DNA from: Alkalidesulfovibrio alkalitolerans DSM 16529
GTDB taxonomy: Bacteria; Desulfobacterota; Desulfovibrionia; Desulfovibrionales; Desulfovibrionaceae
Assembly: GCF_000422245.1 (NCBI RefSeq)
Contig: NZ_ATHI01000026.1
Location: 310,001-374,000 of the forward strand
Direction: 5' to 3'
Length of the DNA stretch: 64,000 bases
Shown here: positions 1-64,000 of the stretch, one piece after another
Layout: the number at the start of each line of letters is the position of its first letter
Numbering within the stretch: the stretch's first letter is position 1
Made by a program: the position numbers and the translations under genes
Notes under the pieces: model-generated
Told to the model about the DNA's origin: nothing
The model's input: only the letters and a program-made list of their open reading frames with translations
The model's database searches: none

Positions 1-1515
1 GGCGGCTTGCGCGGGGGAGAGACCGGGCCGGGAAAGGACGTTTTGCAGTTCGGCGAGCGCGCCGGGGATATCGCCCGTGCGTTCGAGGAGCAGCGCTTCG
101 GCCAGCGGCGGAATGCCGTTCGCGCCCAAGGCGCGCGCGGCGCGAAGCTCGTCCAGGGCTTGCGCATGAAGGCCCTCGGCGGACAGCGCCTCGGAAACGG
201 CCAGTCGCGCCTGCTGCTCTCTTTCGGGCGCCAGCCCAAGGCTAATGGCCGAGCGGAAGTGGTCGATGGCCGGGCCGCGCTGGTCCGCGAGGATGTGGAT
301 GTAGCCCGCCTGCAGGTGCACGGACGCGTCGTCGGAGAGTGCCACGGCCCTGGCGATGGTCGCGGCCGCAGCAACGACGTCGCCGCCTTGCTGCTGGGAC
401 AGGGCCGCGGCCAGAAGCGGTTCCGGCTTGCCGGTCTCGTCGGCCGCGCGCAGGTAGGCAGCCGCGGCCTGGGAGGAAAGCCCCGCTGCCGCAAGCGCAT
501 TGCCCTGGGCCAGCAGAAGGCGGCCGCGCGTCTCGCCCGGCTCGGCCTGCTCGGCCAGTTCGGCATAGATGGACGCAGCCTCGCGGCCTTCGCGGTTCTT
601 GACCAGCAAAACCGCCATTCGTTCCCGGTTTTCGGGAGTCGGTTCGACTTGGGTGAGGCGTCGGATGGCGTCAAGCGCCTTCACGTCCTGCCCGGCGACC
701 ACGAAGAGGTCGCTCAACGCGCGCAGGGCGGAGAGATCGCCAGGGTCGGCGTTGAGCCTGGCCGTAAGGCGCGCCTCGGCCTCTGCGAACTGGCCACTTG
801 CCTTGAGCAGGTCGTCCACCACCATTCGCGTCTCGGGCGAAGGGTCGAGACGTTCGAGGGCTTGGGCGCGTGTGAGCGCCAGTTCGGGACGGTGCATGGC
901 GCGGTACAACTCGATCAACGAGCGCAGGGCCTCCTTGTCGGCAGGATCCTGTTCGACAAGGGCCAGGAGTCTGCGCTCCGATTCCTCGACCAAGCCTTGG
1001 GTCCTGCCGAGTTCGGCCGCCGAGAATAGAGCCAGCCTGCGCCCGTCGCGGTCCAGGCCGGGCGTGGACGCGGCCCGCTCGTATTCCCTTCTGGCCGCGT
1101 CCAGATCGCCGAGACGTTCGAGCGACATGGCCAGCAGCAGGCGTGCCTCGGCATGGTCGGGATTCGCGCCGAGCAGGCGACGGGCGTCCTCGGTTGCTGC
1201 CTCGTGGCGGTCGAGCGCGTTCAGAAGGCGAAGCCGCATCAGTCGGGCGTCCTGATCGTCGGGCACGAGGTCCAAGTAGGTATCGAGTTCCTTCACGGCC
1301 TCGGCCCGCCTGCCCTGCTCAACCATGCGTCCGGCCATGTCCAGGTGCGGATAGGCCTTGAAGTGCAGGTATTCGCGGCGCAAAAGGCCCGGCTCACGCT
1401 GCTCCTGCTCCGGTCCGGTCCGGGACTGGGCGAGGCAGTCCGAGGCGAAGGCCACGGCAAGAAGCGCGAAGAGGACAAGAACGGCGGGGTAAGGGAACGC
1501 GCGATTTTTCGTCAT
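1..1515 (-). CDS. nfrA: NfrA-like TPR protein, phage N4 receptor family (3' end outside window)
   Basis: An open frame of 505 codons runs from an ATG at 1515 off the left edge without a stop. It begins with a signal peptide (charged MTKNR, hydrophobic stretch to about residue 24, likely cleavage near CLAQS at 26-30). The rest is a continuous array of tetratricopeptide-type helical repeats (for example A-E-A-R-L-L-L-A-M-S-L-E-R-L-G-D). In E. coli, NfrA is the outer-membrane N4 receptor and secretion partner of NfrB; its TPR part is periplasmic. The start overlaps the nfrB stop by 4 bp (ATGA), so the two are probably translationally coupled. The family call rests mainly on the TPR architecture plus adjacency to nfrB. 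A generic TPR protein of an exopolysaccharide system is the alternative. The C-terminal membrane part cannot be seen. Confidence 0.72.
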   Translation of the reverse strand, partial: MTKNRAFPYPAVLVLFALLAVAFASDCLAQSRTGPEQEQREPGLLRREYLHFKAYPHLDMAGRMVEQGRRAEAVKELDTYLDLVPDDQDARLMRLRLLNALDRHEAATEDARRLLGANPDHAEARLLLAMSLERLGDLDAARREYERAASTPGLDRDGRRLALFSAAELGRTQGLVEESERRLLALVEQDPADKEALRSLIELYRAMHRPELALTRAQALERLDPSPETRMVVDDLLKASGQFAEAEARLTARLNADPGDLSALRALSDLFVVAGQDVKALDAIRRLTQVEPTPENRERMAVLLVKNREGREAASIYAELAEQAEPGETRGRLLLAQGNALAAAGLSSQAAAAYLRAADETGKPEPLLAAALSQQQGGDVVAAAATIARAVALSDDASVHLQAGYIHILADQRGPAIDHFRSAISLGLAPEREQQARLAVSEALSAEGLHAQALDELRAARALGANGIPPLAEALLLERTGDIPGALAELQNVLSRPGLSPAQAA

Positions 1516-3788
1516 GCGATTTCGCAGGGTTGGTCTTTCCTGAAGGCGAGCAGTTCCCGGACCTCCTCGGGGGTGAGCTCGCAGGCCGTGACGAGCGCTT
1601 GTCCGAGTTTCAACTGGCTTTCGCGTTGCGCTTTCAGGGCCTCGTCGAGCTGTTCCTGGCCGATGCGGCCGGTATGGACCAGGAATTCGCCGAAGCGGTG
1701 GCCGTTGGACTTGGCGAAATATTCGTCCTCGGCCGCAAGCAGATCCTGGTAGCCAAGGGCGCCCCTGGAGACCAGCACGTCGCCCAGGCGGGCATAGGCG
1801 CGGCGTTGCAGGCGCAGGGCCTCTGCAAGTTGATTCTCGGTGCAAAGATTCCTTTTCAGGGCTTCGCGGCCCGTCCAGGGGCATTGTGGCGGCACCTTGG
1901 CGTTGAGCCGTTCGTATCCCCGGCTGATGGCGAAGCTGAGGTCGCTTTTCGCGGCCAGGCACTGCGCCAGGGGACGGCTGATGGTCTCTTCTATCCCCTG
2001 CACGACTTCCATGGGCAAGGGCCGCTCCACGGCCAGTTCCAGCGCGCCGTCCTCGCGTACGGCCACGGGAAAAACGTGGTGCATCTCGGCCAGGTCGCGC
2101 GGGAGCAGCGCGACCACGTCCAAGGGAACGGCGTAGGGATCGATCTCCCTGGTGTCGATGCGAAGCTGCTGTCCGAGTACTTGCAACAACTCGTCCTCGC
2201 TCACGAAGCCAAGGTCCAGAAGAGCCCGGCCCAGGGGCTTGCCCGTGCGCCGTTGCTCCTCCAGCGCCTTGTCGAGCTGGCCGACGCTGACGAAGCGCTT
2301 GTCGAGCAGGAGGTCGCCGAGCTTGCGGCGGTAGGCCGTGAGTTCCTCTTCCGAGGGGAAGACGTGGGCGGTCTTGTCCCAGGCCACGATCTTGCCCGTG
2401 ATCAGGTAGCGGACGTAGAGCCGGATGGCGCGGACCGTGGCGAAGAAATTGATGACGTTGCCCCAGACGAGGTGGGGCAGGGCGAAGAGGGCGTTGAACG
2501 GTCCGTAGGCGCGGTTGACGAAGGACATGCGCATGAGCACGCGCCACAGCAAAAAGCCCATGTTCATGAGGATCATGTACCAGACCCAGGAATCCTTCTG
2601 GACCAGGGGTGGATAGCGGTAGGCGTCGGGGTTCATCTCCTGGTAGGCCCACATGAGGATCAAGGGCACGGCCAGGACGTTGGCGCTCATGCTGATGAGG
2701 TTCGTGAGCAGGGCCTTTCTGTCGCGAAAGAGCATGTAGCGGGTCCAGATCGACCCTTTCCAGCCGAGCCTGGCCCAGCCCTGCAGGGCGATGCCGAGCA
2801 CCCAGCGGCTTTTTTGGCGCACCGCCGTGCTGAAGGTTTGGGGAAAGAATTCGCGGATGACGATGTATTCGCGCACCGTGCGGGTGCGGGTCTTGCCGGT
2901 CAGCCAGCTTTTGGTCGAACTTTTGCGCTCGATGGCGTGACGCACGAAGACCTGCTTGAGGTCGTACTTCTGTAGCCGCATGCCGATGTCGTAGTCCTCG
3001 GTCAACGAGTCCACGTTGAAAAGCTGGTGCTGATTGTCCGTGGCCAGTGAGTCCAGGGCCAGGCGGCTGTAGCCGGTGCCCACGCCCGCCGAGGGGATGG
3101 CCCCGGACAGTATCTCGCGCACGGTCATGTCGCGGGCGTGGTTCTCGGCGAATTCGTCCAGGTAGTGGCCGGCCGTGAATTTGTACCACGGCGTGGGCAT
3201 GGGGAAGACCGGAAGCTGGACCATGTCCATGCGCGGGATGAGGTAGTTGAAGAGCCGAAGCGTCAGGGGGTGGATGATGTCCTCCGAGTCCTCCATGACG
3301 AAGACTTCGAAGCGGATGTCGTGCTCCTTTTCGTAGAGCTTGATGCCCTCGTAGACCCAGTTCAGGCAGTCTGCCTTGTTGGTCGGCCCGTCCTTGGGGC
3401 AGACGATGCGCGAGACCTTGCCGAACTCCTCGCGGGCGAGTTCCACCTCGCGCTGCGTGGCCTGGTCGTTCGGGTAGGTGCCAACGAAGATGTGATAGTT
3501 CGAATAGTTGAGCGTTCGTATGGTGTTGCTGAGCATGCGCCGGATCACGGCGGACTCGTCCCAGCAGGGGATCATGATCGCGATGGGCTGCTCCGGCTTG
3601 GCCAGTAGCTGCTCTTCGGTCAGGCGTTTGTGCTTCGAATAGACGAAGGCGCGGCGGTAGACGAGCCGCGCGGCGTACACGAAATCGATGAAGAGCTCGT
3701 CGAAACCGCTGATGATGAAGATGATGCTCAAGGCGACGAGCGCGTATTTGGCGAAGATCAGGAAATAGATGAGAATGTCTTCAAACAT
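1512..3788 (-). CDS. nfrB: NfrB-like membrane glycosyltransferase with C-terminal MshEN c-di-GMP-binding domains
   Basis: This 758-aa protein (E. coli NfrB is about 745 aa) starts MFEDILIYF. One membrane helix lies at about 10-30. A GT2 catalytic domain follows, with EDSED near 166-170, TEDYD near 263-267 and QKSRW near 325-329, the metal/donor and acceptor motifs of processive GT2 enzymes. Further membrane segments lie at about 360-455. The C-terminus carries MshEN-type half motifs (hydrophobic-G-x3-L ... L-x2-hydrophobic-L-x2-Q) at 489-512 and 518-541, and three weaker ones at 667-690, 698-721 and 727-750. MshEN domains bind cyclic di-GMP. The family polymerises a ManNAc-type polymer in E. 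coli. The start was chosen because it overlaps the wecB stop by 8 bp; the upstream-extended frame lies inside wecB. Confidence 0.85.
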   Translation of the reverse strand: MFEDILIYFLIFAKYALVALSIIFIISGFDELFIDFVYAARLVYRRAFVYSKHKRLTEEQLLAKPEQPIAIMIPCWDESAVIRRMLSNTIRTLNYSNYHIFVGTYPNDQATQREVELAREEFGKVSRIVCPKDGPTNKADCLNWVYEGIKLYEKEHDIRFEVFVMEDSEDIIHPLTLRLFNYLIPRMDMVQLPVFPMPTPWYKFTAGHYLDEFAENHARDMTVREILSGAIPSAGVGTGYSRLALDSLATDNQHQLFNVDSLTEDYDIGMRLQKYDLKQVFVRHAIERKSSTKSWLTGKTRTRTVREYIVIREFFPQTFSTAVRQKSRWVLGIALQGWARLGWKGSIWTRYMLFRDRKALLTNLISMSANVLAVPLILMWAYQEMNPDAYRYPPLVQKDSWVWYMILMNMGFLLWRVLMRMSFVNRAYGPFNALFALPHLVWGNVINFFATVRAIRLYVRYLITGKIVAWDKTAHVFPSEEELTAYRRKLGDLLLDKRFVSVGQLDKALEEQRRTGKPLGRALLDLGFVSEDELLQVLGQQLRIDTREIDPYAVPLDVVALLPRDLAEMHHVFPVAVREDGALELAVERPLPMEVVQGIEETISRPLAQCLAAKSDLSFAISRGYERLNAKVPPQCPWTGREALKRNLCTENQLAEALRLQRRAYARLGDVLVSRGALGYQDLLAAEDEYFAKSNGHRFGEFLVHTGRIGQEQLDEALKAQRESQLKLGQALVTACELTPEEVRELLAFRKDQPCEIA

Positions 3789-4968
3789 CGTGCGAAGATC
3801 CGGGGTCGAATTCGTCGTGGGGTTCGAGGAGCGGGGTCGCGCCAGTCGCGAAGCGCGCAAGGCCCGTGATGATGCGGCGCGCGGCCTGGCCGTCGCCATA
3901 GGGGTTCTTGGCCCTGCTCATGGCCGCATAAGCCGTCTCGTCGTCCAAAAGGCGCAGGGTTTCGCGCACGATGCGCGTGCGATCGGTGCCCACGAGCAGA
4001 GCCAGACCCTGCCTGGATGCCTCGGGCCGCTCGGTGACCGAGCGCAAAACCAGGACCGGGCGTCCGAAGGTCGGGGCCTCTTCCTGCACGCCGCCCGAGT
4101 CGGTGAGGATCAGGCGGCTTTGCCGCATGAGCCTGACGAACGCGCCGTAGTCCAGCGGGTCGCACAGGACCACGCCCGGCACGTCGCCGAGGATGGCGTG
4201 GGCCGGGCCGCGTACGTTGGGGTTCAGGTGCACGGGATAGACGAGCAGCGTGTCGGGTCTGGCCGTTGCGATGTCGCGCAGGGCGAGGAAGACGTTCTCC
4301 ATCTCCCGGCCGAACGACTCGCGGCGGTGCGTGGTGACCAGGATCGGCGTGCGGCCCGCGAGCAGGGTCTCGTCAAAGGGCAGCGGCGCGCTGGCCGCGC
4401 GGCCGGAGGCGTCGAGCAGGCGCAGGGCGTCGACCACGGTGTTGCCGGTGACGGCGGTGCGGGCACGGTCCACGCCCTCGGCGAGCAGGTTGTCGCGCGC
4501 GCCTTTCGTGGGAGCGAAGTGCAGGCTGCTCAGGACCCCGGCTAGGCGGCGGTTGGCTTCCTCGGGGTATGGGTTGGCCATGTCGCGGCTGCGAAGGCCG
4601 GCCTCCACGTGGGCCACGGGGACGCGGGCATAGAAGGCGGCCAGCGAGGCGGCGAAGACCGTGGTCGTGTCGCCCTGGACCACGAGCACGTCGGGCCGTA
4701 CCTCGGCAAGGGCCGTTTCCATGCCCAACAGCGCGCGCGAGGTGAGCCCCGCCAGTCCCTGGTCGGGCCGCATGACGTCGAGGTCCAGGTCCGGCTCGAT
4801 GGCGAAGAGCGCAAGCACCTGGTCGAGCATCTGGCGATGCTGGGCCGTGGATATGACCGTGAGGCGGAAAAGGTCGCCGCGGTCCCTCAGTTCGTGAACG
4901 ACCGGCGCGAGCTTGACCGCCTCGGGACGCGTCCCGAGGGCGATTGCAACGTGAACGAGTTTTTTCAT
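3781..4968 (-). CDS. wecB: UDP-N-acetylglucosamine 2-epimerase (non-hydrolysing)
   Basis: The 395-aa product interconverts UDP-GlcNAc and UDP-ManNAc in the cytoplasm. The start MKKLVHVAIALGTRPEAVKLAP carries the family's N-terminal GTRPEA(I/V)K(L/M)AP signature. Later come TAQHRQMLDQVL, VQGDTTTVFAASLAAFY, HVEAGLRSRD and TDSGGVQEEAPTFGRPVLVLR, the substrate-binding and catalytic motifs of the family. Length is normal. An in-frame extension upstream to 5157 has no family similarity and crosses an AT-rich promoter-like stretch (around 5058-5090). It is the first gene of wecB-nfrB-nfrA and overlaps nfrB by 8 bp. Co-transcription with the glycosyltransferase suggests that it supplies UDP-ManNAc for the NfrB polymer rather than for a generic O-antigen. 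Confidence 0.93.
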   Translation of the reverse strand: MKKLVHVAIALGTRPEAVKLAPVVHELRDRGDLFRLTVISTAQHRQMLDQVLALFAIEPDLDLDVMRPDQGLAGLTSRALLGMETALAEVRPDVLVVQGDTTTVFAASLAAFYARVPVAHVEAGLRSRDMANPYPEEANRRLAGVLSSLHFAPTKGARDNLLAEGVDRARTAVTGNTVVDALRLLDASGRAASAPLPFDETLLAGRTPILVTTHRRESFGREMENVFLALRDIATARPDTLLVYPVHLNPNVRGPAHAILGDVPGVVLCDPLDYGAFVRLMRQSRLILTDSGGVQEEAPTFGRPVLVLRSVTERPEASRQGLALLVGTDRTRIVRETLRLLDDETAYAAMSRAKNPYGDGQAARRIITGLARFATGATPLLEPHDEFDPGSSHDV

Positions 4969-5192
4969 GAATGGCGAATACGACGAAAGACCTGAGCAGG
5001 CCGGACCGTGTCGCGCGGCCGCGTCTTTGCGTCGTCCCCTCTCCCTGCCACAACCCATTAAAATACTTTCAGGCGCTTGTAAAATAATTCGTTCCGGGCG
5101 GTTGAAAAAAACATCCGGCACGTCGGCGTGAAAATTTCGGATCGTCGCGCCTTGCAAGGGCCCGGGAAGGTGCTTTGCGCTCCGGATAATAA

Positions 5193-5220
5193 TTGCTGGC
5201 CCTTGGCGCTTGCGTATCGT
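5193..5220 (+). promoter_or_regulatory. candidate sigma-70 promoter for the ErcA-like gene
   Basis: TTGCTG at 5193-5198 and TATCGT at 5215-5220 are separated by 16 bp, and an AAGGA ribosome site precedes the ATG at 5246. The elements match consensus only partly. The 277-bp intergenic region is also the divergent promoter region for wecB, with AT-rich DNA around 5058-5090. Confidence 0.35.
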
Positions 5221-5245
5221 ATGAAAAAGTCAAGGATGATTCGCC

Positions 5246-6412
5246 ATGCCCGAGCCGCGCCTGACAGAGCTTCGCAAGTTCATCGCGCCCGAGTTCGTCT
5301 TCGGACCCGGCGCATCCGCGCTTACGGCCCGTTACGCCAGAAATTTCCATGCGAGCCGCGTGCTGCTCGTCTCCGATCCCGGCGTGATGGAGGCCGGATG
5401 GACGGAACAGGTGGCCGAGAGCCTGCGCGCCGCGGGCGTGACTCCGGTGCTCTTCGCCGACGTCTCGCCCAACCCGCGCGACCATGAGGTCATGCGCGGT
5501 GCGGATATTTATGCCGCGGAGGGCTGCGAGGCCATCGTGGCCGTGGGCGGCGGCAGCCCCATGGACTGCGCCAAGGCCATCGGCGTGGCCCAGGCCAACG
5601 GCGCGCACGTCCTCTCCTTCGAGGGAGTGGACAATGTGCCCGAGCCCGGTCCGCCCCTGATCTGTCTGCCCACCACCTCGGGCAGCGCGGCCGAGGTCTC
5701 GCAATTCTCCATCATCACCGACACCGGGCGATCGGTGAAGATCGCCATCGTCAGCAAGACCATGATCCCGGACGTGGCGCTCATCGACCCGGTGCTGACC
5801 ACGACCATGGACGCGCACCTCACGGCCTGCACCGGGCTCGACGCCCTGACGCACGCCGTGGAAGCCTACGTCTCCAACGCCCATTTCGCCATCACGGACC
5901 AGTTCGCCCTTTCGGCCATCCGTCGCATCGCCGGGAACCTGCTGTCGGCCATCCGCTCGCCCGGCGACATCGAGGCCCGTTCGCAGATGCTCCTGGCGAG
6001 CCTTGAGGCCGGGCTGGCCTTTTCCAACGCCATCCTGGGCGCGGTACACGCCATGGCCCACAGCCTGGGTGGTCTTTTGGACCTGCCGCACGGCGAGGTC
6101 AACGCGCTGCTCCTGCCGTACGTGGCCGACTACAACTTCGATGCATGCCCTAAGCGCTACCGCGACGTCGCGACGGCTCTGGGCGTCGACGAGGCCGGGC
6201 TTTCCGACACGCAGACGCGGCGTGCGCTTTTCGATGGCCTAGTGCGGCTCAAGAACGCGGCGGGCATAACGAGCACGCTCGGGCAACTCGGCGTGGACGA
6301 GAACGATCTGGCCGGGCTGGCGCGAAATGCCGCCCGCGACCCCTGCCTGCTGACGAACCCCAAGAGCGCGGGCGAGGACGACCTGAGGCGGCTGTATGCG
6401 CAGGCGCTCTAG
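5246..6412 (+). CDS. ercA: Iron-containing (type III) alcohol dehydrogenase, ErcA-like
   Basis: A 388-aa group III alcohol dehydrogenase fold. The nucleotide-binding loop GGGSPMDCAK is at 101-110 and PTTSGSAAEVS at 142-152. The expected metal ligands are D199, H203, H268 (in GAVHAMAHSLGG) and H282 (in LPHGEVNALLLP), so the enzyme looks catalytically complete. In Pseudomonas, ErcA is an ADH-like protein that acts in regulation of ethanol oxidation together with sensor kinases. Here the 3' end overlaps a PAS-HisKA_2 kinase gene by 17 bp, which points to the same ADH/kinase partnership. A plain NAD-dependent alcohol or butanol dehydrogenase for fermentative alcohol metabolism cannot be excluded. 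Confidence 0.85.
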   Translation: MPEPRLTELRKFIAPEFVFGPGASALTARYARNFHASRVLLVSDPGVMEAGWTEQVAESLRAAGVTPVLFADVSPNPRDHEVMRGADIYAAEGCEAIVAVGGGSPMDCAKAIGVAQANGAHVLSFEGVDNVPEPGPPLICLPTTSGSAAEVSQFSIITDTGRSVKIAIVSKTMIPDVALIDPVLTTTMDAHLTACTGLDALTHAVEAYVSNAHFAITDQFALSAIRRIAGNLLSAIRSPGDIEARSQMLLASLEAGLAFSNAILGAVHAMAHSLGGLLDLPHGEVNALLLPYVADYNFDACPKRYRDVATALGVDEAGLSDTQTRRALFDGLVRLKNAAGITSTLGQLGVDENDLAGLARNAARDPCLLTNPKSAGEDDLRRLYAQAL

Positions 6413-7535
6413 CTCCAAGACCGGCTACGCCGAATGGGGCTTTGGCTCCAGGGAGCCGCTTCCGGCCGAAAACGGTATCGACGAGCAGCGGCTGCGGCTG
6501 ATTGGGCTTGGCGAGCGCTCGTTCCAGAAGAGCTATTTTCCGGAACTCAAGAAAAGGCTGGTGGAACTGGAGCGTTTCCGGGCGCTCCTCGACCGCGCAA
6601 GCGACCTCATATTCCTCGTGGACGGCGAGGACGGCCGCATCGAGGACGCCAACGTCAGCGCCCTGGCGCGGCTGGGACGCACCCAGGCCGGGCTTCGGCG
6701 CATGCGGCTCTCGGACTTCTCGGAACTGGACATGGCGACCTGTCTGGCCGGGGAGGCGCCAGCCGACCGTCGCTTGGAAACGGTCTTCACCACCGCCGCG
6801 GGCGAGCGCTTTCCCGTGGAGGTCAGCGCAAGTTCCATGCTCGTGGCCGGTGAGCGGCAATGCGTGCTCGTGGCCCGCGACATCACCGAACGCAAGGCCG
6901 CCGAGGACAAGCTGCACCTGTCGCTGCGCGAGAAGGAGACCCTGCTCAAGGAAATCCACCACCGGGTCAAGAACAACTTGCAAGTGGTCTCAAGCCTCTT
7001 GCATCTCCAGATGAACGAGTTGCGCGAGTGCGCGGGCATGGAGGCGCTGCGCGAGAGCGCCGCCAGGATCAGCACCATGGCCCTGGTGCACGAGCAGATC
7101 TATCGTTCGCCCAACCTCGCGAGCATCAACCTGGGAGATTACCTGGAAAAGCTTCTGGTGCGGCTGGTGCGCGGGTTCGCGGGCCAATGCTCCGTGGCCC
7201 ACGAAGTGCGCGTTCCGGCCCTCGGTCTCGACGTGGAGAAGGCCGTGCCGCTCGGACTGATCGTCAACGAGGCCGTGACCAACGCCCTTAAGCACGGCAT
7301 GGCCGGACGCGAGGCCGGGCGCATAGATATCTTCGCTGAGGAGACCGCCGAGGGGGCGGTGATCGAGGTGCGCGACGACGGCCCCGGATTTCCGCCGGGC
7401 ATCGACCTGCCTTCGGGCCGCACGCTCGGTATCCAACTCATAACCGGACTCGCCCGGCAACTCGACGGGAACGTGACCTTCGTCAACACGCCCGGCGCCA
7501 CGGTGCGCCTCGGCTTCCCCCTCGAAAAGGCATAG
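6396..7535 (+). CDS. PAS-domain sensor histidine kinase (HisKA_2 type)
   Basis: A 379-aa soluble kinase without membrane segments. It has an N-terminal linker, a PAS domain at about 60-168 ending in the typical DITERKAAEDKL, then the HisKA_2 phosphoacceptor motif EIHHRVKNNLQVVSSLL (His188/189). The HATPase domain shows NEAVTNALKHG and DDGPGFPPG. HisKA_2 kinases often signal through free response regulators or PAS-linked output proteins; none is next to this gene. It starts inside the end of the ErcA-like gene, so both are co-expressed. The signal is probably cytoplasmic and linked to the dehydrogenase. The alternative is an independent stress kinase. Confidence 0.88.
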   Translation: MRRRSSSKTGYAEWGFGSREPLPAENGIDEQRLRLIGLGERSFQKSYFPELKKRLVELERFRALLDRASDLIFLVDGEDGRIEDANVSALARLGRTQAGLRRMRLSDFSELDMATCLAGEAPADRRLETVFTTAAGERFPVEVSASSMLVAGERQCVLVARDITERKAAEDKLHLSLREKETLLKEIHHRVKNNLQVVSSLLHLQMNELRECAGMEALRESAARISTMALVHEQIYRSPNLASINLGDYLEKLLVRLVRGFAGQCSVAHEVRVPALGLDVEKAVPLGLIVNEAVTNALKHGMAGREAGRIDIFAEETAEGAVIEVRDDGPGFPPGIDLPSGRTLGIQLITGLARQLDGNVTFVNTPGATVRLGFPLEKA

Positions 7536-7541
7536 CGTCCT

Positions 7542-9149
7542 TCAGACCTCGCGCGCCGTCAGGAAGCGCACCTGCGGCCAGTCCTCCACGGCTTTTTCCA
7601 GCCGCCATTCGCTGGCGAAGGTCATGGCCGGATGCCCGTCCGCGTCCGTGACCATGGACGAGGCGTACTCCCGCTCCAGGCGCGCGAAGGCGTCCTTGTC
7701 GTCGCTGTCGATCCAGCGCACGGCCGCGATGCCCATGGGTTCGAGCAGAACGTCCACGTCGTATTCGGCGGCCAGCCGCGCGGCGATGACGTCGAACTGG
7801 AGCACGCCCACCGCGCCGAGCACCAGGTCGCGGCCCGAGGCAGGGCGAAAGAGCTGGATCGCGCCTTCCTCGGTGAGTTGCGAGAGGCCCTTGTCGAGTT
7901 GCTTGGCCTTGAAGGGGTTCTTCAGGACCACGCGGCGGAAGTTTTCCGGCGCGAAATGCGGGATGCCCAGGAAGCGCAGCGGCTCCTTGCCGCACAGGGT
8001 GTCGCCGATGCGCAGCGCCCCGTGGTTGGGGATGCCGATGATGTCGCCCGGCCAGGCCTCTTCCACGCCCGCGCGGTCCTGGGCCATGAAGATGATGGCG
8101 TTGTGCAGCAGCATGTCCTTGCCGGTGCGCTGGTGACGGGCCTTCATGCCCCGGTTGAAGCGGCCCGAGCAGACGCGCAGGAAGGCGATGCGGTCGCGGT
8201 GCGCGGGGTCCATGTTCGCCTGGATCTTGAAGACCACGCCGGAGAACTGCTCCTCCAGGGGCGAGACCTCGCGCGTTTCGGCCTTGCGGGGCATGGGCGC
8301 GGGCGCGTGGCGCAAGAACGCCTCCAGAAGCTCGCGCACGCCGAAGTTGTTCACCGCGCTGCCGAAGAAGACCGGAGTCTGCTCGCCCGACAGGTAGCGC
8401 TTCTCGTCGAAGGGGTAGCCCGCGCCTTCGAGCAGTTCGATCTCGGTGCGCAACTCGGCCGCCGCCTGCGCGCCCAGGTGTTCGTCGAGCGTGGGGTCGT
8501 CGATGCCCTTCACGACCACGGCCTCCTTGGGCCGCGTGCTCTTGCCGCCCTGGGCGTCGAAGAAGCGGATCAGGTTGTTGCGCAGGTCGAACACACCTTG
8601 GAAAAGCTTGCCCATGCCGATGGGCCAGGTCATGGGCGCGCACTCGATGCTCAGGCTCTGCTCGATGTCGTCGAGGAGTTCGAAAGGCGTACGGCCGTCG
8701 CGGTCCAGCTTGTTGATGAAGGTCATGATGGGCGTGTCGCGCATGCGGCACACGTCCATGAGCTTCTTGGTCTGCGTCTCCACGCCCTTCACGCTGTCGA
8801 TGACCATCAGGGCCGAGTCCACGGCCGTGAGCACGCGGTAGGTGTCCTCGGAGAAGTCCTGGTGGCCCGGCGTGTCGAGCAGGTTCACTTCGTAGCCGTC
8901 GTACTCGAATTTCATGACCGAGGAGGTCACGGAGATGCCACGCTCCTTCTCGATGGTCATCCAGTCGGAGGTGGCGTGGCGCGCGGCCTTCTTGGCCTTG
9001 ATGGAGCCCGCCATGTGAATCGCGCCGCCGAACAGCAGGAGCTTTTCCGTGAGCGTGGTTTTGCCCGCGTCGGGGTGGCTGATGATGCCGAAGGTGCGGC
9101 GGCGCTCCACCTCGCGCTTGAGCTGGGCCGCGAGAGCTTTGTCTGACAT
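7542..9149 (-). CDS. prfC: Peptide chain release factor 3
   Basis: A 535-aa translational GTPase that recycles class-I release factors from the ribosome after termination. The G1 motif SHPDAGKTT, the switch region [10 protein letters not shown]3 [12 protein letters not shown] and G4 NKLDRD are intact near the N-terminus. The family-specific sequences TWPIGMGK and LQFDV are present, and length matches RF3 (about 530 aa). It is convergent with the PAS kinase gene, only 6 bp away, and no hairpin terminator is visible between them. It is expressed alone; the upstream neighbour starts 147 bp away. Confidence 0.97.
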
Positions 9150-9295
9150 GTCGTTATCCGCCGGTCGGGCCGGCTCGCGTTCGTTTCGTTTTCCCAGTCT
9201 TCCGCCGGGCGGCGGATGCGGGAAGAGGGGGTTTGGAATATGTCGTGGGCGGCGGATACCTACAGGACGCGCGCCGCGGGGTCAACCATAGGGGC

Positions 9296-9628
9296 TTATT
9301 CGGCGCAGTCCACGCACCGCCGGGCCTCGGGCATGGCCAGCAGGCGCGGCAGGGGAATCTCCTCGCCGCATTCGTCGCACAGGCCGAAATCCGGCGAATC
9401 CACGGCCACCAGGGCGCGCTGCAGCCGGGACAGCCGCGTCTTGGCCTCGGCCAAGACGCGGCCGGAAAGGGCCTGGTTGGCGATAGCGTCCATGCGCGAG
9501 AGGCGGCCGATGGGCTCGTCGAGGGAGACCGGTTTGGCGTTGTCCTCAAGCCCGTTTATCTGCGCCTGCAACTCGGCGATGGCTTCCTCGATGCGACGGC
9601 GTATCTGGCGGCGCTTGGCGTCGTCCAT
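9296..9628 (-). CDS. DksA/TraR-type C4 zinc-finger protein
   Basis: A 110-aa protein with an N-terminal helical coil (RRRIEEAIAELQAQINGLEDN) and a C-terminal four-cysteine zinc finger, CDECG with CVDC 21 residues on, as in DksA, TraR and YbiI. Family members bind RNA polymerase through the secondary channel and alter initiation at stringent-response promoters. The coiled coil is short compared with DksA (about 150 aa) and the tip lacks an obvious D-A-D-A sequence, so it may be a regulator of a different kind. It is a single gene. The 140 bp upstream hold a 12-bp GC-rich hairpin (arms 9666-9677 and 9691-9702). Confidence 0.88.
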   Translation of the reverse strand: MDDAKRRQIRRRIEEAIAELQAQINGLEDNAKPVSLDEPIGRLSRMDAIANQALSGRVLAEAKTRLSRLQRALVAVDSPDFGLCDECGEEIPLPRLLAMPEARRCVDCAE

Positions 9629-9665
9629 GTGTTCGTGCTCCGGTCAGGCGTTTGGAGCCCAGCGT

Positions 9666-9702
9666 GCCGCCGCGCCGCCTCGCTGGGAGACGGCGCGGCG
9701 GC
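9666..9702 (-). terminator. GC-rich hairpin downstream of the ABC operon
   Basis: Perfect 12-bp inverted repeat (arms 9666-9677 and 9691-9702, 13-nt loop), about 67 nt after the stop of the ABC ATPase gene and 38 nt before the DksA-like start. No T-run follows, so it is a plausible but unproven transcript end or barrier. Confidence 0.4.
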
Positions 9703-9768
9703 GTGAATGCGCGCGGGCGTGAAGATGGACAACCTAGCGCGTTGAGACGCGAAAGGCAAAGGAGGCGG

Positions 9769-10455
9769 CTACAGGGCCTCCTGCCCGATCGCCTGGCCGT
9801 CCTTGATCCTGATGACCAACTCGGCCTCGCGGGCGATGTCGTTGTTGTGGGTGACGATGACGACGGTCTTCCCCTCCTTGTGAAGCCTGCGAATGGTGTC
9901 CAGCACGTCCGCCTCTGACGCGGAGTCGAGGTTGCCCGTGGGCTCGTCCATGAGCAGCAGCGGCGGGTCGTTGGCCAGGGCCCGCGCAATGGCCACGCGC
10001 TGCTGCTGCCCGCCGGACAGCTCCGACGGCCTGGCCAGTTGCTTGTCCGCCAGTCCGACCAGCGACAAGAGTTCCGCCGCCCGCTCTCCGTGCTCCTTTT
10101 GCGGCCTGCCCGCGAGCATCATGGCGAGCTCCACGTTCTCGCCCGCGCCAAGACCCGGCATCAGATTGAAGAACTGGAAGACGAAGCCGATCTTTTCTGC
10201 CCGCAGACGCGCGAGACGGCTGCCGCCTAGGCGGGTGATGTCCGCGCCGTCGATGAGGATGCGCCCTTTGCTGGGCCGGTCCAGGCCGCCGATGAGGTGC
10301 ATGAGGGTGCTCTTGCCGTGGCCGGAGGGGCCGACGATGCAGGTGAAGGAGCCGCGCGGGATGGCGATGTCCACCCCCCGCAGGGCGTGGGTCGTCACGC
10401 TGCCGCCGTTGTAGGTCTTGAACACGCTTTCCGTTCTGACGATGGCGTCATGCAT
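9769..10455 (-). CDS. ABC transporter ATP-binding protein (MacB/LolD family)
   Basis: A 228-aa ATPase with Walker [11 protein letters not shown]-loop [10 protein letters not shown], signature [15 protein letters not shown], Walker [13 protein letters not shown] and the H-loop VTHNND. MacB/LolD ATPases power mechanotransmission by FtsX-type permeases, moving lipoproteins, peptides or periplasmic cargo rather than classical import substrates. Its start overlaps the upstream permease stop by 8 bp, so the two form one complex. It is the last gene of a four-gene operon whose first two genes encode small exported proteins, which may be periplasmic partners. Confidence 0.94.
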
Positions 10456-11611
10456 GGCTGATGGCCTCCACGGGAGAGAGTCTTGACGCCCGCCACGCCG
10501 GGTAGAGGCCCGAGGCGAGGGAGATGGCGACCGAGAAGAGGATGACGCCGAGGGCCGTGGTCATGTCCGGCATCAACACGGCGTCGCTGCCTTTGACGAA
10601 GGAGGTGAAGGCGTTTTGCGACACGAGGGGGGCGACGAAGGCCGAGAGGAGCAGCCCCCCGGCGAGCCCCAGGACGCCGCCGAAAAGGCCGTAGAGGCCC
10701 GACTCCAGCAGGAAGAGGGAGAATATCGTCCGCTGTCCCGCGCCCAGCGCCTGCAGAATGCCTATCTCCCGTTTCCGCTCGTAGGCGGCCGTCATCATTG
10801 TATTGATGATCCCGAAGGCCGAGGCGAGCACCGCGACCGCCGCGATGAGCTGCAACGTGACGTTCACCGTGCCGACGATGGAGAGGACCGAGGTGAGCAT
10901 CTGCTTGTCCGTGACCACGCCCAGGTTGACGGCGTCCCGGATGCGCTGGGCGTATTCGTCCATCCGGGCGAGGTCGTCGAGCCTGACCGCGACGTAGGAG
11001 ACGTTGCCGCCGACATTGAAGAGGGTCTGGGCCGTGGGCAGGGTGAGGAACAGGCTCAGGTCGTCCCTGTTGCCGGTCTCCTTGAGCACCCCCCGCACCA
11101 GGAGGCGCTCGCCCCGGACGGTCACTTCGCCGCCCGGCTGAAGCCCGAACTGGTCGGCCAGGGCCGAGCCGACGACGACCGTCTTGTCGTCCGGCGCGGC
11201 GAAGTACTCTCCGCGCTCCATGGTCCAGCCCTTGTGCGCGCGCGTAACCTCGGCCACGATCCCGGTCACGGGCACGGGGCGGTTCTGGATGGCGGTCTTG
11301 GCCGTGAAGAACGGCAGGACCGTCATGCCTTCGATGGCCCTGAGCGTCTCGACTTCCTCGGCGGTGATCGTCGTGGGCAGTTGCTCGCCGGTGAGGATGG
11401 AGACCTGCTCGTAGGCGCACGATCCCTTGGGCGTCACCACCAGATTGGCCCCCAGGGCCGTGGACTCCCGTTCGATCTCGTTTTTCAGGCTGCCGCCCAG
11501 GGCCAGGAAGGTGACCAGCGAGGCGATGCCCAGAAAGATGCCGGACAAGGTGAATATGAAGCGCCCTTTTCGGTGCGTCACGTTGCGCAGGATGAGTGTC
11601 GATATGTTCAT
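10448..11611 (-). CDS. FtsX-family ABC transporter permease (MacB-like)
   Basis: A 387-aa permease with one N-terminal transmembrane helix (about 18-40), a roughly 230-residue periplasmic domain and three C-terminal helices (about 265-290, 310-340, 350-375), the MacB/LolC four-helix topology. The end [23 protein letters not shown] is the typical FtsX-family tail (P-A-x-R-A-x-x-x-x-P-x-E-A-I). It is coupled to the ATPase by an 8-bp overlap and follows the OB-fold-like gene by 1 bp. The substrate is unknown; linkage to cysteine-rich and OB-fold-like exported proteins makes metal or cell-envelope stress roles plausible. Confidence 0.92.
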   Translation of the reverse strand: MNISTLILRNVTHRKGRFIFTLSGIFLGIASLVTFLALGGSLKNEIERESTALGANLVVTPKGSCAYEQVSILTGEQLPTTITAEEVETLRAIEGMTVLPFFTAKTAIQNRPVPVTGIVAEVTRAHKGWTMERGEYFAAPDDKTVVVGSALADQFGLQPGGEVTVRGERLLVRGVLKETGNRDDLSLFLTLPTAQTLFNVGGNVSYVAVRLDDLARMDEYAQRIRDAVNLGVVTDKQMLTSVLSIVGTVNVTLQLIAAVAVLASAFGIINTMMTAAYERKREIGILQALGAGQRTIFSLFLLESGLYGLFGGVLGLAGGLLLSAFVAPLVSQNAFTSFVKGSDAVLMPDMTTALGVILFSVAISLASGLYPAWRASRLSPVEAISHA

Positions 11612-11612
11612 G

Positions 11613-11999
11613 CTACATTCCGATGTTGTGGTTTCTCAGGATCTTGACCGTCTCTGCGACGAAGATGACCCCCCGCCCTTCCTGCGTGAACCTGCCGCTG
11701 ACGACGACCTCGTCGCCCACGGCGGGCGTGCTCCCTTGATACGATACGGGGAGGTAGAACTTGCTGCAGTCTGGGGTGGTGCATTGCAGCTCCGATTTGT
11801 CCATGATGCCGAAGAGACTGGGGTCTTCCTGCGACACGACGGCCATGATGCCCGTGACCGTGATGACCCCTGTGTAGGCGAGGGGATCGGGCGCCACGTC
11901 GTTGACGTTCAGCGCCTTGGTGTCGCCGGTTCCGGTGAAGACCAAGGCGGAGGCGAACAGGAGTATCCCGGCGGCGACGATGAGGTATTGCTTTTTCAT
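11613..11999 (-). CDS. Small exported protein, possible OB-fold, of the ABC operon
   Basis: A 128-aa protein starting MKKQYLIVAAGILLFASALVF, a signal peptide or signal anchor. The mature part has alternating beta segments (GVITVTGIMAVV, GDEVVVSGRF, VIFVAETVKIL) that resemble OB-fold proteins such as CcmE-like or BOF proteins, and two cysteines (QCTTPDC). I do not recognise a named family. A longer in-frame version reaching 12149 has low-complexity GC-rich sequence and is unlikely. One base separates its stop from the permease start, so it is co-transcribed with the transporter and may be a periplasmic adaptor or cargo protein. Confidence 0.75.
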   Translation of the reverse strand: MKKQYLIVAAGILLFASALVFTGTGDTKALNVNDVAPDPLAYTGVITVTGIMAVVSQEDPSLFGIMDKSELQCTTPDCSKFYLPVSYQGSTPAVGDEVVVSGRFTQEGRGVIFVAETVKILRNHNIGM

Positions 12000-12151
12000 G
12001 GTGTCTCCAGTGGCGGTATCGCGGTGTGCGCCATGCGCGTGCTTTGGCCTGCCCGGTTGTTCCGCGCATGGGGCCGGGCGGCAGCCGCCGGACGCGCGCT
12101 GGCGCGGTCCTGCGAATGGCGGCGCTGCTCTGCGCGGCGCGGCAGTCATTT

Positions 12152-12175
12152 GCGAAATACGGCGGCGTATTTCGC
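12152..12175 (-). promoter_or_regulatory. perfect 10-bp inverted repeat between two operon genes
   Basis: GCGAAATACG at 12152-12161 and its exact complement at 12166-12175 flank a 4-nt loop, 11 nt downstream of the cysteine-rich gene and about 150 nt before the OB-fold-like gene. No T-run follows on the minus strand. It may be an mRNA-stabilising or processing hairpin, or an internal operator controlling the downstream transporter genes. Confidence 0.5.
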
Positions 12176-12185
12176 GGACGTCACA

Positions 12186-12557
12186 CTAGGAGAGATGAGG
12201 CGGGGGAGGGATGGGCGGACCCAGGATGAACTCTTCGTAATGGCGTGCCGGACTGGGGGGCAAGAGGGAACCCGGACCGCTCAGGGTCGCGGCCTGCTCC
12301 GCCTGGACCAGGAACTGGAAGTGGCAGGCGCACTGCTCGCAGGTGCTGTCGTCGCTGCAGCAGTCCTTGCCCGGCGCGGGGTCGGCGGGCCCGAAGAGAA
12401 GGGCGGACGATCCGTCGCCGAAAGCGGCGGAGACCGTGACGTTTGCGTGGTGGCCGGGCTTCAGGTGCGGAAAATCGAGCCCCATCCCCGCTGTCCAGAC
12501 GCACAGCGCAAGAGTGAGAATCGCCGCGATGGCGCTGAAGTGCTTGACGGCAACCAT
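12186..12557 (-). CDS. Small exported cysteine-rich protein, first gene of the ABC operon
   Basis: A 123-aa product with an N-terminal hydrophobic segment (about 6-25) and a central cluster of cysteines, CCSDDSTCEQCACHF at about 66-80, followed by a proline-rich tail (GPPIPPPPHLS). Such clusters often bind soft metals or iron-sulfur cofactors in small periplasmic proteins linked to metal efflux. I do not recognise a specific family. A -35-like TTGACA lies at 12587-12592 with a weak -10 at 12564-12569. If that is real, transcription would start almost at the ATG, giving a very short or absent leader; no Shine-Dalgarno sequence is visible. Confidence 0.6.
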   Translation of the reverse strand: MVAVKHFSAIAAILTLALCVWTAGMGLDFPHLKPGHHANVTVSAAFGDGSSALLFGPADPAPGKDCCSDDSTCEQCACHFQFLVQAEQAATLSGPGSLLPPSPARHYEEFILGPPIPPPPHLS

Positions 12558-12660
12558 GCCGGGTCAATGTCGTCTGTGACCGTGTTTGTCAAGCTGGCGC
12601 GGCCGGGTCGCCGGGGGCGAAGCGGTTGGCGGCGATGCCGAGGACGCGGCCGCGCGCGGG

Positions 12661-13365
12661 CTACTGTATCTCGATCAGCCCGGTGCGGGTCAGCGTCGTC
12701 TTGCCGCGCGTGGCCGGGCCCTCCAGCAGGAGCCACACAGCCGCCTGCTCGATGTAGGGCGTCTCGGCCGAGATGCCGTCCACGGGCAAAATGATGGTCA
12801 TGCCGCGCTGGGCCGCGCCCGTGGCCGTGTGCAGCACCGCGCCGTGCGCGGCCGTGCCGGTCACGATGACCGTGGTGACGCCCCTGGCATTGAGTTCGTC
12901 TTCGAGCACGGTGTTGCGGAACTTGTCCACGCTGGAGCCGACCACGGGCTCGCCGGGCAGCGGCGTGGCCTGGGGCAGGATGGATTCGCGCGTGCCCCGG
13001 CTGGTCAGGCTGTGCAGCACGGGCATGCCAGCGGCGCGCGCCCTGGCCATGAGGCTCGCGATGGCGGGCACGGATTCCAGGCAGCGCGGCCTGCGCTCGG
13101 CGTTGCAGGTCAGCTCCTCGATGTCCAGGACGAGCAGGGCGGTGTCCTTGGGGCTCACGGTCACGGCCGAGAGTTCGGGCGCGGCCGGGGGCATGGTGGA
13201 GCCCCATTCCTGGATGATGTCGGCCGCCTTTGCGGGCGCGGCCAGGGGCATCATGGCCAGGGCCATTATGGCCAGACACGCAGCCGCGCCTGCGGCCCTG
13301 CATGCGGCCAGACACGCAGCCGGAAGAACGGCGCGAAGGGAAGGAATGTGGGACAGCGTGCTCAT
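12661..13365 (-). CDS. Exported isochorismatase-fold (cysteine hydrolase superfamily) protein
   Basis: A 234-aa protein preceded by GGAGGT. A long Ala-rich signal peptide runs to about residue 46 (cleavage near APAKAADI). The isochorismatase-like domain follows: ALLVLDIEE carries the first Asp, and a central beta strand ends in VTVIVTGTAAHGAVLHTA. In catalytic cysteine hydrolases the nucleophile sits in that loop (G-T-x-T-x-x-C-V); here the position is Ala. So it is unlikely to be an ordinary nicotinamidase or amidase. A true isochorismatase, where Cys is also lost, or a binding protein are alternatives. Periplasmic location is unusual for the family. Confidence 0.8.
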   Translation of the reverse strand: MSTLSHIPSLRAVLPAACLAACRAAGAAACLAIMALAMMPLAAPAKAADIIQEWGSTMPPAAPELSAVTVSPKDTALLVLDIEELTCNAERRPRCLESVPAIASLMARARAAGMPVLHSLTSRGTRESILPQATPLPGEPVVGSSVDKFRNTVLEDELNARGVTTVIVTGTAAHGAVLHTATGAAQRGMTIILPVDGISAETPYIEQAAVWLLLEGPATRGKTTLTRTGLIEIQ

Positions 13366-13528
13366 GGCGGACCTCCGGTGGCTTTGGGGCAAGCGGCCCC
13401 GATTGCCGTCCGCATACCACGCCGCCGCCCTTGGGGGCCAGCGAAATCGTCCCGCGCCAGGCATTGGCCGTGGACGCTTTGCGCGAGGTGCCCTGGCGCT
13501 TCTTGCGCGGCCTGCGGAGAGGATTTCT

Positions 13529-13557
13529 CTTGACACCTCGGGATGAACCCGCTAGGG
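13529..13557 (+). promoter_or_regulatory. promoter of the tRNA-Glu gene
   Basis: TTGACA at 13529-13534, 17-bp spacer, TAGGGA at 13552-13557, about 31 nt upstream of the mature tRNA 5' end. The -35 is perfect and the spacing optimal; the -10 is weak. Confidence 0.6.
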
Positions 13558-13588
13558 ACCATCTTCCGGTGCGCGAGCGCCGCCATGC

Positions 13589-13664
13589 GTCCCCATCGTC
13601 TAGTGGCCTAGGACACCGGCCTCTCACGCCGGGAACAGGGGTTCAAACCCCCTTGGGGACGCCA
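13589..13664 (+). tRNA. tRNA-Glu (anticodon CTC)
   Basis: A 76-nt cloverleaf. The acceptor stem is GTCCCCA (13589-13595) with TGGGGAC, discriminator G and an encoded CCA (13662-13664). The anticodon stem is CCGGC/GCCGG (13616-13620 and 13628-13632) around a loop with anticodon CTC at 13623-13625. The T-arm carries GGTTCAAACC. It reads GAG, the favoured Glu codon in this GC-rich genome. It has its own promoter and a strong terminator 6 nt downstream. Confidence 0.97.
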
Positions 13665-13670
13665 ACTTTC

Positions 13671-13703
13671 GAGCCAGCCTTTCGGGGCTGGCTCTTTCTT
13701 TTT
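13671..13703 (+). terminator. intrinsic terminator of tRNA-Glu
   Basis: Nine-bp stem GAGCCAGCC/GGCTGGCTC (13671-13679 and 13686-13694), 6-nt loop, followed by a T-rich run TTTCTTTTT to 13703. A canonical rho-independent terminator. Confidence 0.93.
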
Positions 13704-14229
13704 GCCGTCTGCGCGGTTCCTGCCGTGGCCGCCGTCTGCCCCGGACCTGCGGGCATGAATGGCGGGTGGGCAATATCTCTGCTGCGCGGAGCTTTGGAGG
13801 TGCACTGGTTGCGCAGATCGGCCCGAAGACACCCTGTGGCGGAGCGACGCCGGATTTTTGAGTCGCACTTTCCAATTTTTCTCTTGCATTTTCCCTTGCC
13901 CGTGGCAGGTTATACAGAGAAAAATTTTCATCGCCTGCCATCTATCAGGATGCTTTTGCCGCGCTGGCGCGACGCATCAACACGGAACGATTGACGGACA
14001 AGGCGTTGAAGCTCGTTCATAAATTTTTCTCACTGCCTTGAAAATGTTGGAGCATTTCTGGTTGACGTGAAATCCTGCTTTCAGTTTTGAACCGGGCTCT
14101 GCTCTTCTTCCGCCCGCTCGCCCGTGATGGGTCTGCGCGCACGCTGCCTCCTCCCGCCCTGTTCAGCCGATGTCGTCCAGCGCCGCGAAAAGCGGCGTGC
14201 ACCGATACGTCCACAAAGGAGGCCTTGAC
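13704..14229 (+). other. 526-bp gene-free stretch, partly AT-rich
   Basis: No convincing coding frame. From about 13860 to 14060 the base composition drops well below its neighbours, with short copies of AATTTTTCTC at 13874-13883 and 14022-14031 and one inverted copy at 13917-13926. These are too short to call transposon ends. Position directly behind a tRNA gene is where integrated elements often sit, but I see no integrase or repeated tRNA 3' end. The last 60 bp carry the ribosome site AAAGGAGG of the cytochrome gene. Confidence 0.5.
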
Positions 14230-15639
14230 ATGAGAACCGATGCGCCACGACCAATCCGTCTGCTGCTGGCGGCCCTGGCCGCTCTCCTGATCGGCGTTCT
14301 GGGGGCAGGCGCGGCCGTAATGGCCGAGGAACGGCCGTCGAGCTATTCGCCGGTCGTGATCACGGAAGACTTCGCGTCCGCCATGGCGCGCATGAAGGCG
14401 GCCAAAGCCGGGGTGATGAAACGGCAGGCCGATCTGCTGAGTCAGCGCTACGACCTGTCCGACCGGCCGGTCCAGGGGTTGACCATGTCCGGCGGCAAGC
14501 CCGTCCAGGGCGGGGTGCGGGTGAAGCTGCCGCGCGGCATGACCTGGGAGGCGCTGGCCGCGATGGACCCCGACGAGATCCGCGAGAAGGATCTGTTCCC
14601 CGCCGGGTTCTATCCCCTGCCGCATCCCAACCATCCCGAGGGCGGCATGCTCTTCCCCAAGTTCCACATCGACGAGATCAAGAAGCAGGAAGCCCGCGAC
14701 CTGACCCGCTTCGATCTCGATTTCGACCTGCCGGACCATCTTCTGCCGGAATTCCCGGCTCCCATCTTCCTCACCACCAGGCCGGACCTCGGCGACGTCT
14801 CGCGCGGGAAGGTGGTGACCATCGACAACTTCTACGAACTGTTCAACGGCATCCTGAACCCGAAGCAGCTCGAAGGGCTGCGCCTGCTGGTGACGCCCTT
14901 CCCTCAGCAGCAATTCAACCAGACCGAGGACCGGCGTTCCGAGCGCCCGAGCCGGGGCGTGACCTGTTTCGACTGCCACGTCAACGGGCACACCAACGCG
15001 GCCACGCACCTGGTGGGCGACATCCGGCCCCAGGAGTTCCGCCACCGGCTGGACACCCCTACGCTTCGCGGGGTGAACATCCAGCGGCTGTTCGGTTCGC
15101 AGCGCGCCCTGAAGAGCGTCGAGGATTTCACCGAATTCGAGCAGCGCGCGGCCTATTTCGACGGCGATCCGGTGATCGCGACCAAGAAGGGCGTGAACAT
15201 CCTCGAACGCGGCAGCCAGGTCCATTTCATGGCCGAGTTCCAGGCGCTTCTGGACTTCCCGCCCGCGCCCAAGCTGGGCGTGGACGGCCTGCTCGATCCG
15301 AGGAGGAGCACCGAGGCCGAACTGCGCGGGCAGGAGCTGTTCTTCGGCAAGGCCAAGTGCGGGCCGTGTCACCCCGCGCCGTATTACACCGACAACCTGA
15401 TGCACAACATGCGGGCCGAGCGGTTCTACACGCCGCGCCTCATCAACGGCCGCATGGCCAGCGCCGACGGGCCGATCAAGACCTTCCCGCTGCGCGGCAT
15501 CAAGGATTCGCCGCCGTACCTGCACGACGGAAGGCTTTTGACCCTTGAGGACACCGTGGAGTTCTTCAACCTGATGATGGAGACGAAGCTCACGGAGCAG
15601 GAGAAGGCTGATCTGGTGGCTTTCATGCGCCAGCTTTAG
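14230..15639 (+). CDS. Exported dihaem cytochrome c (MauG/cytochrome c peroxidase-like)
   Basis: A 469-aa protein with a signal peptide (MRTDAPRPIR, then a hydrophobic core to about residue 35). Two c-type haem motifs are present: CFDCH near residue 246 and CGPCH near 377. The C-terminal RGIKDSPPYLHDGRLLTLEDTVEFFN is the stretch in MauG/CcpA-type peroxidases that surrounds the active haem. It would be a periplasmic electron carrier or peroxidase-like enzyme. The start at 14230 follows AAAGGAGG; an upstream ATG at 14170 has no ribosome site. Oddity: its last ~143 bp are partly duplicated at 19003-19145, and a hairpin repeat begins right at its stop codon. Confidence 0.88.
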   Translation: MRTDAPRPIRLLLAALAALLIGVLGAGAAVMAEERPSSYSPVVITEDFASAMARMKAAKAGVMKRQADLLSQRYDLSDRPVQGLTMSGGKPVQGGVRVKLPRGMTWEALAAMDPDEIREKDLFPAGFYPLPHPNHPEGGMLFPKFHIDEIKKQEARDLTRFDLDFDLPDHLLPEFPAPIFLTTRPDLGDVSRGKVVTIDNFYELFNGILNPKQLEGLRLLVTPFPQQQFNQTEDRRSERPSRGVTCFDCHVNGHTNAATHLVGDIRPQEFRHRLDTPTLRGVNIQRLFGSQRALKSVEDFTEFEQRAAYFDGDPVIATKKGVNILERGSQVHFMAEFQALLDFPPAPKLGVDGLLDPRRSTEAELRGQELFFGKAKCGPCHPAPYYTDNLMHNMRAERFYTPRLINGRMASADGPIKTFPLRGIKDSPPYLHDGRLLTLEDTVEFFNLMMETKLTEQEKADLVAFMRQL

Positions 15640-15751
15640 CAGGCCGCCCCGATAGCGCCATCCGGGGCATGCCGCGAAAAATCCAAGCCCGCGCGTAGGC
15701 GAACTGCGCGTCGGGCTTGGATTTGTTGTGCACCTTGCATCTGGCCCCTTT
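15640..15751 (+). repeat. interspersed hairpin repeat, copy 1
   Basis: Begins directly after a TAG stop with CAGGCCG and shares most of its sequence with the element at 45589-45712. Inner arms 15679-15690 and 15713-15724 are perfectly complementary over 12 bp, around a central CGCGTAG...CTGCGCG. The outer right arm seen in the other copy is missing here; the element ends at the stop codon of the convergent gene. It may serve as a bidirectional terminator between the two converging genes. Confidence 0.75.
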
Positions 15752-16280
15752 AGTCGCCGCCGCATCCGCCGGTGGTGGCTGGACCCCCGGCTGGCGCGGC
15801 GGGCGTGCTCTGCCGGGCGGAGCAGCCGCAGGGGGCGGCGGCCGCGGACGCCAGGGCCTGGGGGTTGTCCAGGGCCTCGTGGAAGTAGCCGGCGGTTTCA
15901 GCGGAAAGCTGGATGCACTTGTCCATGTTTTCCTGCGGGCCGAGCGCCATCAGCACTGAGCCGCAGGCCGTGCAGCCGTGCTCGGCTTCGAAGCGGCGGC
16001 GCACCCCGGCGGCCAAGGCCGCCACGTCGTCCCATCGTTCGTCGCCGCTACGGCGGCCCCGCAGATAGCCCAGGGCGATGAACCCGCCCGAGAGCGCGCC
16101 GCACAACTCGACCTTGCTGCGGCCCGCGCCCGCGCCAAAGGCCGTGCCCAGCCGCGTGACGCCTTCGACCTCCAGCCCCCGGCCTGCCAGCACCGCCGCC
16201 AGCACCGACTCCGCACAGTTCAGCCCGCTGCGAAACAAGGCTGCGGCCCGCTGCTCAACGTCCTGTCTCTCCATGTGCAT
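15750..16280 (-). CDS. C_GCAxxG_C_C family putative redox-active protein
   Basis: A 176-aa protein with the family layout. NCAESVLAAVL supplies the first cysteine, a glycine-rich GTAFGAGAGRSKVELCGALSGGFIALG carries the C-G-A-x-x-G signature, and CTACG follows. An extended C-terminal tail has more cysteines (CGCSA, GGCGGD), beyond the usual end of the family. Members occur in anaerobes and are thought to bind a metal or Fe-S centre; function is not established. The first ATG of MHMERQ was chosen because GGGAG lies 6 nt upstream. It is divergent from the LysR regulator, which probably controls it. Confidence 0.85.
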   Translation of the reverse strand: MHMERQDVEQRAAALFRSGLNCAESVLAAVLAGRGLEVEGVTRLGTAFGAGAGRSKVELCGALSGGFIALGYLRGRRSGDERWDDVAALAAGVRRRFEAEHGCTACGSVLMALGPQENMDKCIQLSAETAGYFHEALDNPQALASAAAAPCGCSARQSTPAAPAGGPATTGGCGGD

Positions 16281-16440
16281 CGCTCCCTGTTTGCGCCGGG
16301 CCAGCCGGTTGCGGCCCGATCCGGCGAATTGTATTGATCTGTTTTTGCGTTTATGCATGGCGAACGATCGGGTCCAGCGAATATATCCGAAGGGGTCGAT
16401 CGGGATTTCCGAACACTCTGGTCGCATACAGGAGGCCTGG

Positions 16441-17430
16441 ATGGAACTGCGCGATGTGCGAACCTTCGCGGCCGTGGCGCGGCACCTGAGCTTTCACCGG
16501 GCGGCGCAGGAGGTGCACGTGGCGCAGTCCACGGTCTCCGCGCGCATCGCCGCCCTGGAGGACGAATTGCAGGTCCGCCTGTTCGAGCGCCTGGGCCGAC
16601 GGGTAGCCCTCACCGAGGCCGGGGAAAGGCTGCGGCAGTTTGCGGTCAAGCTCCTGGACCTGGAAGACGAGGCCCGGGCCTGGGTGGCCGGGGCCTCCGA
16701 GGCACGCGGGGCCTTGACCATCCGGGTGCCGGAGTCGCTCTGCGCCTGGCGCATGGGCGGGTTGATCCGCCGGTATCGGGAGCGGTTTCCGCACCTGCAA
16801 CTGCGCTTCACTTCCTGCACCGTGGACGGATTGGAGAAGGATCTGCGCCAGGGCGTGACGGACTTGGCCTTTCTCATGGCCGACAGCGTCCGGGCCGGGG
16901 ATATGGTGGTGGAAGCCCTGGGTGTGGAGCCCCTGGTGCTGGTGGCCGGGGCAGGGCATCGGCTGGCGCTGGGCGGTCCGTGCACGGTGGATGCCTTGGC
17001 CGACGAAACCCTGGTGCTTTCCTCGGCGGATTGCGCCTATCGCAAGCCCTTCGAGCAACTGCTGGCCGAAGCCGGGGTGCATCCGGCGGCCAGCCTGGAA
17101 TTCTCCAGCGCCGCGGCCCTGCGCGGTTGCCTGGCAGGCGGGCTGGGGGTGAGCATCCTGCCGGCCCTGGCCGTGCGGGACGACGTGGCCGCCGGCCGTC
17201 TGGCCCTGCTGCCGTGGGCTGGGCCGGTCCTGGAGACGGCGGTGCTCATGCTGCACCACCGGGACAAATGGCTTTCCCCGCCGCTGGCCGCCTTCATGGA
17301 CCTGATGCGCCAGGAACTCATGGCCGGGGCTGCGCCCGCGTCGCCCATCCTTCTGGAACCCGCCGTAGCGCGGGAACAACGGGAACGAGCAGGCGGGAAG
17401 GGCGCTGGCTGCTGCGCACCGGGCGCATGA
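16441..17430 (+). CDS. LysR-family transcriptional regulator
   Basis: A 329-aa protein, start preceded by CAGGAGG. The N-terminal winged helix MELRDVRTFAAVARHLSFHRAAQEVHVAQSTVSARIAALE is canonical for LysR, followed by a substrate-binding domain (TIRVPESL to MDLMRQELM). A tail of about 30 residues beyond the normal LysR length includes CCAPGA. It is transcribed away from the C_GCAxxG_C_C gene across 160 bp, the usual arrangement for a LysR regulator and its target. The inducer is unknown. Confidence 0.94.
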   Translation: MELRDVRTFAAVARHLSFHRAAQEVHVAQSTVSARIAALEDELQVRLFERLGRRVALTEAGERLRQFAVKLLDLEDEARAWVAGASEARGALTIRVPESLCAWRMGGLIRRYRERFPHLQLRFTSCTVDGLEKDLRQGVTDLAFLMADSVRAGDMVVEALGVEPLVLVAGAGHRLALGGPCTVDALADETLVLSSADCAYRKPFEQLLAEAGVHPAASLEFSSAAALRGCLAGGLGVSILPALAVRDDVAAGRLALLPWAGPVLETAVLMLHHRDKWLSPPLAAFMDLMRQELMAGAAPASPILLEPAVAREQRERAGGKGAGCCAPGA

Positions 17431-17557
17431 TACGATTTACCGTGTTGTTCGCGCCTTTTGCTCGTTGCGCGGGAGATCTTGTCGAGAACGCGAAGCAGAA
17501 TGCTTTGCACAGCAGGTGACAGACTACGTAAACATCATGGAACATGAGTATCTATAA

Positions 17558-17899
17558 TTATTGTCTGTCATCCAGCTTGTTTGTGAAATATCCTCTGAGA
17601 TAGGCATATGCCCAGCAGCAATGCACGAGGAAAAGAACTAGATATGCAGATGAGATTGATGTTGCATGTCTGTATGTATAGCTCCTTGTCCAGAACAGGA
17701 AAATCGCTGCTATGAAGAACAGTGATCGTGTGAGCACTATCGTTGGGATGCTCTTTGATATAAAGAAATCAAGATATTTCAGTCCAACGCGCGGTGAATT
17801 CCTGGCTACCTTGAGGTAAACAATCAGAATTGTTTCAACTATGAATGACGTAAAAGCAACATAATTCAGGATGATATACGAAGTCATTTCCTTTCCCAT
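17558..17899 (-). CDS. Small membrane protein of unknown function, low GC
   Basis: A 113-aa protein from MGKEMTSY (preceded by AAGGGGGC; another ATG 15 nt upstream is possible). Four hydrophobic segments are visible (about 5-25, 45-65, 70-90, 88-105), so it is an integral inner-membrane protein. Base composition is far lower in GC than nearly all other genes of the window and codon use is relaxed (ATA, TTT and AAT are common), indicating recent transfer. It lies about 68 bp after the unknown gene 17967-18791 on the same strand, separated by a 28-bp perfect palindrome. I recognise no family. A membrane immunity or accessory protein for the upstream gene is a hypothesis. Confidence 0.7.
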   Translation of the reverse strand: MGKEMTSYIILNYVAFTSFIVETILIVYLKVARNSPRVGLKYLDFFISKSIPTIVLTRSLFFIAAIFLFWTRSYTYRHATSISSAYLVLFLVHCCWAYAYLRGYFTNKLDDRQ

Positions 17900-17932
17900 G
17901 AAGCCCCCTTGCATTCATACATCTTCTCTGGA

Positions 17933-17960
17933 AGGAGGAGGGGGCGCGCCCCCTCCTCCT
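17933..17960 (-). terminator. 28-bp perfect palindrome after the unknown gene
   Basis: Fourteen bases at 17933-17946 are exactly complementary to 17947-17960. It lies 6 nt behind the stop of the gene at 17967-18791, so the transcript would fold into a very stable GC-rich hairpin. There is no T-run. Partial termination between the two low-GC genes is the likely effect. Confidence 0.6.
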
Positions 17961-17966
17961 GGTGTG

Positions 17967-18791
17967 TCAGCGTCGATTTCTCGTTCTTTTGCCGATCCGT
18001 GCCAAGTCACTGCCGAGTTCGCGCATCTCTCCTGGAAGATTGTTGAAATCGTCGTATACGTCGAGGTATTTCTTGTTTGAGGCAATAGCATCTATTCCTG
18101 CTCTAGCCATCCCGCCAATCTGAGGAACCGTTCTCGCGATTTTGCTGGCTCTACCCATCGCGGTAGCAGTCAGAACATCCTCGGCGATTCTGCCCCCCGC
18201 ATACACTGCAACCTTTCCCGCCATCTTGAAGCCCTTGGCCGCGCCTTCGTGCAGGTCTTCGTTGCCCGTGACCGTGTCCCAGGCGCGGCGGGCGGCCGTG
18301 CCGATGCCGTCGGCCGTGCGGTCAATGGCGGCAGCAACGCCAGGGGCCTGTCTGCGAGAGGAAGGGGCGGCAGGCGCGACGGACTGCGATGGTGCGGCGC
18401 TTTGCTTCTCGTGCAGGCGGCGGGCCTCGTGCGCGGCGGCGCCGGGGGCGCGGGCCAGGGCGGAGCCAGCCGCCGAAGCGGCGGTCGGTTGGGCGCGCGG
18501 CGGCAGGCCCAGGGCCTCGCGAAAGAGGGCGTCGCTCTCCGGCTTGACCTTGCCTTGGTCGTAGAGGCGCTGCAGCGTGCCACGGTTGCCGAAGGTCACG
18601 CCCATCGCGTCTTCGGTGGAATATTCTTCGTCCTTCAGGTGCTCCATGAGCAGATGGCCGTCCGGCACGTGCTCTCGCCGCACCTGCTCGAACGCTTCGC
18701 GGATGAAGTCGCCGGTGCTCATGGCCTGCCCGCTGCCGTGGCGTCTCCTGCCGTGCGCGGCGTCCGTGCCGTTCCGATTCGAGGTAAACAT
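17967..18791 (-). CDS. Unknown protein with Ala/Pro-rich linker, candidate exported or injected effector
   Basis: A 274-aa product from ATG 18791 (AAAGGAGAGG upstream; a longer frame to 18968 crosses the promoter and is rejected). Residues 20-95 are charged and helical (EAFEQVRREHVPDGHLLMEHLKDEE). A low-complexity Ala/Pro/Ser stretch at about 100-165 follows. The C-terminal 100 residues contain an amphipathic, weakly hydrophobic section (AGKVAVYAGGRIAEDVLTATAMGRASKIARTVPQIGGMARAG cut here into parts) and a basic end KRTRNRR. No signal peptide and no family I recognise. It has its own consensus promoter and a palindromic leader. Modular layout plus a small downstream membrane protein resembles effector/immunity pairs, but this is inference. 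Confidence 0.65.
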   Translation of the reverse strand: MFTSNRNGTDAAHGRRRHGSGQAMSTGDFIREAFEQVRREHVPDGHLLMEHLKDEEYSTEDAMGVTFGNRGTLQRLYDQGKVKPESDALFREALGLPPRAQPTAASAAGSALARAPGAAAHEARRLHEKQSAAPSQSVAPAAPSSRRQAPGVAAAIDRTADGIGTAARRAWDTVTGNEDLHEGAAKGFKMAGKVAVYAGGRIAEDVLTATAMGRASKIARTVPQIGGMARAGIDAIASNKKYLDVYDDFNNLPGEMRELGSDLARIGKRTRNRR

Positions 18792-18822
18792 GGCGCCCTC
18801 TCCTTTTTCAGGTTTGTCGATA

Positions 18823-18845
18823 CCGGTCAACACCGTGTTGACCGG
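18823..18845 (-). promoter_or_regulatory. 23-bp perfect palindrome in the leader of the unknown gene
   Basis: CCGGTCAACAC at 18823-18833 and its complement at 18835-18845 around one central base, 32 bp upstream of the start codon and about 90 bp downstream of the promoter. It could be an operator for a dimeric repressor or a 5' UTR hairpin. No regulator gene is adjacent. Confidence 0.6.
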
Positions 18846-18939
18846 CGGATGCCCGGATGCGGTGCGGCACGCCGCTGATACACCGTATTCTCTGAAATAG
18901 AACATTGTTGGCTCTTGCTCGCCCCAAAAGGCGTTTGCA

Positions 18940-18968
18940 CTTATATTCTCTGCGCAACGAGTAGTCAA
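18940..18968 (-). promoter_or_regulatory. sigma-70 promoter of the unknown gene
   Basis: On the minus strand TTGACT (18968-18963), 17-bp spacer, TATAAG (18945-18940). This is one of the best consensus promoters in the window. Transcription would start near 18933, leaving a leader of about 140 nt that contains the 23-bp palindrome. Confidence 0.75.
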
Positions 18969-19002
18969 CAGAATGGTTCTGTCGTATAGAATTTTGGAGC
19001 CG

Positions 19003-19145
19003 GGGCGGTATCAAGGGCTCACCGCCGTACCTGCACGACGGAAGGCTCCTGACCCTTGAGGACACCGTGGAGTTCTTCAACCTGATGATGGAGACGAAGC
19101 TCACGGAGCAGGAGAAGGCCGATCTGGCGGCTTTCATGCGCCAGC
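19003..19145 (+). pseudogene. partial duplicate of the dihaem cytochrome 3' end
   Basis: This stretch matches 15493-15635 with only a handful of substitutions; both encode PPYLHDGRLLTLEDTVEFFN and the following residues. It lacks the rest of the gene, start and haem motifs, and diverges again exactly where the intact gene ends (MRQL versus MRQQMPR). It is either the remnant of a second tandem cytochrome gene or the right-hand direct repeat left by insertion of the intervening 3.4 kb. Confidence 0.85.
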
Positions 19146-19203
19146 AGATGCCTCGACAAGGCGAAGCGCGTTTGTCGCGCGCCGTGCGCGGGGGGCTTCG
19201 GGC

Positions 19204-20349
19204 TTATTCGCAGTGCGCGAGGAGGACGTCCTCGCAGCGCGAGAGGGTGATGAGCGTGATTTCGGACGGCACGCCGAGCCGCACCGGAAAGCCCGCCCAG
19301 AGCCCCGTGCCGTTGGAGACGTGCAGTCGCATGGTCTCGACGGTGTAATACCCGCTGACGTAGCCGCCGTGGAACCGCGCCGAGATGGATTGCAAGGGCA
19401 GGATCTGCCCGCCGTGCGTGTGGCCGGAAAGCTGCAGGTCGATGTCGTGGATCGGCGCGTCCTTGGCGTCATACGGCTGGTGCGCGAGCAAAAGCCTGAA
19501 TCCGTCCGCGTCTTTTCGCGGCGCGCCATCGAGCGCCTTGTCCAGGTCAGGGGCCTCGCCCTGCCAACTGCCGAGCCCGAAGCGGTCCGCCAACCCGGCC
19601 ACGGTCATGCGCGCGTCGTCAACGTCGATGACCGTATGGCGATTGTAGAGCACGTTCAGCCCGAGCCGCTCGAAGATTTCCAGCCACAGGTCCACGCCGT
19701 GGATGTATTCGTGGTTGCCCGCCACCACGTGGACGCCGTAAGGCGCGGCAAGGCGTGCGAGCGGCTCTACGTCGCCGCGCACGACGGCGGGCGGGGCGTC
19801 GATCACGTCGCCCGAGAGGGCGATCAGATCCGGCCGCGCGGCCAGCGTGCGATCGACCACCTGATCGACCCATTCGCGCCCGAAGAGCGGGCCGATGTGC
19901 AGGTCGGCCAAGTGCGCGATGCGAAATCCCTCAAGCGCGGGCGGCAGGTTGGGAAACCGAAGCGTGACTTCCACCACCGGCGGCACGCGCACGGCCTGAT
20001 GCACGCCAACGGCGGCGAGCGCGAGACTGGCCGCGAGCAGCACGGCGCAACGCGCAAGGGACGGCAGCCTGACGCCCGCGATGCGCAGGATGAGCCCCGC
20101 GATGTCCGTGGCCAGCGCCAGGGCGAAGGCCAGGACGACCGCGGCGTGCAGCCAGGCCGCGACGAGGAAGACGCCGTCCGGCAGAACCAGTCCGAACTGG
20201 CGCTGCACGATGAACCTGTTGGCCACGAGCACCACGGCCGCGCAGACGAGCAGCCGCTTGCCCAGGCTGATCGGCAGCGGCACGATCAGCCGCAGGCACA
20301 CGTACAGCGCCAGGGAACTCATGACGGCTGTGAAAATGGGTATGAACAT
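19204..20349 (-). CDS. Membrane-anchored metallophosphoesterase (YkuE-like)
   Basis: A 381-aa protein. Four transmembrane segments occupy the first ~125 residues (for example LYVCLRLIVPLPIS, VLLAASLALAAVGVHQAV). Then comes a calcineurin-like phosphoesterase domain with all metal motifs: HLADLHIG, LSGDVID, AGNHEY, LAHQP and SGHTHGGQ. Such proteins hydrolyse phosphodiesters or pyrophosphates near the membrane; YkuE-type members act at the cell envelope. The substrate is unknown. It is a single gene whose stop lies about 55 bp beyond the cytochrome fragment. Confidence 0.92.
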   Translation of the reverse strand: MFIPIFTAVMSSLALYVCLRLIVPLPISLGKRLLVCAAVVLVANRFIVQRQFGLVLPDGVFLVAAWLHAAVVLAFALALATDIAGLILRIAGVRLPSLARCAVLLAASLALAAVGVHQAVRVPPVVEVTLRFPNLPPALEGFRIAHLADLHIGPLFGREWVDQVVDRTLAARPDLIALSGDVIDAPPAVVRGDVEPLARLAAPYGVHVVAGNHEYIHGVDLWLEIFERLGLNVLYNRHTVIDVDDARMTVAGLADRFGLGSWQGEAPDLDKALDGAPRKDADGFRLLLAHQPYDAKDAPIHDIDLQLSGHTHGGQILPLQSISARFHGGYVSGYYTVETMRLHVSNGTGLWAGFPVRLGVPSEITLITLSRCEDVLLAHCE

Positions 20350-20467
20350 CTACACCGCCTTCGGATCGCCTGCCAGTCACGTCATGATCGGCGAGTGCGC
20401 CGGAGCGGGGAGCGGGCGGGGTCGCCGTTCGGCTTGCCCAGGCGTTTTCGCAGGACCGGTCAATATC

Positions 20468-20552
20468 TGACGCGCGGTTGGCGCGCGTCAAGGGCAGGAT
20501 AACCCCGCTCCCTGCGGGAAGGGCGCGGCGTCCACGTCGGATGCCGCGCCCT
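20468..20552 (-). terminator. two hairpins downstream of greA
   Basis: Arms 20520-20529 and 20543-20552 pair over 10 bp (AGGGCGCGGC/GCCGCGCCCT), and arms 20468-20475 and 20483-20490 over 8 bp. Both lie between the greA stop and the divergent-side start of the phosphoesterase gene. Neither is followed by a clear T-run, so function as greA transcript end is likely but unproven. Confidence 0.5.
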
Positions 20553-20586
20553 GAATGGTCTTTATGCCGCGCGGGGGGGACCGTGT

Positions 20587-21072
20587 CTAGCAGGCGCCAC
20601 GGCCGTTGTAGGACACGGAAATGATCTCATACTGGATGCGGCCGCGCGGGGCGTCCACGACGATTTCGTCGCCTTCCTCCTTGCCCAGCATGGCGCGGGC
20701 CACAGGCGAGAGCACGGAGATGGAACCCTTGGACGGGTTGGCCTCGTCCGGGCCGAGCAGGGTGTATATCTTCACCTCGCCGGAGTCCGAGTCCTCGATC
20801 TCCACCGTGGCTCCGAACATGATCTTGTCGCCCGAGAGCGTCTTCAGGTCGATGATCTCGAAGCGGGCCATGCGCGATTCGATGTAGTTGATGCGCGCCT
20901 CAAGCATGCCTTGGCGCTCGCGGGCGGCGTCGTATCCCGCGTTCTCCTTCAGGTCGCCCTCCTCGCGGGCCTCCTTGATGGCCTGGATGACCTCGGGCCT
21001 TTCCTTCTTCAGCTTCGCCAGTTCTTCTTCGAGCTGGCGGAATCCTTCGGGAGTGATGGGAATCCGATCCAT
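20587..21072 (-). CDS. greA: Transcription elongation factor GreA
   Basis: A 161-aa factor that enters the RNA polymerase secondary channel and stimulates cleavage of backtracked RNA. The N-terminal coiled coil carries REEGDLKENAGYDAARE, with the acidic D and E at the tip that coordinate catalytic magnesium. The C-terminal FKBP-like domain shows VLSPVARAMLGKEEGDEI. The start MDRIPITPEGF is the standard GreA N-terminus; the longer frame to 21126 runs into the leader terminator. It has a clear promoter and an intrinsic terminator in its own leader, so expression is probably attenuated. Confidence 0.97.
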   Translation of the reverse strand: MDRIPITPEGFRQLEEELAKLKKERPEVIQAIKEAREEGDLKENAGYDAARERQGMLEARINYIESRMARFEIIDLKTLSGDKIMFGATVEIEDSDSGEVKIYTLLGPDEANPSKGSISVLSPVARAMLGKEEGDEIVVDAPRGRIQYEIISVSYNGRGAC

Positions 21073-21120
21073 GTCCGTCAAACCTCTGTCCTGGGTGATG
21101 TGGCGCATACGGCGCGTGAA

Positions 21121-21158
21121 AAACAAAAAAAGACCACGCCGCCCGGTGAAGGCGGCGT
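21121..21158 (-). terminator. intrinsic terminator in the greA leader
   Basis: On the minus strand an 8-bp stem ACGCCGCC/GGCGGCGT (21158-21151 and 21143-21136, 7-nt loop) is followed after 4 nt by seven T, a G and five more T. It lies about 10 nt behind the predicted greA start site and about 50 nt before the greA ATG. No minus-strand gene lies upstream, so it acts on greA's own transcript and would release an RNA of roughly 45-50 nt. Confidence 0.85.
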
Positions 21159-21174
21159 CGCTTCGTCATTTGTT

Positions 21175-21203
21175 CAAATAGTCCATGCCCGCAGGGTGGT
21201 CAA
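21175..21203 (-). promoter_or_regulatory. greA promoter
   Basis: Minus strand TTGACC (21203-21198), 17-bp spacer, TATTTG (21180-21175). Start site predicted near 21168. Confidence 0.7.
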
Positions 21204-21232
21204 GGGGAGGAGAGCGCGTTCAGTTTGAATGC

Positions 21233-21248
21233 TGGCACGATTTCTGCT
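21233..21248 (+). promoter_or_regulatory. candidate sigma-54 (RpoN) promoter for the methyltransferase gene
   Basis: TGGCACGATTTCTGCT matches the -24/-12 consensus TGGCACG-N4-TTGCW at all but one conserved base, with the required GG-to-GC spacing. It lies 51 bp before the methyltransferase start. The activator site was not identified. Confidence 0.55.
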
Positions 21249-21298
21249 GAATCTGGCCGAACTCATGGGCTTGGCAAAAAATGACAAAGGGATCAGCC

Positions 21299-22387
21299 AT
21301 GTATTTGCAGACGTTGCAGCGGAATTGGGAAAAGTTTGGCCGCGAAGATCCCTTGTGGGCGATCGCGACCGTTCCCGAAAAGTTCAATAATAAATGGGAG
21401 CCGGACGAGTTCTTCGCCACAGGGCGAAGAAAAGTGGCTTTGCTTGAGAAGTGGATGGACGCCAATGGCCTGCCGCGTAGCCGTCGCCTAGCCCTTGACT
21501 TCGGATGCGGCGTCGGACGGTTGACGCAGTCCCTGGCTTCTCTCTTCGAGCGTTGCGTCGGGGTGGACATCGCCCAATCCATGATCGACCAGGCGCGCAG
21601 GTTCAACAGGCACGGCGCCAAGTGCACGTACGTGCTCAACGATTTTCCCGATTTGCGTCGCTTCAAGAGCGGAACATTCGATTTGATTTACACCGAACAC
21701 GTCTTGCAACACATACACCCGCGCGTGAGTCTGGGCTATGTTCGAGAGTTCGTGCGCGTGCTGGCTCCCGGTGGATTGCTCGCGTTCCAGGCTCCATGCA
21801 AATTGCACCGGTTTGAATTTCCAAACACGGGGCTGAAGGCCGAAGTGCGGGTGTCCGCCCCATTCGTGTCCATGGAAGAAGGCGGTCGGGCGGCGATCTC
21901 AGTGCGCGTCAAGAACACGGGCGATCATGTTTGGGGCAAGACCGTTGAACCTCCGCTGCCCATGCGCGTCGTTGTCCATTGGTGCACGCCGGACGGTCAG
22001 GTGCTGCACCCGTTTCACTGCAGCCAAACCATTCCTGGCGAACTCCTGCCGGGGCAGGAAGCGGACATCGACATACCCCTCAGATCGCCGGCGACATGCG
22101 GTCGTTTTTTGGCGGTGATTGAGGTTGTAGACTTCAACGAGAAGCCGCTGCCCGACGGCGGATGCACTCCGGTGGTCGTCGAGGCCGCGATCGAGCCATC
22201 GTCCGAGACTCGGGAAAACAGAGCCAAGGCTGGGTCGGAAGCGGATCGGCCAGTCATGGAGATGCACGCCCTGCCCATGGACGTGGTCGTACGGACCATT
22301 GAGCAGGCCGGAGGGAAGGTAGTCGAGGCGCGGAGCAATTCTCCACGGAACTGCCACACGCAGGGTTGGTATTACGTCACTCGATAG
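21299..22387 (+). CDS. SAM-dependent methyltransferase with C-terminal beta-sandwich domain
   Basis: A 362-aa protein from ATG 21299 (AAAGGGA upstream). A class I Rossmann methyltransferase occupies about residues 50-165: LDFGCGVGRLTQSLA is motif I, VGVDIAQSMID the ribose-binding acidic end, and DLIYTEHVLQHI motif IV-like. A second domain at about 180-290 (AAISVRVKNTGDHVWG ... GRFLAVIEVVDF) resembles Ig-like beta sandwiches found on sugar-modifying methyltransferases. The likely role is methylation of a cell-surface glycan or flagellin sugar. GC is lower than its neighbours, as is common for surface-polysaccharide genes. A sigma-54-like promoter precedes it. Confidence 0.85.
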   Translation: MYLQTLQRNWEKFGREDPLWAIATVPEKFNNKWEPDEFFATGRRKVALLEKWMDANGLPRSRRLALDFGCGVGRLTQSLASLFERCVGVDIAQSMIDQARRFNRHGAKCTYVLNDFPDLRRFKSGTFDLIYTEHVLQHIHPRVSLGYVREFVRVLAPGGLLAFQAPCKLHRFEFPNTGLKAEVRVSAPFVSMEEGGRAAISVRVKNTGDHVWGKTVEPPLPMRVVVHWCTPDGQVLHPFHCSQTIPGELLPGQEADIDIPLRSPATCGRFLAVIEVVDFNEKPLPDGGCTPVVVEAAIEPSSETRENRAKAGSEADRPVMEMHALPMDVVVRTIEQAGGKVVEARSNSPRNCHTQGWYYVTR

Positions 22388-22393
22388 CTGTTT

Positions 22394-23050
22394 CTAGGGC
22401 ATGGGGATGCCCGTGACGTCGTCAACCACGGTGTCGGCCAGCGCGGCGCAGACTTTGGGATCGCCGTAACCGTAAGCCGCGAAGCAGGCCCGAGCTCCGA
22501 TGGCCCGGCCAAAGAGCAGGTCGGCCTCGCTGTCGCCCACCATGAGCACCCGGCCGGGATCGAAATCTTGCACCAGCGGCGCTATGGTCTGGACAAAAGG
22601 CGCGGGGTCGGGTTTTTTGGGACGGTCGGGGGTCTGTCCTGCCACGGCCGCGAACAGATCGTCCAGTCCCATGCGCGCCAACGCCTCGATCAGCGCCGGT
22701 TCGTTCTTGTTGCTGACCACGGCCAGGACCGCTCCCCTGGCGTGAAGGCTTTCGAGCGCCTCGCGTGCCCCGGGAAAGGGCCGGGTCAGGCCGTGGGCCT
22801 CGCGCGCATAGATGTCCCGCCAGTGCGTGATGAAATCCTCCATCTCGGGTTCTTCCGGGGAAAGGCCGGGGGCGAGCCGCGAAAGGTAGAACTCCAGTCC
22901 TCGGCCGTCGTGCAGGGCTAGGCGCACGTCCTCGCGTTCCGGCGCGGCCAGGCCGCGTTCGACAAAGGTCCGTTGCGTGGCGTGGACGATGGAGGGCAGG
23001 GAGTCGACGATGGTGCCGTCGAAATCAAGCAGGATGAGCGGCGCGTTCAT
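22394..23050 (-). CDS. gph: HAD hydrolase, phosphoglycolate phosphatase-like
   Basis: A 218-aa haloacid dehalogenase superfamily phosphatase with motif I DFDGTIVDS at 9-17 (nucleophile D9), motif II VVSNKN, motif III lysine in RPKKPDPAPF and motif IV GDSEADLLFGRA. A helical cap lies between motifs I and II, as in Gph/PGP phosphatases. Phosphoglycolate dephosphorylation (salvage from DNA repair) is the commonest activity, but substrates within this clade are hard to assign. Convergent with the methyltransferase gene, 6 bp apart. Confidence 0.85.
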   Translation of the reverse strand: MNAPLILLDFDGTIVDSLPSIVHATQRTFVERGLAAPEREDVRLALHDGRGLEFYLSRLAPGLSPEEPEMEDFITHWRDIYAREAHGLTRPFPGAREALESLHARGAVLAVVSNKNEPALIEALARMGLDDLFAAVAGQTPDRPKKPDPAPFVQTIAPLVQDFDPGRVLMVGDSEADLLFGRAIGARACFAAYGYGDPKVCAALADTVVDDVTGIPMP

Positions 23051-23146
23051 CGAGAAAGTCTAACGCTTTTCCCCCGACTGTAAAGCCGCATTCCTGCACC
23101 TTGCATCCGACGTTTCTTGAGTGGCCCGCACGAAAAGGAGTTTTTC

Positions 23147-23533
23147 CTAACGGCTTCCGGTCAAGGCCAAGGGGGAAGAGCCGACGCGGGCCACGACCGA
23201 AGTCCCCCCGTTCTCCAGCCCGCAGGCGCGGGCACAACGTTCACGGCAACGCGCGTAGTCCAGGTCCTCTTCGTCGCAGATCAGGGTGCAAGCCAGGCAA
23301 AGCGAGGGCATGAGACTGTGGGTCAGGCGTCCCAGGCGCACTCCGAAGTAGTTCAGGCAGTATATCTCCTCTTCAACTCCGTACAATCCGCCTTGCATGG
23401 AGCAGGATGACTGTATCTCTGCTGTTTCTGGCAGACGATCTTCCGCACATGCGGGCGTGGTAATGGTCACGAGGGGTGCGGTGAGGGCGAGTGCAAAAAA
23501 GAGTGCCGATCTCTGCATATCTTTCATGTCCAT
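23147..23533 (-). CDS. Small exported cysteine-rich protein
   Basis: A 128-aa product from MDMKDMQ (AGGGAG 6 nt upstream). A signal peptide extends to about TPACAED. The mature chain holds about ten cysteines, in patterns CSMQGG, YCLNYF, CLACTLIC, CRERCARAC. The last two look like two helices stapled by twin CX3C-type disulphides. I recognise no family. Single gene, far from neighbours. Confidence 0.65.
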   Translation of the reverse strand: MDMKDMQRSALFFALALTAPLVTITTPACAEDRLPETAEIQSSCSMQGGLYGVEEEIYCLNYFGVRLGRLTHSLMPSLCLACTLICDEEDLDYARCRERCARACGLENGGTSVVARVGSSPLALTGSR

Positions 23534-23709
23534 ATGCTCCCTTGTGCGCGTCATGTTGTTTCTGGCTGGCGTGTTATGAGTGAGGGATGTCGCTTCGCAA
23601 TGTGGAGTGCATCCTTGACGTGGACTCTACATCACACTACAAAGCGCAATCCAACGGGAAGTTCCGAACGTGTCGTTCGGTCTGACCGAAGGCGGATGGG
23701 AAGTCGGCG

Positions 23710-24585
23710 ATGGAATTGTACCAGCTGAAATCATTCGCGGCCGTGGCCGAGGAAGGACACCTGACGCGCGCGGGCGAGCGGCTGCACCTGAGCCCGTCGT
23801 CCGTGAGCGCCCAGATCAAGGCCCTGGAGGACGAGCTTGGAGTGGCTCTCTTCGCGCGCACCCCGCGCGGCATGGCCCTGACGGAGGCGGGAAGAAGGCT
23901 CAAGGCCAAGGCCGATCAAGCTTTGGAAGCCGCCCGGGCGGTGCGTGAGGAGGCGGCGGCGCTGCGCGGCGATGTCTTCGGCGTGGTGCGCATCGGCATG
24001 AACACCGACCCGAGCCATCTGCGCGTGGGGCGTCTGCAAGAAGCGCTTGGGCGCGGCCACCCCGGCCTTTCCCCGGCCTTCATGCAGAGCCAGTCCATTC
24101 TGGTGCCCGACGCCCTGCGCCGGGGCGAAATGGACGTGGGCTTCATTTTTTCCGGGCGCGACGCCGAGGGAATAGTCAAGGAGCGGCTCGCCGAAACGGG
24201 TGTGCTTGTGGTCGGCCCGGCTGCCTGGCGCGAGCGCATCGAAGGGGCGCCCATCGAGGATCTGGCTGCCATGCCCTGGCTTTGGACGGCCACGGAATGC
24301 CCCTGCTACGAGGACGGCCAGGCCCTCTTCCGCAAGCTGGACATAAGTCCGCGCACGGTCACGCTTTCGGACAGCGAGGACGTGATGCGCGAACTCGTCG
24401 TGGCCGGGCTCGGACTCGCCTTCATGCGCGAGGACACGGCGCTCGACCTCGAAGCCCGGGGACTTGGCGTGATCTGGCCCCAAGCTCGCCTTTCCATGCC
24501 GCTGTACGTGGCCTGCCTAGCCAGGCGGCGCGACGAGGGTTTGGTCGCGGCGGCCATGCAAGCCGCGCACGAGGCCTGGGCCTGA
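23710..24585 (+). CDS. LysR-family transcriptional regulator
   Basis: A 291-aa protein with the canonical N-terminal helix-turn-helix MELYQLKSFAAVAEEGHLTRAGERLHLSPSSVSAQIKALE and a C-terminal co-inducer domain (VRIGMNTDP ... GLGLAFMRED). Normal LysR length. The next gene, a VOC protein, is convergent at 28 bp, so no divergent target is obvious; the upstream side faces the cysteine-rich protein gene across 176 bp, which may be its target. Confidence 0.93.
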   Translation: MELYQLKSFAAVAEEGHLTRAGERLHLSPSSVSAQIKALEDELGVALFARTPRGMALTEAGRRLKAKADQALEAARAVREEAAALRGDVFGVVRIGMNTDPSHLRVGRLQEALGRGHPGLSPAFMQSQSILVPDALRRGEMDVGFIFSGRDAEGIVKERLAETGVLVVGPAAWRERIEGAPIEDLAAMPWLWTATECPCYEDGQALFRKLDISPRTVTLSDSEDVMRELVVAGLGLAFMREDTALDLEARGLGVIWPQARLSMPLYVACLARRRDEGLVAAAMQAAHEAWA

Positions 24586-24612
24586 GCTTCTCCGGTCGGC
24601 GAGCGCGGCCGG

Positions 24613-25017
24613 TCAGCCTTGGGGGAGATAGGCGGCTATGGAGAGCACAGCGCCCTGAGGGTCCTGGAACACGGCCATACGGCCCACTCCCTCGACGTCG
24701 AAGGCCGGGACCAGAACCTTGCCGCCGAGCTGTTGGACCTGCGCCAGGGTTTCGTCCACGTCGCGCACCGTGACGTAGGAACCCCAGTGCGGAGGGACGC
24801 CTTCGGCCTTGGACGGCGTCGCCATCATGCCGCAGACCCAGTCGTCGCCGAGTTTGGCCGAGGTGTAGGTCATGCCCGTTTCCGGGCCGTCGCCCTCGAT
24901 GGTCATAGCCTCGAAAGTCCAGCCGAAGAGTGCGGCGTAGAATTTTTTGGCCGCCTCCACGTCCGTGGTCATCAGTTCGTTCCAGGAAAACGCGCCGTGT
25001 GTGGACATCGGATCCAT
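24613..25017 (-). CDS. VOC (glyoxalase/bleomycin-resistance fold) family protein
   Basis: A 134-aa protein starting MDPMSTHGAF with GGAGGC 7 nt upstream. It has the paired beta-alpha-beta-beta-beta modules of the vicinal oxygen chelate superfamily (FSWNELMTTDVEAAKKFYAALFGW first; VTVRDVDETLAQVQQLGGKVLVPAFDVEGVGRMAVFQDPQGAVLSI second, cut in parts). This is the single-domain type often annotated as lactoylglutathione lyase-like, but substrate is unknown. Expressed alone. Confidence 0.88.
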   Translation of the reverse strand: MDPMSTHGAFSWNELMTTDVEAAKKFYAALFGWTFEAMTIEGDGPETGMTYTSAKLGDDWVCGMMATPSKAEGVPPHWGSYVTVRDVDETLAQVQQLGGKVLVPAFDVEGVGRMAVFQDPQGAVLSIAAYLPQG

Positions 25018-25154
25018 GATGAAAGCCTCCGGAATCGTTTTTCCGTGCTCGTAGCATGGTTGGACAGAAAAAGCAGCAGCGTTGCGCGCAGAAAGGGGAT
25101 TTCGACTTCTCGCGTCAACGCGTCGGACGACGCCCGGGAGCTGGCCCGAACGGG

Positions 25155-26804
25155 TCAAGTGATCTCGAAGACGGATGTCTCCGGATTGAAGCGGATGGTG
25201 CAGGCGTTGTGCAGGGTTTCGAAGGTGTGGACATGGCCGAAGGCCTTGACCATGACACCGGGATAGACCTTCGAGAGGACGCGTAGGGAGGCCCGGGCGA
25301 GTTGCATGGCCTTGGCGCGTTCGGCTTCCAGCATCCCTTCGATTTCCTTGAGGTCATTCTGGCCGCCTATCCGGATCTTGAGCAGTTGGGCGACCTGTCT
25401 GCGCTTTTCCGGCGGGGTGCGGCGAAGGATCTCGGCAGGGGGGGCTTTGCCCAGCGCGGCGTCGATCTGATCGATGACGCGGCGGATCTTCTTGCGCTTG
25501 GCAAGCAGTTCCTTGCGTTCGTCGGAAATGTCCTCAGGGCCGAGGAAGAAGACGGTCCGCACGCCGAACTCGGACCCGGCGTCGCGGCACTCCACGCCGC
25601 CCATGGCCTTTACCACGCCGCCGACGATGACGCCCTTGCCTTTGGTACACAGGACCTTCCCGCCCGCGCGCACGTTTGAATTGGAAATGTTGTGCGTGGC
25701 CACGACGTCTTTTTCGGCCTCAAGGCGCGCACCAACGATGAACTGCGCCGTGATGGTCCCCCCGGCCACGGCGTTGCCCGCGCCGCAGGTGAACAGGCCG
25801 CCGTCCACGGTGATGTCGCCGCCCGCCGTGACGTTTGCAGCGTAGATCGAGTCCTTGACGATCACGTCCCCCGGCGTTTCGAGGATGAAGCCGTCTTGCA
25901 CCGAGCCCGTGACGTAGATGGTGCCGCGTTCCAGGCGGATGTTGCCCGTGTTGAAGTCCACGTCGCCTTCGACTTTCAGGATGTCGCTCACCTTCAGGCG
26001 GCCGTCCTCGAAGGTGAGGTTGCCCGGGATCGCGGCGTAGAAGGACAAGCCGTCGTCGGAGACGTCCACGCCTTCGCCCGCGACGATTTGCGCGGATTTG
26101 ACCTCGGGCGCGGGGATGACGTTGCCGAAGACGTCGCGGCCTTCTGTTCCGGGAACGGGCGGCACGATCCGTCCCAGGAATTCGCCCTGGCTCACCAGAC
26201 GCAGGGTGGAGCGCTCGCGGTGGTCCACCTGCCCCTGCTTGTCGGCCTCGGCGCCGTATTTCTCCTGGCTTGGCTCGGCGAGCTGCACCGCGGGTTCGAA
26301 AAAGCCGTCGCGTCCCTCTTCGGGCAGGCTGCCCAGGGCCACTGCCACCTCGGGAACGGCCGCCTTGGTCTTGCGGGCCTTGGCCAGCGCCTCGGCCACG
26401 GCGTTTTGTTCGAGCGGCGCACTCACGGCCATGCGCTGTAGCATTTCGGACAACCGCTCCGGGGTCACTTCCGCGCCCTGGAAGTCGCGGTGGAAGAGCG
26501 TGGCCTTGAGCACTGTCCTGTCGTCGCAGATCTTGAGCAGCGGCTTCACGCGCAGTTCGCCGTCGCGCAGGACGACCAGCCCGTAGCCGCGTGAAGTGAT
26601 GTCGCCGGTTTGGGGATCGACGTTGAAGTGCGCGCTGGAGATGGCGACAGGCTGAGAATCGGGGGAGGCTACCGAGGGCGTGTGGCGTCCCACGGGGTCG
26701 TCCTTGAAGACGGGCCAAGCCGTGTCGCCAGACAGTTCGATACCTGCCGCGGCGAGCGTCGCCCTAAGGTCCGGCGGGGCTGTTTGTGTCGCTTCGCTGC
26801 TCAT
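25155..26804 (-). CDS. DUF342/FapA-family polymer-forming protein
   Basis: A 549-aa protein. The N-terminal half (about 40-200) is a mixed domain. From about 200 to 410 lies the repetitive FapA core (GTEGRDVFGNVIPAP; VEGDVDFNTGNIRLERG; GDVIVKDSIYAANVTAGGDITVDGG), a parallel beta-helix built of short glycine-rich turns. The end (about 420-500) is a coiled coil with ISDERKELLAKRKKIRRVIDQID. The family is widespread in Firmicutes and Deltaproteobacteria and is linked to cell-surface or signalling scaffolds; molecular function is not settled. The start MSSEATQT was chosen because upstream sequence enters the promoter at 26914-26942. Confidence 0.85.
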   Translation of the reverse strand: MSSEATQTAPPDLRATLAAAGIELSGDTAWPVFKDDPVGRHTPSVASPDSQPVAISSAHFNVDPQTGDITSRGYGLVVLRDGELRVKPLLKICDDRTVLKATLFHRDFQGAEVTPERLSEMLQRMAVSAPLEQNAVAEALAKARKTKAAVPEVAVALGSLPEEGRDGFFEPAVQLAEPSQEKYGAEADKQGQVDHRERSTLRLVSQGEFLGRIVPPVPGTEGRDVFGNVIPAPEVKSAQIVAGEGVDVSDDGLSFYAAIPGNLTFEDGRLKVSDILKVEGDVDFNTGNIRLERGTIYVTGSVQDGFILETPGDVIVKDSIYAANVTAGGDITVDGGLFTCGAGNAVAGGTITAQFIVGARLEAEKDVVATHNISNSNVRAGGKVLCTKGKGVIVGGVVKAMGGVECRDAGSEFGVRTVFFLGPEDISDERKELLAKRKKIRRVIDQIDAALGKAPPAEILRRTPPEKRRQVAQLLKIRIGGQNDLKEIEGMLEAERAKAMQLARASLRVLSKVYPGVMVKAFGHVHTFETLHNACTIRFNPETSVFEIT

Positions 26805-27378
26805 GCGTACCCGGTTGTGCCCGCGTGGCCGGATGTATGGCAAGTCCGGCGCGCTTGGTGAACTCTGCGAGGCATATGGCGCAAATTTGGAGACCTGCCG
26901 TTTTCTGGTACGGTATATCAGGCGTGAAATGGGGGGCGTCAAGTCTGAACAGGCTAACAATCCGCAACGAAAGAACTTGTTTTTATTTTTTCACACCCCT
27001 TTCAAACTGGCTCTCGAAATGTCGCTGCGGAAAACATGCCGTGGAACAGGTCGAAATAACGTTATAAAAAAGTCTTGCTGGGGAAAGCGGCGATCGCTGC
27101 GGACGGCTCTGCAAACTGTACACCCGTTCGAATGATTTTTTTCACGTTTGTAGACCATGCTGGTCATGGCTGTGTAGTGTGGCCGCCTTGCTTGACTCCA
27201 AGGGGCATCTCAAGTAACGGTCACCGTCTTTCCGGCACAGGAGGGCGTGGTGCGCCCTGTGGCCGGGGATGCCGGGTCGTCCCGGCAAAGACGTATTGAT
27301 CGTGAACCGGCGCGGGGAGAGGGTCTGGAGCATCCGGGGCCCGACATTCCCCTGCGGCGCGTCGGCGGAGTGACGCTC
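26805..27378 (+). other. 574-bp divergent intergenic region between the FapA-like gene and ffh
   Basis: No coding frame or recognisable RNA gene. It contains the minus-strand promoter at 26914-26942, an AT-rich section (about 26940-27160) with the 10-bp palindrome ATAACGTTAT at 27056-27065, and a weak plus-strand promoter candidate (TTGACT 27192-27197, 17 bp, TAACGG 27215-27220) for ffh. I looked for the conserved tip sequence of 4.5S SRP RNA and did not find it. Confidence 0.5.
26914..26942 (-). promoter_or_regulatory. promoter of the DUF342/FapA-like gene
   Basis: Minus strand TTGACG (26942-26937), 17-bp spacer, GATATA (26919-26914). About 105 bp upstream of the chosen start codon. Confidence 0.5.
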
Positions 27379-28938
27379 GTGTTCGAAAGTTTGGGCGAAC
27401 GGCTCGAGGGAGTCTTCAAGCGATTTCGCGGCCAGGGCAAGCTGACGGAGGAAAACGTCGGCGAGGGCCTGCGCGAGGTGCGCCTGGCGCTGCTCGAAGC
27501 CGACGTCAACTTCAAGGTCGTCAAGGACTTCGTTGACCGCGTGCGCGAGAAGTCGCTCGGGCAGGAGGTGATGAAGAGCCTCACGCCCGGCCAGCAGGTG
27601 GTCAAGATCGTCCACGAGGAGTTGGTGGGGCTGCTGGGCGGCTCGACCACCGAGCTCGACCTGCGCGGCAAGACCCCGGCGGGCATCATGATGGTCGGCC
27701 TTCAGGGCTCGGGCAAGACCACCTCGGCGGGCAAGATCGCCCTGTGGCTGCGCCGCGAGAAGAAGATGAAGCCCTACCTGGTCCCGGCCGACGTCTACCG
27801 CCCGGCGGCCATCGACCAGCTCACCAAGCTCGCCGGTCAGATCGGCGTGCCGGTCTATCCGTCCACGCCCGACATGAATCCGGTGGACATCTGCGCCGAC
27901 GCGCTTTCGCGGGCGCGCGAGGAAGGCTGCAACGTCATCCTTTACGACACCGCGGGCCGCCTGCACATCGACGAACCCTTGATGGAGGAGCTTTCCCGCA
28001 TCAAGGACAAGTGCGCCCCGGCGGAAATACTTTTCGTGGCCGACGCCATGACCGGCCAGGATGCGGTCAACGTCGCCAAGAGCTTTGACGAGCGCCTGGA
28101 TATCTCCGGCGTGGTCCTGACCAAGATGGATGGCGACGCGCGCGGCGGCGCGGCCCTGTCCATCAAGTCCGTGACCGGCAAGGCCGTGAAGTTCGTGGGT
28201 CTTGGCGAGGCGCTTTCCGAGATGGAGGTCTTCCACCCGGATCGCATCGCCTCGCGTATTCTGGGCATGGGCGACGTGATGACGCTCATCGAGAAGGCCC
28301 AGACGACCATCGACGAGGACGAGGCCAAGGCCCTTCAGGACAAGATGCGCGAGGCCTCGTTCAACTTCGAGGACTTTCGCGTGCAGATGCGGAGGCTGAA
28401 GAAGCTCGGCTCGCTCGAAGGGCTTTTGAAGCTCATCCCGGGCATGGGCAAGCTTTCGCAGCAACTCGGCGGGCTGAACATGCCGGAGAAGGAACTCGGG
28501 CGCGTCGAGGCCATGATCGATTCCATGACCCGCGACGAGCGCCGCCGCCCCGAGCTTTTGAACAAGAGCCGCAAGGCGCGCATCGCCAAGGGCTCCGGCG
28601 CGACGGTGGCCGAGGTCGAGCAGTTGTGCGCCAACTTCACCCAGATGCGGGCCATGATGCAGAACATGATGGGCGGCGGGAAGAAGGGCAAGAAAGGCTT
28701 GCCCGCCATGCCCGGAATGCCCGGCATGGGCAAGATGCCGCGCGGCCTTCCCGGCCGCGGCCGCATGCCCGGCCTGCCCGGTCTGGGCGGCCTGGGTGGA
28801 GCAGGGGGCATGCCCGACCTGAGTGCGCTTGGCGGCATGGGTGGCATGCCCGGCATGCCCGGAGCGGGCGAGGGCGCATCGCGCGGCTCCACGAAGAAGA
28901 AGAAAAAGGACCGCAAGAAGAAGAAAAAGCGCCGCTAG
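27379..28938 (+). CDS. ffh: Signal recognition particle protein Ffh
   Basis: A 519-aa SRP54 GTPase that delivers signal-sequence-bearing ribosomes to the membrane. The GTG start at 27379 gives the standard [18 protein letters not shown] beginning and has GGAG 8 nt upstream. The N domain has ALLEADVNF. The G domain has [24 protein letters not shown] and [14 protein letters not shown]. The M domain runs from about 330 with its methionine-rich signal groove. Unusual: after the M domain come about 75 residues of Gly/Met/Pro-rich repeats and a terminal run of lysines and arginines. Normal Ffh is about 450-460 aa. First gene of the ffh-rpsP-khpA-rimM-trmD block. Confidence 0.97.
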
Positions 28939-29003
28939 CGGCCGCTTCCTTTTCGCTTGCTTTTTTTGCGAACACCAATAGTATCCATAAGAGGAGTATC
29001 AAA

Positions 29004-29243
29004 ATGGCTCTCAAGCTGCGTCTGACCCGCATGGGCTCCAAGAAGCGCCCGTTCTACCGGATCGTCGCCGTCAACAGCGAAACCCGCCGTGATGGCCGGG
29101 CTCTTGACTACGTCGGTTTCTACAACCCCATGGTCAAGCCCGAGGAATTTTCCGTTGACGCGGAAAAGGTCAAAATGTGGATCGAACGGGGCGCTCAGCC
29201 GTCCGACACCGTCCGCTCCCTGCTCAAGAAGGCCGGCGTTTAG
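29004..29243 (+). CDS. rpsP: Small ribosomal subunit protein bS16
   Basis: A 79-aa protein, [26 protein letters not shown], with the bS16 signature including GFYNPM and the C-terminal [16 protein letters not shown]. The ribosome site GAGGAG lies 8 nt upstream. It follows ffh by 65 bp and heads the usual rpsP-khpA-rimM-trmD-rplS order. Confidence 0.98.
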
Positions 29244-29309
29244 GCTTGGGGCCGCGTTGCGGCCCGGATCAGCGGAAAGTGCAGCCACGACAGCCGCGGA
29301 GGTTCTCGC

Positions 29310-29543
29310 ATGTTGAAAGAGCTGGTCGAATACATCGCCAAGTCGCTGGTGGACAAGCCCGAGGAAGTGCACGTTTCCGAAATCGAGGGTGAGCAGACGT
29401 CGGTCATCGAACTCAAGGTGGCCAAGGAAGACCTGGGCAAGGTCATAGGCAAGCAGGGCCGCACCGCGCGTGCCATGCGCACCATTCTCGGCGCGGCCTC
29501 GACCAAGATGCGCAAGCGTTCCGTGCTCGAGATCCTGGAGTAG
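29310..29543 (+). CDS. khpA: KH-domain RNA-binding protein KhpA
   Basis: A 77-aa single KH domain, with the [18 protein letters not shown] motif where GKQG is the GxxG nucleic-acid loop. KhpA binds RNA broadly and, with KhpB, affects cell elongation and small RNAs in several bacteria. Located between rpsP and rimM as in most bacteria, so co-expressed with ribosome-assembly genes. Confidence 0.93.
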
Positions 29544-29554
29544 GCCGCTTTTCG

Positions 29555-30145
29555 ATGGCCGCTCGCGAGCGAGTCCGCATCGGCGAGGTCGCCCGCGCCC
29601 ACGGGGTGCGGGGTGAGTTGAGCCTTGAGTGGCATGTCGAGTCGCCCGAGTTGTGCGACGTGATCGGCCGCCTCGTTCTTGAACCGCCTCCCGCGAGGCG
29701 GGAGGCGGTCGTACGCGGTTCGCGTCCCGCCAAAGGGCAGGCGGGCGGCCGCATCTTCCCCATCGAATCCTGGCGAGTCCATCACAAGCGCCTGCTGGTG
29801 AAGCTCAAGGGCATCGACGACCGCGACCAGGCCGAGGCCTGGCGCGGCGGCGCGGTCTACGCCCTGGCCGAGGACATGCCCCCGGTCGGCGAGGACGAGG
29901 TTTTCGTCCGCGACCTTCCCGGCCTTCGCGTCCATCTCGTCGACGGTCGCGAACTGGGCGTCATCGAGTCCGTGATGGCCGAGCCGCAGGAGGTATGGAG
30001 CATCATGACGTCACAGGGCGTGGAGGTGCTTTTCCCGGCTCATCCCGGCTTCGTGGTCGAGATGGACATGGAGGAGGGCAAGGTGGTCATCGATCCGCCG
30101 CCAGGGCTTCTCGAACTCTATCTGGAGCCGGACGGGGCCGACTGA
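29555..30145 (+). CDS. rimM: Ribosome maturation factor RimM
   Basis: A 196-aa 30S-assembly factor that binds S19 and helps 16S 3'-domain maturation. Begins RIGEVARAHGVRGELSLEWH, the RimM N-domain signature; the PRC-barrel domain includes DLPGLRVHLVDGRELGVIESVM and VLFPAHPGFVVEMDMEEGKVVIDPPPGLL (cut in parts). Length is at the long end of the family because of an inserted basic segment near residues 48-65. Twelve bases after khpA. Confidence 0.95.
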   Translation: MAARERVRIGEVARAHGVRGELSLEWHVESPELCDVIGRLVLEPPPARREAVVRGSRPAKGQAGGRIFPIESWRVHHKRLLVKLKGIDDRDQAEAWRGGAVYALAEDMPPVGEDEVFVRDLPGLRVHLVDGRELGVIESVMAEPQEVWSIMTSQGVEVLFPAHPGFVVEMDMEEGKVVIDPPPGLLELYLEPDGAD

Positions 30146-30186
30146 GCCCGTCCGGCGCGACGGCCGGGCGCAATTCGCGAAAGACC

Positions 30187-31464
30187 ATGCGCATCACCAT
30201 CCTTTCCCTTTTTCCGGAGTTTTTCGACTCGCCCCTGTCCTGCGGCCTGATGGCCAAGGCCAGGGCGCGCGGCGTATTGGACGTGCGCGTCGAAAACCCG
30301 CGCGACAGGGCCACGGACAAGCACCGGACCGTGGACGACACGCCGTATGGTGGCGGTCCGGGCATGGTCATGCAGGTCGATCCCCTGGCCCGGACCCTCG
30401 ATTCGCTCGCAAAGCCGGGCCGTATCCTGCTTCTTTCGCCCAAGGGCAGGCCCATGTCGCAGGAACTGGCCCGCGAGCTCGCCTCCGAGGAGGCCCTGAC
30501 GCTCGTCTGCGGTCGCTACGAGGGCATCGACGCCCGCTTCGAGGAATTGTATCCCGTGACCTCGGTTTCGGTGGGCGACTTCGTGCTCAACGGCGGCGAG
30601 GCCGGGGCGCTGTGTCTTGTCGAGGCCGTGGCTAGGCTCTTGCCCGACTTCATGGGCAAGCAGGCCTCGGGCGATGAGGAGAGCTTCAGCCGGGGGCTGC
30701 TCGAATACCCGCACTACACCCGCCCCGAGGAATACCGGGGGCTTCGCGTGCCTGCCGTGCTGCTTTCGGGCGATCACGCGCGTATCGCGGCCTGGCGGCG
30801 CGAGCAGTCGCTTACCACAACCCTCGCCGCGCGGCCCGAGCTTCTGGCCGAGGCCGGGGTCGAGGCGAGCGACCTTGATTTTCTGCGCGATCTGCCTCGG
30901 CGGGCGCTTGGCCGCAACCTGTGCGTGGCCCTGGTGCACCACCCCGTGCTCACGGGCGAGCGAAAGGTGGGCACGACGTCCTTGACGAATCTCGACTTGC
31001 ACGATATATGCCGCGTTTCCCGCTCGTATGGGGTCCGTGCGGTCTACGCGACCACGCCGCTTGCCGACCAGCGGGCCCTGGCCGAGAGCCTGGCCGCCCA
31101 CTGGGTGGCGGGCGAAGGCGGGCGGGGAAACCCGGACCGGAGCGAGGCCCTGCGGCTTTTGCGGGTTGTGCCCGATCTGGCTGCGGTGCGCGCCGAAATG
31201 GCCGAGGCCTTCGGCAGGCCGCCGTTGGTGGTGGCCACCAGCGCCAAAGGCGCGGGCACGGTCACGCCGGGGCGCATCGCCGGGCGCCTTGCGCGCCAAC
31301 CAGTGCTCCTGGTCTTCGGCACGGGGCATGGGCTTGCGCCCGAGGTTCTGCGCGAAGCCGACGAGACGCTTCGGCCCATACGGCCCTTCGCCGACTACAA
31401 CCACCTGCCCGTGCGCGCGGCGGTGGCCGTGACCCTGGACAGGCTTTTGGCCGACCACGGGTGA
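30187..31464 (+). CDS. trmD: TrmD tRNA (guanine-37-N1) methyltransferase fused to a second SPOUT RNA methyltransferase domain
   Basis: The 425-aa product is about 180 residues longer than a normal TrmD (about 245). Residues 1-245 are canonical: MRITILSLFPEFFDSPL, PYGGGPGMVM, RYEGIDARF, SVGDFVLNGGE and YPHYTRPEEY. They methylate G37 of tRNAs and suppress frameshifting. From about residue 250 a second domain follows (NLCVALVHHPVL ... TTSLTNLDLHDICRVSRSYG ... PVLLVFGTGHGLAPEVL ... NHLPVRAAVAVTLDRLL), matching the SAM-dependent RNA methyltransferase family of SPOUT fold found alone or fused in Deltaproteobacteria. Its target is unknown. Co-transcribed with rimM. Confidence 0.95.
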   Translation: MRITILSLFPEFFDSPLSCGLMAKARARGVLDVRVENPRDRATDKHRTVDDTPYGGGPGMVMQVDPLARTLDSLAKPGRILLLSPKGRPMSQELARELASEEALTLVCGRYEGIDARFEELYPVTSVSVGDFVLNGGEAGALCLVEAVARLLPDFMGKQASGDEESFSRGLLEYPHYTRPEEYRGLRVPAVLLSGDHARIAAWRREQSLTTTLAARPELLAEAGVEASDLDFLRDLPRRALGRNLCVALVHHPVLTGERKVGTTSLTNLDLHDICRVSRSYGVRAVYATTPLADQRALAESLAAHWVAGEGGRGNPDRSEALRLLRVVPDLAAVRAEMAEAFGRPPLVVATSAKGAGTVTPGRIAGRLARQPVLLVFGTGHGLAPEVLREADETLRPIRPFADYNHLPVRAAVAVTLDRLLADHG

Positions 31465-31529
31465 GGCGGGCCGGGTTTTACGAGACGAGAGCAACGACAC
31501 AGGTCAGAAAATAGGTGAGGTTTTCGGTC

Positions 31530-31877
31530 ATGAACATCGTCGAACGCATCGAACGCGAGCAAATGCGCCTTGACATCCCCGAATTCAAGTCGGGCGACAC
31601 CCTGAAGGTCCATTTCCGGATCATCGAGGGCGACAAGGAGCGTATCCAGGTTTTCCAGGGCGTGTGCATCCGCCGCCATCGCGGCACCACCAGCGCCACC
31701 TTCACCGTGCGCAAGGTCTCCGACGGCGTGGGCGTGGAACGCATCTTCCCCCTGCATTCGCCCTTCATCGAAAGGGTCGAGGTGGTCACCGAGGGCAAGG
31801 TTCGCCGCAGCCGTCTCTACTACCTGCGCGCTCTCAAGGGCAAGGCTGCGCGCATCAAGTCCAAGCGGGATTTCTAG
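31530..31877 (+). CDS. rplS: Large ribosomal subunit protein bL19
   Basis: A 115-aa protein at the 30S-50S interface. [30 protein letters not shown] and [24 protein letters not shown] are diagnostic, as is [14 protein letters not shown] near the end. The start follows AGGTGAGG. An in-frame ATG 15 nt earlier is less well placed. Confidence 0.98.
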
Positions 31878-31943
31878 TCCACGGCGCGGGCAAGGGCTTC
31901 GTTCGTCCCCTCGAAGCCCTTGCGCCGCTCCTAATCCCGCGCC

Positions 31944-32588
31944 ATGGCGGCCTTCTCCTTGCTTTCGGCTGACGGCCGTGACAAGGCGGCCGGACACGGG
32001 CCTTGGCCCGTCGGCATCGACGAGGCGGGGCGTGGCTGTCTGGCCGGTCCAGTTGTCGCGGCGGCCGTGATCCTGCCGCCAGCCTTCGATCTTCCCGGGC
32101 TTACCGATTCCAAAAAACTTTCGGCCGCGCGCCGCGAGACGCTGGCCATCGCCATCCGCGCCACGGCCATCGCTTGGCGCCTTGGCGTGGTCTGGCAGCG
32201 CGACATCGACAGACTGAACATCCTGCAGGCCACGTTTTTGGCCATGGCCAAGGCCGTGCGCCGTCTGCCCGAGCCCGCCACGCTCTTGCTCGTGGACGGC
32301 AACCGGACCATTCCGCTGCCCTTGCCGGGCAACCCCAGGCAGCAGGCCGTGGTCGGCGGCGACGCCCTGGTCCCGGCCATCTCGGCCGCCTCCATCCTGG
32401 CCAAGACCTTCCGCGACGCGCTCATGCACACCTTGGACCGGCGCCACCCCGGCTACGGCCTGGCCGAGCACAAGGGCTACGGAACAGCCGAGCACCGAGC
32501 GGCGCTCAGGCGGCTTGGCCCGAGCAACTGCCACCGCCTGACCTTCGCGGGCGTGGTGGAGGACCAATGCCGCCTGCCAGGTCTGTAG
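31944..32588 (+). CDS. rnhB: Ribonuclease HII
   Basis: A 214-aa RNase H2-type enzyme removing ribonucleotides from DNA and RNA primers. [21 protein letters not shown] carries the catalytic D and E and the GRG substrate motif; [12 protein letters not shown] and [30 protein letters not shown] and [11 protein letters not shown] follow. It overlaps yraN by 22 bp. Confidence 0.96.
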
Positions 32589-32989
32589 GCTCCGCGCCGC
32601 ATCTGGCTCGCGGCCAGGCGGGTGAGGACGCGGCGGCCGCGCACCTGCGTCGAGTCGGGTATGCCATCCTTGCGCGCAACTGGCGTGTTCGCTCGCTCGA
32701 ACTCGACCTGGTCTGCCGCGACGGTCAGACCGTGGTTTTCGTGGAGGTCAAGACCAGGGGGGCAGGCAGCCTCGCGACTCCTGCCGAAGGCTTGAGTCCG
32801 GCCAAGATGAACCGCCTGGCGCGCGCCGCCGCGCACTGGCTTTCCGCGCACGACGCCTGGGACAGGCCGTGCCGTTTCGATCTCGTGGCCGTGCGCGAGG
32901 AGAACGGCCGCCTCGTGGTCGAGCACGAGCAGGACGCCTTCGACCTCTCCCAGGCCATGCCGCGCCAGGTAAGCTGGCAGCCCTGGTGA
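32567..32989 (+). CDS. yraN: YraN/UPF0102-family nuclease-fold protein
   Basis: A 140-aa protein with the family's nuclease-fold motif: [46 protein letters not shown] (D and E-x-K of a PD-(D/E)xK site). Usually found next to rnhB, as here, and thought to act in DNA processing; biochemical role unestablished. GGAGG lies directly before the ATG, inside rnhB. Confidence 0.93.
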
Positions 32990-33022
32990 AGCAATCCTTT
33001 TGGGGTGCCCTGGCCGGAAGGC

Positions 33023-33052
33023 TTGACGTCTTGTCCGGACCGGGCGTAAGAA
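33023..33052 (+). promoter_or_regulatory. promoter of the ilvBN leader
   Basis: TTGACG at 33023-33028, 18-bp spacer, TAAGAA at 33047-33052, immediately behind yraN. Transcription would start near 33059, about 23 nt upstream of the leader peptide ATG. Confidence 0.6.
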
Positions 33053-33081
33053 AAGTCCAACGAGGAATCGAGAGCGACCCT

Positions 33082-33180
33082 ATGCATCACTTCGCAAACG
33101 CCGCCAACCTTTCGCCGACCGCCGCCACTCTTGGCGTAGCGGTCGTCGTCGTTGTCGTCGTTGGCGAGGGTGCGCCGTAG
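33082..33180 (+). CDS. ivbL: ilvBN leader peptide, valine-rich
   Basis: A 32-aa frame, MHHFANAANLSPTAATLG followed by eight valines in ten residues, then GEGAP and a TAG stop. A run of codons for a branched-chain amino acid just upstream of ilvB is the hallmark of a transcription-attenuating leader peptide: scarcity of Val-tRNA stalls the ribosome on the GTC/GTT/GTA run. The stop lies 28 nt before the terminator's left arm. Function follows from the arrangement; translation is not proven. Confidence 0.85.
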   Translation: MHHFANAANLSPTAATLGVAVVVVVVVGEGAP

Positions 33181-33250
33181 CGGGGATCGCGTCGAGATCG
33201 CGAACCAAAACCCCCTGCCGGCGCACCCCGGCAGGGGGTTCGCCGTTTTT
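33168..33250 (+). promoter_or_regulatory. ilvBN transcription attenuator (terminator and antiterminator)
   Basis: Terminator: arms 33209-33221 and 33228-33240 pair over 13 bp, loop 6 nt, with T5 at 33246-33250. Antiterminator: GGGTGCGCCG at 33168-33177 is exactly complementary over 10 bases to 33219-33228, which overlaps the top of the terminator stem and its loop. The two structures exclude each other. The antiterminator's left arm is the end of the leader peptide frame, so a ribosome stalled on Val codons leaves it free while a ribosome at the stop codon covers it. Confidence 0.82.
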
Positions 33251-33288
33251 GGGGGCCTCCGCCGGACCCGGCAGGCATGGAGGAAACC

Positions 33289-35031
33289 ATGCCCACGCTC
33301 AGCGGAGCCGAAATCATCGTCCGACTTTTGGAACGCCAGGGCATCGAGTTCCTGGCGGGCATCCCCGGCGGCGCGAACCTGCCCCTGTACGACGCCCTTT
33401 CGCACAGCACCATCCGCCATGTCCTGGCCCGGCACGAGCAGGGTGCGGGCTTCATCGCCCAGGGCGCGGCCAGGGCCTCCGGCCGTCCGGCCGTGTGCCT
33501 GGCGACCTCCGGCCCCGGTGCGACCAACCTGCTCACGGCCATTGCCGACGCGCGCCTGGATTCCGTGCCCATCGTCTGCCTGACCGGCCAGGTACCAAGC
33601 CCCATGCTCGGCGTGGACGCTTTCCAGGAAGTGGACACCTACGGCCTGGCCATTCCCGTCACCAAGCACTGTTTTCTGGCCCGAAGCCCCCTGGAGCTTT
33701 TGCGAATCATCCCCGAGGCGTTTCGCATCGCGGCTTCGGGCCGGCCCGGCCCGGTGCTGGTGGACCTGCCGCGCGACGTGCAGACCGCCATGGCCGACTT
33801 CGACGAGTGGCCCGAGCCGGGCCGCGCGGATGGGCCGCCCGCGCCCGACGCCGAGGCAGTGGAGCGCGCGGCCGAGCTTTTGGGCGACGCGAGGCGCCCG
33901 CTTCTGCTGCTTGGCGGAGGCGCGGCCCGCGCCGGGGCGCATCTGGCCGCCCGGTCCCTCGCGGAGCGCTTCAGCCTGCCCGTGGTCTGCACCCTGCACG
34001 GTCTTGGCTGCCTGCCCACGGATCATCCCCTGAATCTGGGCATGCTCGGCATGCACGCCTCCAAGGCGGCCAACACGGTGCTTGAGGAATGCGACCTGCT
34101 CGTGGCCGTGGGCTGCCGCCTGGACGATCGCGCCACCGGCCGCCTGGACCGTTTTTGTCCGGACGCGGCCCTGATCCACGTGGACATCGACGCGAGCGAA
34201 CTGGGCAAGCGTCGCGCGCCGCAGGCGTCCATCGCGGCGGACGCAGCCGATGCCTTGACAAGCCTTGCGCGTGCCCTGGACAAACGGGGCGGCGGGGTCT
34301 CGCGTTCGGCATGGCTTGGCCGCGTGGTCCACGTCAAGGAGCGCTTCGGCCTGCGCCCACCGGGCTTGGATGACCCCCGCTCGGCTTACGGCGTGCTCGC
34401 GGCCGCTGCCCGTGCAGCCGCCAGCATCGGCGTGCGGGCGGACGGGCGCGACGTGCTCGTGGCCACGGACGTGGGCCGCCATCAGATGCGCACGGCCCAG
34501 GTCTGGCCCCTGGCCGGGCCGGGCCGCCTCCTGACCTCGGGAGGGCTTGGCACCATGGGCTTCGGCCTGCCCGCGGCCATAGGAGCGGCCCTGGCCGAGC
34601 CCGGACATCCCGTGATCTGCGTCTCGGGCGACGGCAGCCTGCTGATGAACGTCCAGGAACTGGCCACGGCCGTGGAGCAGGACGCGCGGGTCAAGATCCT
34701 GCTCATGGACAACGGCTGCCTCGGGCTTGTGCGCCAACAGCAGGAGTTGTTCATGGACGGCCGGGTTTTCGCCTCGCGCTTTTCAGCCCGGGCCGACTAC
34801 GTGGCCCTGGCGCGGGCCTTCGGCATGCGCGCCTTCGACCTCAGTGAGCATGGCGATCCCGAGGCCGCCATGGCCGAGGCCTTTGCCGCGTCCGGCCCCT
34901 GCCTGATTCGCTGCCCCGTGGAGGACGAGCCGCACGTGCTTCCCATGGTGCCGCCCGGCGCGGCCAACTGCGAGATGATCTGCGAAACCGAAAACCATGA
35001 CGCAATGGAGGTCGCCCATGTCCATGCCTGA
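33289..35031 (+). CDS. ilvB: Acetolactate synthase large subunit
   Basis: A 580-aa thiamine-diphosphate enzyme, condensing two pyruvates to acetolactate, or pyruvate and 2-oxobutyrate, in Ile/Val/Leu synthesis. [16 protein letters not shown]-like start ([15 protein letters not shown]), then [44 protein letters not shown]. The ThDP-Mg motif is [18 protein letters not shown]...NN-type DNGCLGLV. The start at 33289 has GGAGGA upstream; an ATG 12 nt before it overlaps that site. It follows the attenuator and overlaps ilvN by 14 bp. Confidence 0.95.
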
Positions 35032-35341
35032 TCGAAACGCCCCGGCCGCTTTGACCGGAACCGTGCTCGAACTGACCGTGAACAACCACCCCGGCGTCAT
35101 GTCGCACATCTGCGGGCTGTTCGCCCGCCGGGCTTTCAATGTGGAGGGCGTGGCCTGCCTGCCGCTTCCCGGCGGGGAAGACCCCTCGGGCGGCCTCTCT
35201 CGCGTCTGGCTTTTGCTGCGCGAGGACGAGCGGCTTGGCCAGATCGTCAGCCAAGTGGAGAAGCTGCACGACGTGCGCGAGACGCGGGTGCTCGCACAAG
35301 GACATCCGGTCTTCGCGGCCCTGGCCGGGCATCTGCGCTGA
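35018..35341 (+). CDS. ilvN: Acetolactate synthase small (regulatory) subunit
   Basis: A 107-aa ACT-domain protein, [36 protein letters not shown], with [27 protein letters not shown]. It conveys valine feedback inhibition to the large subunit. Short, as in the E. coli IlvN class (about 96 aa) rather than the longer IlvH class. Begins inside ilvB with GGAGG 6 nt upstream of ATG 35018. Confidence 0.93.
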
Positions 35342-35457
35342 ACAATGCGGGATTCGCCGGGAGGATGCGCGGCTGCGCTCTTTCGGCCCGCGAGCAGGTG
35401 TGCTAGGCAGAATGCCTCGGGCGTGCGCCTGGGGAATCGAAAGGATGCGGGGACGAG

Positions 35458-36309
35458 GTGGAAGAGCGACTTGCGCCGGGACTGTACGTGGTGGCCACGC
35501 CCATCGGCAACGCGGCGGACATGAGCCCGCGCGCGGCCTGTGTGCTGGCGCAAGCCGACGTGGTCCTGGCCGAGGACACGCGACGGGCCGGGCTTTTGTG
35601 CAAGCGCCTGGGCGTGGACGCGGCCCGCTTCGTCTCTCTGCACGAGCACAACGAGGCCGAGCGCGCGCCGCAAGTGGTGGAGCGGCTGCTGGCCGGAGGC
35701 AGCGCCGCACTGGTCTCGGACGCGGGCACGCCGCTGCTCTCCGATCCCGGCTACCGTCTTGTGGCAGCCTGCCGCGAGGCCGGGGCGAGAGTCACGCCCG
35801 TGCCGGGGCCGTGCAGCTTCGCGGCTGCGCTCTCGGCCGCCGGGCTGCCGCCGCAGCCGTTCGTCTTCCTGGGCTTTTTGCCGCGCGGCGCGGCCCAGGT
35901 ACGCGGGCTGCTGGCCAAATTCGGCGCGCTGCCCGCCACGCTGTGCTTCTTCGAGCGCAAGTCGCGGCTCTCCGCGACCCTGGATGCGGCCTTCGAGGTT
36001 TTGGGCGAACGCAGGGCCTGTATTGCGCGCGAGTTGACCAAGATACACGAGGAGTTCATTTTGGCTCCGCTTTCGGAGTTGTCCCGGAGTTGCCCGGATT
36101 TGCGCGGCGAAATCACCGTGCTCGTGGGGCCGCCCGGAGAGATCGCGGACGAGAAGATGAGCGAAGAGGCGCAGATCGAAGCCGTGCTGGCCGAGGAGGC
36201 TAAAGCCGGGGGCAAGCCGCGCGAGATCGCCCGCCGCGCGGCCGCGCGCCTGCCCGGCGTGAACGCCAAGACCTTGTACGCCCGCCTCGCGGGCGAAGAC
36301 CGCGAGTGA
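35458..36309 (+). CDS. rsmI: 16S rRNA (cytidine-1402-2'-O)-methyltransferase
   Basis: A 283-aa SAM methyltransferase modifying C1402 in the ribosomal decoding centre. LYVVATPIGNAADMSPRA, LAEDTRRAGLL, SLHEHNE, LVSDAGTPLLSDPGYRLV and VPGPCSFAAALSAAGL are family signatures; the C-terminal FFERKSRL and ITVLVGP follow. It starts with GTG at 35458. Behind ilvN by 116 bp, and 9 bp before the PTS gene. Confidence 0.95.
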   Translation: MEERLAPGLYVVATPIGNAADMSPRAACVLAQADVVLAEDTRRAGLLCKRLGVDAARFVSLHEHNEAERAPQVVERLLAGGSAALVSDAGTPLLSDPGYRLVAACREAGARVTPVPGPCSFAAALSAAGLPPQPFVFLGFLPRGAAQVRGLLAKFGALPATLCFFERKSRLSATLDAAFEVLGERRACIARELTKIHEEFILAPLSELSRSCPDLRGEITVLVGPPGEIADEKMSEEAQIEAVLAEEAKAGGKPREIARRAAARLPGVNAKTLYARLAGEDRE

Positions 36310-36318
36310 GCGACGAGC

Positions 36319-37080
36319 ATGAGCAAGGACAGCCACGCGCTCCCCTCCATGCCCGACGGCCGCACCCTACTGTCCTGTTTTTTGCGTACCTATCTGGTCA
36401 TGGCGGCCTTCAACAGGCGCGGCATGCAGAACATCGGGTTGGCAGCGGCCATGGAGCCCGCCCTGTCCGTGATCCATCGCGACCCCGCACGACTGCTCGC
36501 GGCTCGCCGTCGGGCGTTGACGCACTACAATTGCCACCCGTTCTTCGCGCCGCTGCTCACGGGGCTCTTTCTGGCCTTGGAGCGCGACATCGCCCGTGGG
36601 GTGTTGCCCGAAGGCACCCTGGAGCAGGTCAAGAAAACCACGGCCTACACCCTCTCGGCCATCGGTGATTCGCTCTTCGGCGGCACGCTGCAAGCGACGT
36701 GGGCCTTGACGACCATGTGTCTGCTTGCCTCTGGCAATTGGAGCGTGGCCGTGGTATTCGGGGCCGTTTTGTTCGCCGGGCTCCAGGCCTTCAAGTTCAC
36801 GAGTTTTTTCTGGGGCTGGCGCGATGCCTTCAAAGTCCTGCAACGATTGAAGAAATTGGATCTGATCAACTGGGGGCGGCGACTCAAGTACGTCAACGCC
36901 TTGTTGCTGGTTCTCTTTTGGGCCATGATCTGGCCTGGGGGGATCGTCTGGTGGAACTGGCTGGCCACGCTTGCGCTCGTCGCATGCGCGGCGCTGTTCG
37001 TCTCACGACTCCTGGTCATCCGGGAGGTGATGGTCGCCCTGGTGCTGGGAGCCCTGGCGCTGTGGCCCTGGCTCGCATGA
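36319..37080 (+). CDS. PTS mannose/fructose/sorbose-family EIID component
   Basis: A 253-aa membrane protein with the EIID signature: LLSCFLRTYLVMAAFNRRGMQNIGLAAAMEP near the N-terminus, then HPFFAPLLTGLFLALE, GVLPEGTLEQVKKTT and GIGDSLFGG-like AIGDSLFGG. About four or five helices, with a shortened C-terminal part. In complete systems EIIC and EIID form the sugar channel. No EIIA, EIIB or EIIC gene lies next to it, while HPr and Enzyme I follow at once. It may serve a partial or regulatory PTS. Confidence 0.88.
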   Translation: MSKDSHALPSMPDGRTLLSCFLRTYLVMAAFNRRGMQNIGLAAAMEPALSVIHRDPARLLAARRRALTHYNCHPFFAPLLTGLFLALERDIARGVLPEGTLEQVKKTTAYTLSAIGDSLFGGTLQATWALTTMCLLASGNWSVAVVFGAVLFAGLQAFKFTSFFWGWRDAFKVLQRLKKLDLINWGRRLKYVNALLLVLFWAMIWPGGIVWWNWLATLALVACAALFVSRLLVIREVMVALVLGALALWPWLA

Positions 37081-37133
37081 GCGCGACGCGAGGAAGCCGT
37101 GGCGGATATATCTCGACGGATGACACAACGACA

Positions 37134-37442
37134 ATGAATACCCAACTCGTCAACGAGCAGCATAACGCCTCGCTCGAAGTTCAGCGCCACGTCTGCGTGC
37201 TCGACGACATGGGCCTGCACGCGCGCCCGGCGGCCCGTCTGGCCCAGGAGGCGCAGAAATTCGCCTCGGATATCCATCTCGTGGCGGGACGGCAGGAAGT
37301 GGACGCCAAGAGCATCCTCGATATCCTGACCCTGGCTGTGGGCAGCGGGGCGACCCTGACCCTGCGAGCCAGGGGCGAGGACGCGCGAGAGGCCGTGGAC
37401 CATCTGGAGCGACTGTTCCGCAACAAGTTCCAGGACGGATAG
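37134..37442 (+). CDS. ptsH: HPr phosphocarrier protein
   Basis: A 102-aa HPr with the active-site histidine in DMGLHARPAARLAQEA and the regulatory serine region VDAKSILDILTLAVGSGATLTL. An extra ~18 residues precede the canonical domain start (VCVLDDMGLHARP). It relays phosphate from Enzyme I to EIIA domains. One base separates it from ptsI. An ATG at 37134 was chosen; the ribosome site is weak. Confidence 0.93.
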   Translation: MNTQLVNEQHNASLEVQRHVCVLDDMGLHARPAARLAQEAQKFASDIHLVAGRQEVDAKSILDILTLAVGSGATLTLRARGEDAREAVDHLERLFRNKFQDG

Positions 37443-37443
37443 C

Positions 37444-39225
37444 ATGGCCAAGGCCGTGATCCAGGGAATCCCGGTCTCCGCCGGTGTGGCCATCGGCAAG
37501 GCCCTGTTCCTGAACCGCAACCGTTTCGAGAACGTGCCCCGCAGGCCCGTTCCCGAAGAGGACGTGGCTCAGGAACAGCGTCGTTTGGAGGCGGCCTTCA
37601 CCCAGGCCGCGCGCGACCTGGAGGCCGCCCGGGGCAAGATTCCGGCCGAGTTGCGCGATCACGCCATGATCATCGACTCGCACCTGATGATCCTGAAGGA
37701 CCCCAAGCTCAAGGGAGCGGCCCTGCGCTATGCGGCCGAGCACATGGTCTGCGCCGAATGGGCGCTGGAAAAGGCCGTGGCCGACCTGCGCGACGCCTTC
37801 TCGGCCATCGAGGATCCCTACATCCGCGAGCGCGTCAACGACGTGCGCATGGTGGGCGAGCGAGTCATGGTCCGACTCGCGGGCGACGAGCCCGAGCTTT
37901 CGGCGATCACCGGCCGAGTCATGCTCATGGCCCACGACCTGACCCCGGCCGACACGGTGGAACTGCAGGTGGACAAGATCATGAGCCTGTCCACTACCCA
38001 GGGGGCCAAAACCTCGCATACCGGCATCATGGCCCGCTCGCTGCAAATTCCAGCCGTGGTCGGCGTGGCCGACCTGGAGAAGACCGTGCGCGACGGCGAT
38101 CTGGTGATCGTGGACGGCTTCAAGGGCAAGATTTTCGTGGACCCCGACGACGAGGAGCTTGCCCATTACGAGGAGTTGGGCGACCAGTTCCACACCTACC
38201 AGAAGATGATCATCCGCCTGTGCCACCTGCCGGGCGAGATGCGCGACGGCTACGCTGTGTCCGTGCTGGCGAACATCGAGCTCTTCGAGGAAGTGGCCCA
38301 GGTCCTGGACAACGGCGGCGAGGGCGTGGGGCTTTTGCGCACCGAGTACCGTTACATGAACCGGCGCGAGCTGCCCACCGAGGAAGAGCTTTTCGAGGAG
38401 TACTCGGACCTGGCCTCCATCCTTTCGCCGCGCACCCTGACCATCCGCACCCTGGACATCGGCGCGGACAAGATGTTCGGCCATTTCGGACGCCTGGAGG
38501 AAGCCAATCCGGCGCTCGGACTTCGCGCCATCCGCTTCTGCATGCGCTATCCCGAAGTCTTCAAGACCCAGATCAGGGCCATCCTGCGGGCGGCCGTGTG
38601 GGGCAACGTCAAGGTCATGTTTCCCATGATCTCGGGCCTGAAGGAACTGCGCTACGCCAAGGCGCTGTTCCACGAATGCCAGGCCGAGCTGCGGCGCGAG
38701 GGCGTGGATTTCAACCCCGAAATCCCCTACGGCATCATGGTCGAGCTGCCCTCGGCGGTCATGGTCTCGGAGTTTCTGGCCCAGGAAGTGGATTTCTTTT
38801 CCATCGGCACCAACGACCTGATCCAGTACAGCCTGGGCATCGACCGTACCAACCGCTACGTCTCCTACCTCTACCAGCCCTTGCATCCGGCTGTGGTGCG
38901 TATGATCAAGCACGTGGTGGATGCGGCGCACCAGGCGGGCATCGAGGTGGGACTGTGCGGCGAGATGGCCTCGGACCCCTTCTGCGTACCCATCCTGCTC
39001 GGCATGGGCATGGACTCCCTGTCCATGAACCCGCAGGCCGTGCCGGGCATCAAGCGCATCATCCGCCAGACGCGCATGGACGAATGCACGGATCTTTTGA
39101 AGCTGGTGCTCGAATCGCGTACCGTGAGCCGCACCAACCGTCTGGTGCGCGACGTCATCTTCCAGCGTTTCCCCGAGGAACTGATGTTTTACACCTCGCT
39201 TTTGGACATCGAGGAGGCCCAGTGA
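37444..39225 (+). CDS. ptsI: PTS Enzyme I (phosphoenolpyruvate-protein phosphotransferase)
   Basis: A 593-aa enzyme that takes phosphate from PEP and passes it to HPr. The active histidine lies in GAKTSHTGIMARSL; the PEP-binding barrel has LLRTEYRYMNR, RTLDIGADKMFG, GLRAIRFCMRYPEVFKTQIRAIL (cut in parts), FSIGTNDLIQYSLGIDRTN and the catalytic VGLCGEMASDPF. Full length (typical 570-590). Overlaps smpB by 4 bp (GTGA). Confidence 0.96.
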   Translation: MAKAVIQGIPVSAGVAIGKALFLNRNRFENVPRRPVPEEDVAQEQRRLEAAFTQAARDLEAARGKIPAELRDHAMIIDSHLMILKDPKLKGAALRYAAEHMVCAEWALEKAVADLRDAFSAIEDPYIRERVNDVRMVGERVMVRLAGDEPELSAITGRVMLMAHDLTPADTVELQVDKIMSLSTTQGAKTSHTGIMARSLQIPAVVGVADLEKTVRDGDLVIVDGFKGKIFVDPDDEELAHYEELGDQFHTYQKMIIRLCHLPGEMRDGYAVSVLANIELFEEVAQVLDNGGEGVGLLRTEYRYMNRRELPTEEELFEEYSDLASILSPRTLTIRTLDIGADKMFGHFGRLEEANPALGLRAIRFCMRYPEVFKTQIRAILRAAVWGNVKVMFPMISGLKELRYAKALFHECQAELRREGVDFNPEIPYGIMVELPSAVMVSEFLAQEVDFFSIGTNDLIQYSLGIDRTNRYVSYLYQPLHPAVVRMIKHVVDAAHQAGIEVGLCGEMASDPFCVPILLGMGMDSLSMNPQAVPGIKRIIRQTRMDECTDLLKLVLESRTVSRTNRLVRDVIFQRFPEELMFYTSLLDIEEAQ

Positions 39226-39686
39226 GCAAGCCGGACAACCCGCGCAAGCTCGTCTCGGCCAACCGCAAGGCGCGGCACGAGTACGAATTCATCGAGACTT
39301 TCGAGGCCGGGCTCTCGCTCACCGGCTCCGAGGTCAAGAGCCTGCGCGCGGGCAAGATTTCGTGGAGCGACGGGTACGTCGATTTCAAGAACGGCGAGGC
39401 CTTTCTCGTGGGCGTGCACATCGCGCCGTACGAGAATGCGGGCTACGCCCAGCACGAGCCCGAGCGGCGGCGCAAGCTGCTGCTGCACGGCCACGAGATC
39501 GCCCAGCTTTCCGCCAAGGTGGAGCAGAAAGGGCTCTCCGTGATCCCGGTGGCGCTGTTCCTCTCGCGCGGCCGCTTCAAGCTCGACATCGCGCTTGCGC
39601 GCGGCAGGAAGCTGCACGACAAGCGCGACGAACTCAAGCGCCGCGACCTCGAACGAGAGGCGCGGCGGGACATGTCGCGCGGGTAG
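39222..39686 (+). CDS. smpB: SsrA-binding protein SmpB
   Basis: A 154-aa tmRNA partner required for rescue of stalled ribosomes. KLVSANRKARHEYEFIETFEAGLSLTGSEVKSLRAG, the beta-barrel signature, plus HIAPYENAG, RRKLLLHGHEI and the basic C-terminal tail GRKLHDKRDELKRRDLEREARRDMSR (cut in parts). The GTG start at 39222 has GAGGAGG upstream and overlaps the ptsI stop. The ssrA gene itself is not in the window. Confidence 0.96.
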   Translation: MSKPDNPRKLVSANRKARHEYEFIETFEAGLSLTGSEVKSLRAGKISWSDGYVDFKNGEAFLVGVHIAPYENAGYAQHEPERRRKLLLHGHEIAQLSAKVEQKGLSVIPVALFLSRGRFKLDIALARGRKLHDKRDELKRRDLEREARRDMSRG

Positions 39687-39721
39687 AATTCCGTCCCCTT
39701 CGTGATATTTCTGTCGCGGGT

Positions 39722-39749
39722 TTGCATTCCCGCAGGTCCGTGGTATGAA
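39722..39749 (+). promoter_or_regulatory. rubrerythrin promoter
   Basis: TTGCAT at 39722-39727, 16-bp spacer, TATGAA at 39744-39749, about 55 bp before the start codon. Acceptable match. I could not make out a PerR or Fur box. Confidence 0.45.
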
Positions 39750-39804
39750 CCCCCTCCGGCATTATTTTCCTGAACATGATGCAAACCGACATGGAGGAAC
39801 CCCC

Positions 39805-40299
39805 ATGCCCACGACCCTTGAGAATCTCATGGAGGCCTTTGCGGGCGAATCGCAGGCCAACCGCAAGTATCTCGCCTTTGCCGAGCAGGCCGACAAGGAA
39901 GGCCATCCCCAGGTCGCCAAGCTCTTTCGCGCGGCCGCCGCGGCCGAGACCGTGCACGCCCACGCCCACCTGCGCGCGGCCGGAAAGATCGGCGACACCG
40001 CCACCAACCTTGAGGAGGCCGTGGCTGGCGAGACGCACGAGTTCAAGCTCATGTATCCGCCCATGATCGAGCAGGCCAGGGCCGAGGGCAACAAGGTGGC
40101 CGAGCGTTCCCTGGCCTACGCCAACGAGGTGGAGAAGGTCCACGCCGGACTCTACCAGAAGGCCCTGGACAACCTCGGTTCCAATGCGGCCGTCGATTAC
40201 TGGGTCTGCAAGGTCTGCGGGCACACCGTGGAGAACGACGTTCCCGAGAAGTGTCCGATCTGCAACTCTGCTGCCAAGGCCTTCTTCAAGGTCGACTAG
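39805..40299 (+). CDS. rbr: Rubrerythrin
   Basis: A 164-aa non-haem iron protein giving NADH-linked peroxide reduction in anaerobes. The four-helix di-iron domain has AFAGESQANRKYLAFAEQA and AAAAETVHAHAHLRA (E-x2-H), and EEAVAGETHEFKLMYP. The C-terminal rubredoxin-like site is CKVCGHTVENDVPEKCPIC. The start follows GGAGGAACCCCC. It has its own promoter and a strong terminator, so it is a single-gene stress unit. Confidence 0.96.
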   Translation: MPTTLENLMEAFAGESQANRKYLAFAEQADKEGHPQVAKLFRAAAAAETVHAHAHLRAAGKIGDTATNLEEAVAGETHEFKLMYPPMIEQARAEGNKVAERSLAYANEVEKVHAGLYQKALDNLGSNAAVDYWVCKVCGHTVENDVPEKCPICNSAAKAFFKVD

Positions 40300-40363
40300 C
40301 GGAGCGGCCAATAGACGCCGCCTGCGCGCGGTGTTTTCCAATGGCCTTGGAAATTCGCTGTTC

Positions 40364-40393
40364 CGGCGGGACACGGCTTGCCGTGTCCCGCCG
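40364..40393 (+). terminator. intrinsic terminator of rubrerythrin
   Basis: Perfect 13-bp stem CGGCGGGACACGG/CCGTGTCCCGCCG (40364-40376 and 40381-40393) with a CTTG tetraloop, followed by the moderately T-rich AGATTGTTGTCCTT. Confidence 0.8.
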
Positions 40394-40441
40394 AGATTGT
40401 TGTCCTTCCGCTCAATCCCGCCCTTGCTCTTGGGCCGAATC

Positions 40442-41866
40442 ATGACTACAGTTTTGCGGCCCGAAGGCCCGGAGTCTTCGGCCCGAAAAACCATGCTCAC
40501 TCCCGCCCGACGCACCTTCCTCGAACACCTCTTCCCCGGAGAAGCCGCGAGCTTTGACGAGGCCGTGCGCTACGTGCACGGTTCCGATGCCTCGCGCCTG
40601 CACGGCATGCCCATGGGCGTGGTGCGGCCCGAGCGGCTGGAACAGGTGGTGGAGCTTCTGGCCTGGGCGCAGGCCGAGCGCGTGCCGCTCATCCCGCGCG
40701 GCCGGGCCACGGGCGCGGCCGGGGCCGTGGTGCCAACGGCAGGCGGGCTGGTCGTCTCCACGGCCGGGCTTCGCCGCATCGTATCCATCGACGCCGACGA
40801 TTTCACGGCCACGGTCGAGCCGGGCGTCGTGACCGGCGAACTGCAAAAGGCCTGCGCGGCGCAGCGGCGCTTCTACCCGCCCGATCCAGGTTCGGTGAAC
40901 ATCTCCACCATCGGCGGCAACATCGCCACCTGCGCGGGCGGCATGCGGGCCGTGAAATACGGCGTGACGCGCGAGTGGGTGCTCGGGCTCACGGCCGTGC
41001 TGCCCGGCGGCGAGGTGGTGCGTACCGGCGGCCGGTGCCACAAGGATGTCGCGGGGCTGGATCTGACGAGGCTTTTCGTGGGCAGCGAGGGCACGCTCGG
41101 CTTCATCACCGAGGCGATCCTGAAGCTCGCGCCGCTGCCCGAGGCCTCGGCCTCGCTCATGGCCGGATTCTCGGACATGGAGGCGCTCATGGCGGCCGCG
41201 CGGGCCGTGTTCGCGGCCGGGCTCCTGCCTTCGGCCATGGAATTTTTCGACGCCCCCACCTTGCGCGCCGTGGGCCTGACCGCGCCGTCTGTGCCCTGGC
41301 CCGAGGGAACCGCGGCGGCGCTCCTCTTCCGCCTGGACGGCAGCCGGGCCGCGGTATCGGCCGAACTGGCCGCGCTGGCCTCGCATCTTCAGGCCGCGAC
41401 CTTCATCGAGTCCGCTGCGGACGCGACGGCCGAAGAGGCCCTGTGGGAGCTTCGTCGTCTGGTCAGCCCGGCCTTGCACAAGCTCGGACCGGACAAACAT
41501 CGCGACGACGTGGCCGTGCCGCGCGGGGCCATCGCCAGGGCCGTGGCCGCCTTCCACGCCATCGGCGAGCGACGCGGCGTGATCGTGGTCTGCTTTGGCC
41601 ATCTGGGCGACGGCAACATCCACACCGACGTCATGTTCGACGCCGCCGATCCGCGCCAGAAGTCGGCCGCGGACCTGGCCAAGGACGACATCCTGCGCAC
41701 GGTGCTGGAGCTTGGCGGCACGCTCACGGGCGAGCACGGCGTGGGGCTGGCCAAGCTCCCCTATCTTTCCCTGCAGATCGGCGAGGCCGAACGGGCGCTC
41801 ATGCTCCGCGTCAAGGCGGCCTTCGACCCGCACGGGATCATGAATCCCCAAAAGGCCTACGCATGA
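40442..41866 (+). CDS. FAD-binding oxidase, D-lactate/glycolate dehydrogenase GlcD-like
   Basis: A 474-aa flavoprotein of the FAD-binding type 4 (PCMH) family. VVRPERLEQVVELLAWAQAERVPLIPRG, GGLVVSTAGLRRIVSID, GSVNISTIGGNIATCAGG, KDVAGLDLTRLFVGSEGTLGFITEAIL and the C-terminal HLGDGNIHTDVMF, GEHGVGLAKLPYL are signatures. In sulfate reducers such enzymes oxidise D-lactate (or glycolate) and pass electrons to the partner iron-sulfur protein, which starts 4 bp inside this gene's end. The start is uncertain: ATG 40442 or 40493, neither with a strong ribosome site. Confidence 0.88.
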   Translation: MTTVLRPEGPESSARKTMLTPARRTFLEHLFPGEAASFDEAVRYVHGSDASRLHGMPMGVVRPERLEQVVELLAWAQAERVPLIPRGRATGAAGAVVPTAGGLVVSTAGLRRIVSIDADDFTATVEPGVVTGELQKACAAQRRFYPPDPGSVNISTIGGNIATCAGGMRAVKYGVTREWVLGLTAVLPGGEVVRTGGRCHKDVAGLDLTRLFVGSEGTLGFITEAILKLAPLPEASASLMAGFSDMEALMAAARAVFAAGLLPSAMEFFDAPTLRAVGLTAPSVPWPEGTAAALLFRLDGSRAAVSAELAALASHLQAATFIESAADATAEEALWELRRLVSPALHKLGPDKHRDDVAVPRGAIARAVAAFHAIGERRGVIVVCFGHLGDGNIHTDVMFDAADPRQKSAADLAKDDILRTVLELGGTLTGEHGVGLAKLPYLSLQIGEAERALMLRVKAAFDPHGIMNPQKAYA

Positions 41867-43047
41867 CCCTGGCGCACCATTGCCTGCACGAGGGGGAGCG
41901 CCCGGCCGAGTGCGTCCACTGCGGCCGTTGCCTGGACGCCTGCCCGCTGTTTCGGGCCACGGGATTGGAGGAACTTTCGCCGCGCGCCAAGTTCATGCTC
42001 GCCGAGGCGATCGACAAGGGCGTCGCGCCGCCCTCGGCCGAGGCGGCCCGGCGGCTGGCCGAACTGTGCCTCTCCTGCGGGCGTTGCGAAAAGGCCTGCC
42101 CCGAAGGATTGTGCGCCCCGGACCTGATCGCCAGGCTTCGTGCGGCCGCGCCGGGCTTTCAGGCCCTGGCCTGGAAGACCTGGATCGAGCGCGCCGGGCT
42201 GCTGTGGCCCGTGGCAGGGCTCATGGCGCGGCTTGCGCCGAGGGAGCTTCCCGGCCGCTTCGGACTTCACGCCGCCTCGCTTCGCGCCATGGCCGCGCGG
42301 CCCGGGATTCGGCCCTGGCTCACCCCGTCGCGTTTCGATGCTTGCGGCAATGGCAAAAGCGCCGTACTTTTCCAAGGCTGCACCGCCCGCCATGCGCGGC
42401 CCTCCTGGACGAAAAAGGCCCGGGCGCTGCTTCGGGGCGCTGGCTACGCGGTGGGCAAGGATCCAGGCTTCGCGTGCTGCGGCTGCACCATGGGCCACGC
42501 CGGGTGCAAAAACGAGCAGCGGGCCATGCAGGCCGCGAACCTGAATGCCTGGCGCGCGGCCGGGCGGCCGCTGCTGGTCACGTTTTGCGCCACCTGCCGC
42601 TGCGGGCTGCGCTCCTACGCCTCGGTGGACCTCGGGTTCGAGCCCTTCGAGGCCGAGGCGTGGTGCGAGGCCATCAAGCCGCTCTCGGCGCTTTTGGGCG
42701 AGACCGAATTCGCCTGTGACGAGGCGGCCGCGCCCGCGCGGTTTCACTACCACCGCCCCTGCCACGGCGCGGGCGGCGGGCAGGACGAGGATTTCCTGCG
42801 CCGCGTGGCTGGGGAGCGGCTTGGCCGGGCCTCGCGCGACGAATGCTGCGGCCTGGGCGGCGTGCTGCAGATCGCCGCGCCCGAACTGGGCGCGCGCGTG
42901 GCCGAAAAGGCCTGGGATTTCTTCGCCGCCGGGCAGGGCGAGCAGGTGCTCACTGGCTGCGGCGGCTGCGTGCTGCAACTTTCATCCACCGCGCCCAAGG
43001 GCGTGGACGCGGGCCACTGGCTGGACGCTGTGGCCGTGACCGACTGA
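41863..43047 (+). CDS. Iron-sulfur (GlcF/LutA-type) subunit of the dehydrogenase
   Basis: A 394-aa protein with two 4Fe-4S motifs, CVHCGRCLDACP at about 19-30 and CLSCGRCEKACP at about 68-79, then two cysteine-rich CCG domains (FACCGCTMGHAG; CHGAGGG, DECCGLGGVLQIA) as in GlcF, HdrD and LutA. It takes electrons from the FAD subunit towards the menaquinone pool. ATGA overlap with the upstream gene, so the two form a complex. No permease or regulator gene is adjacent. Confidence 0.9.
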   Translation: MTLAHHCLHEGERPAECVHCGRCLDACPLFRATGLEELSPRAKFMLAEAIDKGVAPPSAEAARRLAELCLSCGRCEKACPEGLCAPDLIARLRAAAPGFQALAWKTWIERAGLLWPVAGLMARLAPRELPGRFGLHAASLRAMAARPGIRPWLTPSRFDACGNGKSAVLFQGCTARHARPSWTKKARALLRGAGYAVGKDPGFACCGCTMGHAGCKNEQRAMQAANLNAWRAAGRPLLVTFCATCRCGLRSYASVDLGFEPFEAEAWCEAIKPLSALLGETEFACDEAAAPARFHYHRPCHGAGGGQDEDFLRRVAGERLGRASRDECCGLGGVLQIAAPELGARVAEKAWDFFAAGQGEQVLTGCGGCVLQLSSTAPKGVDAGHWLDAVAVTD

Positions 43048-43065
43048 TCCTCCAACGGAGAGAAC

Positions 43066-45588
<2,523 letters not shown>

Positions 45589-45712
45589 CAGGCCGTCCCA
45601 AAGGCGCCATCTGCCGCGTTGCCGCGAAAAGTTCAAATCCTCGCGTAGGCGTACTACGCGTCGGCCTTGAACTTTTCTTGCGCCTTGCACCTGGCCCTTT
45701 TTGAACGGCCTG
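45589..45712 (+). repeat. interspersed hairpin repeat, copy 2
   Basis: A 124-bp nested palindrome. Outer arms CAGGCCGT (45589-45596) and ACGGCCTG (45705-45712); inner arms AAAAGTTCAA (45627-45636) and TTGAACTTTT (45667-45676); core CGCGTAG (45642-45648) and CTACGCG (45654-45660) round a 5-nt loop. It shares its layout and most of its sequence with 15640-15751. It starts one base after the secA stop codon, as copy 1 does after the cytochrome stop. Confidence 0.85.
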
Positions 45713-45812
45713 CAAAGCGGAGCTTGCCGCAGCCTGTTGGGAACCCTGTCCTGACGGCATGCGCAATAAGGCGCGGCGGGGAGCAGGGCGAAGAGACGAC
45801 GAGGGGAAAATC

Positions 45813-46712
45813 ATGACCCCTGGGATGCGAAGGCATGGCATCGGCCGCGTGAAAGCGGGGTCGGCCGGGCGCGCGGGCGAGGAGAGCGTCCTTTTCCGCG
45901 ATCCGGCCCTGCCGGGGACGCAGATGCTGCGCGCCCGCTTCGAGCGCCAGGTCTTCTCGCGCCACACGCACGACTGCTACGCCATCGGCCTGATCGAGGA
46001 CGGCGCGCTCGGGTTCAGCTATCTCGGCGCGAACCACGTGGCCTCGGCCGGGCTGGTCAATCTGGTGGTTCCGGGCGAGCCGCACGACGGCCACGCCGCC
46101 GCGCCCGGCGGCTGGAGCTACCGCATGTTCTACCTCGAACCCGGACTCCTGGCCGACGCCGCCCGCGAGACGAGCGGAGCAGGCGGCTTAAGCGGGCTGC
46201 CGCATTTCCGCCACGGCGTTATCGACGATCCCGGCCTGGCCGCGCGCATAGCGCGCCTGCACCGCCTCGCCGAATCACGGAGCGCCAGCGCCCTCGAACT
46301 GCAAACCCGCCTGCGCGCCGTCCTCGCCCGCTGGCTGGCCCTGCACGCCGAATCGCGCAGCGAGCCGCGCGAGGCGGGCCGCGCGCCGCGCGCCGTGGCC
46401 CTGGCTCGCGAGATGCTCCACGCCCGCGCGCCCGAGAACGTCGGCCTGGACGAACTGGCGGCCGCGACCGGGCTCTCCCCCTTTCATCTGATTCGCGTCT
46501 TCACCCGGACCATGGGCCTGCCGCCGCACGGCTACCAGACTCAACTCCGCCTGGACGCCGCGCGCCGTCTCCTGTGCTCGCCGCATCCCGGCCTTCGCCT
46601 GGCGGACATCGCCCAGGAGTGCGGCTTTGCGGACCAAAGCCACCTCACGCGCGCCTTCAAGCGGGCCTTCGGCGTGACGCCCGGAGCCTACCGCAAGATC
46701 GTTCAAAACTGA
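45813..46712 (+). CDS. AraC-family transcriptional regulator
   Basis: A 299-aa protein. The N-terminal cupin sensor domain contains FSRHTHDCYAIGLIEDG and LVVPGEPHDG. The C-terminal double helix-turn-helix has VGLDELAAATGLSPFHLIRVFTRTMGLPPHGYQTQLRLD and LADIAQECGFADQSHLTRAFKRAFGVTPGAYR (split here). The AraC_binding type usually governs a nearby transporter: a DMT exporter gene starts 42 bp downstream on the same strand, a common pairing. ATG 45813 follows GAGGGG. Confidence 0.93.
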   Translation: MTPGMRRHGIGRVKAGSAGRAGEESVLFRDPALPGTQMLRARFERQVFSRHTHDCYAIGLIEDGALGFSYLGANHVASAGLVNLVVPGEPHDGHAAAPGGWSYRMFYLEPGLLADAARETSGAGGLSGLPHFRHGVIDDPGLAARIARLHRLAESRSASALELQTRLRAVLARWLALHAESRSEPREAGRAPRAVALAREMLHARAPENVGLDELAAATGLSPFHLIRVFTRTMGLPPHGYQTQLRLDAARRLLCSPHPGLRLADIAQECGFADQSHLTRAFKRAFGVTPGAYRKIVQN

Positions 46713-46754
46713 CGGGCCGCTTCCGGCGCATGGTCGCTCCATAAGGAGACGGCG

Positions 46755-47660
46755 ATGCGCGACGAATCGAAGGCATGTCTGGATCTGGCCGCGGCCATGG
46801 TCATTGTGGGCAGCAGCGTGGTGGCGGGCAAGATGGCCCTGGCGACCATGCCCCTGTACACCTCGCAGGCCTTGCGCTTCGCGCTGGCCTGTCTGGTTTT
46901 GCTGCCGCTCCTTTTCCTGCGCGAGGGGGGCCTGCCGCGTCTTTCCCTTGGGCAGTGGGGTGTGGTGGCGGGGCTGGCCGCGTGCGGCTCCCTGCTGTTC
47001 AACGTCTTTTTGCTGCACGGCCTGCGTCTGACGAGCGCGGCCGCGGCTGGGATCATCGCCAGCACCACCCCGGCCTGCATGGCCTTGATCGCGGTCGTCT
47101 TCCTGCGCGAGCGCCTTTTCTTCCGCGCCTGGTCGGGCGTGGGGCTGGCCGTCGCGGGCGTGGCCGCGGTCAACCTGGCGGCAAAGGGCGATGGCGGCGC
47201 GTCGAGCCTGGCCGGGAACCTGCTCGTGCTCTGCGCCGTGCTGGCCGAATCGCTGTTCCTGCTCCTGCGCCGGGCGCTGCCGCCGGGCCTTTCGCCCTTG
47301 TGCGTGGCGACCCTGGTGAGCCTCGCGGCGCTCACGTTTTTCGTCCCGCTCGCGCTCCTCGAGCTGGCTGGCGGGCCGTTCCCGGTCATCGACCTGCGCG
47401 GCTGGCTCGTCGTGGCCTATTACGGCCTGGTGATCACGATTCTGGCCTACGTCTTCTGGTTTCGGGGCGTGACGCGCGTTTCACCGGCCACGGCGGCGGT
47501 CATGACAGGGATCATGCCCGTGGCCGCCGCCTGCCTGTCCTGGGCCGTGCTCGGCGAGGAGGTGCGGCCCGAGCAGGTCGCGGGCTGCACGCTGGTGCTT
47601 GGCGGCATCCTGTGCATGGCCCTGCCCGGCCGGACCGCGCGGCCGCGCGTCACTTTGTGA
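46755..47660 (+). CDS. EamA/DMT-family transporter
   Basis: A 301-aa protein with ten transmembrane helices in two EamA repeats (5 + 5), for example MVIVGSSVVAGKMALATMP first and VVAYYGLVITILAYVFWFRGV, VMTGIMPVAAACLSWAVLGE in the second. DMT members export amino acids, purines or other metabolites. AAGGAG precedes the ATG. Likely regulated by the AraC protein just upstream. Its last 11 bp overlap the end of the convergent GmhB fusion gene. Confidence 0.92.
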   Translation: MRDESKACLDLAAAMVIVGSSVVAGKMALATMPLYTSQALRFALACLVLLPLLFLREGGLPRLSLGQWGVVAGLAACGSLLFNVFLLHGLRLTSAAAAGIIASTTPACMALIAVVFLRERLFFRAWSGVGLAVAGVAAVNLAAKGDGGASSLAGNLLVLCAVLAESLFLLLRRALPPGLSPLCVATLVSLAALTFFVPLALLELAGGPFPVIDLRGWLVVAYYGLVITILAYVFWFRGVTRVSPATAAVMTGIMPVAAACLSWAVLGEEVRPEQVAGCTLVLGGILCMALPGRTARPRVTL

Positions 47661-48813
47661 GCAGCGCGCGCACGAATTCGAGGAGATTGCCGCCGGTGAA
47701 GAGGTGGCCGGGGATGCCGAAGGCCTGTGCGGCCTGCATGTCCGAGGGCTTGTCGCCGATGAGGAAGCTTTGCTCCGTGCGGATGTCCCACTCCGCCTGG
47801 GCGCGGCGCAGCATGCCCGGCGCGGGCTTTCGGTCCTCGCACAGGGTGCGGTAGGGGCCCAGGCCCGCTTCGGGATGGTTGGGGCAGAAATAGGTGGCGT
47901 CGATGTGCGCGCCCGCGCGCGCCAGTTCCCTATCAATGTGGGCGCACAGGGCGTGAAACGCGGCCTCGTCGTAGAAGCCCCGGCCGATGCCCGACTGGTT
48001 GGTGACGACCACGACCAAGTATCCGGCGTCGTTCAGAAGCTTCACCGCCTCGGGCGCGCCCTTTATCCACTCGAAATCTTTGGGTTTGTGCACGTAGCCG
48101 TGATTGACGTTGAGCACGCCGTCGCGATCGAGAAAGGCTGCGGGCTTCTTCCGCCATGCGGCCACGGCGTCCTGCGGCGCGCAGGCCGCGTCGTCCGAGC
48201 GAACCTCGGCGAAGAACCCGTTGTAGACCGAGCCAGCGAGCGTTCCGCGTCCGGCAAGAAGCGGCAGAAGGCCGTGCGCAACGGACGCCACGGGCTCAGA
48301 TGCGACGTCGAGCGCCTCTGAAGCGAGGCAGAGCGCGCCGCCGTCGACCAGGCCGGGGCCGCCCGCTTGCGGGGCGAAGCCGCGCACCATGCGGCCGTCG
48401 AACTCCACGCGGCCGGGAAGCGCCGCGTCCTGGACCCGGCGCAGGGCCAGCGCGCCCAGTGCCCCGGCCTCGCGGCGGCGAAGCGCGAGGTGGAGATAGT
48501 TGAGGTCGAAGAGCGCGGTTCCGTCGAGGACGAAGAATTCGTCGCAGAGCATGCCGCGCGGCGGCAGTTGCGCTCCTCCACCGCTCCACAGCCGGACGAC
48601 GGCCCCGTGTGCGCGGCCCTGCCCGTAATGCTCCGCGAAGGCATGGGCCGCGTGGCCGACGCTCAGTATGATGTCGCGAATTCCGTGGCGCGCGAGGTTC
48701 CACAGCAGATGGTCGAGAAAAGGAACGCCCGCGCACGGCGCGAGCGGCGCGGGAAGACCGCTGGCGCCGAGTCTGGCGGATTCCCGCCCGTCGCACAGGA
48801 TGACGGCCTGCAT
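47650..48813 (-). CDS. Nucleotidyltransferase-like domain fused to GmhB-type HAD phosphatase
   Basis: A 387-aa two-domain protein. Residues 1-200 resemble sugar-nucleotidyltransferases (MQAVILCDGRESARLG, GVPFLDHLLWNLARHGIRDIILSVGH), but the GGxGTR loop is replaced by CDGRESARLG. Residues 210-387 match D-glycero-manno-heptose-1,7-bisphosphate phosphatase GmhB: AFLDRDGVLNVNHGYV (DxD), VVVVTNQSGIGRG, RKPAPGML, IGDKPSDMQAA. In the zinc loop C-P-N-H ... C-E-D the final cysteine is Asp. The downstream SDR gene suggests a role in making a deoxy- or heptose sugar for a glycan. Second gene of the pair, 30 bp after the SDR gene. Confidence 0.88.
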   Translation of the reverse strand: MQAVILCDGRESARLGASGLPAPLAPCAGVPFLDHLLWNLARHGIRDIILSVGHAAHAFAEHYGQGRAHGAVVRLWSGGGAQLPPRGMLCDEFFVLDGTALFDLNYLHLALRRREAGALGALALRRVQDAALPGRVEFDGRMVRGFAPQAGGPGLVDGGALCLASEALDVASEPVASVAHGLLPLLAGRGTLAGSVYNGFFAEVRSDDAACAPQDAVAAWRKKPAAFLDRDGVLNVNHGYVHKPKDFEWIKGAPEAVKLLNDAGYLVVVVTNQSGIGRGFYDEAAFHALCAHIDRELARAGAHIDATYFCPNHPEAGLGPYRTLCEDRKPAPGMLRRAQAEWDIRTEQSFLIGDKPSDMQAAQAFGIPGHLFTGGNLLEFVRALLTK

Positions 48814-48843
48814 GTCCGTGCCCGCCTCGTGCCCCGGCCGAGG

Positions 48844-49824
48844 CTAGATGTATTCCGCGAGCCGTTCGCGGTAGTAGGCCACAGTGCGCTGCAGCCCCTG
48901 CTCCAGGGAGACCTCGGGCCGCCAGCCGAGTTCGGCCGTGATCCTGCCAAAGTCGGAGTAGTAGTCGCCGATGTCGATTTTCTTGCGTTCCTCGGGGAAC
49001 TCGCGCACCGCGAACTCGCCGCTCCCGGCGGCTGCCACGAGCAGTTCGGCCGTCCCGCGCAGGGAGACCGTGCGCTCGCCGCCCAGGTTGTAGATGCGGC
49101 CCCAGGCCTCCTCGCGGCACGCGGCCAGGAGCATGGCGCGCACGCAGTCGTCCACGTAGGTGAAGTCGCGCAGTTGTTCGCCGCCCCAGATCTCGAACGG
49201 CCTGCCTTCGAGCAGCAGGCGTATCCAGATGCCCAGAAACGTCTGACGCGCGTCCTTGATGCGCATGCCCGGGCCGTAGGTGTTGGTCAGCCTGAGAACC
49301 GAGGAGCGGATGCCGTACACTTGGTGGTAGAGCAAATGATACCACTCTCCGGCCACCTTGTTGATGCCGTTCACGTCCACGGGCCGGATGGGATGGTCTT
49401 CGTCCACGGGCAGGTAGTCGGGCTTGCCGTAGATCTGGCGTGTGCCCGCAAAGACGATGCGGATGGAGGGGTTGGCGGCGCGGCAGGCTTCGAGGATGGA
49501 AAGCTGGGCCTTGGCGTTGATTTCGAGATCGGTGTGCGGGTCGCTCATGGAGTCCATGTGGCTGGTCTGGCCCGCAAGATTGAAGAGCACGTCGCGGCGC
49601 TGCACGAGCCAGCGCATGGCGTGCTGGTCGCGCACGTCGGAGATGTTGACCGTGACCTTGTCGCGGATGTCCGCGATGTTCGCGAAATTTCCGCCGTACT
49701 CGGGGATCAGGCTGTCCACGAGCGTCACGCTCGCGCCGAGCTCGACCAGGCGCCGAGCCAGATTCGAGCCGATGAAGCCCAGCCCGCCCGTGATGAGGAC
49801 GTCTTTCCCCCGATAGTAATCCAT
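48844..49824 (-). CDS. SDR-family NAD-dependent sugar-nucleotide epimerase/dehydratase
   Basis: A 326-aa extended SDR enzyme. The Rossmann motif is DVLITGGLGFIGSNLARRLVE; NLAGQTSHMDSM and FAGTRQIYGKP follow, and RLTNTYGPGMR, RDFTYVDDCVRAMLLAA close the fold. The usual Y-x-x-x-K catalytic pair is NGINK here, so the tyrosine is replaced by asparagine. It probably acts on an NDP-sugar, but reaction and sugar are uncertain. It is transcribed with the GmhB-fusion gene. Confidence 0.88.
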   Translation of the reverse strand: MDYYRGKDVLITGGLGFIGSNLARRLVELGASVTLVDSLIPEYGGNFANIADIRDKVTVNISDVRDQHAMRWLVQRRDVLFNLAGQTSHMDSMSDPHTDLEINAKAQLSILEACRAANPSIRIVFAGTRQIYGKPDYLPVDEDHPIRPVDVNGINKVAGEWYHLLYHQVYGIRSSVLRLTNTYGPGMRIKDARQTFLGIWIRLLLEGRPFEIWGGEQLRDFTYVDDCVRAMLLAACREEAWGRIYNLGGERTVSLRGTAELLVAAAGSGEFAVREFPEERKKIDIGDYYSDFGRITAELGWRPEVSLEQGLQRTVAYYRERLAEYI

Positions 49825-49973
49825 TGCGACTCCCGGCTGATTATGAGCGGTCGAGGATGTGCTTACCCAGAGCAGAAAATAGTCCTGATTTCTGTTTGGC
49901 TATTATACCGCGCCGTGGTGCGAGTCCAGCCGGTCGGCGGGGCACGAGCAGGCCAAGCGCGGCGTCGCGCGTC

Positions 49974-51698
49974 TCAGCCGTTCTCCTGCTCGCCGAAACG
50001 GTCGAGGAAGCATTGCTCGGCCTTGGTGTCGCCGATCAGGAAGAACTCGTCGCCCTCCTGCAGGGGCTTGGACGGGTCGGGGTTGACTTCCAGGCCGCCT
50101 TTGGAGTGTACGGCCACGACGCTGCATCCGGTCTTGTCGCGGATGCCGCTGTTCAGGAGCGGCATCCCGGCCAGCCTTTTGGGCACGGACGCACGGAAAA
50201 TGTTCAGCCCCTCGGTGAGCATGAGCACCTTGCCCGGACTCAGGAGGTTGATGACCGTGTTCGCCACGAGCGAGGCATAGGACATCACGAGATCGGCCCC
50301 GGCGGTGTGCAGGATGCCGATGTTGCGGTCGAGCGTGGCCCTGGTGATGATCTGCACGTCGGGCCTGAGTTTGCGGCAGTAGATGGTCAGATAGATGTTC
50401 ATGTCGTCGTCGTGGGTGGTGATGAACACCGAGGGCGCCTCGCGGATGCCCGCCTGCTCCAGCACGTCGAGATCGGCCGCGCTGCCCGTCACGGTATTGG
50501 CGTCGCTCAAGGCGACCTTCGGATTCTTTTCCACGATGCAGTAGTGGATGCCCTGCTCGCGAAGCTGCTCGGCCGCGGCCATACCCACGCGGCCGCCACC
50601 CAGGATGAGCACCGGGCCGACAGGACCGTGGCCGCCCGTGGCGGCCGTCTCCTGGCTCACGAAGGCGTCGAAGGCCGCGATCTGCTCTTCGGTTCCGGCA
50701 AGCACGAGGACCGTGGACGGCGAGAGCGGGGTATCGGGATTGGGCGTGCGGAACCGACCGCGTTCCCAGACTCCGACCACGTTTACGCCCACAGCCTCGC
50801 GCAGCCCGCTGTCGCGCAGCGACCTGCCCACGAGGCTCGTACGCATCACCGGGGCCTCGGCCACGATCAGAGATTCGAACTGCCCGGCGACGCTGGAGCG
50901 CTTGGCGCCCGCCAGCGAACGCCGAGCAAGGGAATGGCCCAGAAGCTTGGTGAACTGCAGGACGTGCGTGCTGCCTGCGAGCGCCAGGATGTCCAGGGCC
51001 TCGTCTTTGTCCGCGCCGCAAACCACGGGCACGGCGGGGCTGACTTCGCGCACGGTGAAGGTGATGTTGGTGTTGCGCACGTCGTCTTCCAGAGCCACGA
51101 CCATGGCTGCCTGGCCCACGCGCATGCGTTTGAAGGTTTCGGGATCGTCGTAGTCGCCCACGGCGGCCGTGAGGCTAAGATCGTGCAGGGCCAGCGTGGT
51201 GGCCACGTCTGGGCAGAGGATGACGTGGTCGTGACCGTAGCGAGAGAGCTTTTCCGCGAGGTGTTGGGCAGTCGCGTCGGTGCCCACGATGATGACGTGG
51301 TCGCGCGTCTCCGGATCGAGTTCGCGCGGCGCGCGTGAGCGCTGCTGGGCCTCCAGCCAGGGGGCGTAGAAGAACTGGATGAAGGTGAAGGGCAGCATGA
51401 CCAAAAGGAAGATGATGCCCGAAAGCAGCACGACGATGGAGAATACGCGGCCGATGTCGCTCGTGAAGGTGATGTCGCCGAATCCGAGCGTGGACATGAC
51501 CGTGAGCGTCCAATAAAAACCCGTAAGCCATGTGAACTCGCGCTCTTCGAAGGTCATGAGATAGTGGAAAAGTACGCTGTACAGGGTGACCACGAAGAGC
51601 AGCAGGAGCAGGAATTTGAAAAGGAACTGCACGTTGCGCCGTGTCGAGCGGTTCTGCAGAAAGTAGGCGAGTTGGGAGGTGACGAATTTCATATCCAC
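49974..51698 (-). CDS. Two-RCK potassium channel protein
   Basis: A 574-aa protein with two transmembrane helices (about 26-46 and 84-110) around a pore helix and selectivity filter TVMSTLGFGDITF, where TLGFGD is a GFGD-type variant of the K+ filter. Then come two Rossmann RCK/TrkA-N domains (DHVIIVGTDATAQHLAEKL; PVLILGGGRVGMAAAEQL) with TrkA-C parts, as in GsuK and Kch-type channels gated by nucleotides or cations. It uses a GTG or the ATG two codons later as start. It lies after the antiporter operon, so the cell's K+/Na+ genes are clustered. Confidence 0.9.
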   Translation of the reverse strand: MDMKFVTSQLAYFLQNRSTRRNVQFLFKFLLLLLFVVTLYSVLFHYLMTFEEREFTWLTGFYWTLTVMSTLGFGDITFTSDIGRVFSIVVLLSGIIFLLVMLPFTFIQFFYAPWLEAQQRSRAPRELDPETRDHVIIVGTDATAQHLAEKLSRYGHDHVILCPDVATTLALHDLSLTAAVGDYDDPETFKRMRVGQAAMVVALEDDVRNTNITFTVREVSPAVPVVCGADKDEALDILALAGSTHVLQFTKLLGHSLARRSLAGAKRSSVAGQFESLIVAEAPVMRTSLVGRSLRDSGLREAVGVNVVGVWERGRFRTPNPDTPLSPSTVLVLAGTEEQIAAFDAFVSQETAATGGHGPVGPVLILGGGRVGMAAAEQLREQGIHYCIVEKNPKVALSDANTVTGSAADLDVLEQAGIREAPSVFITTHDDDMNIYLTIYCRKLRPDVQIITRATLDRNIGILHTAGADLVMSYASLVANTVINLLSPGKVLMLTEGLNIFRASVPKRLAGMPLLNSGIRDKTGCSVVAVHSKGGLEVNPDPSKPLQEGDEFFLIGDTKAEQCFLDRFGEQENG

Positions 51699-51836
51699 GT
51701 TCCTGATGACATTCGATTCAATGCCTGCCGAGCTTCTCGGTTACCCTGCCTTGCCGGGGCGGCAACGGGGAGCCGGGCCCGCCGGTGTTGCCGTGGTATC
51801 TTGGAGCGCGTGTTCGCGTCAATGAAGGGGGTGACG

Positions 51837-51865
51837 GAAAAAAAGCCGCCCGGCGGACGCCGGGC
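51837..51865 (-). terminator. intrinsic terminator of the antiporter operon
   Basis: Minus strand: 8-bp stem GCCCGGCG/CGCCGGGC (51865-51858 and 51855-51848, 2-nt loop, wider loop likely in RNA), then GGCTTTTTTT. About 80 nt behind the last antiporter gene. Confidence 0.75.
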
Positions 51866-51902
51866 AGTTCAGGCTGCTGAAAAAGGGGGTGGTCCACAAG
51901 CT

Positions 51903-51934
51903 CACCGCCGTCCGACATCTGCCGGACGGCGGTG
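51903..51934 (-). terminator. stable hairpin directly behind the antiporter operon
   Basis: Perfect 12-bp stem CACCGCCGTCCG/CGGACGGCGGTG (51903-51914 and 51923-51934), 8-nt loop, 10 nt behind the stop of the last gene. No immediate T-run; it may act with the terminator at 51837-51865. Confidence 0.6.
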
Positions 51935-51943
51935 AACATTTGG

Positions 51944-53662
51944 CTAAAGCCAGAGCGCCCAGACCGTGACGATGACCGTGGTCACCAGGGTCAGGAAGAT
52001 GGGCGAGGCCAGGGGGGGCCTGTCGAGATCGGCGTCGTAGTCGCGCGTAGGCGGCAGGAAGGTTCTGCGCAGCGCCTGCAACGGGTTCTTGGCCAGGATG
52101 CCCACCCAGTGGGCGAAGGCGAAGGCGCGCTTGTCGGCGGTCTCGAAGAAGAGGTTGATGTTGCCCACGATCGCCTTGCGGAAGTAGGGCGCGGACGAAC
52201 GGTAGAACCAGTCCATGTCCAGGGATATCTTGTTCTTGGGCGTGAGCTTCTTGCGCACCAGCCAGAAGCCCAGGAAGGTGAAGATCAGGATCTGCACGGC
52301 TTCCACGAGGTGCGGGATGGTGAAGGGATCGTAGTCCATGGCGTAAGGCAGTTCGACGTAGAGCAGCCCAGGCATGATGCCGTAGAGGATGCACAAAAAG
52401 GCGGTCACGCTCATGGCCACGATCATGCCCATGGGAAGGGGCTTGGGCGTCAGGTCGCTCTTTTTCTCGTGGAACCAGGTGTAGTAGGGCAGCTTGATGC
52501 CCACGGAGAGGAACGTGCCCACGGAGGCCAAGATGAGCAGGAACTTGGCGGTGTAGAAGTGGGCCTCGCCCGCGGCCGCGACGATGATCGACTTGCTGAT
52601 GAAGCCGTTGAACAGCGGCGCGCCGGAGATCGAAAGGGCCGCGACCATGTACAGCGTGAGCAGAAGGCGCATGCGGGGCGCAAGCGCGCCGAGTTGATGC
52701 AGCTTGCTGGTGCCCACGGAGTAGAGCACCGCGCCCGTGGTCATGAACAGGAGCGCCTTGTACAGGATATGGCTGAAGGCGTGGGCGGCCGAACCGTTGA
52801 TGGCCAGTTCGGTGCCGATGCCGATGCCCGCGACCATGTATCCGACCTGGCTGACGATGTGGTAGGCCAGGATCTCCCGGATGTCGTTGGCCAGGAAGGC
52901 GAAGGTGACGCCGTACAGCGTCATGAACACGCCGGCCACGAGCAGGATGTTCCAGCCTGGGAAGAGCGAGGCCAGCACGTACACGGCGGTCTTGGTCGTG
53001 AAGGCGCTCAAGAACACCGAGCCGGTGACGGTGCCTCTGGGGTAGGCGTCGGGCAGCCAGGCGTGCAGGGGCACGACGGCGGCGTTGACGGCCACGCCCG
53101 CCAGGATCAGCCAGGCGGCGGCGGACTCGCCGGGCGCGAAGCTGGTCAGGAGGATCGAGCCGGTGTTCTGGATCTGGAGGATGATCCCCATGAGCAGGAG
53201 GCTCCCGCCCAGAAGGTGGAAGAGCAGATAGCGCATGCCCGCGCGGCGCGATTCGGGAGTGCGGCGCGCCCAGACCAGATAGGTCGAACCGGCGGCCATG
53301 ATTTCCCAGAAGACGATCACGGTGAAGAAGTCGCCCGCGAAGGTCACGCCGAGCGCGCCGCCCGCGTATAGGAGCGAGGCGACCTGTTGGCCCGTGTCGC
53401 GCAGGTGCAGGGAATAGATGCCGCCGACCAGGGCGATGAGTGCGAAGATGATGCCGAAGACGCGGGAAAGCTGCGTGACCTGGCAGATCACGAGTTCCCA
53501 ACTCGCGAAAGGCACGGTGATCTGCGTTCCCACCGGCATGGTCATGACCGACCACAGCGCCGCGAGCGGGAAGAGCAGATAGGCCCAGCAACGGACGCTC
53601 TTGGGCAGGAGCGGAAGGACGAGCGCCCCGGCATACATGGCAAGAACGGGCGGGAACATCAT
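51944..53662 (-). CDS. Mrp/complex-I-like antiporter subunit (NuoL/MnhD superfamily)
   Basis: A 572-aa membrane protein with about 14 helices of the proton-pumping oxidoreductase antiporter family: VIVFWEIMAAGSTYLVW has the conserved Glu of helix 5, VNAAVVPLHAWLPDAYP and LAYHIVSQVGYMVAGIG follow, and HAFSHILYKALLFM carries the conserved H/K. A long, charged C-terminal extension (about 430-572) ends in membrane helices. It is the last gene of the operon. Start ATG 53662 overlaps the previous stop (ATGA). It would be one of three pump-type subunits moving Na+ or H+. Confidence 0.9.
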   Translation of the reverse strand: MMFPPVLAMYAGALVLPLLPKSVRCWAYLLFPLAALWSVMTMPVGTQITVPFASWELVICQVTQLSRVFGIIFALIALVGGIYSLHLRDTGQQVASLLYAGGALGVTFAGDFFTVIVFWEIMAAGSTYLVWARRTPESRRAGMRYLLFHLLGGSLLLMGIILQIQNTGSILLTSFAPGESAAAWLILAGVAVNAAVVPLHAWLPDAYPRGTVTGSVFLSAFTTKTAVYVLASLFPGWNILLVAGVFMTLYGVTFAFLANDIREILAYHIVSQVGYMVAGIGIGTELAINGSAAHAFSHILYKALLFMTTGAVLYSVGTSKLHQLGALAPRMRLLLTLYMVAALSISGAPLFNGFISKSIIVAAAGEAHFYTAKFLLILASVGTFLSVGIKLPYYTWFHEKKSDLTPKPLPMGMIVAMSVTAFLCILYGIMPGLLYVELPYAMDYDPFTIPHLVEAVQILIFTFLGFWLVRKKLTPKNKISLDMDWFYRSSAPYFRKAIVGNINLFFETADKRAFAFAHWVGILAKNPLQALRRTFLPPTRDYDADLDRPPLASPIFLTLVTTVIVTVWALWL

Positions 53663-53871
53663 TCGCTGTCTTCCTTGTAGTAGTCGGGGTCCTTGGTCAC
53701 GACGTGTTTGCCGAGGGTCTTGGCCCCGAAGATGAGGGCGAGACACCCCACGAAGCCGAAGGCCGCGAAGAATCCGGGAACGGCCTCCCACCAGTAGTGG
53801 GACTCAATGAACTGGCCGATCACGGTGGCCACGGTGAGGGCGCCCAGGGCGATCCAATGCCATGTTTTCAT
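53659..53871 (-). CDS. Small two-helix membrane protein of the antiporter operon
   Basis: A 70-aa protein with two hydrophobic segments (about 5-22, 28-50) and a charged end KHVVTKDPDYYKEDSE. Not a recognised family. Overlaps both neighbours by 4 bp, so it is tightly coupled and may be a small accessory subunit of the antiporter. Confidence 0.75.
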   Translation of the reverse strand: MKTWHWIALGALTVATVIGQFIESHYWWEAVPGFFAAFGFVGCLALIFGAKTLGKHVVTKDPDYYKEDSE

Positions 53872-55406
53872 TTCACGAATTCCACGATCATGGTTTGCGG
53901 GATGCTGTTCAGCACGCTCGTCGTTATTCCGCTGGCGAGGTCGAAGAACCCGAAGAAGAGGTTGGGCGCGACGCCAAGCAGCACGGAGAGCGTGGCCACG
54001 ATGCAGATGGGCACGACCATGAGCAGGATCATGGGCCTTGCCTCGGAGTTGCGGTATTTTTCAAGGTCCGGGCCGCCTTCGCGGAAGAAAGCGCGCAGCA
54101 CGATGGGGAAGAAGTAGGCCGCGTTGAGCAGGCCGCTTATGAGGAAGACGATGAGGAAGAAGGTATAGCCGCCATCGGCCGCGCCCCGGCAGAGATAGAA
54201 CTTGCTCAGGAAGGCGTTGATCGGTGGGATGCCCGAAAGCCCCAGCGCGCCGATGGTGAAGGCGGCCATGGTGAAGGGCATGACTTTGCCGATGCCGTTC
54301 AATTGCGAGATCTCGGTCTTGTGCAGGTTTACGTAGATCGCGCCCGCGCAGAAGAAGAGGACGATCTTGGTGGTGGCGTGGTTGGCCAAGTGCAACAGGC
54401 CGCCGGTGAAGGATTCGGGGGTGAGCAGGGCCACGCCGAGCACGATGTAGGAGAGGTGGCCGACCGTGGAATAGGCCAGCCGTTTCTTCAGGTTGTCCTG
54501 TTTCATTGCGATGATCGAGGCCAGGAGGATCGTGACCGCCGCGAAACTGGCCAGGATCATGTGCAGCCCGAAGGCGTGCATGGTCTCGGGGCCGAAGACG
54601 TAGCCCACGATGCGGATCACGCCGAAGACGCCCGACTTGACCACGGCCACGGCGTGCAGCAGGGCCGAGACCGGGGTGGGCGCGACCATGGCCGCGGGCA
54701 GCCAGCTTTGCAGCGGCATGATGCCGGCCTTCACGCCCACGCCCGCCATGAAGAGCAGGAACAGCATCTTGGCCGTGCCGCCGTCGAGTTCGATGCCGGT
54801 GAAGATGCCGCCGGGCCTGAAGTCCATGGTGCCAGCCAGGTGTCCTGTCCAGGCCGCCGCGACGATGAGCAGAAGGCCAGCGGACAGCGCGTAGGTCAGG
54901 TATTGGCGGCCAGAGCGCAACGCTTCGGCGTTCTCCTTGTGGATGACCAGCGGGTAGGTGGCCAGGGAGAGGATTTCGTAGAAGATGACGAAGGTCAGCA
55001 GGTTCCCGGAGAAGGCGATGCCGATGGTCGCGCCGACGCAGACGGCGAAGCTCGCGAAGTAGCGGGTCTGCTTCTTCTCGCTGTTCCCCCGCACGTAGCC
55101 GATGGAATAGAACGATGTCAGAATCCACAGGCCCGAGGCCACCAGGGCGAAGAACAGGCCTGCCGCGTCGGCGCGCAGCATCAGTTCGATGCCCGGCGAG
55201 ATGGTGACGATGGAGTACTCGGCCACGCGCCCGGCGAACGCGTCGGGCAGGAGCGAAAGCACGAGCGGAAACTTGATGAAGGCCGCGGCCAGCGTCCAGA
55301 ATTCGCGCAGGTTGGGGTTGCCGCGCGAGGCCACGATGAGCGGCACGGCCACCAGCGAGACGAGGACGGCCAGGAACGGAACTATGGAGGTGTAGGTCTC
55401 TGTCAT
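53868..55406 (-). CDS. Mrp/complex-I-like antiporter subunit (MnhD/NuoM-like)
   Basis: A 512-aa subunit with about 14 helices. Conserved positions: TFVIFYEILSLATYPLV (Glu of helix 5), GVKAGIMPLQSWLPAAMVAPTPVSALLHA (Lys and the H-rich channel motif), LKKRLAYSTVGHLSYIVLG, HATTKIVLFFCAGAIY. One of two complete MnhD-type units next to each other. Its start is 13 bp beyond the upstream subunit's stop. Confidence 0.92.
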   Translation of the reverse strand: MTETYTSIVPFLAVLVSLVAVPLIVASRGNPNLREFWTLAAAFIKFPLVLSLLPDAFAGRVAEYSIVTISPGIELMLRADAAGLFFALVASGLWILTSFYSIGYVRGNSEKKQTRYFASFAVCVGATIGIAFSGNLLTFVIFYEILSLATYPLVIHKENAEALRSGRQYLTYALSAGLLLIVAAAWTGHLAGTMDFRPGGIFTGIELDGGTAKMLFLLFMAGVGVKAGIMPLQSWLPAAMVAPTPVSALLHAVAVVKSGVFGVIRIVGYVFGPETMHAFGLHMILASFAAVTILLASIIAMKQDNLKKRLAYSTVGHLSYIVLGVALLTPESFTGGLLHLANHATTKIVLFFCAGAIYVNLHKTEISQLNGIGKVMPFTMAAFTIGALGLSGIPPINAFLSKFYLCRGAADGGYTFFLIVFLISGLLNAAYFFPIVLRAFFREGGPDLEKYRNSEARPMILLMVVPICIVATLSVLLGVAPNLFFGFFDLASGITTSVLNSIPQTMIVEFVK

Positions 55407-55419
55407 GGTCGCGTCCTGT

Positions 55420-56931
55420 TTAGAGCCGTCCGGGGATCATGGGGGTGATGAAGGTGGTCACGATCCAGGCGTTGAAGACGCCGAGAACCAGGAGGCTCAC
55501 GGCCAGAATCAGCGTGGGCCCGAGCATGGACGCGGGCGCTTCGCCGTGTCCCTCGGGAGTGAGGACTTCGGCCTCTCCTTTGCTCGGGTCTTCGGGGTCG
55601 GCCTGGGGCGCGAGGTACATGCGTTCGAGCACCCGGAAGAAATAGACGGCGTTGAGCAGGCTGCTTAGGATCAGCGCGATCACGAACAGCCAGTTGGAGG
55701 TCTCGATGGAGCCCATCACAAGATACCACTTGCTGAAGAACCCGGCCGTGGGCGGCAGGCCGATCATGGAGATGGCCGCCAGGGCGAAACAGGCGGCCGT
55801 CCAGGGCATGGCCGTGCGGATGGAGTTCACGAAGCTCGGGATGTAGCTGTGCCCCATGCGCAGCCTGAGGTTGCCGCTGATGAAAAACAGGCAGGCCTTC
55901 ATGCACGCGTGGTTCAGGGCGTGCAGCACGGCCCCGATGATGCCCAGCGGCGAGGCCAGCCCGATGCCCAGGGCGATGTAGCCGACCTGGGCCACGGAGC
56001 TGTAGGCCAGCATGCGCTTGAGTTCCTTCTGGCAGACCGCGAGGATCGACCCCCAGATCATGCCGATGGCGCCGAGCGCGCCCACGGCCATGATCAGCGG
56101 GGTTTCGACGTTGACCAACTCGGGGTCGGCGATGAAGAGCATGAGGCGGATGAGGACGTAGGCCGCGACCTTGGTGCCGATGGGCGCGATCAGCGCCGTG
56201 GCCGAGGAGGCGGCATGCGTGTAGGCGTCGGCCAGCCAGGCGTGCATGGGGAAGAGGGCCATCTTCAGGCCCATGCCCAGGACCATCAGGCAGATGCCCA
56301 CGATGACCGGGGCCGAGTCCTGCACTCCGGGCAGGAGTTGGGCGACCTCGGCCATGTTCAACGAACCCACGCTCATGAAGACCAGGGCCAGTCCGCCGAG
56401 GTAGAAGCCCGCGCCCGCGGTGCCCAGCGTCAGGTAGCGGAAGGCCGAGACCGGAGCGCGGCGGTCGCCGATGGCGACCAGGGCGTAGCCCGCAAGTGCG
56501 CCGATTTCGAGAAAAACGTAAAGGTTGAAGAGGTCGCCGGTCAGGACCATGCCCGTGAGGCCCGCGAGCAGCAGCATGGCCAGGGAGAAGAAGGGTACGA
56601 CCTTGTCGGGAATCTCGTGGGACGTGCTCTTGCCCGCGTGGATCAACACGAGGACGGAGACGGCCGAGATGAGCGCGCAGAAGAAGGCCGAGAGCGGATC
56701 GAACACGAATTCGATGCCGAACGGCGGCAGCCAGCCCGCCATGTAATGATGCAGCGGACCCTCATCGAGCACACGGAAGAGCCCGGTGACCGAAATGAAG
56801 AGGGTGAAGCCGCTCGCGGCAACGGCCAGGATCTGGGCGAATCCCTTGCGCAGCATCCCGGCAAGCGGAATCAGGAGCGCCGCGAGCAGGAACGTGAAGG
56901 GAATGAGGACGGGTATGTTACTTGCGTTCAT
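55420..56931 (-). CDS. mnhD: Mrp/complex-I-like antiporter subunit D
   Basis: A 503-aa subunit with about 14 helices. LFNLYVFLEIGALAGYALV carries the helix-5 Glu; GMGLKMALFPMHAWLADAYTHAASSATALIAP, KELKRMLAYSSVAQVGYIALG and HALNHACMKACLFF follow. Of the three large subunits, this is closest to classical MnhD/MrpD, and it sits directly behind MnhC as in mrp operons. Overlaps it by 4 bp. Confidence 0.92.
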   Translation of the reverse strand: MNASNIPVLIPFTFLLAALLIPLAGMLRKGFAQILAVAASGFTLFISVTGLFRVLDEGPLHHYMAGWLPPFGIEFVFDPLSAFFCALISAVSVLVLIHAGKSTSHEIPDKVVPFFSLAMLLLAGLTGMVLTGDLFNLYVFLEIGALAGYALVAIGDRRAPVSAFRYLTLGTAGAGFYLGGLALVFMSVGSLNMAEVAQLLPGVQDSAPVIVGICLMVLGMGLKMALFPMHAWLADAYTHAASSATALIAPIGTKVAAYVLIRLMLFIADPELVNVETPLIMAVGALGAIGMIWGSILAVCQKELKRMLAYSSVAQVGYIALGIGLASPLGIIGAVLHALNHACMKACLFFISGNLRLRMGHSYIPSFVNSIRTAMPWTAACFALAAISMIGLPPTAGFFSKWYLVMGSIETSNWLFVIALILSSLLNAVYFFRVLERMYLAPQADPEDPSKGEAEVLTPEGHGEAPASMLGPTLILAVSLLVLGVFNAWIVTTFITPMIPGRL

Positions 56932-57302
56932 TTCATCCGTTCCAGCAGCAGCGGCTCATCCAGCGTCTTGTATTGCCTGTAGATCCTGATGATCAGGGCG
57001 AAGGCCACACCCAGCGTCACGACCGCCACGACGATGGCCGTGAGCATCAGGGTGTGCGGCAGCGGGTTCAGGTAGAGGTCGGGATTGTCCAGTCCCCGCG
57101 ACTTGTCGAGGATGGTCACCGTCCCCCCTTCCTTGTAGGCGCTGACGATCCACAGCAGGATCGTGGCGCTTTGCACCATGGACATGCCCATGATCTTCTT
57201 CATCAGGTTCTGTTTGACCATCATGGCGTACAGCCCGATGATGAAGAGCGCGACCAGGAAGAGGTAGGGGTAGTAGCCCTTGATGAACTCAATGGCGGGC
57301 AT
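56928..57302 (-). CDS. mnhC: Mrp antiporter subunit C (NuoK-like)
   Basis: A 124-aa three-helix protein: YLFLVALFIIGLYAMMVKQNLMKKIMGMSMVQSATILLWI is the NuoK/MrpC signature with its buried charges. Three helices at about 8-30, 35-52 and 82-108. Immediately followed by mnhD (4-bp overlap). Confidence 0.92.
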   Translation of the reverse strand: MPAIEFIKGYYPYLFLVALFIIGLYAMMVKQNLMKKIMGMSMVQSATILLWIVSAYKEGGTVTILDKSRGLDNPDLYLNPLPHTLMLTAIVVAVVTLGVAFALIIRIYRQYKTLDEPLLLERMK

Positions 57303-57304
57303 GG

Positions 57305-57772
57305 TCAGCTCCCCAGCAGGTCGTCGTAGATGGATATGAGCACGGTCATGACCGCCATGGTCACGCCGAGTTCGATGAACAGGATGCCGTAGTTCCTGAT
57401 GTACGCAGGTTCGAGGCCGGGAATGGGGATGGCCGCGTAGTCGAGGAAGTTGCCGCCGAAAAGCAGGGCCGCGAGGCCTGTTCCCGCGAAGAGCAGCGCG
57501 CCGATCGCGGCCAGGGGGATGTTCAGCCGCGTGGGCATGATGGGCTGTGTGGCCGCGAGGCCAAGTGTCATGCGCAGGAGGATGATGCTCGCGGCCAGGA
57601 GCACGCCGCCTTGGAAGCCGCCGCCCGGGCTGTAGTGTCCGTGGAAGAAGACGTACAGGCCGATGATCTGGATGACCGGCGCGATGCCCCGACTGCAGAT
57701 GTGGATGATGGGGCTTTCGCTGCCCCCCTGCATGATCCGGCAGGCGTTTTCGTTGCGTCTCAGGGCGCTCAT
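57305..57772 (-). CDS. mnhB: Mrp antiporter subunit B (MnhB domain)
   Basis: A 155-aa membrane protein with the MnhB signature GLYVFFHGHYSPGGGFQGGVLLAASIILL and a C-terminal FIELGVTMAVMTVLISIYDDLL. Four helices. It overlaps the MbhE-like gene's stop by 4 bp at its start. A slightly later ATG (MQGGSESP) is possible. Confidence 0.9.
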   Translation of the reverse strand: MSALRRNENACRIMQGGSESPIIHICSRGIAPVIQIIGLYVFFHGHYSPGGGFQGGVLLAASIILLRMTLGLAATQPIMPTRLNIPLAAIGALLFAGTGLAALLFGGNFLDYAAIPIPGLEPAYIRNYGILFIELGVTMAVMTVLISIYDDLLGS

Positions 57773-58065
57773 GGCTTGCGCCTCCTCAAAATATAGAGGC
57801 AGGCAAGGCCCCCCGCGAAGACCACCACCGTCTCGCCCAGCGTATCGAAGCTACGGTAGTCGGCCAGGATCACGGTCACGAAGTTCGGCGTCTTGGCGTC
57901 GGGGTAGGCGTTTTGGATGAAATAGGCGCCTGCCAGGGGCTTGCCCAGGGAGTTCTCGACCTTGTTGGCCGGAGCCGAGAGGTCGCCGCGCGGCGGGAGT
58001 TCCACCACGGCGGCCGTGAGCACAACCGTCAAGGCCAGAAGGACGAGCAATTGGAGCGTTTTCAA
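57769..58065 (-). CDS. MbhE-like antiporter subunit
   Basis: A 98-aa protein with two hydrophobic segments at either end (LQLLVLLALTVVLTAAVVELP; TVVVFAGGLACLYILRRRK) and FDTLGET, the signature of the subunit fused into MrpA in classical operons and separate in membrane-bound hydrogenase (MbhE). No ATG is available at the expected position; TTG at 58065 overlaps the previous stop (TTGA) and has a purine-rich GGAAGAG upstream, so it is chosen. Confidence 0.78.
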   Translation of the reverse strand: MKTLQLLVLLALTVVLTAAVVELPPRGDLSAPANKVENSLGKPLAGAYFIQNAYPDAKTPNFVTVILADYRSFDTLGETVVVFAGGLACLYILRRRKP

Positions 58066-58307
58066 TCCACACTCTTCCTTGAGGTAAGAAGGATGGCGAT
58101 GATGTTGAAGACACCGACGGCTCCGGCGCCGACAACTGCCTCGGTGAAGGCCACGTCGATGGCTCCGAGCGAGACCATGACGCAGGCGCTCATGAAGCTG
58201 AAGATGTTCAGCGTCACCACGGCGGCCAGGAGGTTGCGCAAGCCCAACGCGACCACTGCCGACACGATCAGGATCGTGAAGAGGGTGAATTCGATCATCC
58301 AGGGCAT
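58062..58307 (-). CDS. MbhD-like (DUF4040) antiporter subunit
   Basis: An 81-aa three-helix protein, IEFTLFTILIVSAVVALGLRNLLAAVVTLNIFSFMSAC with VAFTEAVVGAGAVGVFNIIAILL, the DUF4040 domain corresponding to the region before MbhE in MrpA. The conserved Glu of AFTEAVVG is present. ATG 58307 overlaps the mnhG stop by one base. Confidence 0.88.
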   Translation of the reverse strand: MPWMIEFTLFTILIVSAVVALGLRNLLAAVVTLNIFSFMSACVMVSLGAIDVAFTEAVVGAGAVGVFNIIAILLTSRKSVD

Positions 58308-58648
58308 CAGCGTGCGTCCTTGTCCCGGGTGGCCTTGAGCCACGGCTTGAGCCCGGCCAGGAAGGCACGGCGCGACAGCGCGTGCGTGGCCACGGGGCTC
58401 GTCACGACCACGAAGGCGATGATCAGGAGCAGCTTCGCGCTGTTGAGCGTGAAACCCTCGTGGACCATCATGCCCATGAGCAGCAGCATGATGCCCAAGG
58501 TATCCACTTTGCCCGCGGCGTGGCAGCGGGTGTAGAAATCGGGCAGTTTGTTGATGCCGATGCTGCCGATGAGCATGAAGGCCACGCCTCCGACCATCAG
58601 CGCCACGGCGACTATTTCCTGTATGTTTTCGAGAAGTTCCATGGTCAC
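58307..58648 (-). CDS. mnhG: Mrp antiporter subunit G
   Basis: A 113-aa three-helix protein; FMLIGSIGINKLPDFYTRCHAAGKVDTLGIMLLLMGMM contains the MnhG/PhaG signature (R-x-H-x-x-x-K-x-x-T-x-G). GTG start at 58648 overlaps the mnhF stop (GTGA); an ATG two codons later is possible. Confidence 0.93.
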   Translation of the reverse strand: MTMELLENIQEIVAVALMVGGVAFMLIGSIGINKLPDFYTRCHAAGKVDTLGIMLLLMGMMVHEGFTLNSAKLLLIIAFVVVTSPVATHALSRRAFLAGLKPWLKATRDKDAR

Positions 58649-58911
58649 GACCTTGACGACGCCTTGAGGTATTTAGCCATGGCGATGACGCCCACGAAGT
58701 TCAGGATGGCGTATCCGAGCGAGATGTCGATGAACATGTCGAGACGGTCGTAAATCAGTCCGAAGAGCAGCACGATGGTGATGGTCTTGGAGCCGACCGC
58801 GGCCACGCCCAAAAGCCTGTCGAAGAGCGTGGGCCCCTTATATACTCGGTAGAACGGGATCAGGAGCACGATGCCCAGGACAAGGGCCAGGGTAAGGAAT
58901 ACGTCGTGCAT
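58645..58911 (-). CDS. mnhF: Mrp antiporter subunit F
   Basis: An 88-aa three-helix protein with the MnhF/PhaF signature FYRVYKGPTLFDRLLGVAAVGSKTITIVLL. Directly follows mnhE. Confidence 0.93.
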   Translation of the reverse strand: MHDVFLTLALVLGIVLLIPFYRVYKGPTLFDRLLGVAAVGSKTITIVLLFGLIYDRLDMFIDISLGYAILNFVGVIAMAKYLKASSRS

Positions 58912-59514
58912 CTAGCGCTCCTTCCTGGTGGTGATCGTGCATACGTTGCCGCAGGCGTCCTCGCCCGAAATGTCGCCGCAGTAGAGCTTGGCCACGCGGC
59001 TTTCCATGTCGCCGGAGACGAGTCCGGCAGCGGTTTCGTCGGTCAGGGCGTGAACGATGAAGGTGTCGTCCTTGATGTCCATGGTCACCGTGCCGGGCGT
59101 GAGGGTGATCGAGTTGCCCAGGATCATGCGGGCCATGGCGTTGGGCTGCTTCGAGGTGAAGCGGACGATCGAGGGAGATATCGGCGAGACGGGCTTGATG
59201 ACCACCCAGGCCACGTAGACGCCGGATTTGACTATCTCTTTGAGCAGCCAGACAAGGTAAAGCATGAGCCGACCGAGCCTGATGCAACTCGCGCCGCAGG
59301 TCTCCCCGGCCAGGGGCAGGCTCCGCAGATGGGCGTTCATCCAGACCACCAGGGCCACGGAGATGACGCCGAAGAAAATGTGCAGAAAGTCGTAATGGCC
59401 GCTCAGGACAAGCCAGATGGCCATGAGCAGCACGGCCTGGAGGATCATGCCGCGGTAACGGGCCCAAAAGCCTGTGCGCGCGGCGGGCGGGGTCGAGGTG
59501 TCGTGTGCTGCCAT
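58912..59514 (-). CDS. mnhE: Mrp antiporter subunit E
   Basis: A 200-aa protein: an N-terminal soluble tail, two to three helices at about 20-60 (AVLLMAIWLVLSGHYDFLHIFFGVISVALVVW), and a cytoplasmic domain with ITLTPGTVTMDIKDDTFIVHALTDE, the MnhE signature. First gene of the eleven-gene operon. An in-frame upstream extension to 59604 lies in sequence without family resemblance. GGAAGAG precedes ATG 59514. Confidence 0.92.
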   Translation of the reverse strand: MAAHDTSTPPAARTGFWARYRGMILQAVLLMAIWLVLSGHYDFLHIFFGVISVALVVWMNAHLRSLPLAGETCGASCIRLGRLMLYLVWLLKEIVKSGVYVAWVVIKPVSPISPSIVRFTSKQPNAMARMILGNSITLTPGTVTMDIKDDTFIVHALTDETAAGLVSGDMESRVAKLYCGDISGEDACGNVCTITTRKER

Positions 59515-60026
59515 CTCTTCCGATCGCTTTGTTGGTGACGGAAAACCCTGCTCGGCTCGACGAAAGCCTTGAGGGTCAAACTTTTCAGCCGCCTTAGCTG
59601 CCATGCCTTGAGCGCCCTGTCAAGAAAATGCCGCACGCCTATCGTATTTTGGGGCACGGCCTTGGTCCACGCTGCAGCTTTCCAGAGGGTTCTCAGCGGC
59701 GAGTGGTATCTCGGGCCGGACAATATTTCAAGTGAAAAATTTCTTAAACGTCCGCGAAGCGGCAAGGCGACTTGCGGCGGTCGTTCCTTCTTTGCTACAC
59801 GATATGCGGCGAGCCCCGGAAGGTGCGCCTTTTTCGTTGAGCGCGGCCGCCGCGCCTTGTGGCGGGGAACCCGAAATATCCTGCGGTTCGCCGTTGCGCG
59901 GCTAACACTTGACGGCGAGGCGGCGGGCGAAGGGTCCTTCTTTCGAAAACATGAATTTTGTCGTCACGATTCGTTCAGGGAGTGTCGCCATGCGGCCGGA
60001 CGCGGTGTGATGGCGGGAGGAGAGCG
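59515..60026 (+). other. 512-bp divergent intergenic region
   Basis: Separates the antiporter operon from the two-component genes. No credible gene. Minus strand has a perfect TTGACA at 59623-59618, but the element 17 bp downstream (CAGCTA) is a poor -10. An AT-rich patch lies at 59720-59760. No clear site for the neighbouring response regulator was found. Confidence 0.45.
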
Positions 60027-60719
60027 ATGCGCATCTTGATTGTCGAGGATGAGCCCACGGTTGCCGAGGCCATCAGCAGCGGGCTCAAGGCCGAGGGGTT
60101 CGACACCGTGGTCGCCGCCAGCGGCGAGGAGGGCTTTTTCCAGGCCAGCACCGAATCCTTCGAGATCATCGTTCTCGATCTCATGCTGCCGGGCCGCGAC
60201 GGCCTGGAAATCCTGAACGCGTTGCGCGGCCGGGGGGTGCACACGCCCGTGATCGTGCTCACCGCGCGCGACGGCGTTGACGACCGTGTGCGGGGCCTGG
60301 ACCAGGGCGCGGACGACTATCTGGCCAAACCTTTCGCCTTTCCCGAACTTTTGGCCCGTATCAGAGCGCTATTGCGGCGCGGCAGGCCCGAGGACGTTCT
60401 GAAGCTTCGCGTGGCCGATCTGGAGATGGATTTGGTGTCGCGCGCGGTGTCGCGTGGAGGCAGGGAGATCGCGCTCACCGCGAAGGAGTACGACCTCCTC
60501 GAATACCTCATGCGCCACGCCGGCCAGATCGTCACCAGGGCCATGCTCTCCACCGACGTCTGGAAGGCCTCGCGCCGGGCCACGCCGCTGGACAACGTCA
60601 TTGACGTGCACATCACCCGGCTGCGCAAGAAGGTGGATCATGGCAGGGGCAAGCGGCTCATCCACACGGTCAGGGGGCTCGGCTTCGTGCTCAGGGAGGA
60701 GGCCGGTGGCGGGAGCTAG
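60027..60719 (+). CDS. OmpR-family response regulator
   Basis: A 230-aa regulator. Receiver: MRILIVEDEPTVAEAISSGL, phosphoacceptor D in IIVLDLMLPGRDGLEIL, T in VLTARDG, K in YLAKPF. DNA-binding winged helix at about 128-225: EIALTAKEYDLLEYLMRHAGQIVTRAMLSTDVWK, and VIDVHITRLRKKVD, HTVRGLGFVLRE. The type is CusR/CopR-like by sequence character. GGAGGAGA precedes the ATG. It overlaps the sensor kinase gene by 14 bp. Confidence 0.95.
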   Translation: MRILIVEDEPTVAEAISSGLKAEGFDTVVAASGEEGFFQASTESFEIIVLDLMLPGRDGLEILNALRGRGVHTPVIVLTARDGVDDRVRGLDQGADDYLAKPFAFPELLARIRALLRRGRPEDVLKLRVADLEMDLVSRAVSRGGREIALTAKEYDLLEYLMRHAGQIVTRAMLSTDVWKASRRATPLDNVIDVHITRLRKKVDHGRGKRLIHTVRGLGFVLREEAGGGS

Positions 60720-62142
60720 ACGCCTGCGCGCCCGTCTGGCCTGGTTCTTCGCCGTCAGCTTGGCCCTTCTTCTTCTCCTGTACACGCTTTTGGCGTGGCT
60801 GACCTTGCGCCAGGTTCTGAGCGAGCAGCTTGACGAGCGGCTCGGCGCGGACGTCAGGACCGCGCTCTTCGCCGCCAGAGTCGCAGAGACCGAGGCTGAT
60901 GGGGGCGATGCGGAGCGGGTCGAGGACATCTTTCCCCTACGCTGGGCAATTATCCGGACGAGCGACGGGGAAATCGTCTTTTCGCACCACCCCAGGGAAC
61001 AAGGCGCAGTCTTGCCCCATTCCGCGTTCGACAGCGATGCGCCGGTCGGTTCCACTAGGTGGCAAGATCATTCTCCCCCGGAGATGCCGGAGCGGAACCT
61101 GCGCGTGCTCACGCGTCGCGTGGCGGCCGCAGATGGCCGCATCTTCGACGTCACCGTGGCCAGGAGCCTCGGCCCCATGGAGCGCGAACTGAAAGCCTTC
61201 GTCCGCGTCTATATCCTGCTGGTGCCTTTGGGGGTCCTGGTCGCTGGGTTTCTGGCCTATCTGGCCGCCGGGCGGCTGCTCCGGCCGGTGGGCGAGATGG
61301 CCGCGCTGGCCGGGCGCATCCGCGCCAAGCGCCTGTCCGAGCGCTTGCCCGTGGATGGCCAGTACGAGGAACTCGGCCGTCTGGCCGAGGCTTTCAACGA
61401 CACCCTGGCCAGGCTGGAGGACTCCTTCGCTCGGCTTCGGCACTTCACGGCCGACGTTTCGCACGAACTGCGCACTCCGCTCATGGTTCTGCGCAGCGTG
61501 GGAGAAGAGGGGCTGCGCCAAGCCAGGGACGCAGAGGATCTGCGCGAGGTCGTCGGCGAGATGCTGGAGGAGGCGGACAAGCTCGCATCGCTGGTGGAAA
61601 CGCTGCTTTTGCTCGCACGCGCGGACAGCGGCGAGGTCAGGCTGGCCATGTCGCCCCTGGACGTTTCGACCCTGGCCGGGGAGAGTGCGCATTTTCTCGA
61701 TATTCTGGCCGAGGAGAGGGGGCAGCGCATCGTTTTTGAGGGCCGCGAGGGAGCAATGGTCATGGCCGACCCCGGCGTGCTTTCCCAGGCGCTGAACAAC
61801 GTGCTGCACAATGCGCTACGGCATTCTCCGCCCGGCAGCACGGTCACTGTCCGGATCGTGACAGGCGCGGAGGAACACGTCGTGGAGATCGAGGACCAGG
61901 GACCCGGCATCGAGGCCGAGCACCTGCCGCGCATTTTCGATCGCTTCTACCGCGTGCGTCAGGATCGTTCGCGAACCACGGGCGGGTCTGGCCTGGGGCT
62001 GGCCATCGCGGCCTGGGCCGCGAGTTCGCACGGCGGGCGCATCGAAGTGGAGTCAGAACCGGGAGTGGGCAGCCGTTTCAGGATCGTGCTGCCCGCCCTT
62101 GCCGCCGCCAACGCGGCTTCGCCCGGAAAACCGGGTCTATGA
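60706..62142 (+). CDS. HAMP-containing sensor histidine kinase (CusS/CopS-like)
   Basis: A 478-aa kinase. TM1 at about 12-32, a periplasmic domain of about 130 residues, TM2 at about 172-194, then HAMP (AGRLLRPVGEMAALAGRI). HisKA: RHFTADVSHELRTPLMVLRS with phosphoacceptor His. HATPase: NNVLHNALRHSPPGS, DQGPGI, GSGLGLAI. The GTG start at 60706 lies inside the response-regulator end with GGGAGGAGG upstream. It senses an envelope or metal signal; the target may be the adjacent divergent antiporter operon. Converges with the UbiK-like gene, overlapping 6 bp. Confidence 0.93.
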   Translation: MAGARRLRARLAWFFAVSLALLLLLYTLLAWLTLRQVLSEQLDERLGADVRTALFAARVAETEADGGDAERVEDIFPLRWAIIRTSDGEIVFSHHPREQGAVLPHSAFDSDAPVGSTRWQDHSPPEMPERNLRVLTRRVAAADGRIFDVTVARSLGPMERELKAFVRVYILLVPLGVLVAGFLAYLAAGRLLRPVGEMAALAGRIRAKRLSERLPVDGQYEELGRLAEAFNDTLARLEDSFARLRHFTADVSHELRTPLMVLRSVGEEGLRQARDAEDLREVVGEMLEEADKLASLVETLLLLARADSGEVRLAMSPLDVSTLAGESAHFLDILAEERGQRIVFEGREGAMVMADPGVLSQALNNVLHNALRHSPPGSTVTVRIVTGAEEHVVEIEDQGPGIEAEHLPRIFDRFYRVRQDRSRTTGGSGLGLAIAAWAASSHGGRIEVESEPGVGSRFRIVLPALAAANAASPGKPGL

Positions 62143-62481
62143 GCCATCGGGAGTCCCGGACGCGTCCGAGGATTCCCGTTCTTCGAGCAGTTTCTCCAGC
62201 GCCGCAAGCCGCGCTCGCAGTTCGACGAGTTCGTCCTGCGTGGCCATGCCCGCCTCGCGGGCCATGGTCATGGCCTCGGCCTTGCCCTTGTCGCGCATCT
62301 GCTCGGCACGCTCGGCGAACTGCGCAGCCACAGCCCTAGCCATGATCCGCGCCTCGTCCTGGGCCTGGCCCGCGAGCGAGCCCAGCGCCTCCGCCGCCTT
62401 GGCCAGCGCGTCCTGCGCGCCGTCCTTGGCCATCAGTCCGAGTCCGAGCCCCATGAGCAATCCCTTGGCGAATCCGTCCAT
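62137..62481 (-). CDS. Small coiled-coil protein, UbiK/phasin-like
   Basis: A 114-aa protein with an initial hydrophobic segment (MDGFAKGLLMGLGLGLMAKDG), an Ala-rich amphipathic helix (about 25-75), and a C-terminal leucine coil DELVELRARLAALEKLLEER like that of UbiK/BMFP accessory factors and phasin-type proteins. AAAGGA lies upstream of the ATG. It follows the UbiB kinase gene by 32 bp, so the two are co-transcribed. UbiK assists ubiquinone-synthesis complexes; in a menaquinone-based organism a scaffold or lipid-binding role is more likely. Confidence 0.7.
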   Translation of the reverse strand: MDGFAKGLLMGLGLGLMAKDGAQDALAKAAEALGSLAGQAQDEARIMARAVAAQFAERAEQMRDKGKAEAMTMAREAGMATQDELVELRARLAALEKLLEERESSDASGTPDGS

Positions 62482-62513
62482 GTCGCGTCCTTTCCATGCC
62501 CGTGCGCGGGCGA

Positions 62514-64000
62514 TCACTTTGTTTTTTTCATCAGGTGCACTACCAGCCACATGCCGAAAAGCCCCGAGATGGTGAAGCCCGAAAGGCCGAATATCGGCAT
62601 GCCGCGCCAATGGGGGCCGATTCCGGAGACGTAGATCAGCGACGAACCGATAACGAGCGAGGCGGCCACGAGACCCGATGCGATGACGTAGGCCACCCCG
62701 CGCAGATTGGACATCTGGCGGTCCAGGCCACCCTGGCGCAACTCCACGGTGAGCTTGCCCGCCTGGGCCAGTTCGAGCACGTGGGCGGCTTTTTGCGGCA
62801 GGCGGGAGAGCGCGCGCAGCGAGTCTTGCAAGTCGCCCAGGAGTGGCTTGTCGGAAAAGATCAACGAGGCGCGCTTGATGGCGTAGCGCATGGCCACGGG
62901 TTTGAGCGCCTCCATGGCGTCGAAGCCGGGTGCGAGCACCCGGCCGCACGCCTCGGTGGAGAGCAGCGCGCGGCCCACGAGAATGTAGTCGGGGCGAAGC
63001 AGCACGCCGTAATCCCGGCACATCTCGGTCAGGTCGAGCATGAAACGGCCCAGGTTGGCGTTTCCGCCCACGGGCGCGCGGACCTTGTCGATGACGAACA
63101 TGACGTCGGTGACGAAACGTTGGAAATCGAGCAACGGCGGCACGCGCACAGCCATCTCCAGGGCGATCTTGGCCACTCGGACCGGATCGTTCTGGGCCAG
63201 GCCGATGATGTAGTCCACCAGGGCCTGGCGCATGTCGGCCGAGAGGCGTCCGACAAGCCCCCAGTCGAAGTAACACAGGCGGCCGTCGGACAGGATGCGC
63301 ACGTTGCCCAGGTGCGGATCGGCATGGAACATGCCGTGTTCGAGCATCTGGGCCACTGCGCAGCGCAGGCCCGCGTGGGCGATGCGCTCCCGCTCCTCGG
63401 GCGGGCCGTCGTACTTGTCCAGGCGAGCGCCCTCCATGAACTCCATGATCAGCACGTCGGATCTTGCCCAGTCCTCGGCCACTGCCGGGGCGGTGATTTC
63501 GGGGTCGTCGGCGAACATGGCTCTGAAGAGTTGGATGTTGCGTGCCTCGTTGATGAAATCCAATTCCCGGCGCAGGGATTTTTTGACCTCGGCCACCACG
63601 TCGGGGATGTTCACGGCGCGTAGCGACTCCACCCGTTCGTGCAGGACGCCCGCGAGATAGGCCATGATGTCGAGGTCGGCCTCCACGGTGGCAAGAACGC
63701 GGGGGCGTCGTACCTTGACGGCCATGTCGCGGCCCGCGAAGGGGCCGTGGCGAAGGCGGGCCCGGTGCACCTGCGAGAGCGAGGCCGCGGCCGTGGGCGT
63801 CTCGTCGAAGAAGGAGAAGATGTCCGAGAGTGGCATGCCGTAGGTCCGTTCCACGTGGGCGCGGATTTCCTCGAACGGCTCGGGATGGACGTCCTCTTGC
63901 AGGTGTTTCAGTTCCTCGCAGAGCTCCAGGGGCACGAGGTCGGGACGAAGCGACAGCACCTGGCCGACCTTGATGAAGGTCGGCCCCAGGTCCTCCATGG
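62514..64000 (-). CDS. ubiB: UbiB/AarF (ABC1) atypical kinase (5' end outside window)
   Basis: At least 494 aa, without start inside the window. The conserved K-x-G-Q motif of the family (GPTFIKVGQVLSLRPDLVP) is at the right edge. Then SLSQVHRARL (A-rich loop), MAVKVRRP (ATP-binding Lys), FMEGARLDKY, HADPHLGNVRIL (catalytic loop) and YFDWGLVGRL (Mg-binding D). Two C-terminal transmembrane helices at the very end (SGLVAASLVIGSSLIYVSG; ISGLFGMWLVVHLMKKTK). Family members have ATPase activity and support quinone-lipid handling. Co-transcribed with the UbiK/phasin-like gene. About 100 N-terminal residues are missing. Confidence 0.93.
   Translation of the reverse strand, partial: MEDLGPTFIKVGQVLSLRPDLVPLELCEELKHLQEDVHPEPFEEIRAHVERTYGMPLSDIFSFFDETPTAAASLSQVHRARLRHGPFAGRDMAVKVRRPRVLATVEADLDIMAYLAGVLHERVESLRAVNIPDVVAEVKKSLRRELDFINEARNIQLFRAMFADDPEITAPAVAEDWARSDVLIMEFMEGARLDKYDGPPEERERIAHAGLRCAVAQMLEHGMFHADPHLGNVRILSDGRLCYFDWGLVGRLSADMRQALVDYIIGLAQNDPVRVAKIALEMAVRVPPLLDFQRFVTDVMFVIDKVRAPVGGNANLGRFMLDLTEMCRDYGVLLRPDYILVGRALLSTEACGRVLAPGFDAMEALKPVAMRYAIKRASLIFSDKPLLGDLQDSLRALSRLPQKAAHVLELAQAGKLTVELRQGGLDRQMSNLRGVAYVIASGLVAASLVIGSSLIYVSGIGPHWRGMPIFGLSGFTISGLFGMWLVVHLMKKTK

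Follow-up and report, generated by a model that had tools for sequence, protein, structure and literature searches.

The window analysed in this study, a 64,000-nucleotide stretch of the Alkalidesulfovibrio alkalitolerans DSM 16529 genome (G000:C26:310001-374000; assembly of 3.2 Mb in 32 contigs), contains at its low end part of a four-gene cluster, wecB-nfrB-nfrA-ybcH, which very probably represents an Nfr exopolysaccharide operon acting by the following steps, that of YbcH included. WecB would epimerise UDP-GlcNAc to UDP-ManNAc; c-di-GMP at the MshEN region would switch on NfrB, which would polymerise UDP-ManNAc and thread the growing chain through the inner membrane; and the TPR superhelix of NfrA would lead the chain across the periplasm to a C-terminal 12-strand outer-membrane barrel. 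YbcH, an exported and probably membrane-anchored TIM-barrel enzyme, would most likely cut or trim the polymer. Underlying this scheme are the gene order, protein families, catalytic motifs and conserved linkage of the four genes, together with the barrel and TIM-barrel models, all of which were observed here.

Organization of the four-gene cluster

All four genes lie on the minus strand. The first, wecB, occupies window positions 3781-4968 (395 aa; ATG at 4968, stop at 3781) and is followed by nfrB at 1512-3788 (758 aa; ATG at 3788, stop at 1512). The longest open reading frames of both genes begin further upstream, that of nfrB at an ATG at 3899; the starts preferred here are the ATGs at 4968 and 3788, which agree with the family alignments. 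The 5′ part of nfrA covers window positions 1-1515 and accounts for 505 of its 1,238 codons, encoding a signal peptide and TPR repeats. We followed the same contig past the low end of the window in locus L004, in which each position equals the window position plus 12000. The whole nfrA gene lies at L004:9799-13515, from its ATG at window position 1515 to its end at window position -2201, and the fourth gene, ybcH (DUF4434), lies at L004:8792-9799, corresponding to window positions -2201 to -3208. The operon thus extends 3.2 kb beyond the low end of the window. Consecutive genes overlap by 8 (wecB/nfrB), 4 (nfrB/nfrA) and 1 (nfrA/ybcH) nucleotide(s), and the ATG of ybcH overlaps the stop of nfrA.

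The initial annotation of three overlapping genes on one strand at positions 1-4968 is confirmed, with the range correct and the WecB, NfrB and NfrA identities upheld by profile matches and alignments; its gene set was real as far as it went and missed ybcH, which lies outside the window. On the other side of the operon, window positions 5246-7535 encode an ErcA-like iron alcohol dehydrogenase (NF041833, 602 bits), whose gene is divergent, and after it a HisKA_2-type PAS histidine kinase.

Precursor enzyme and synthase

The wecB product is predicted to be a WecB/NfrC-like non-hydrolysing UDP-GlcNAc 2-epimerase that supplies UDP-ManNAc. It matches TIGR00236 with 454 bits (cut-off 210) and the structure of E. 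coli WecB (1VGV) with 413 bits, and the D/E/E/H residues, which correspond to D95, E117, E131 and H213 and which we take to be catalytic, are aligned and kept. Two further epimerases are encoded in the same genome: one scores 401 bits as a UDP-diNAcGlcA 2-epimerase of the WbpI type vs 166 for E. coli WecB, and the other is NeuC (392.7 bits), encoded beside NeuB. Since these two are WbpI-like and NeuC-like, the nfr-linked wecB is the only WecB proper of this genome, and the idea that it is a mere duplicate of a housekeeping copy was rejected here on the same grounds. The NeuC-NeuB pair (L003:1462-3659, on G000:C3) likely belongs to a nonulosonic (sialic-acid-type) sugar pathway.

NfrB matches the GT2 Pfam family (117 bits), MshEN (PF05157, 36.5 bits), NF053729 (136 bits) and, above its cut-off of 537, NF012033 (726 bits). 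Its score of 682.5 bits against NF008411, the NCBI equivalog for E. coli-type NfrB, is under the curated cut-off of 1170, and the protein is classified by these profiles as a relative of E. coli-type NfrB outside that narrow equivalog. Alignment with E. coli NfrB, which had been proposed as a check, gave 36% identity over 747 aa and revealed that the GT2 motifs are kept, namely the DxD-type EDSED, TED (263-265) and QKSRW (325-329, corresponding to QxxRW), as are the LG residues of both MshEN motifs (490-491 and 519-520). The C-terminal region also matches the MshE structure 5HTL. By these similarities NfrB is assigned as an inner-membrane processive GT2 synthase with a C-terminal, predicted c-di-GMP-binding MshEN region. 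Extra tandem MshEN motifs at the C-terminus were considered as a special feature and dismissed, as E. coli NfrB retains remnants of this stretch. An assignment as cellulose synthase or PgaC was likewise rejected, as the highest-ranking matches over the full length are NfrB models.

From E. coli, for which nfr genetics and c-di-GMP binding have been reported (PMC8669469, PMC8669472), we infer the likely substrate of the operon, its activation by c-di-GMP and the export of its product. The initial annotation had taken synthesis of a ManNAc polymer by E. coli NfrB as known; both papers on E. coli postulate this polymer from genetics and do not show it chemically (PMC8669469, PMC8669472). The locus had also been described as self-contained. 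This description holds for wecB, which is built into the operon, and fails in two respects, as UDP-GlcNAc would come from general metabolism and the operon carries no diguanylate cyclase gene. No such gene was found in the operon or the 64-kb window, and 22 GGDEF matches were identified in the genome. Since none of these matches falls in the window, the source of c-di-GMP is unlinked to the nfr operon here. By a crude GGDEF motif search, only three of the 20 related loci have likely cyclases, at a distance of some kilobases.

Linkage of wecB to nfr genes across Desulfovibrionales

We surveyed 297 Desulfovibrionales genomes with an NfrB threshold of E <= 1e-60. NfrB was detected in 20 genomes, representing nine of 55 genera, and the order nfrB-nfrA-ybcH is the same in all 21 loci of these genomes. 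A wecB gene is present within the cluster in 18 of the 20 genomes; it directly precedes nfrB in 17 of the 21 loci (that of the window included) and follows ybcH in one (G031). The co-occurrence survey suggested with the initial annotation therefore bears out its view of wecB as a built-in part, and the wecB-bearing nfr cluster, newly documented here, is the usual form in Desulfovibrionales. The linkage is not obligatory, as G011, G130 and one of the two G174 copies lack a linked wecB. G174, a Halodesulfovibrio, contains two nfrB-nfrA-ybcH clusters (L050 and L051), only one of which is accompanied by wecB. Matches to TIGR00236 above the cut-off occur in 20 of 20 NfrB genomes vs 127 of 297 overall; the naive hypergeometric probability of this co-occurrence (1.7e-8) makes no correction for kinship among the genomes and therefore overstates its significance. 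A maximum-likelihood tree of WecB proteins groups 17 of the 18 linked ones in a single clade (support 99/99) that includes only two unlinked proteins. The linked WecB of G031 is placed outside this clade, which suggests that its wecB became associated with the nfr genes independently.

These results bear on the donor of the synthase. NfrB might instead be a cellulose-, PGA- or hyaluronan-like synthase using UDP-Glc or UDP-GlcNAc, with the adjacent wecB contributing to a different pathway, for instance UDP-ManNAcA synthesis for O-antigen, given that the donor is not fixed by a GT2 Pfam match alone and that E. coli WecB serves the ECA pathway too (PMC8669469). We regard this reading as unlikely in view of the position of wecB, which immediately precedes nfrB at 17 loci and follows ybcH at one more, the separate clade formed by nearly all linked WecBs, and the best full-length matches of NfrB, which are to NfrB models and not to BcsA or PgaC. 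For the preferred UDP-ManNAc donor, independent support comes from a lineage in which the enzyme predicted to make this sugar is encoded together with the synthase and, at least in the present genome, is the sole WecB proper.

NfrB is absent from both same-genus genomes searched, and the Nfr system is therefore sporadic. That the operon has decayed, or was acquired recently as foreign DNA, and has no function in its host seems very improbable: the two same-genus genomes without it keep the flanking ErcA-kinase pair together, as such an origin would allow, but none of the four genes is disrupted and their ends overlap, their catalytic residues are conserved, and their GC (62-70%) and GC3 (82-87%) contents are like those of their neighbours. 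A recent foreign origin was thus rejected for want of any compositional sign, though the presence of the operon is sporadic.

The operon mainly extends published work on Nfr systems to Desulfovibrionales. That NfrB hosts include delta-proteobacteria, and that nfrB and wecB are linked in species without another WecB, e.g., Pseudomonas soli SJ10, was reported by Junkermeier and Hengge 2021 (PMC8669469); the linkage, which the initial annotation offered as a new inference, had therefore already been described, and the locus obeys this published rule that an nfr-linked wecB occurs where the genome has no other WecB. Clusters of this kind in other proteobacteria likewise have wecB joined to nfrB; in most pseudomonads a diguanylate cyclase gene adjoins the cluster (PMC8669469), whereas the operon here has none adjoining. 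New in the present work are a survey of the whole order, the composition of the cluster as four genes, a tree of WecB proteins, the reading of YbcH as a glycosidase and a variant with split NfrA.

The nfr genes of E. coli K-12 share with the operon the order nfrB-nfrA-ybcH, the catalytic and MshEN motifs of NfrB, the TPR and NfrA_C parts of NfrA and the invariant residues of YbcH. They differ in that wecB (nfrC) is located in the ECA cluster of E. coli K-12 and is the first operon gene here, and in the length of NfrA (990 aa vs 1,238 aa here). The E. coli K-12 NGR is the phage N4 glycan receptor, whereas the operon here has no known ECA or phage N4 link; by analogy, a phage-receptor role in the Alkalidesulfovibrio host is plausible. 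To our knowledge, polymer chemistry is known for no Nfr system, and wecB-nfrB-nfrA-ybcH offers a compact gene set for reconstitution of the Nfr glycan.

NfrA exporter and the putative glycosidase YbcH

NfrA (1,238 aa) contains a signal peptide called by eye, many TPRs and the Pfam NfrA_C domain (PF13283, 80 bits). Its last 279 residues, modelled from an alignment with 20 relatives, form 12 beta-strands (pLDDT 86), and the nearest solved folds are OmpG, FapF and other outer-membrane barrels. Extension to the 3′ end of nfrA has thus revealed the C-terminal outer-membrane domain expected of this protein. The similarity of NfrA and YbcH to their E. coli counterparts is low (25-26%).

YbcH matches DUF4434 (PF14488) with 123.7 bits, is 26% identical to E. 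coli YbcH and takes the same position as ybcH in MG1655; from E. coli to Desulfovibrionales, ybcH closes the Nfr operon. No paper on DUF4434 was found in the literature library searched, and a sequence search of YbcH against the PDB gave no match, hence none to a solved glycosidase. The model of YbcH is an eight-stranded beta/alpha barrel (TIM barrel; pLDDT 90) whose nearest solved fold is BT_0435 (Z 31), followed at Z 18-19 by GH164 and GH5 mannosidases and mannanases and the C-terminal GH domain of E. coli PgaB. Residues E160, D162, D163 and E265 are invariant in 21 aligned YbcH proteins and E. coli YbcH. Glutamates on strands 4 and 7 take the places of acid/base and nucleophile in 4/7 glycosidases; in YbcH, E160 lies in the fourth strand (152-162) and E265 in the seventh (259-265), giving a (beta/alpha)8 barrel of the 4/7 type (clan GH-A-like) with carboxylates at the ends of both strands.

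YbcH is most likely a polymer-trimming glycosidase, an activity proposed in the present work only; a shared fold alone is no proof of activity. For the more specific proposal that YbcH/DUF4434 acts in the periplasm as a glycoside hydrolase dedicated to the NfrB polymer, comparable to PgaB or PslG as a partner, we consider the chances evenly balanced. A non-catalytic periplasmic scaffold is a possible but more doubtful role. It agrees with the missing sequence match to any solved glycosidase and with the literature on E. coli, in which YbcH is a putative scaffold, its role is not essential, and its deletion restored motility only partly and left N4 infection intact (PMC8669469); set against it are the confident TIM-barrel model with its glycosidase-like neighbours and the strict conservation of E160 and E265. 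If YbcH is such a dedicated hydrolase, it would define a glycosidase family that is new and has a ManNAc polymer as its substrate, and would provide an enzyme tool for detecting that polymer. As a likely glycosidase, it could serve to cut and identify the Nfr polymer.

In the PgaABCD system, a c-di-GMP-controlled GT2 synthase is accompanied by PgaA, an exporter with TPRs and a barrel, and by PgaB, which is exported and contains a glycoside-hydrolase barrel. The Nfr operon here has a similar set of synthase, exporter and barrel protein, and the YbcH model aligns with the C-terminal domain of PgaB (Z 18). It differs from PgaABCD in lacking a deacetylase, in its c-di-GMP receptor and in its precursor, which is UDP-GlcNAc for PgaABCD and predicted to be UDP-ManNAc for the Nfr operon.

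In one locus of the survey (L046, genome G238), nfrA lies in two frames with no added domains, likely reflecting a frameshift or an assembly error. A different arrangement, in which NfrA is divided between two genes, was observed in four genomes of one genus (L036, L037, L039 and L040 of G150, G137, G134 and G135, respectively); sequencing error is unlikely, as the split occurs in all four cluster-bearing genomes of the genus. The first gene encodes a TPR protein that has an AMIN domain at its end (PF11741, 34-38 bits in L036, L039 and L040, which were scanned; L037 is alike by eye), and the second has its own signal-peptide-like start, TPRs and the NfrA_C barrel, a division that recalls AlgK and AlgE.
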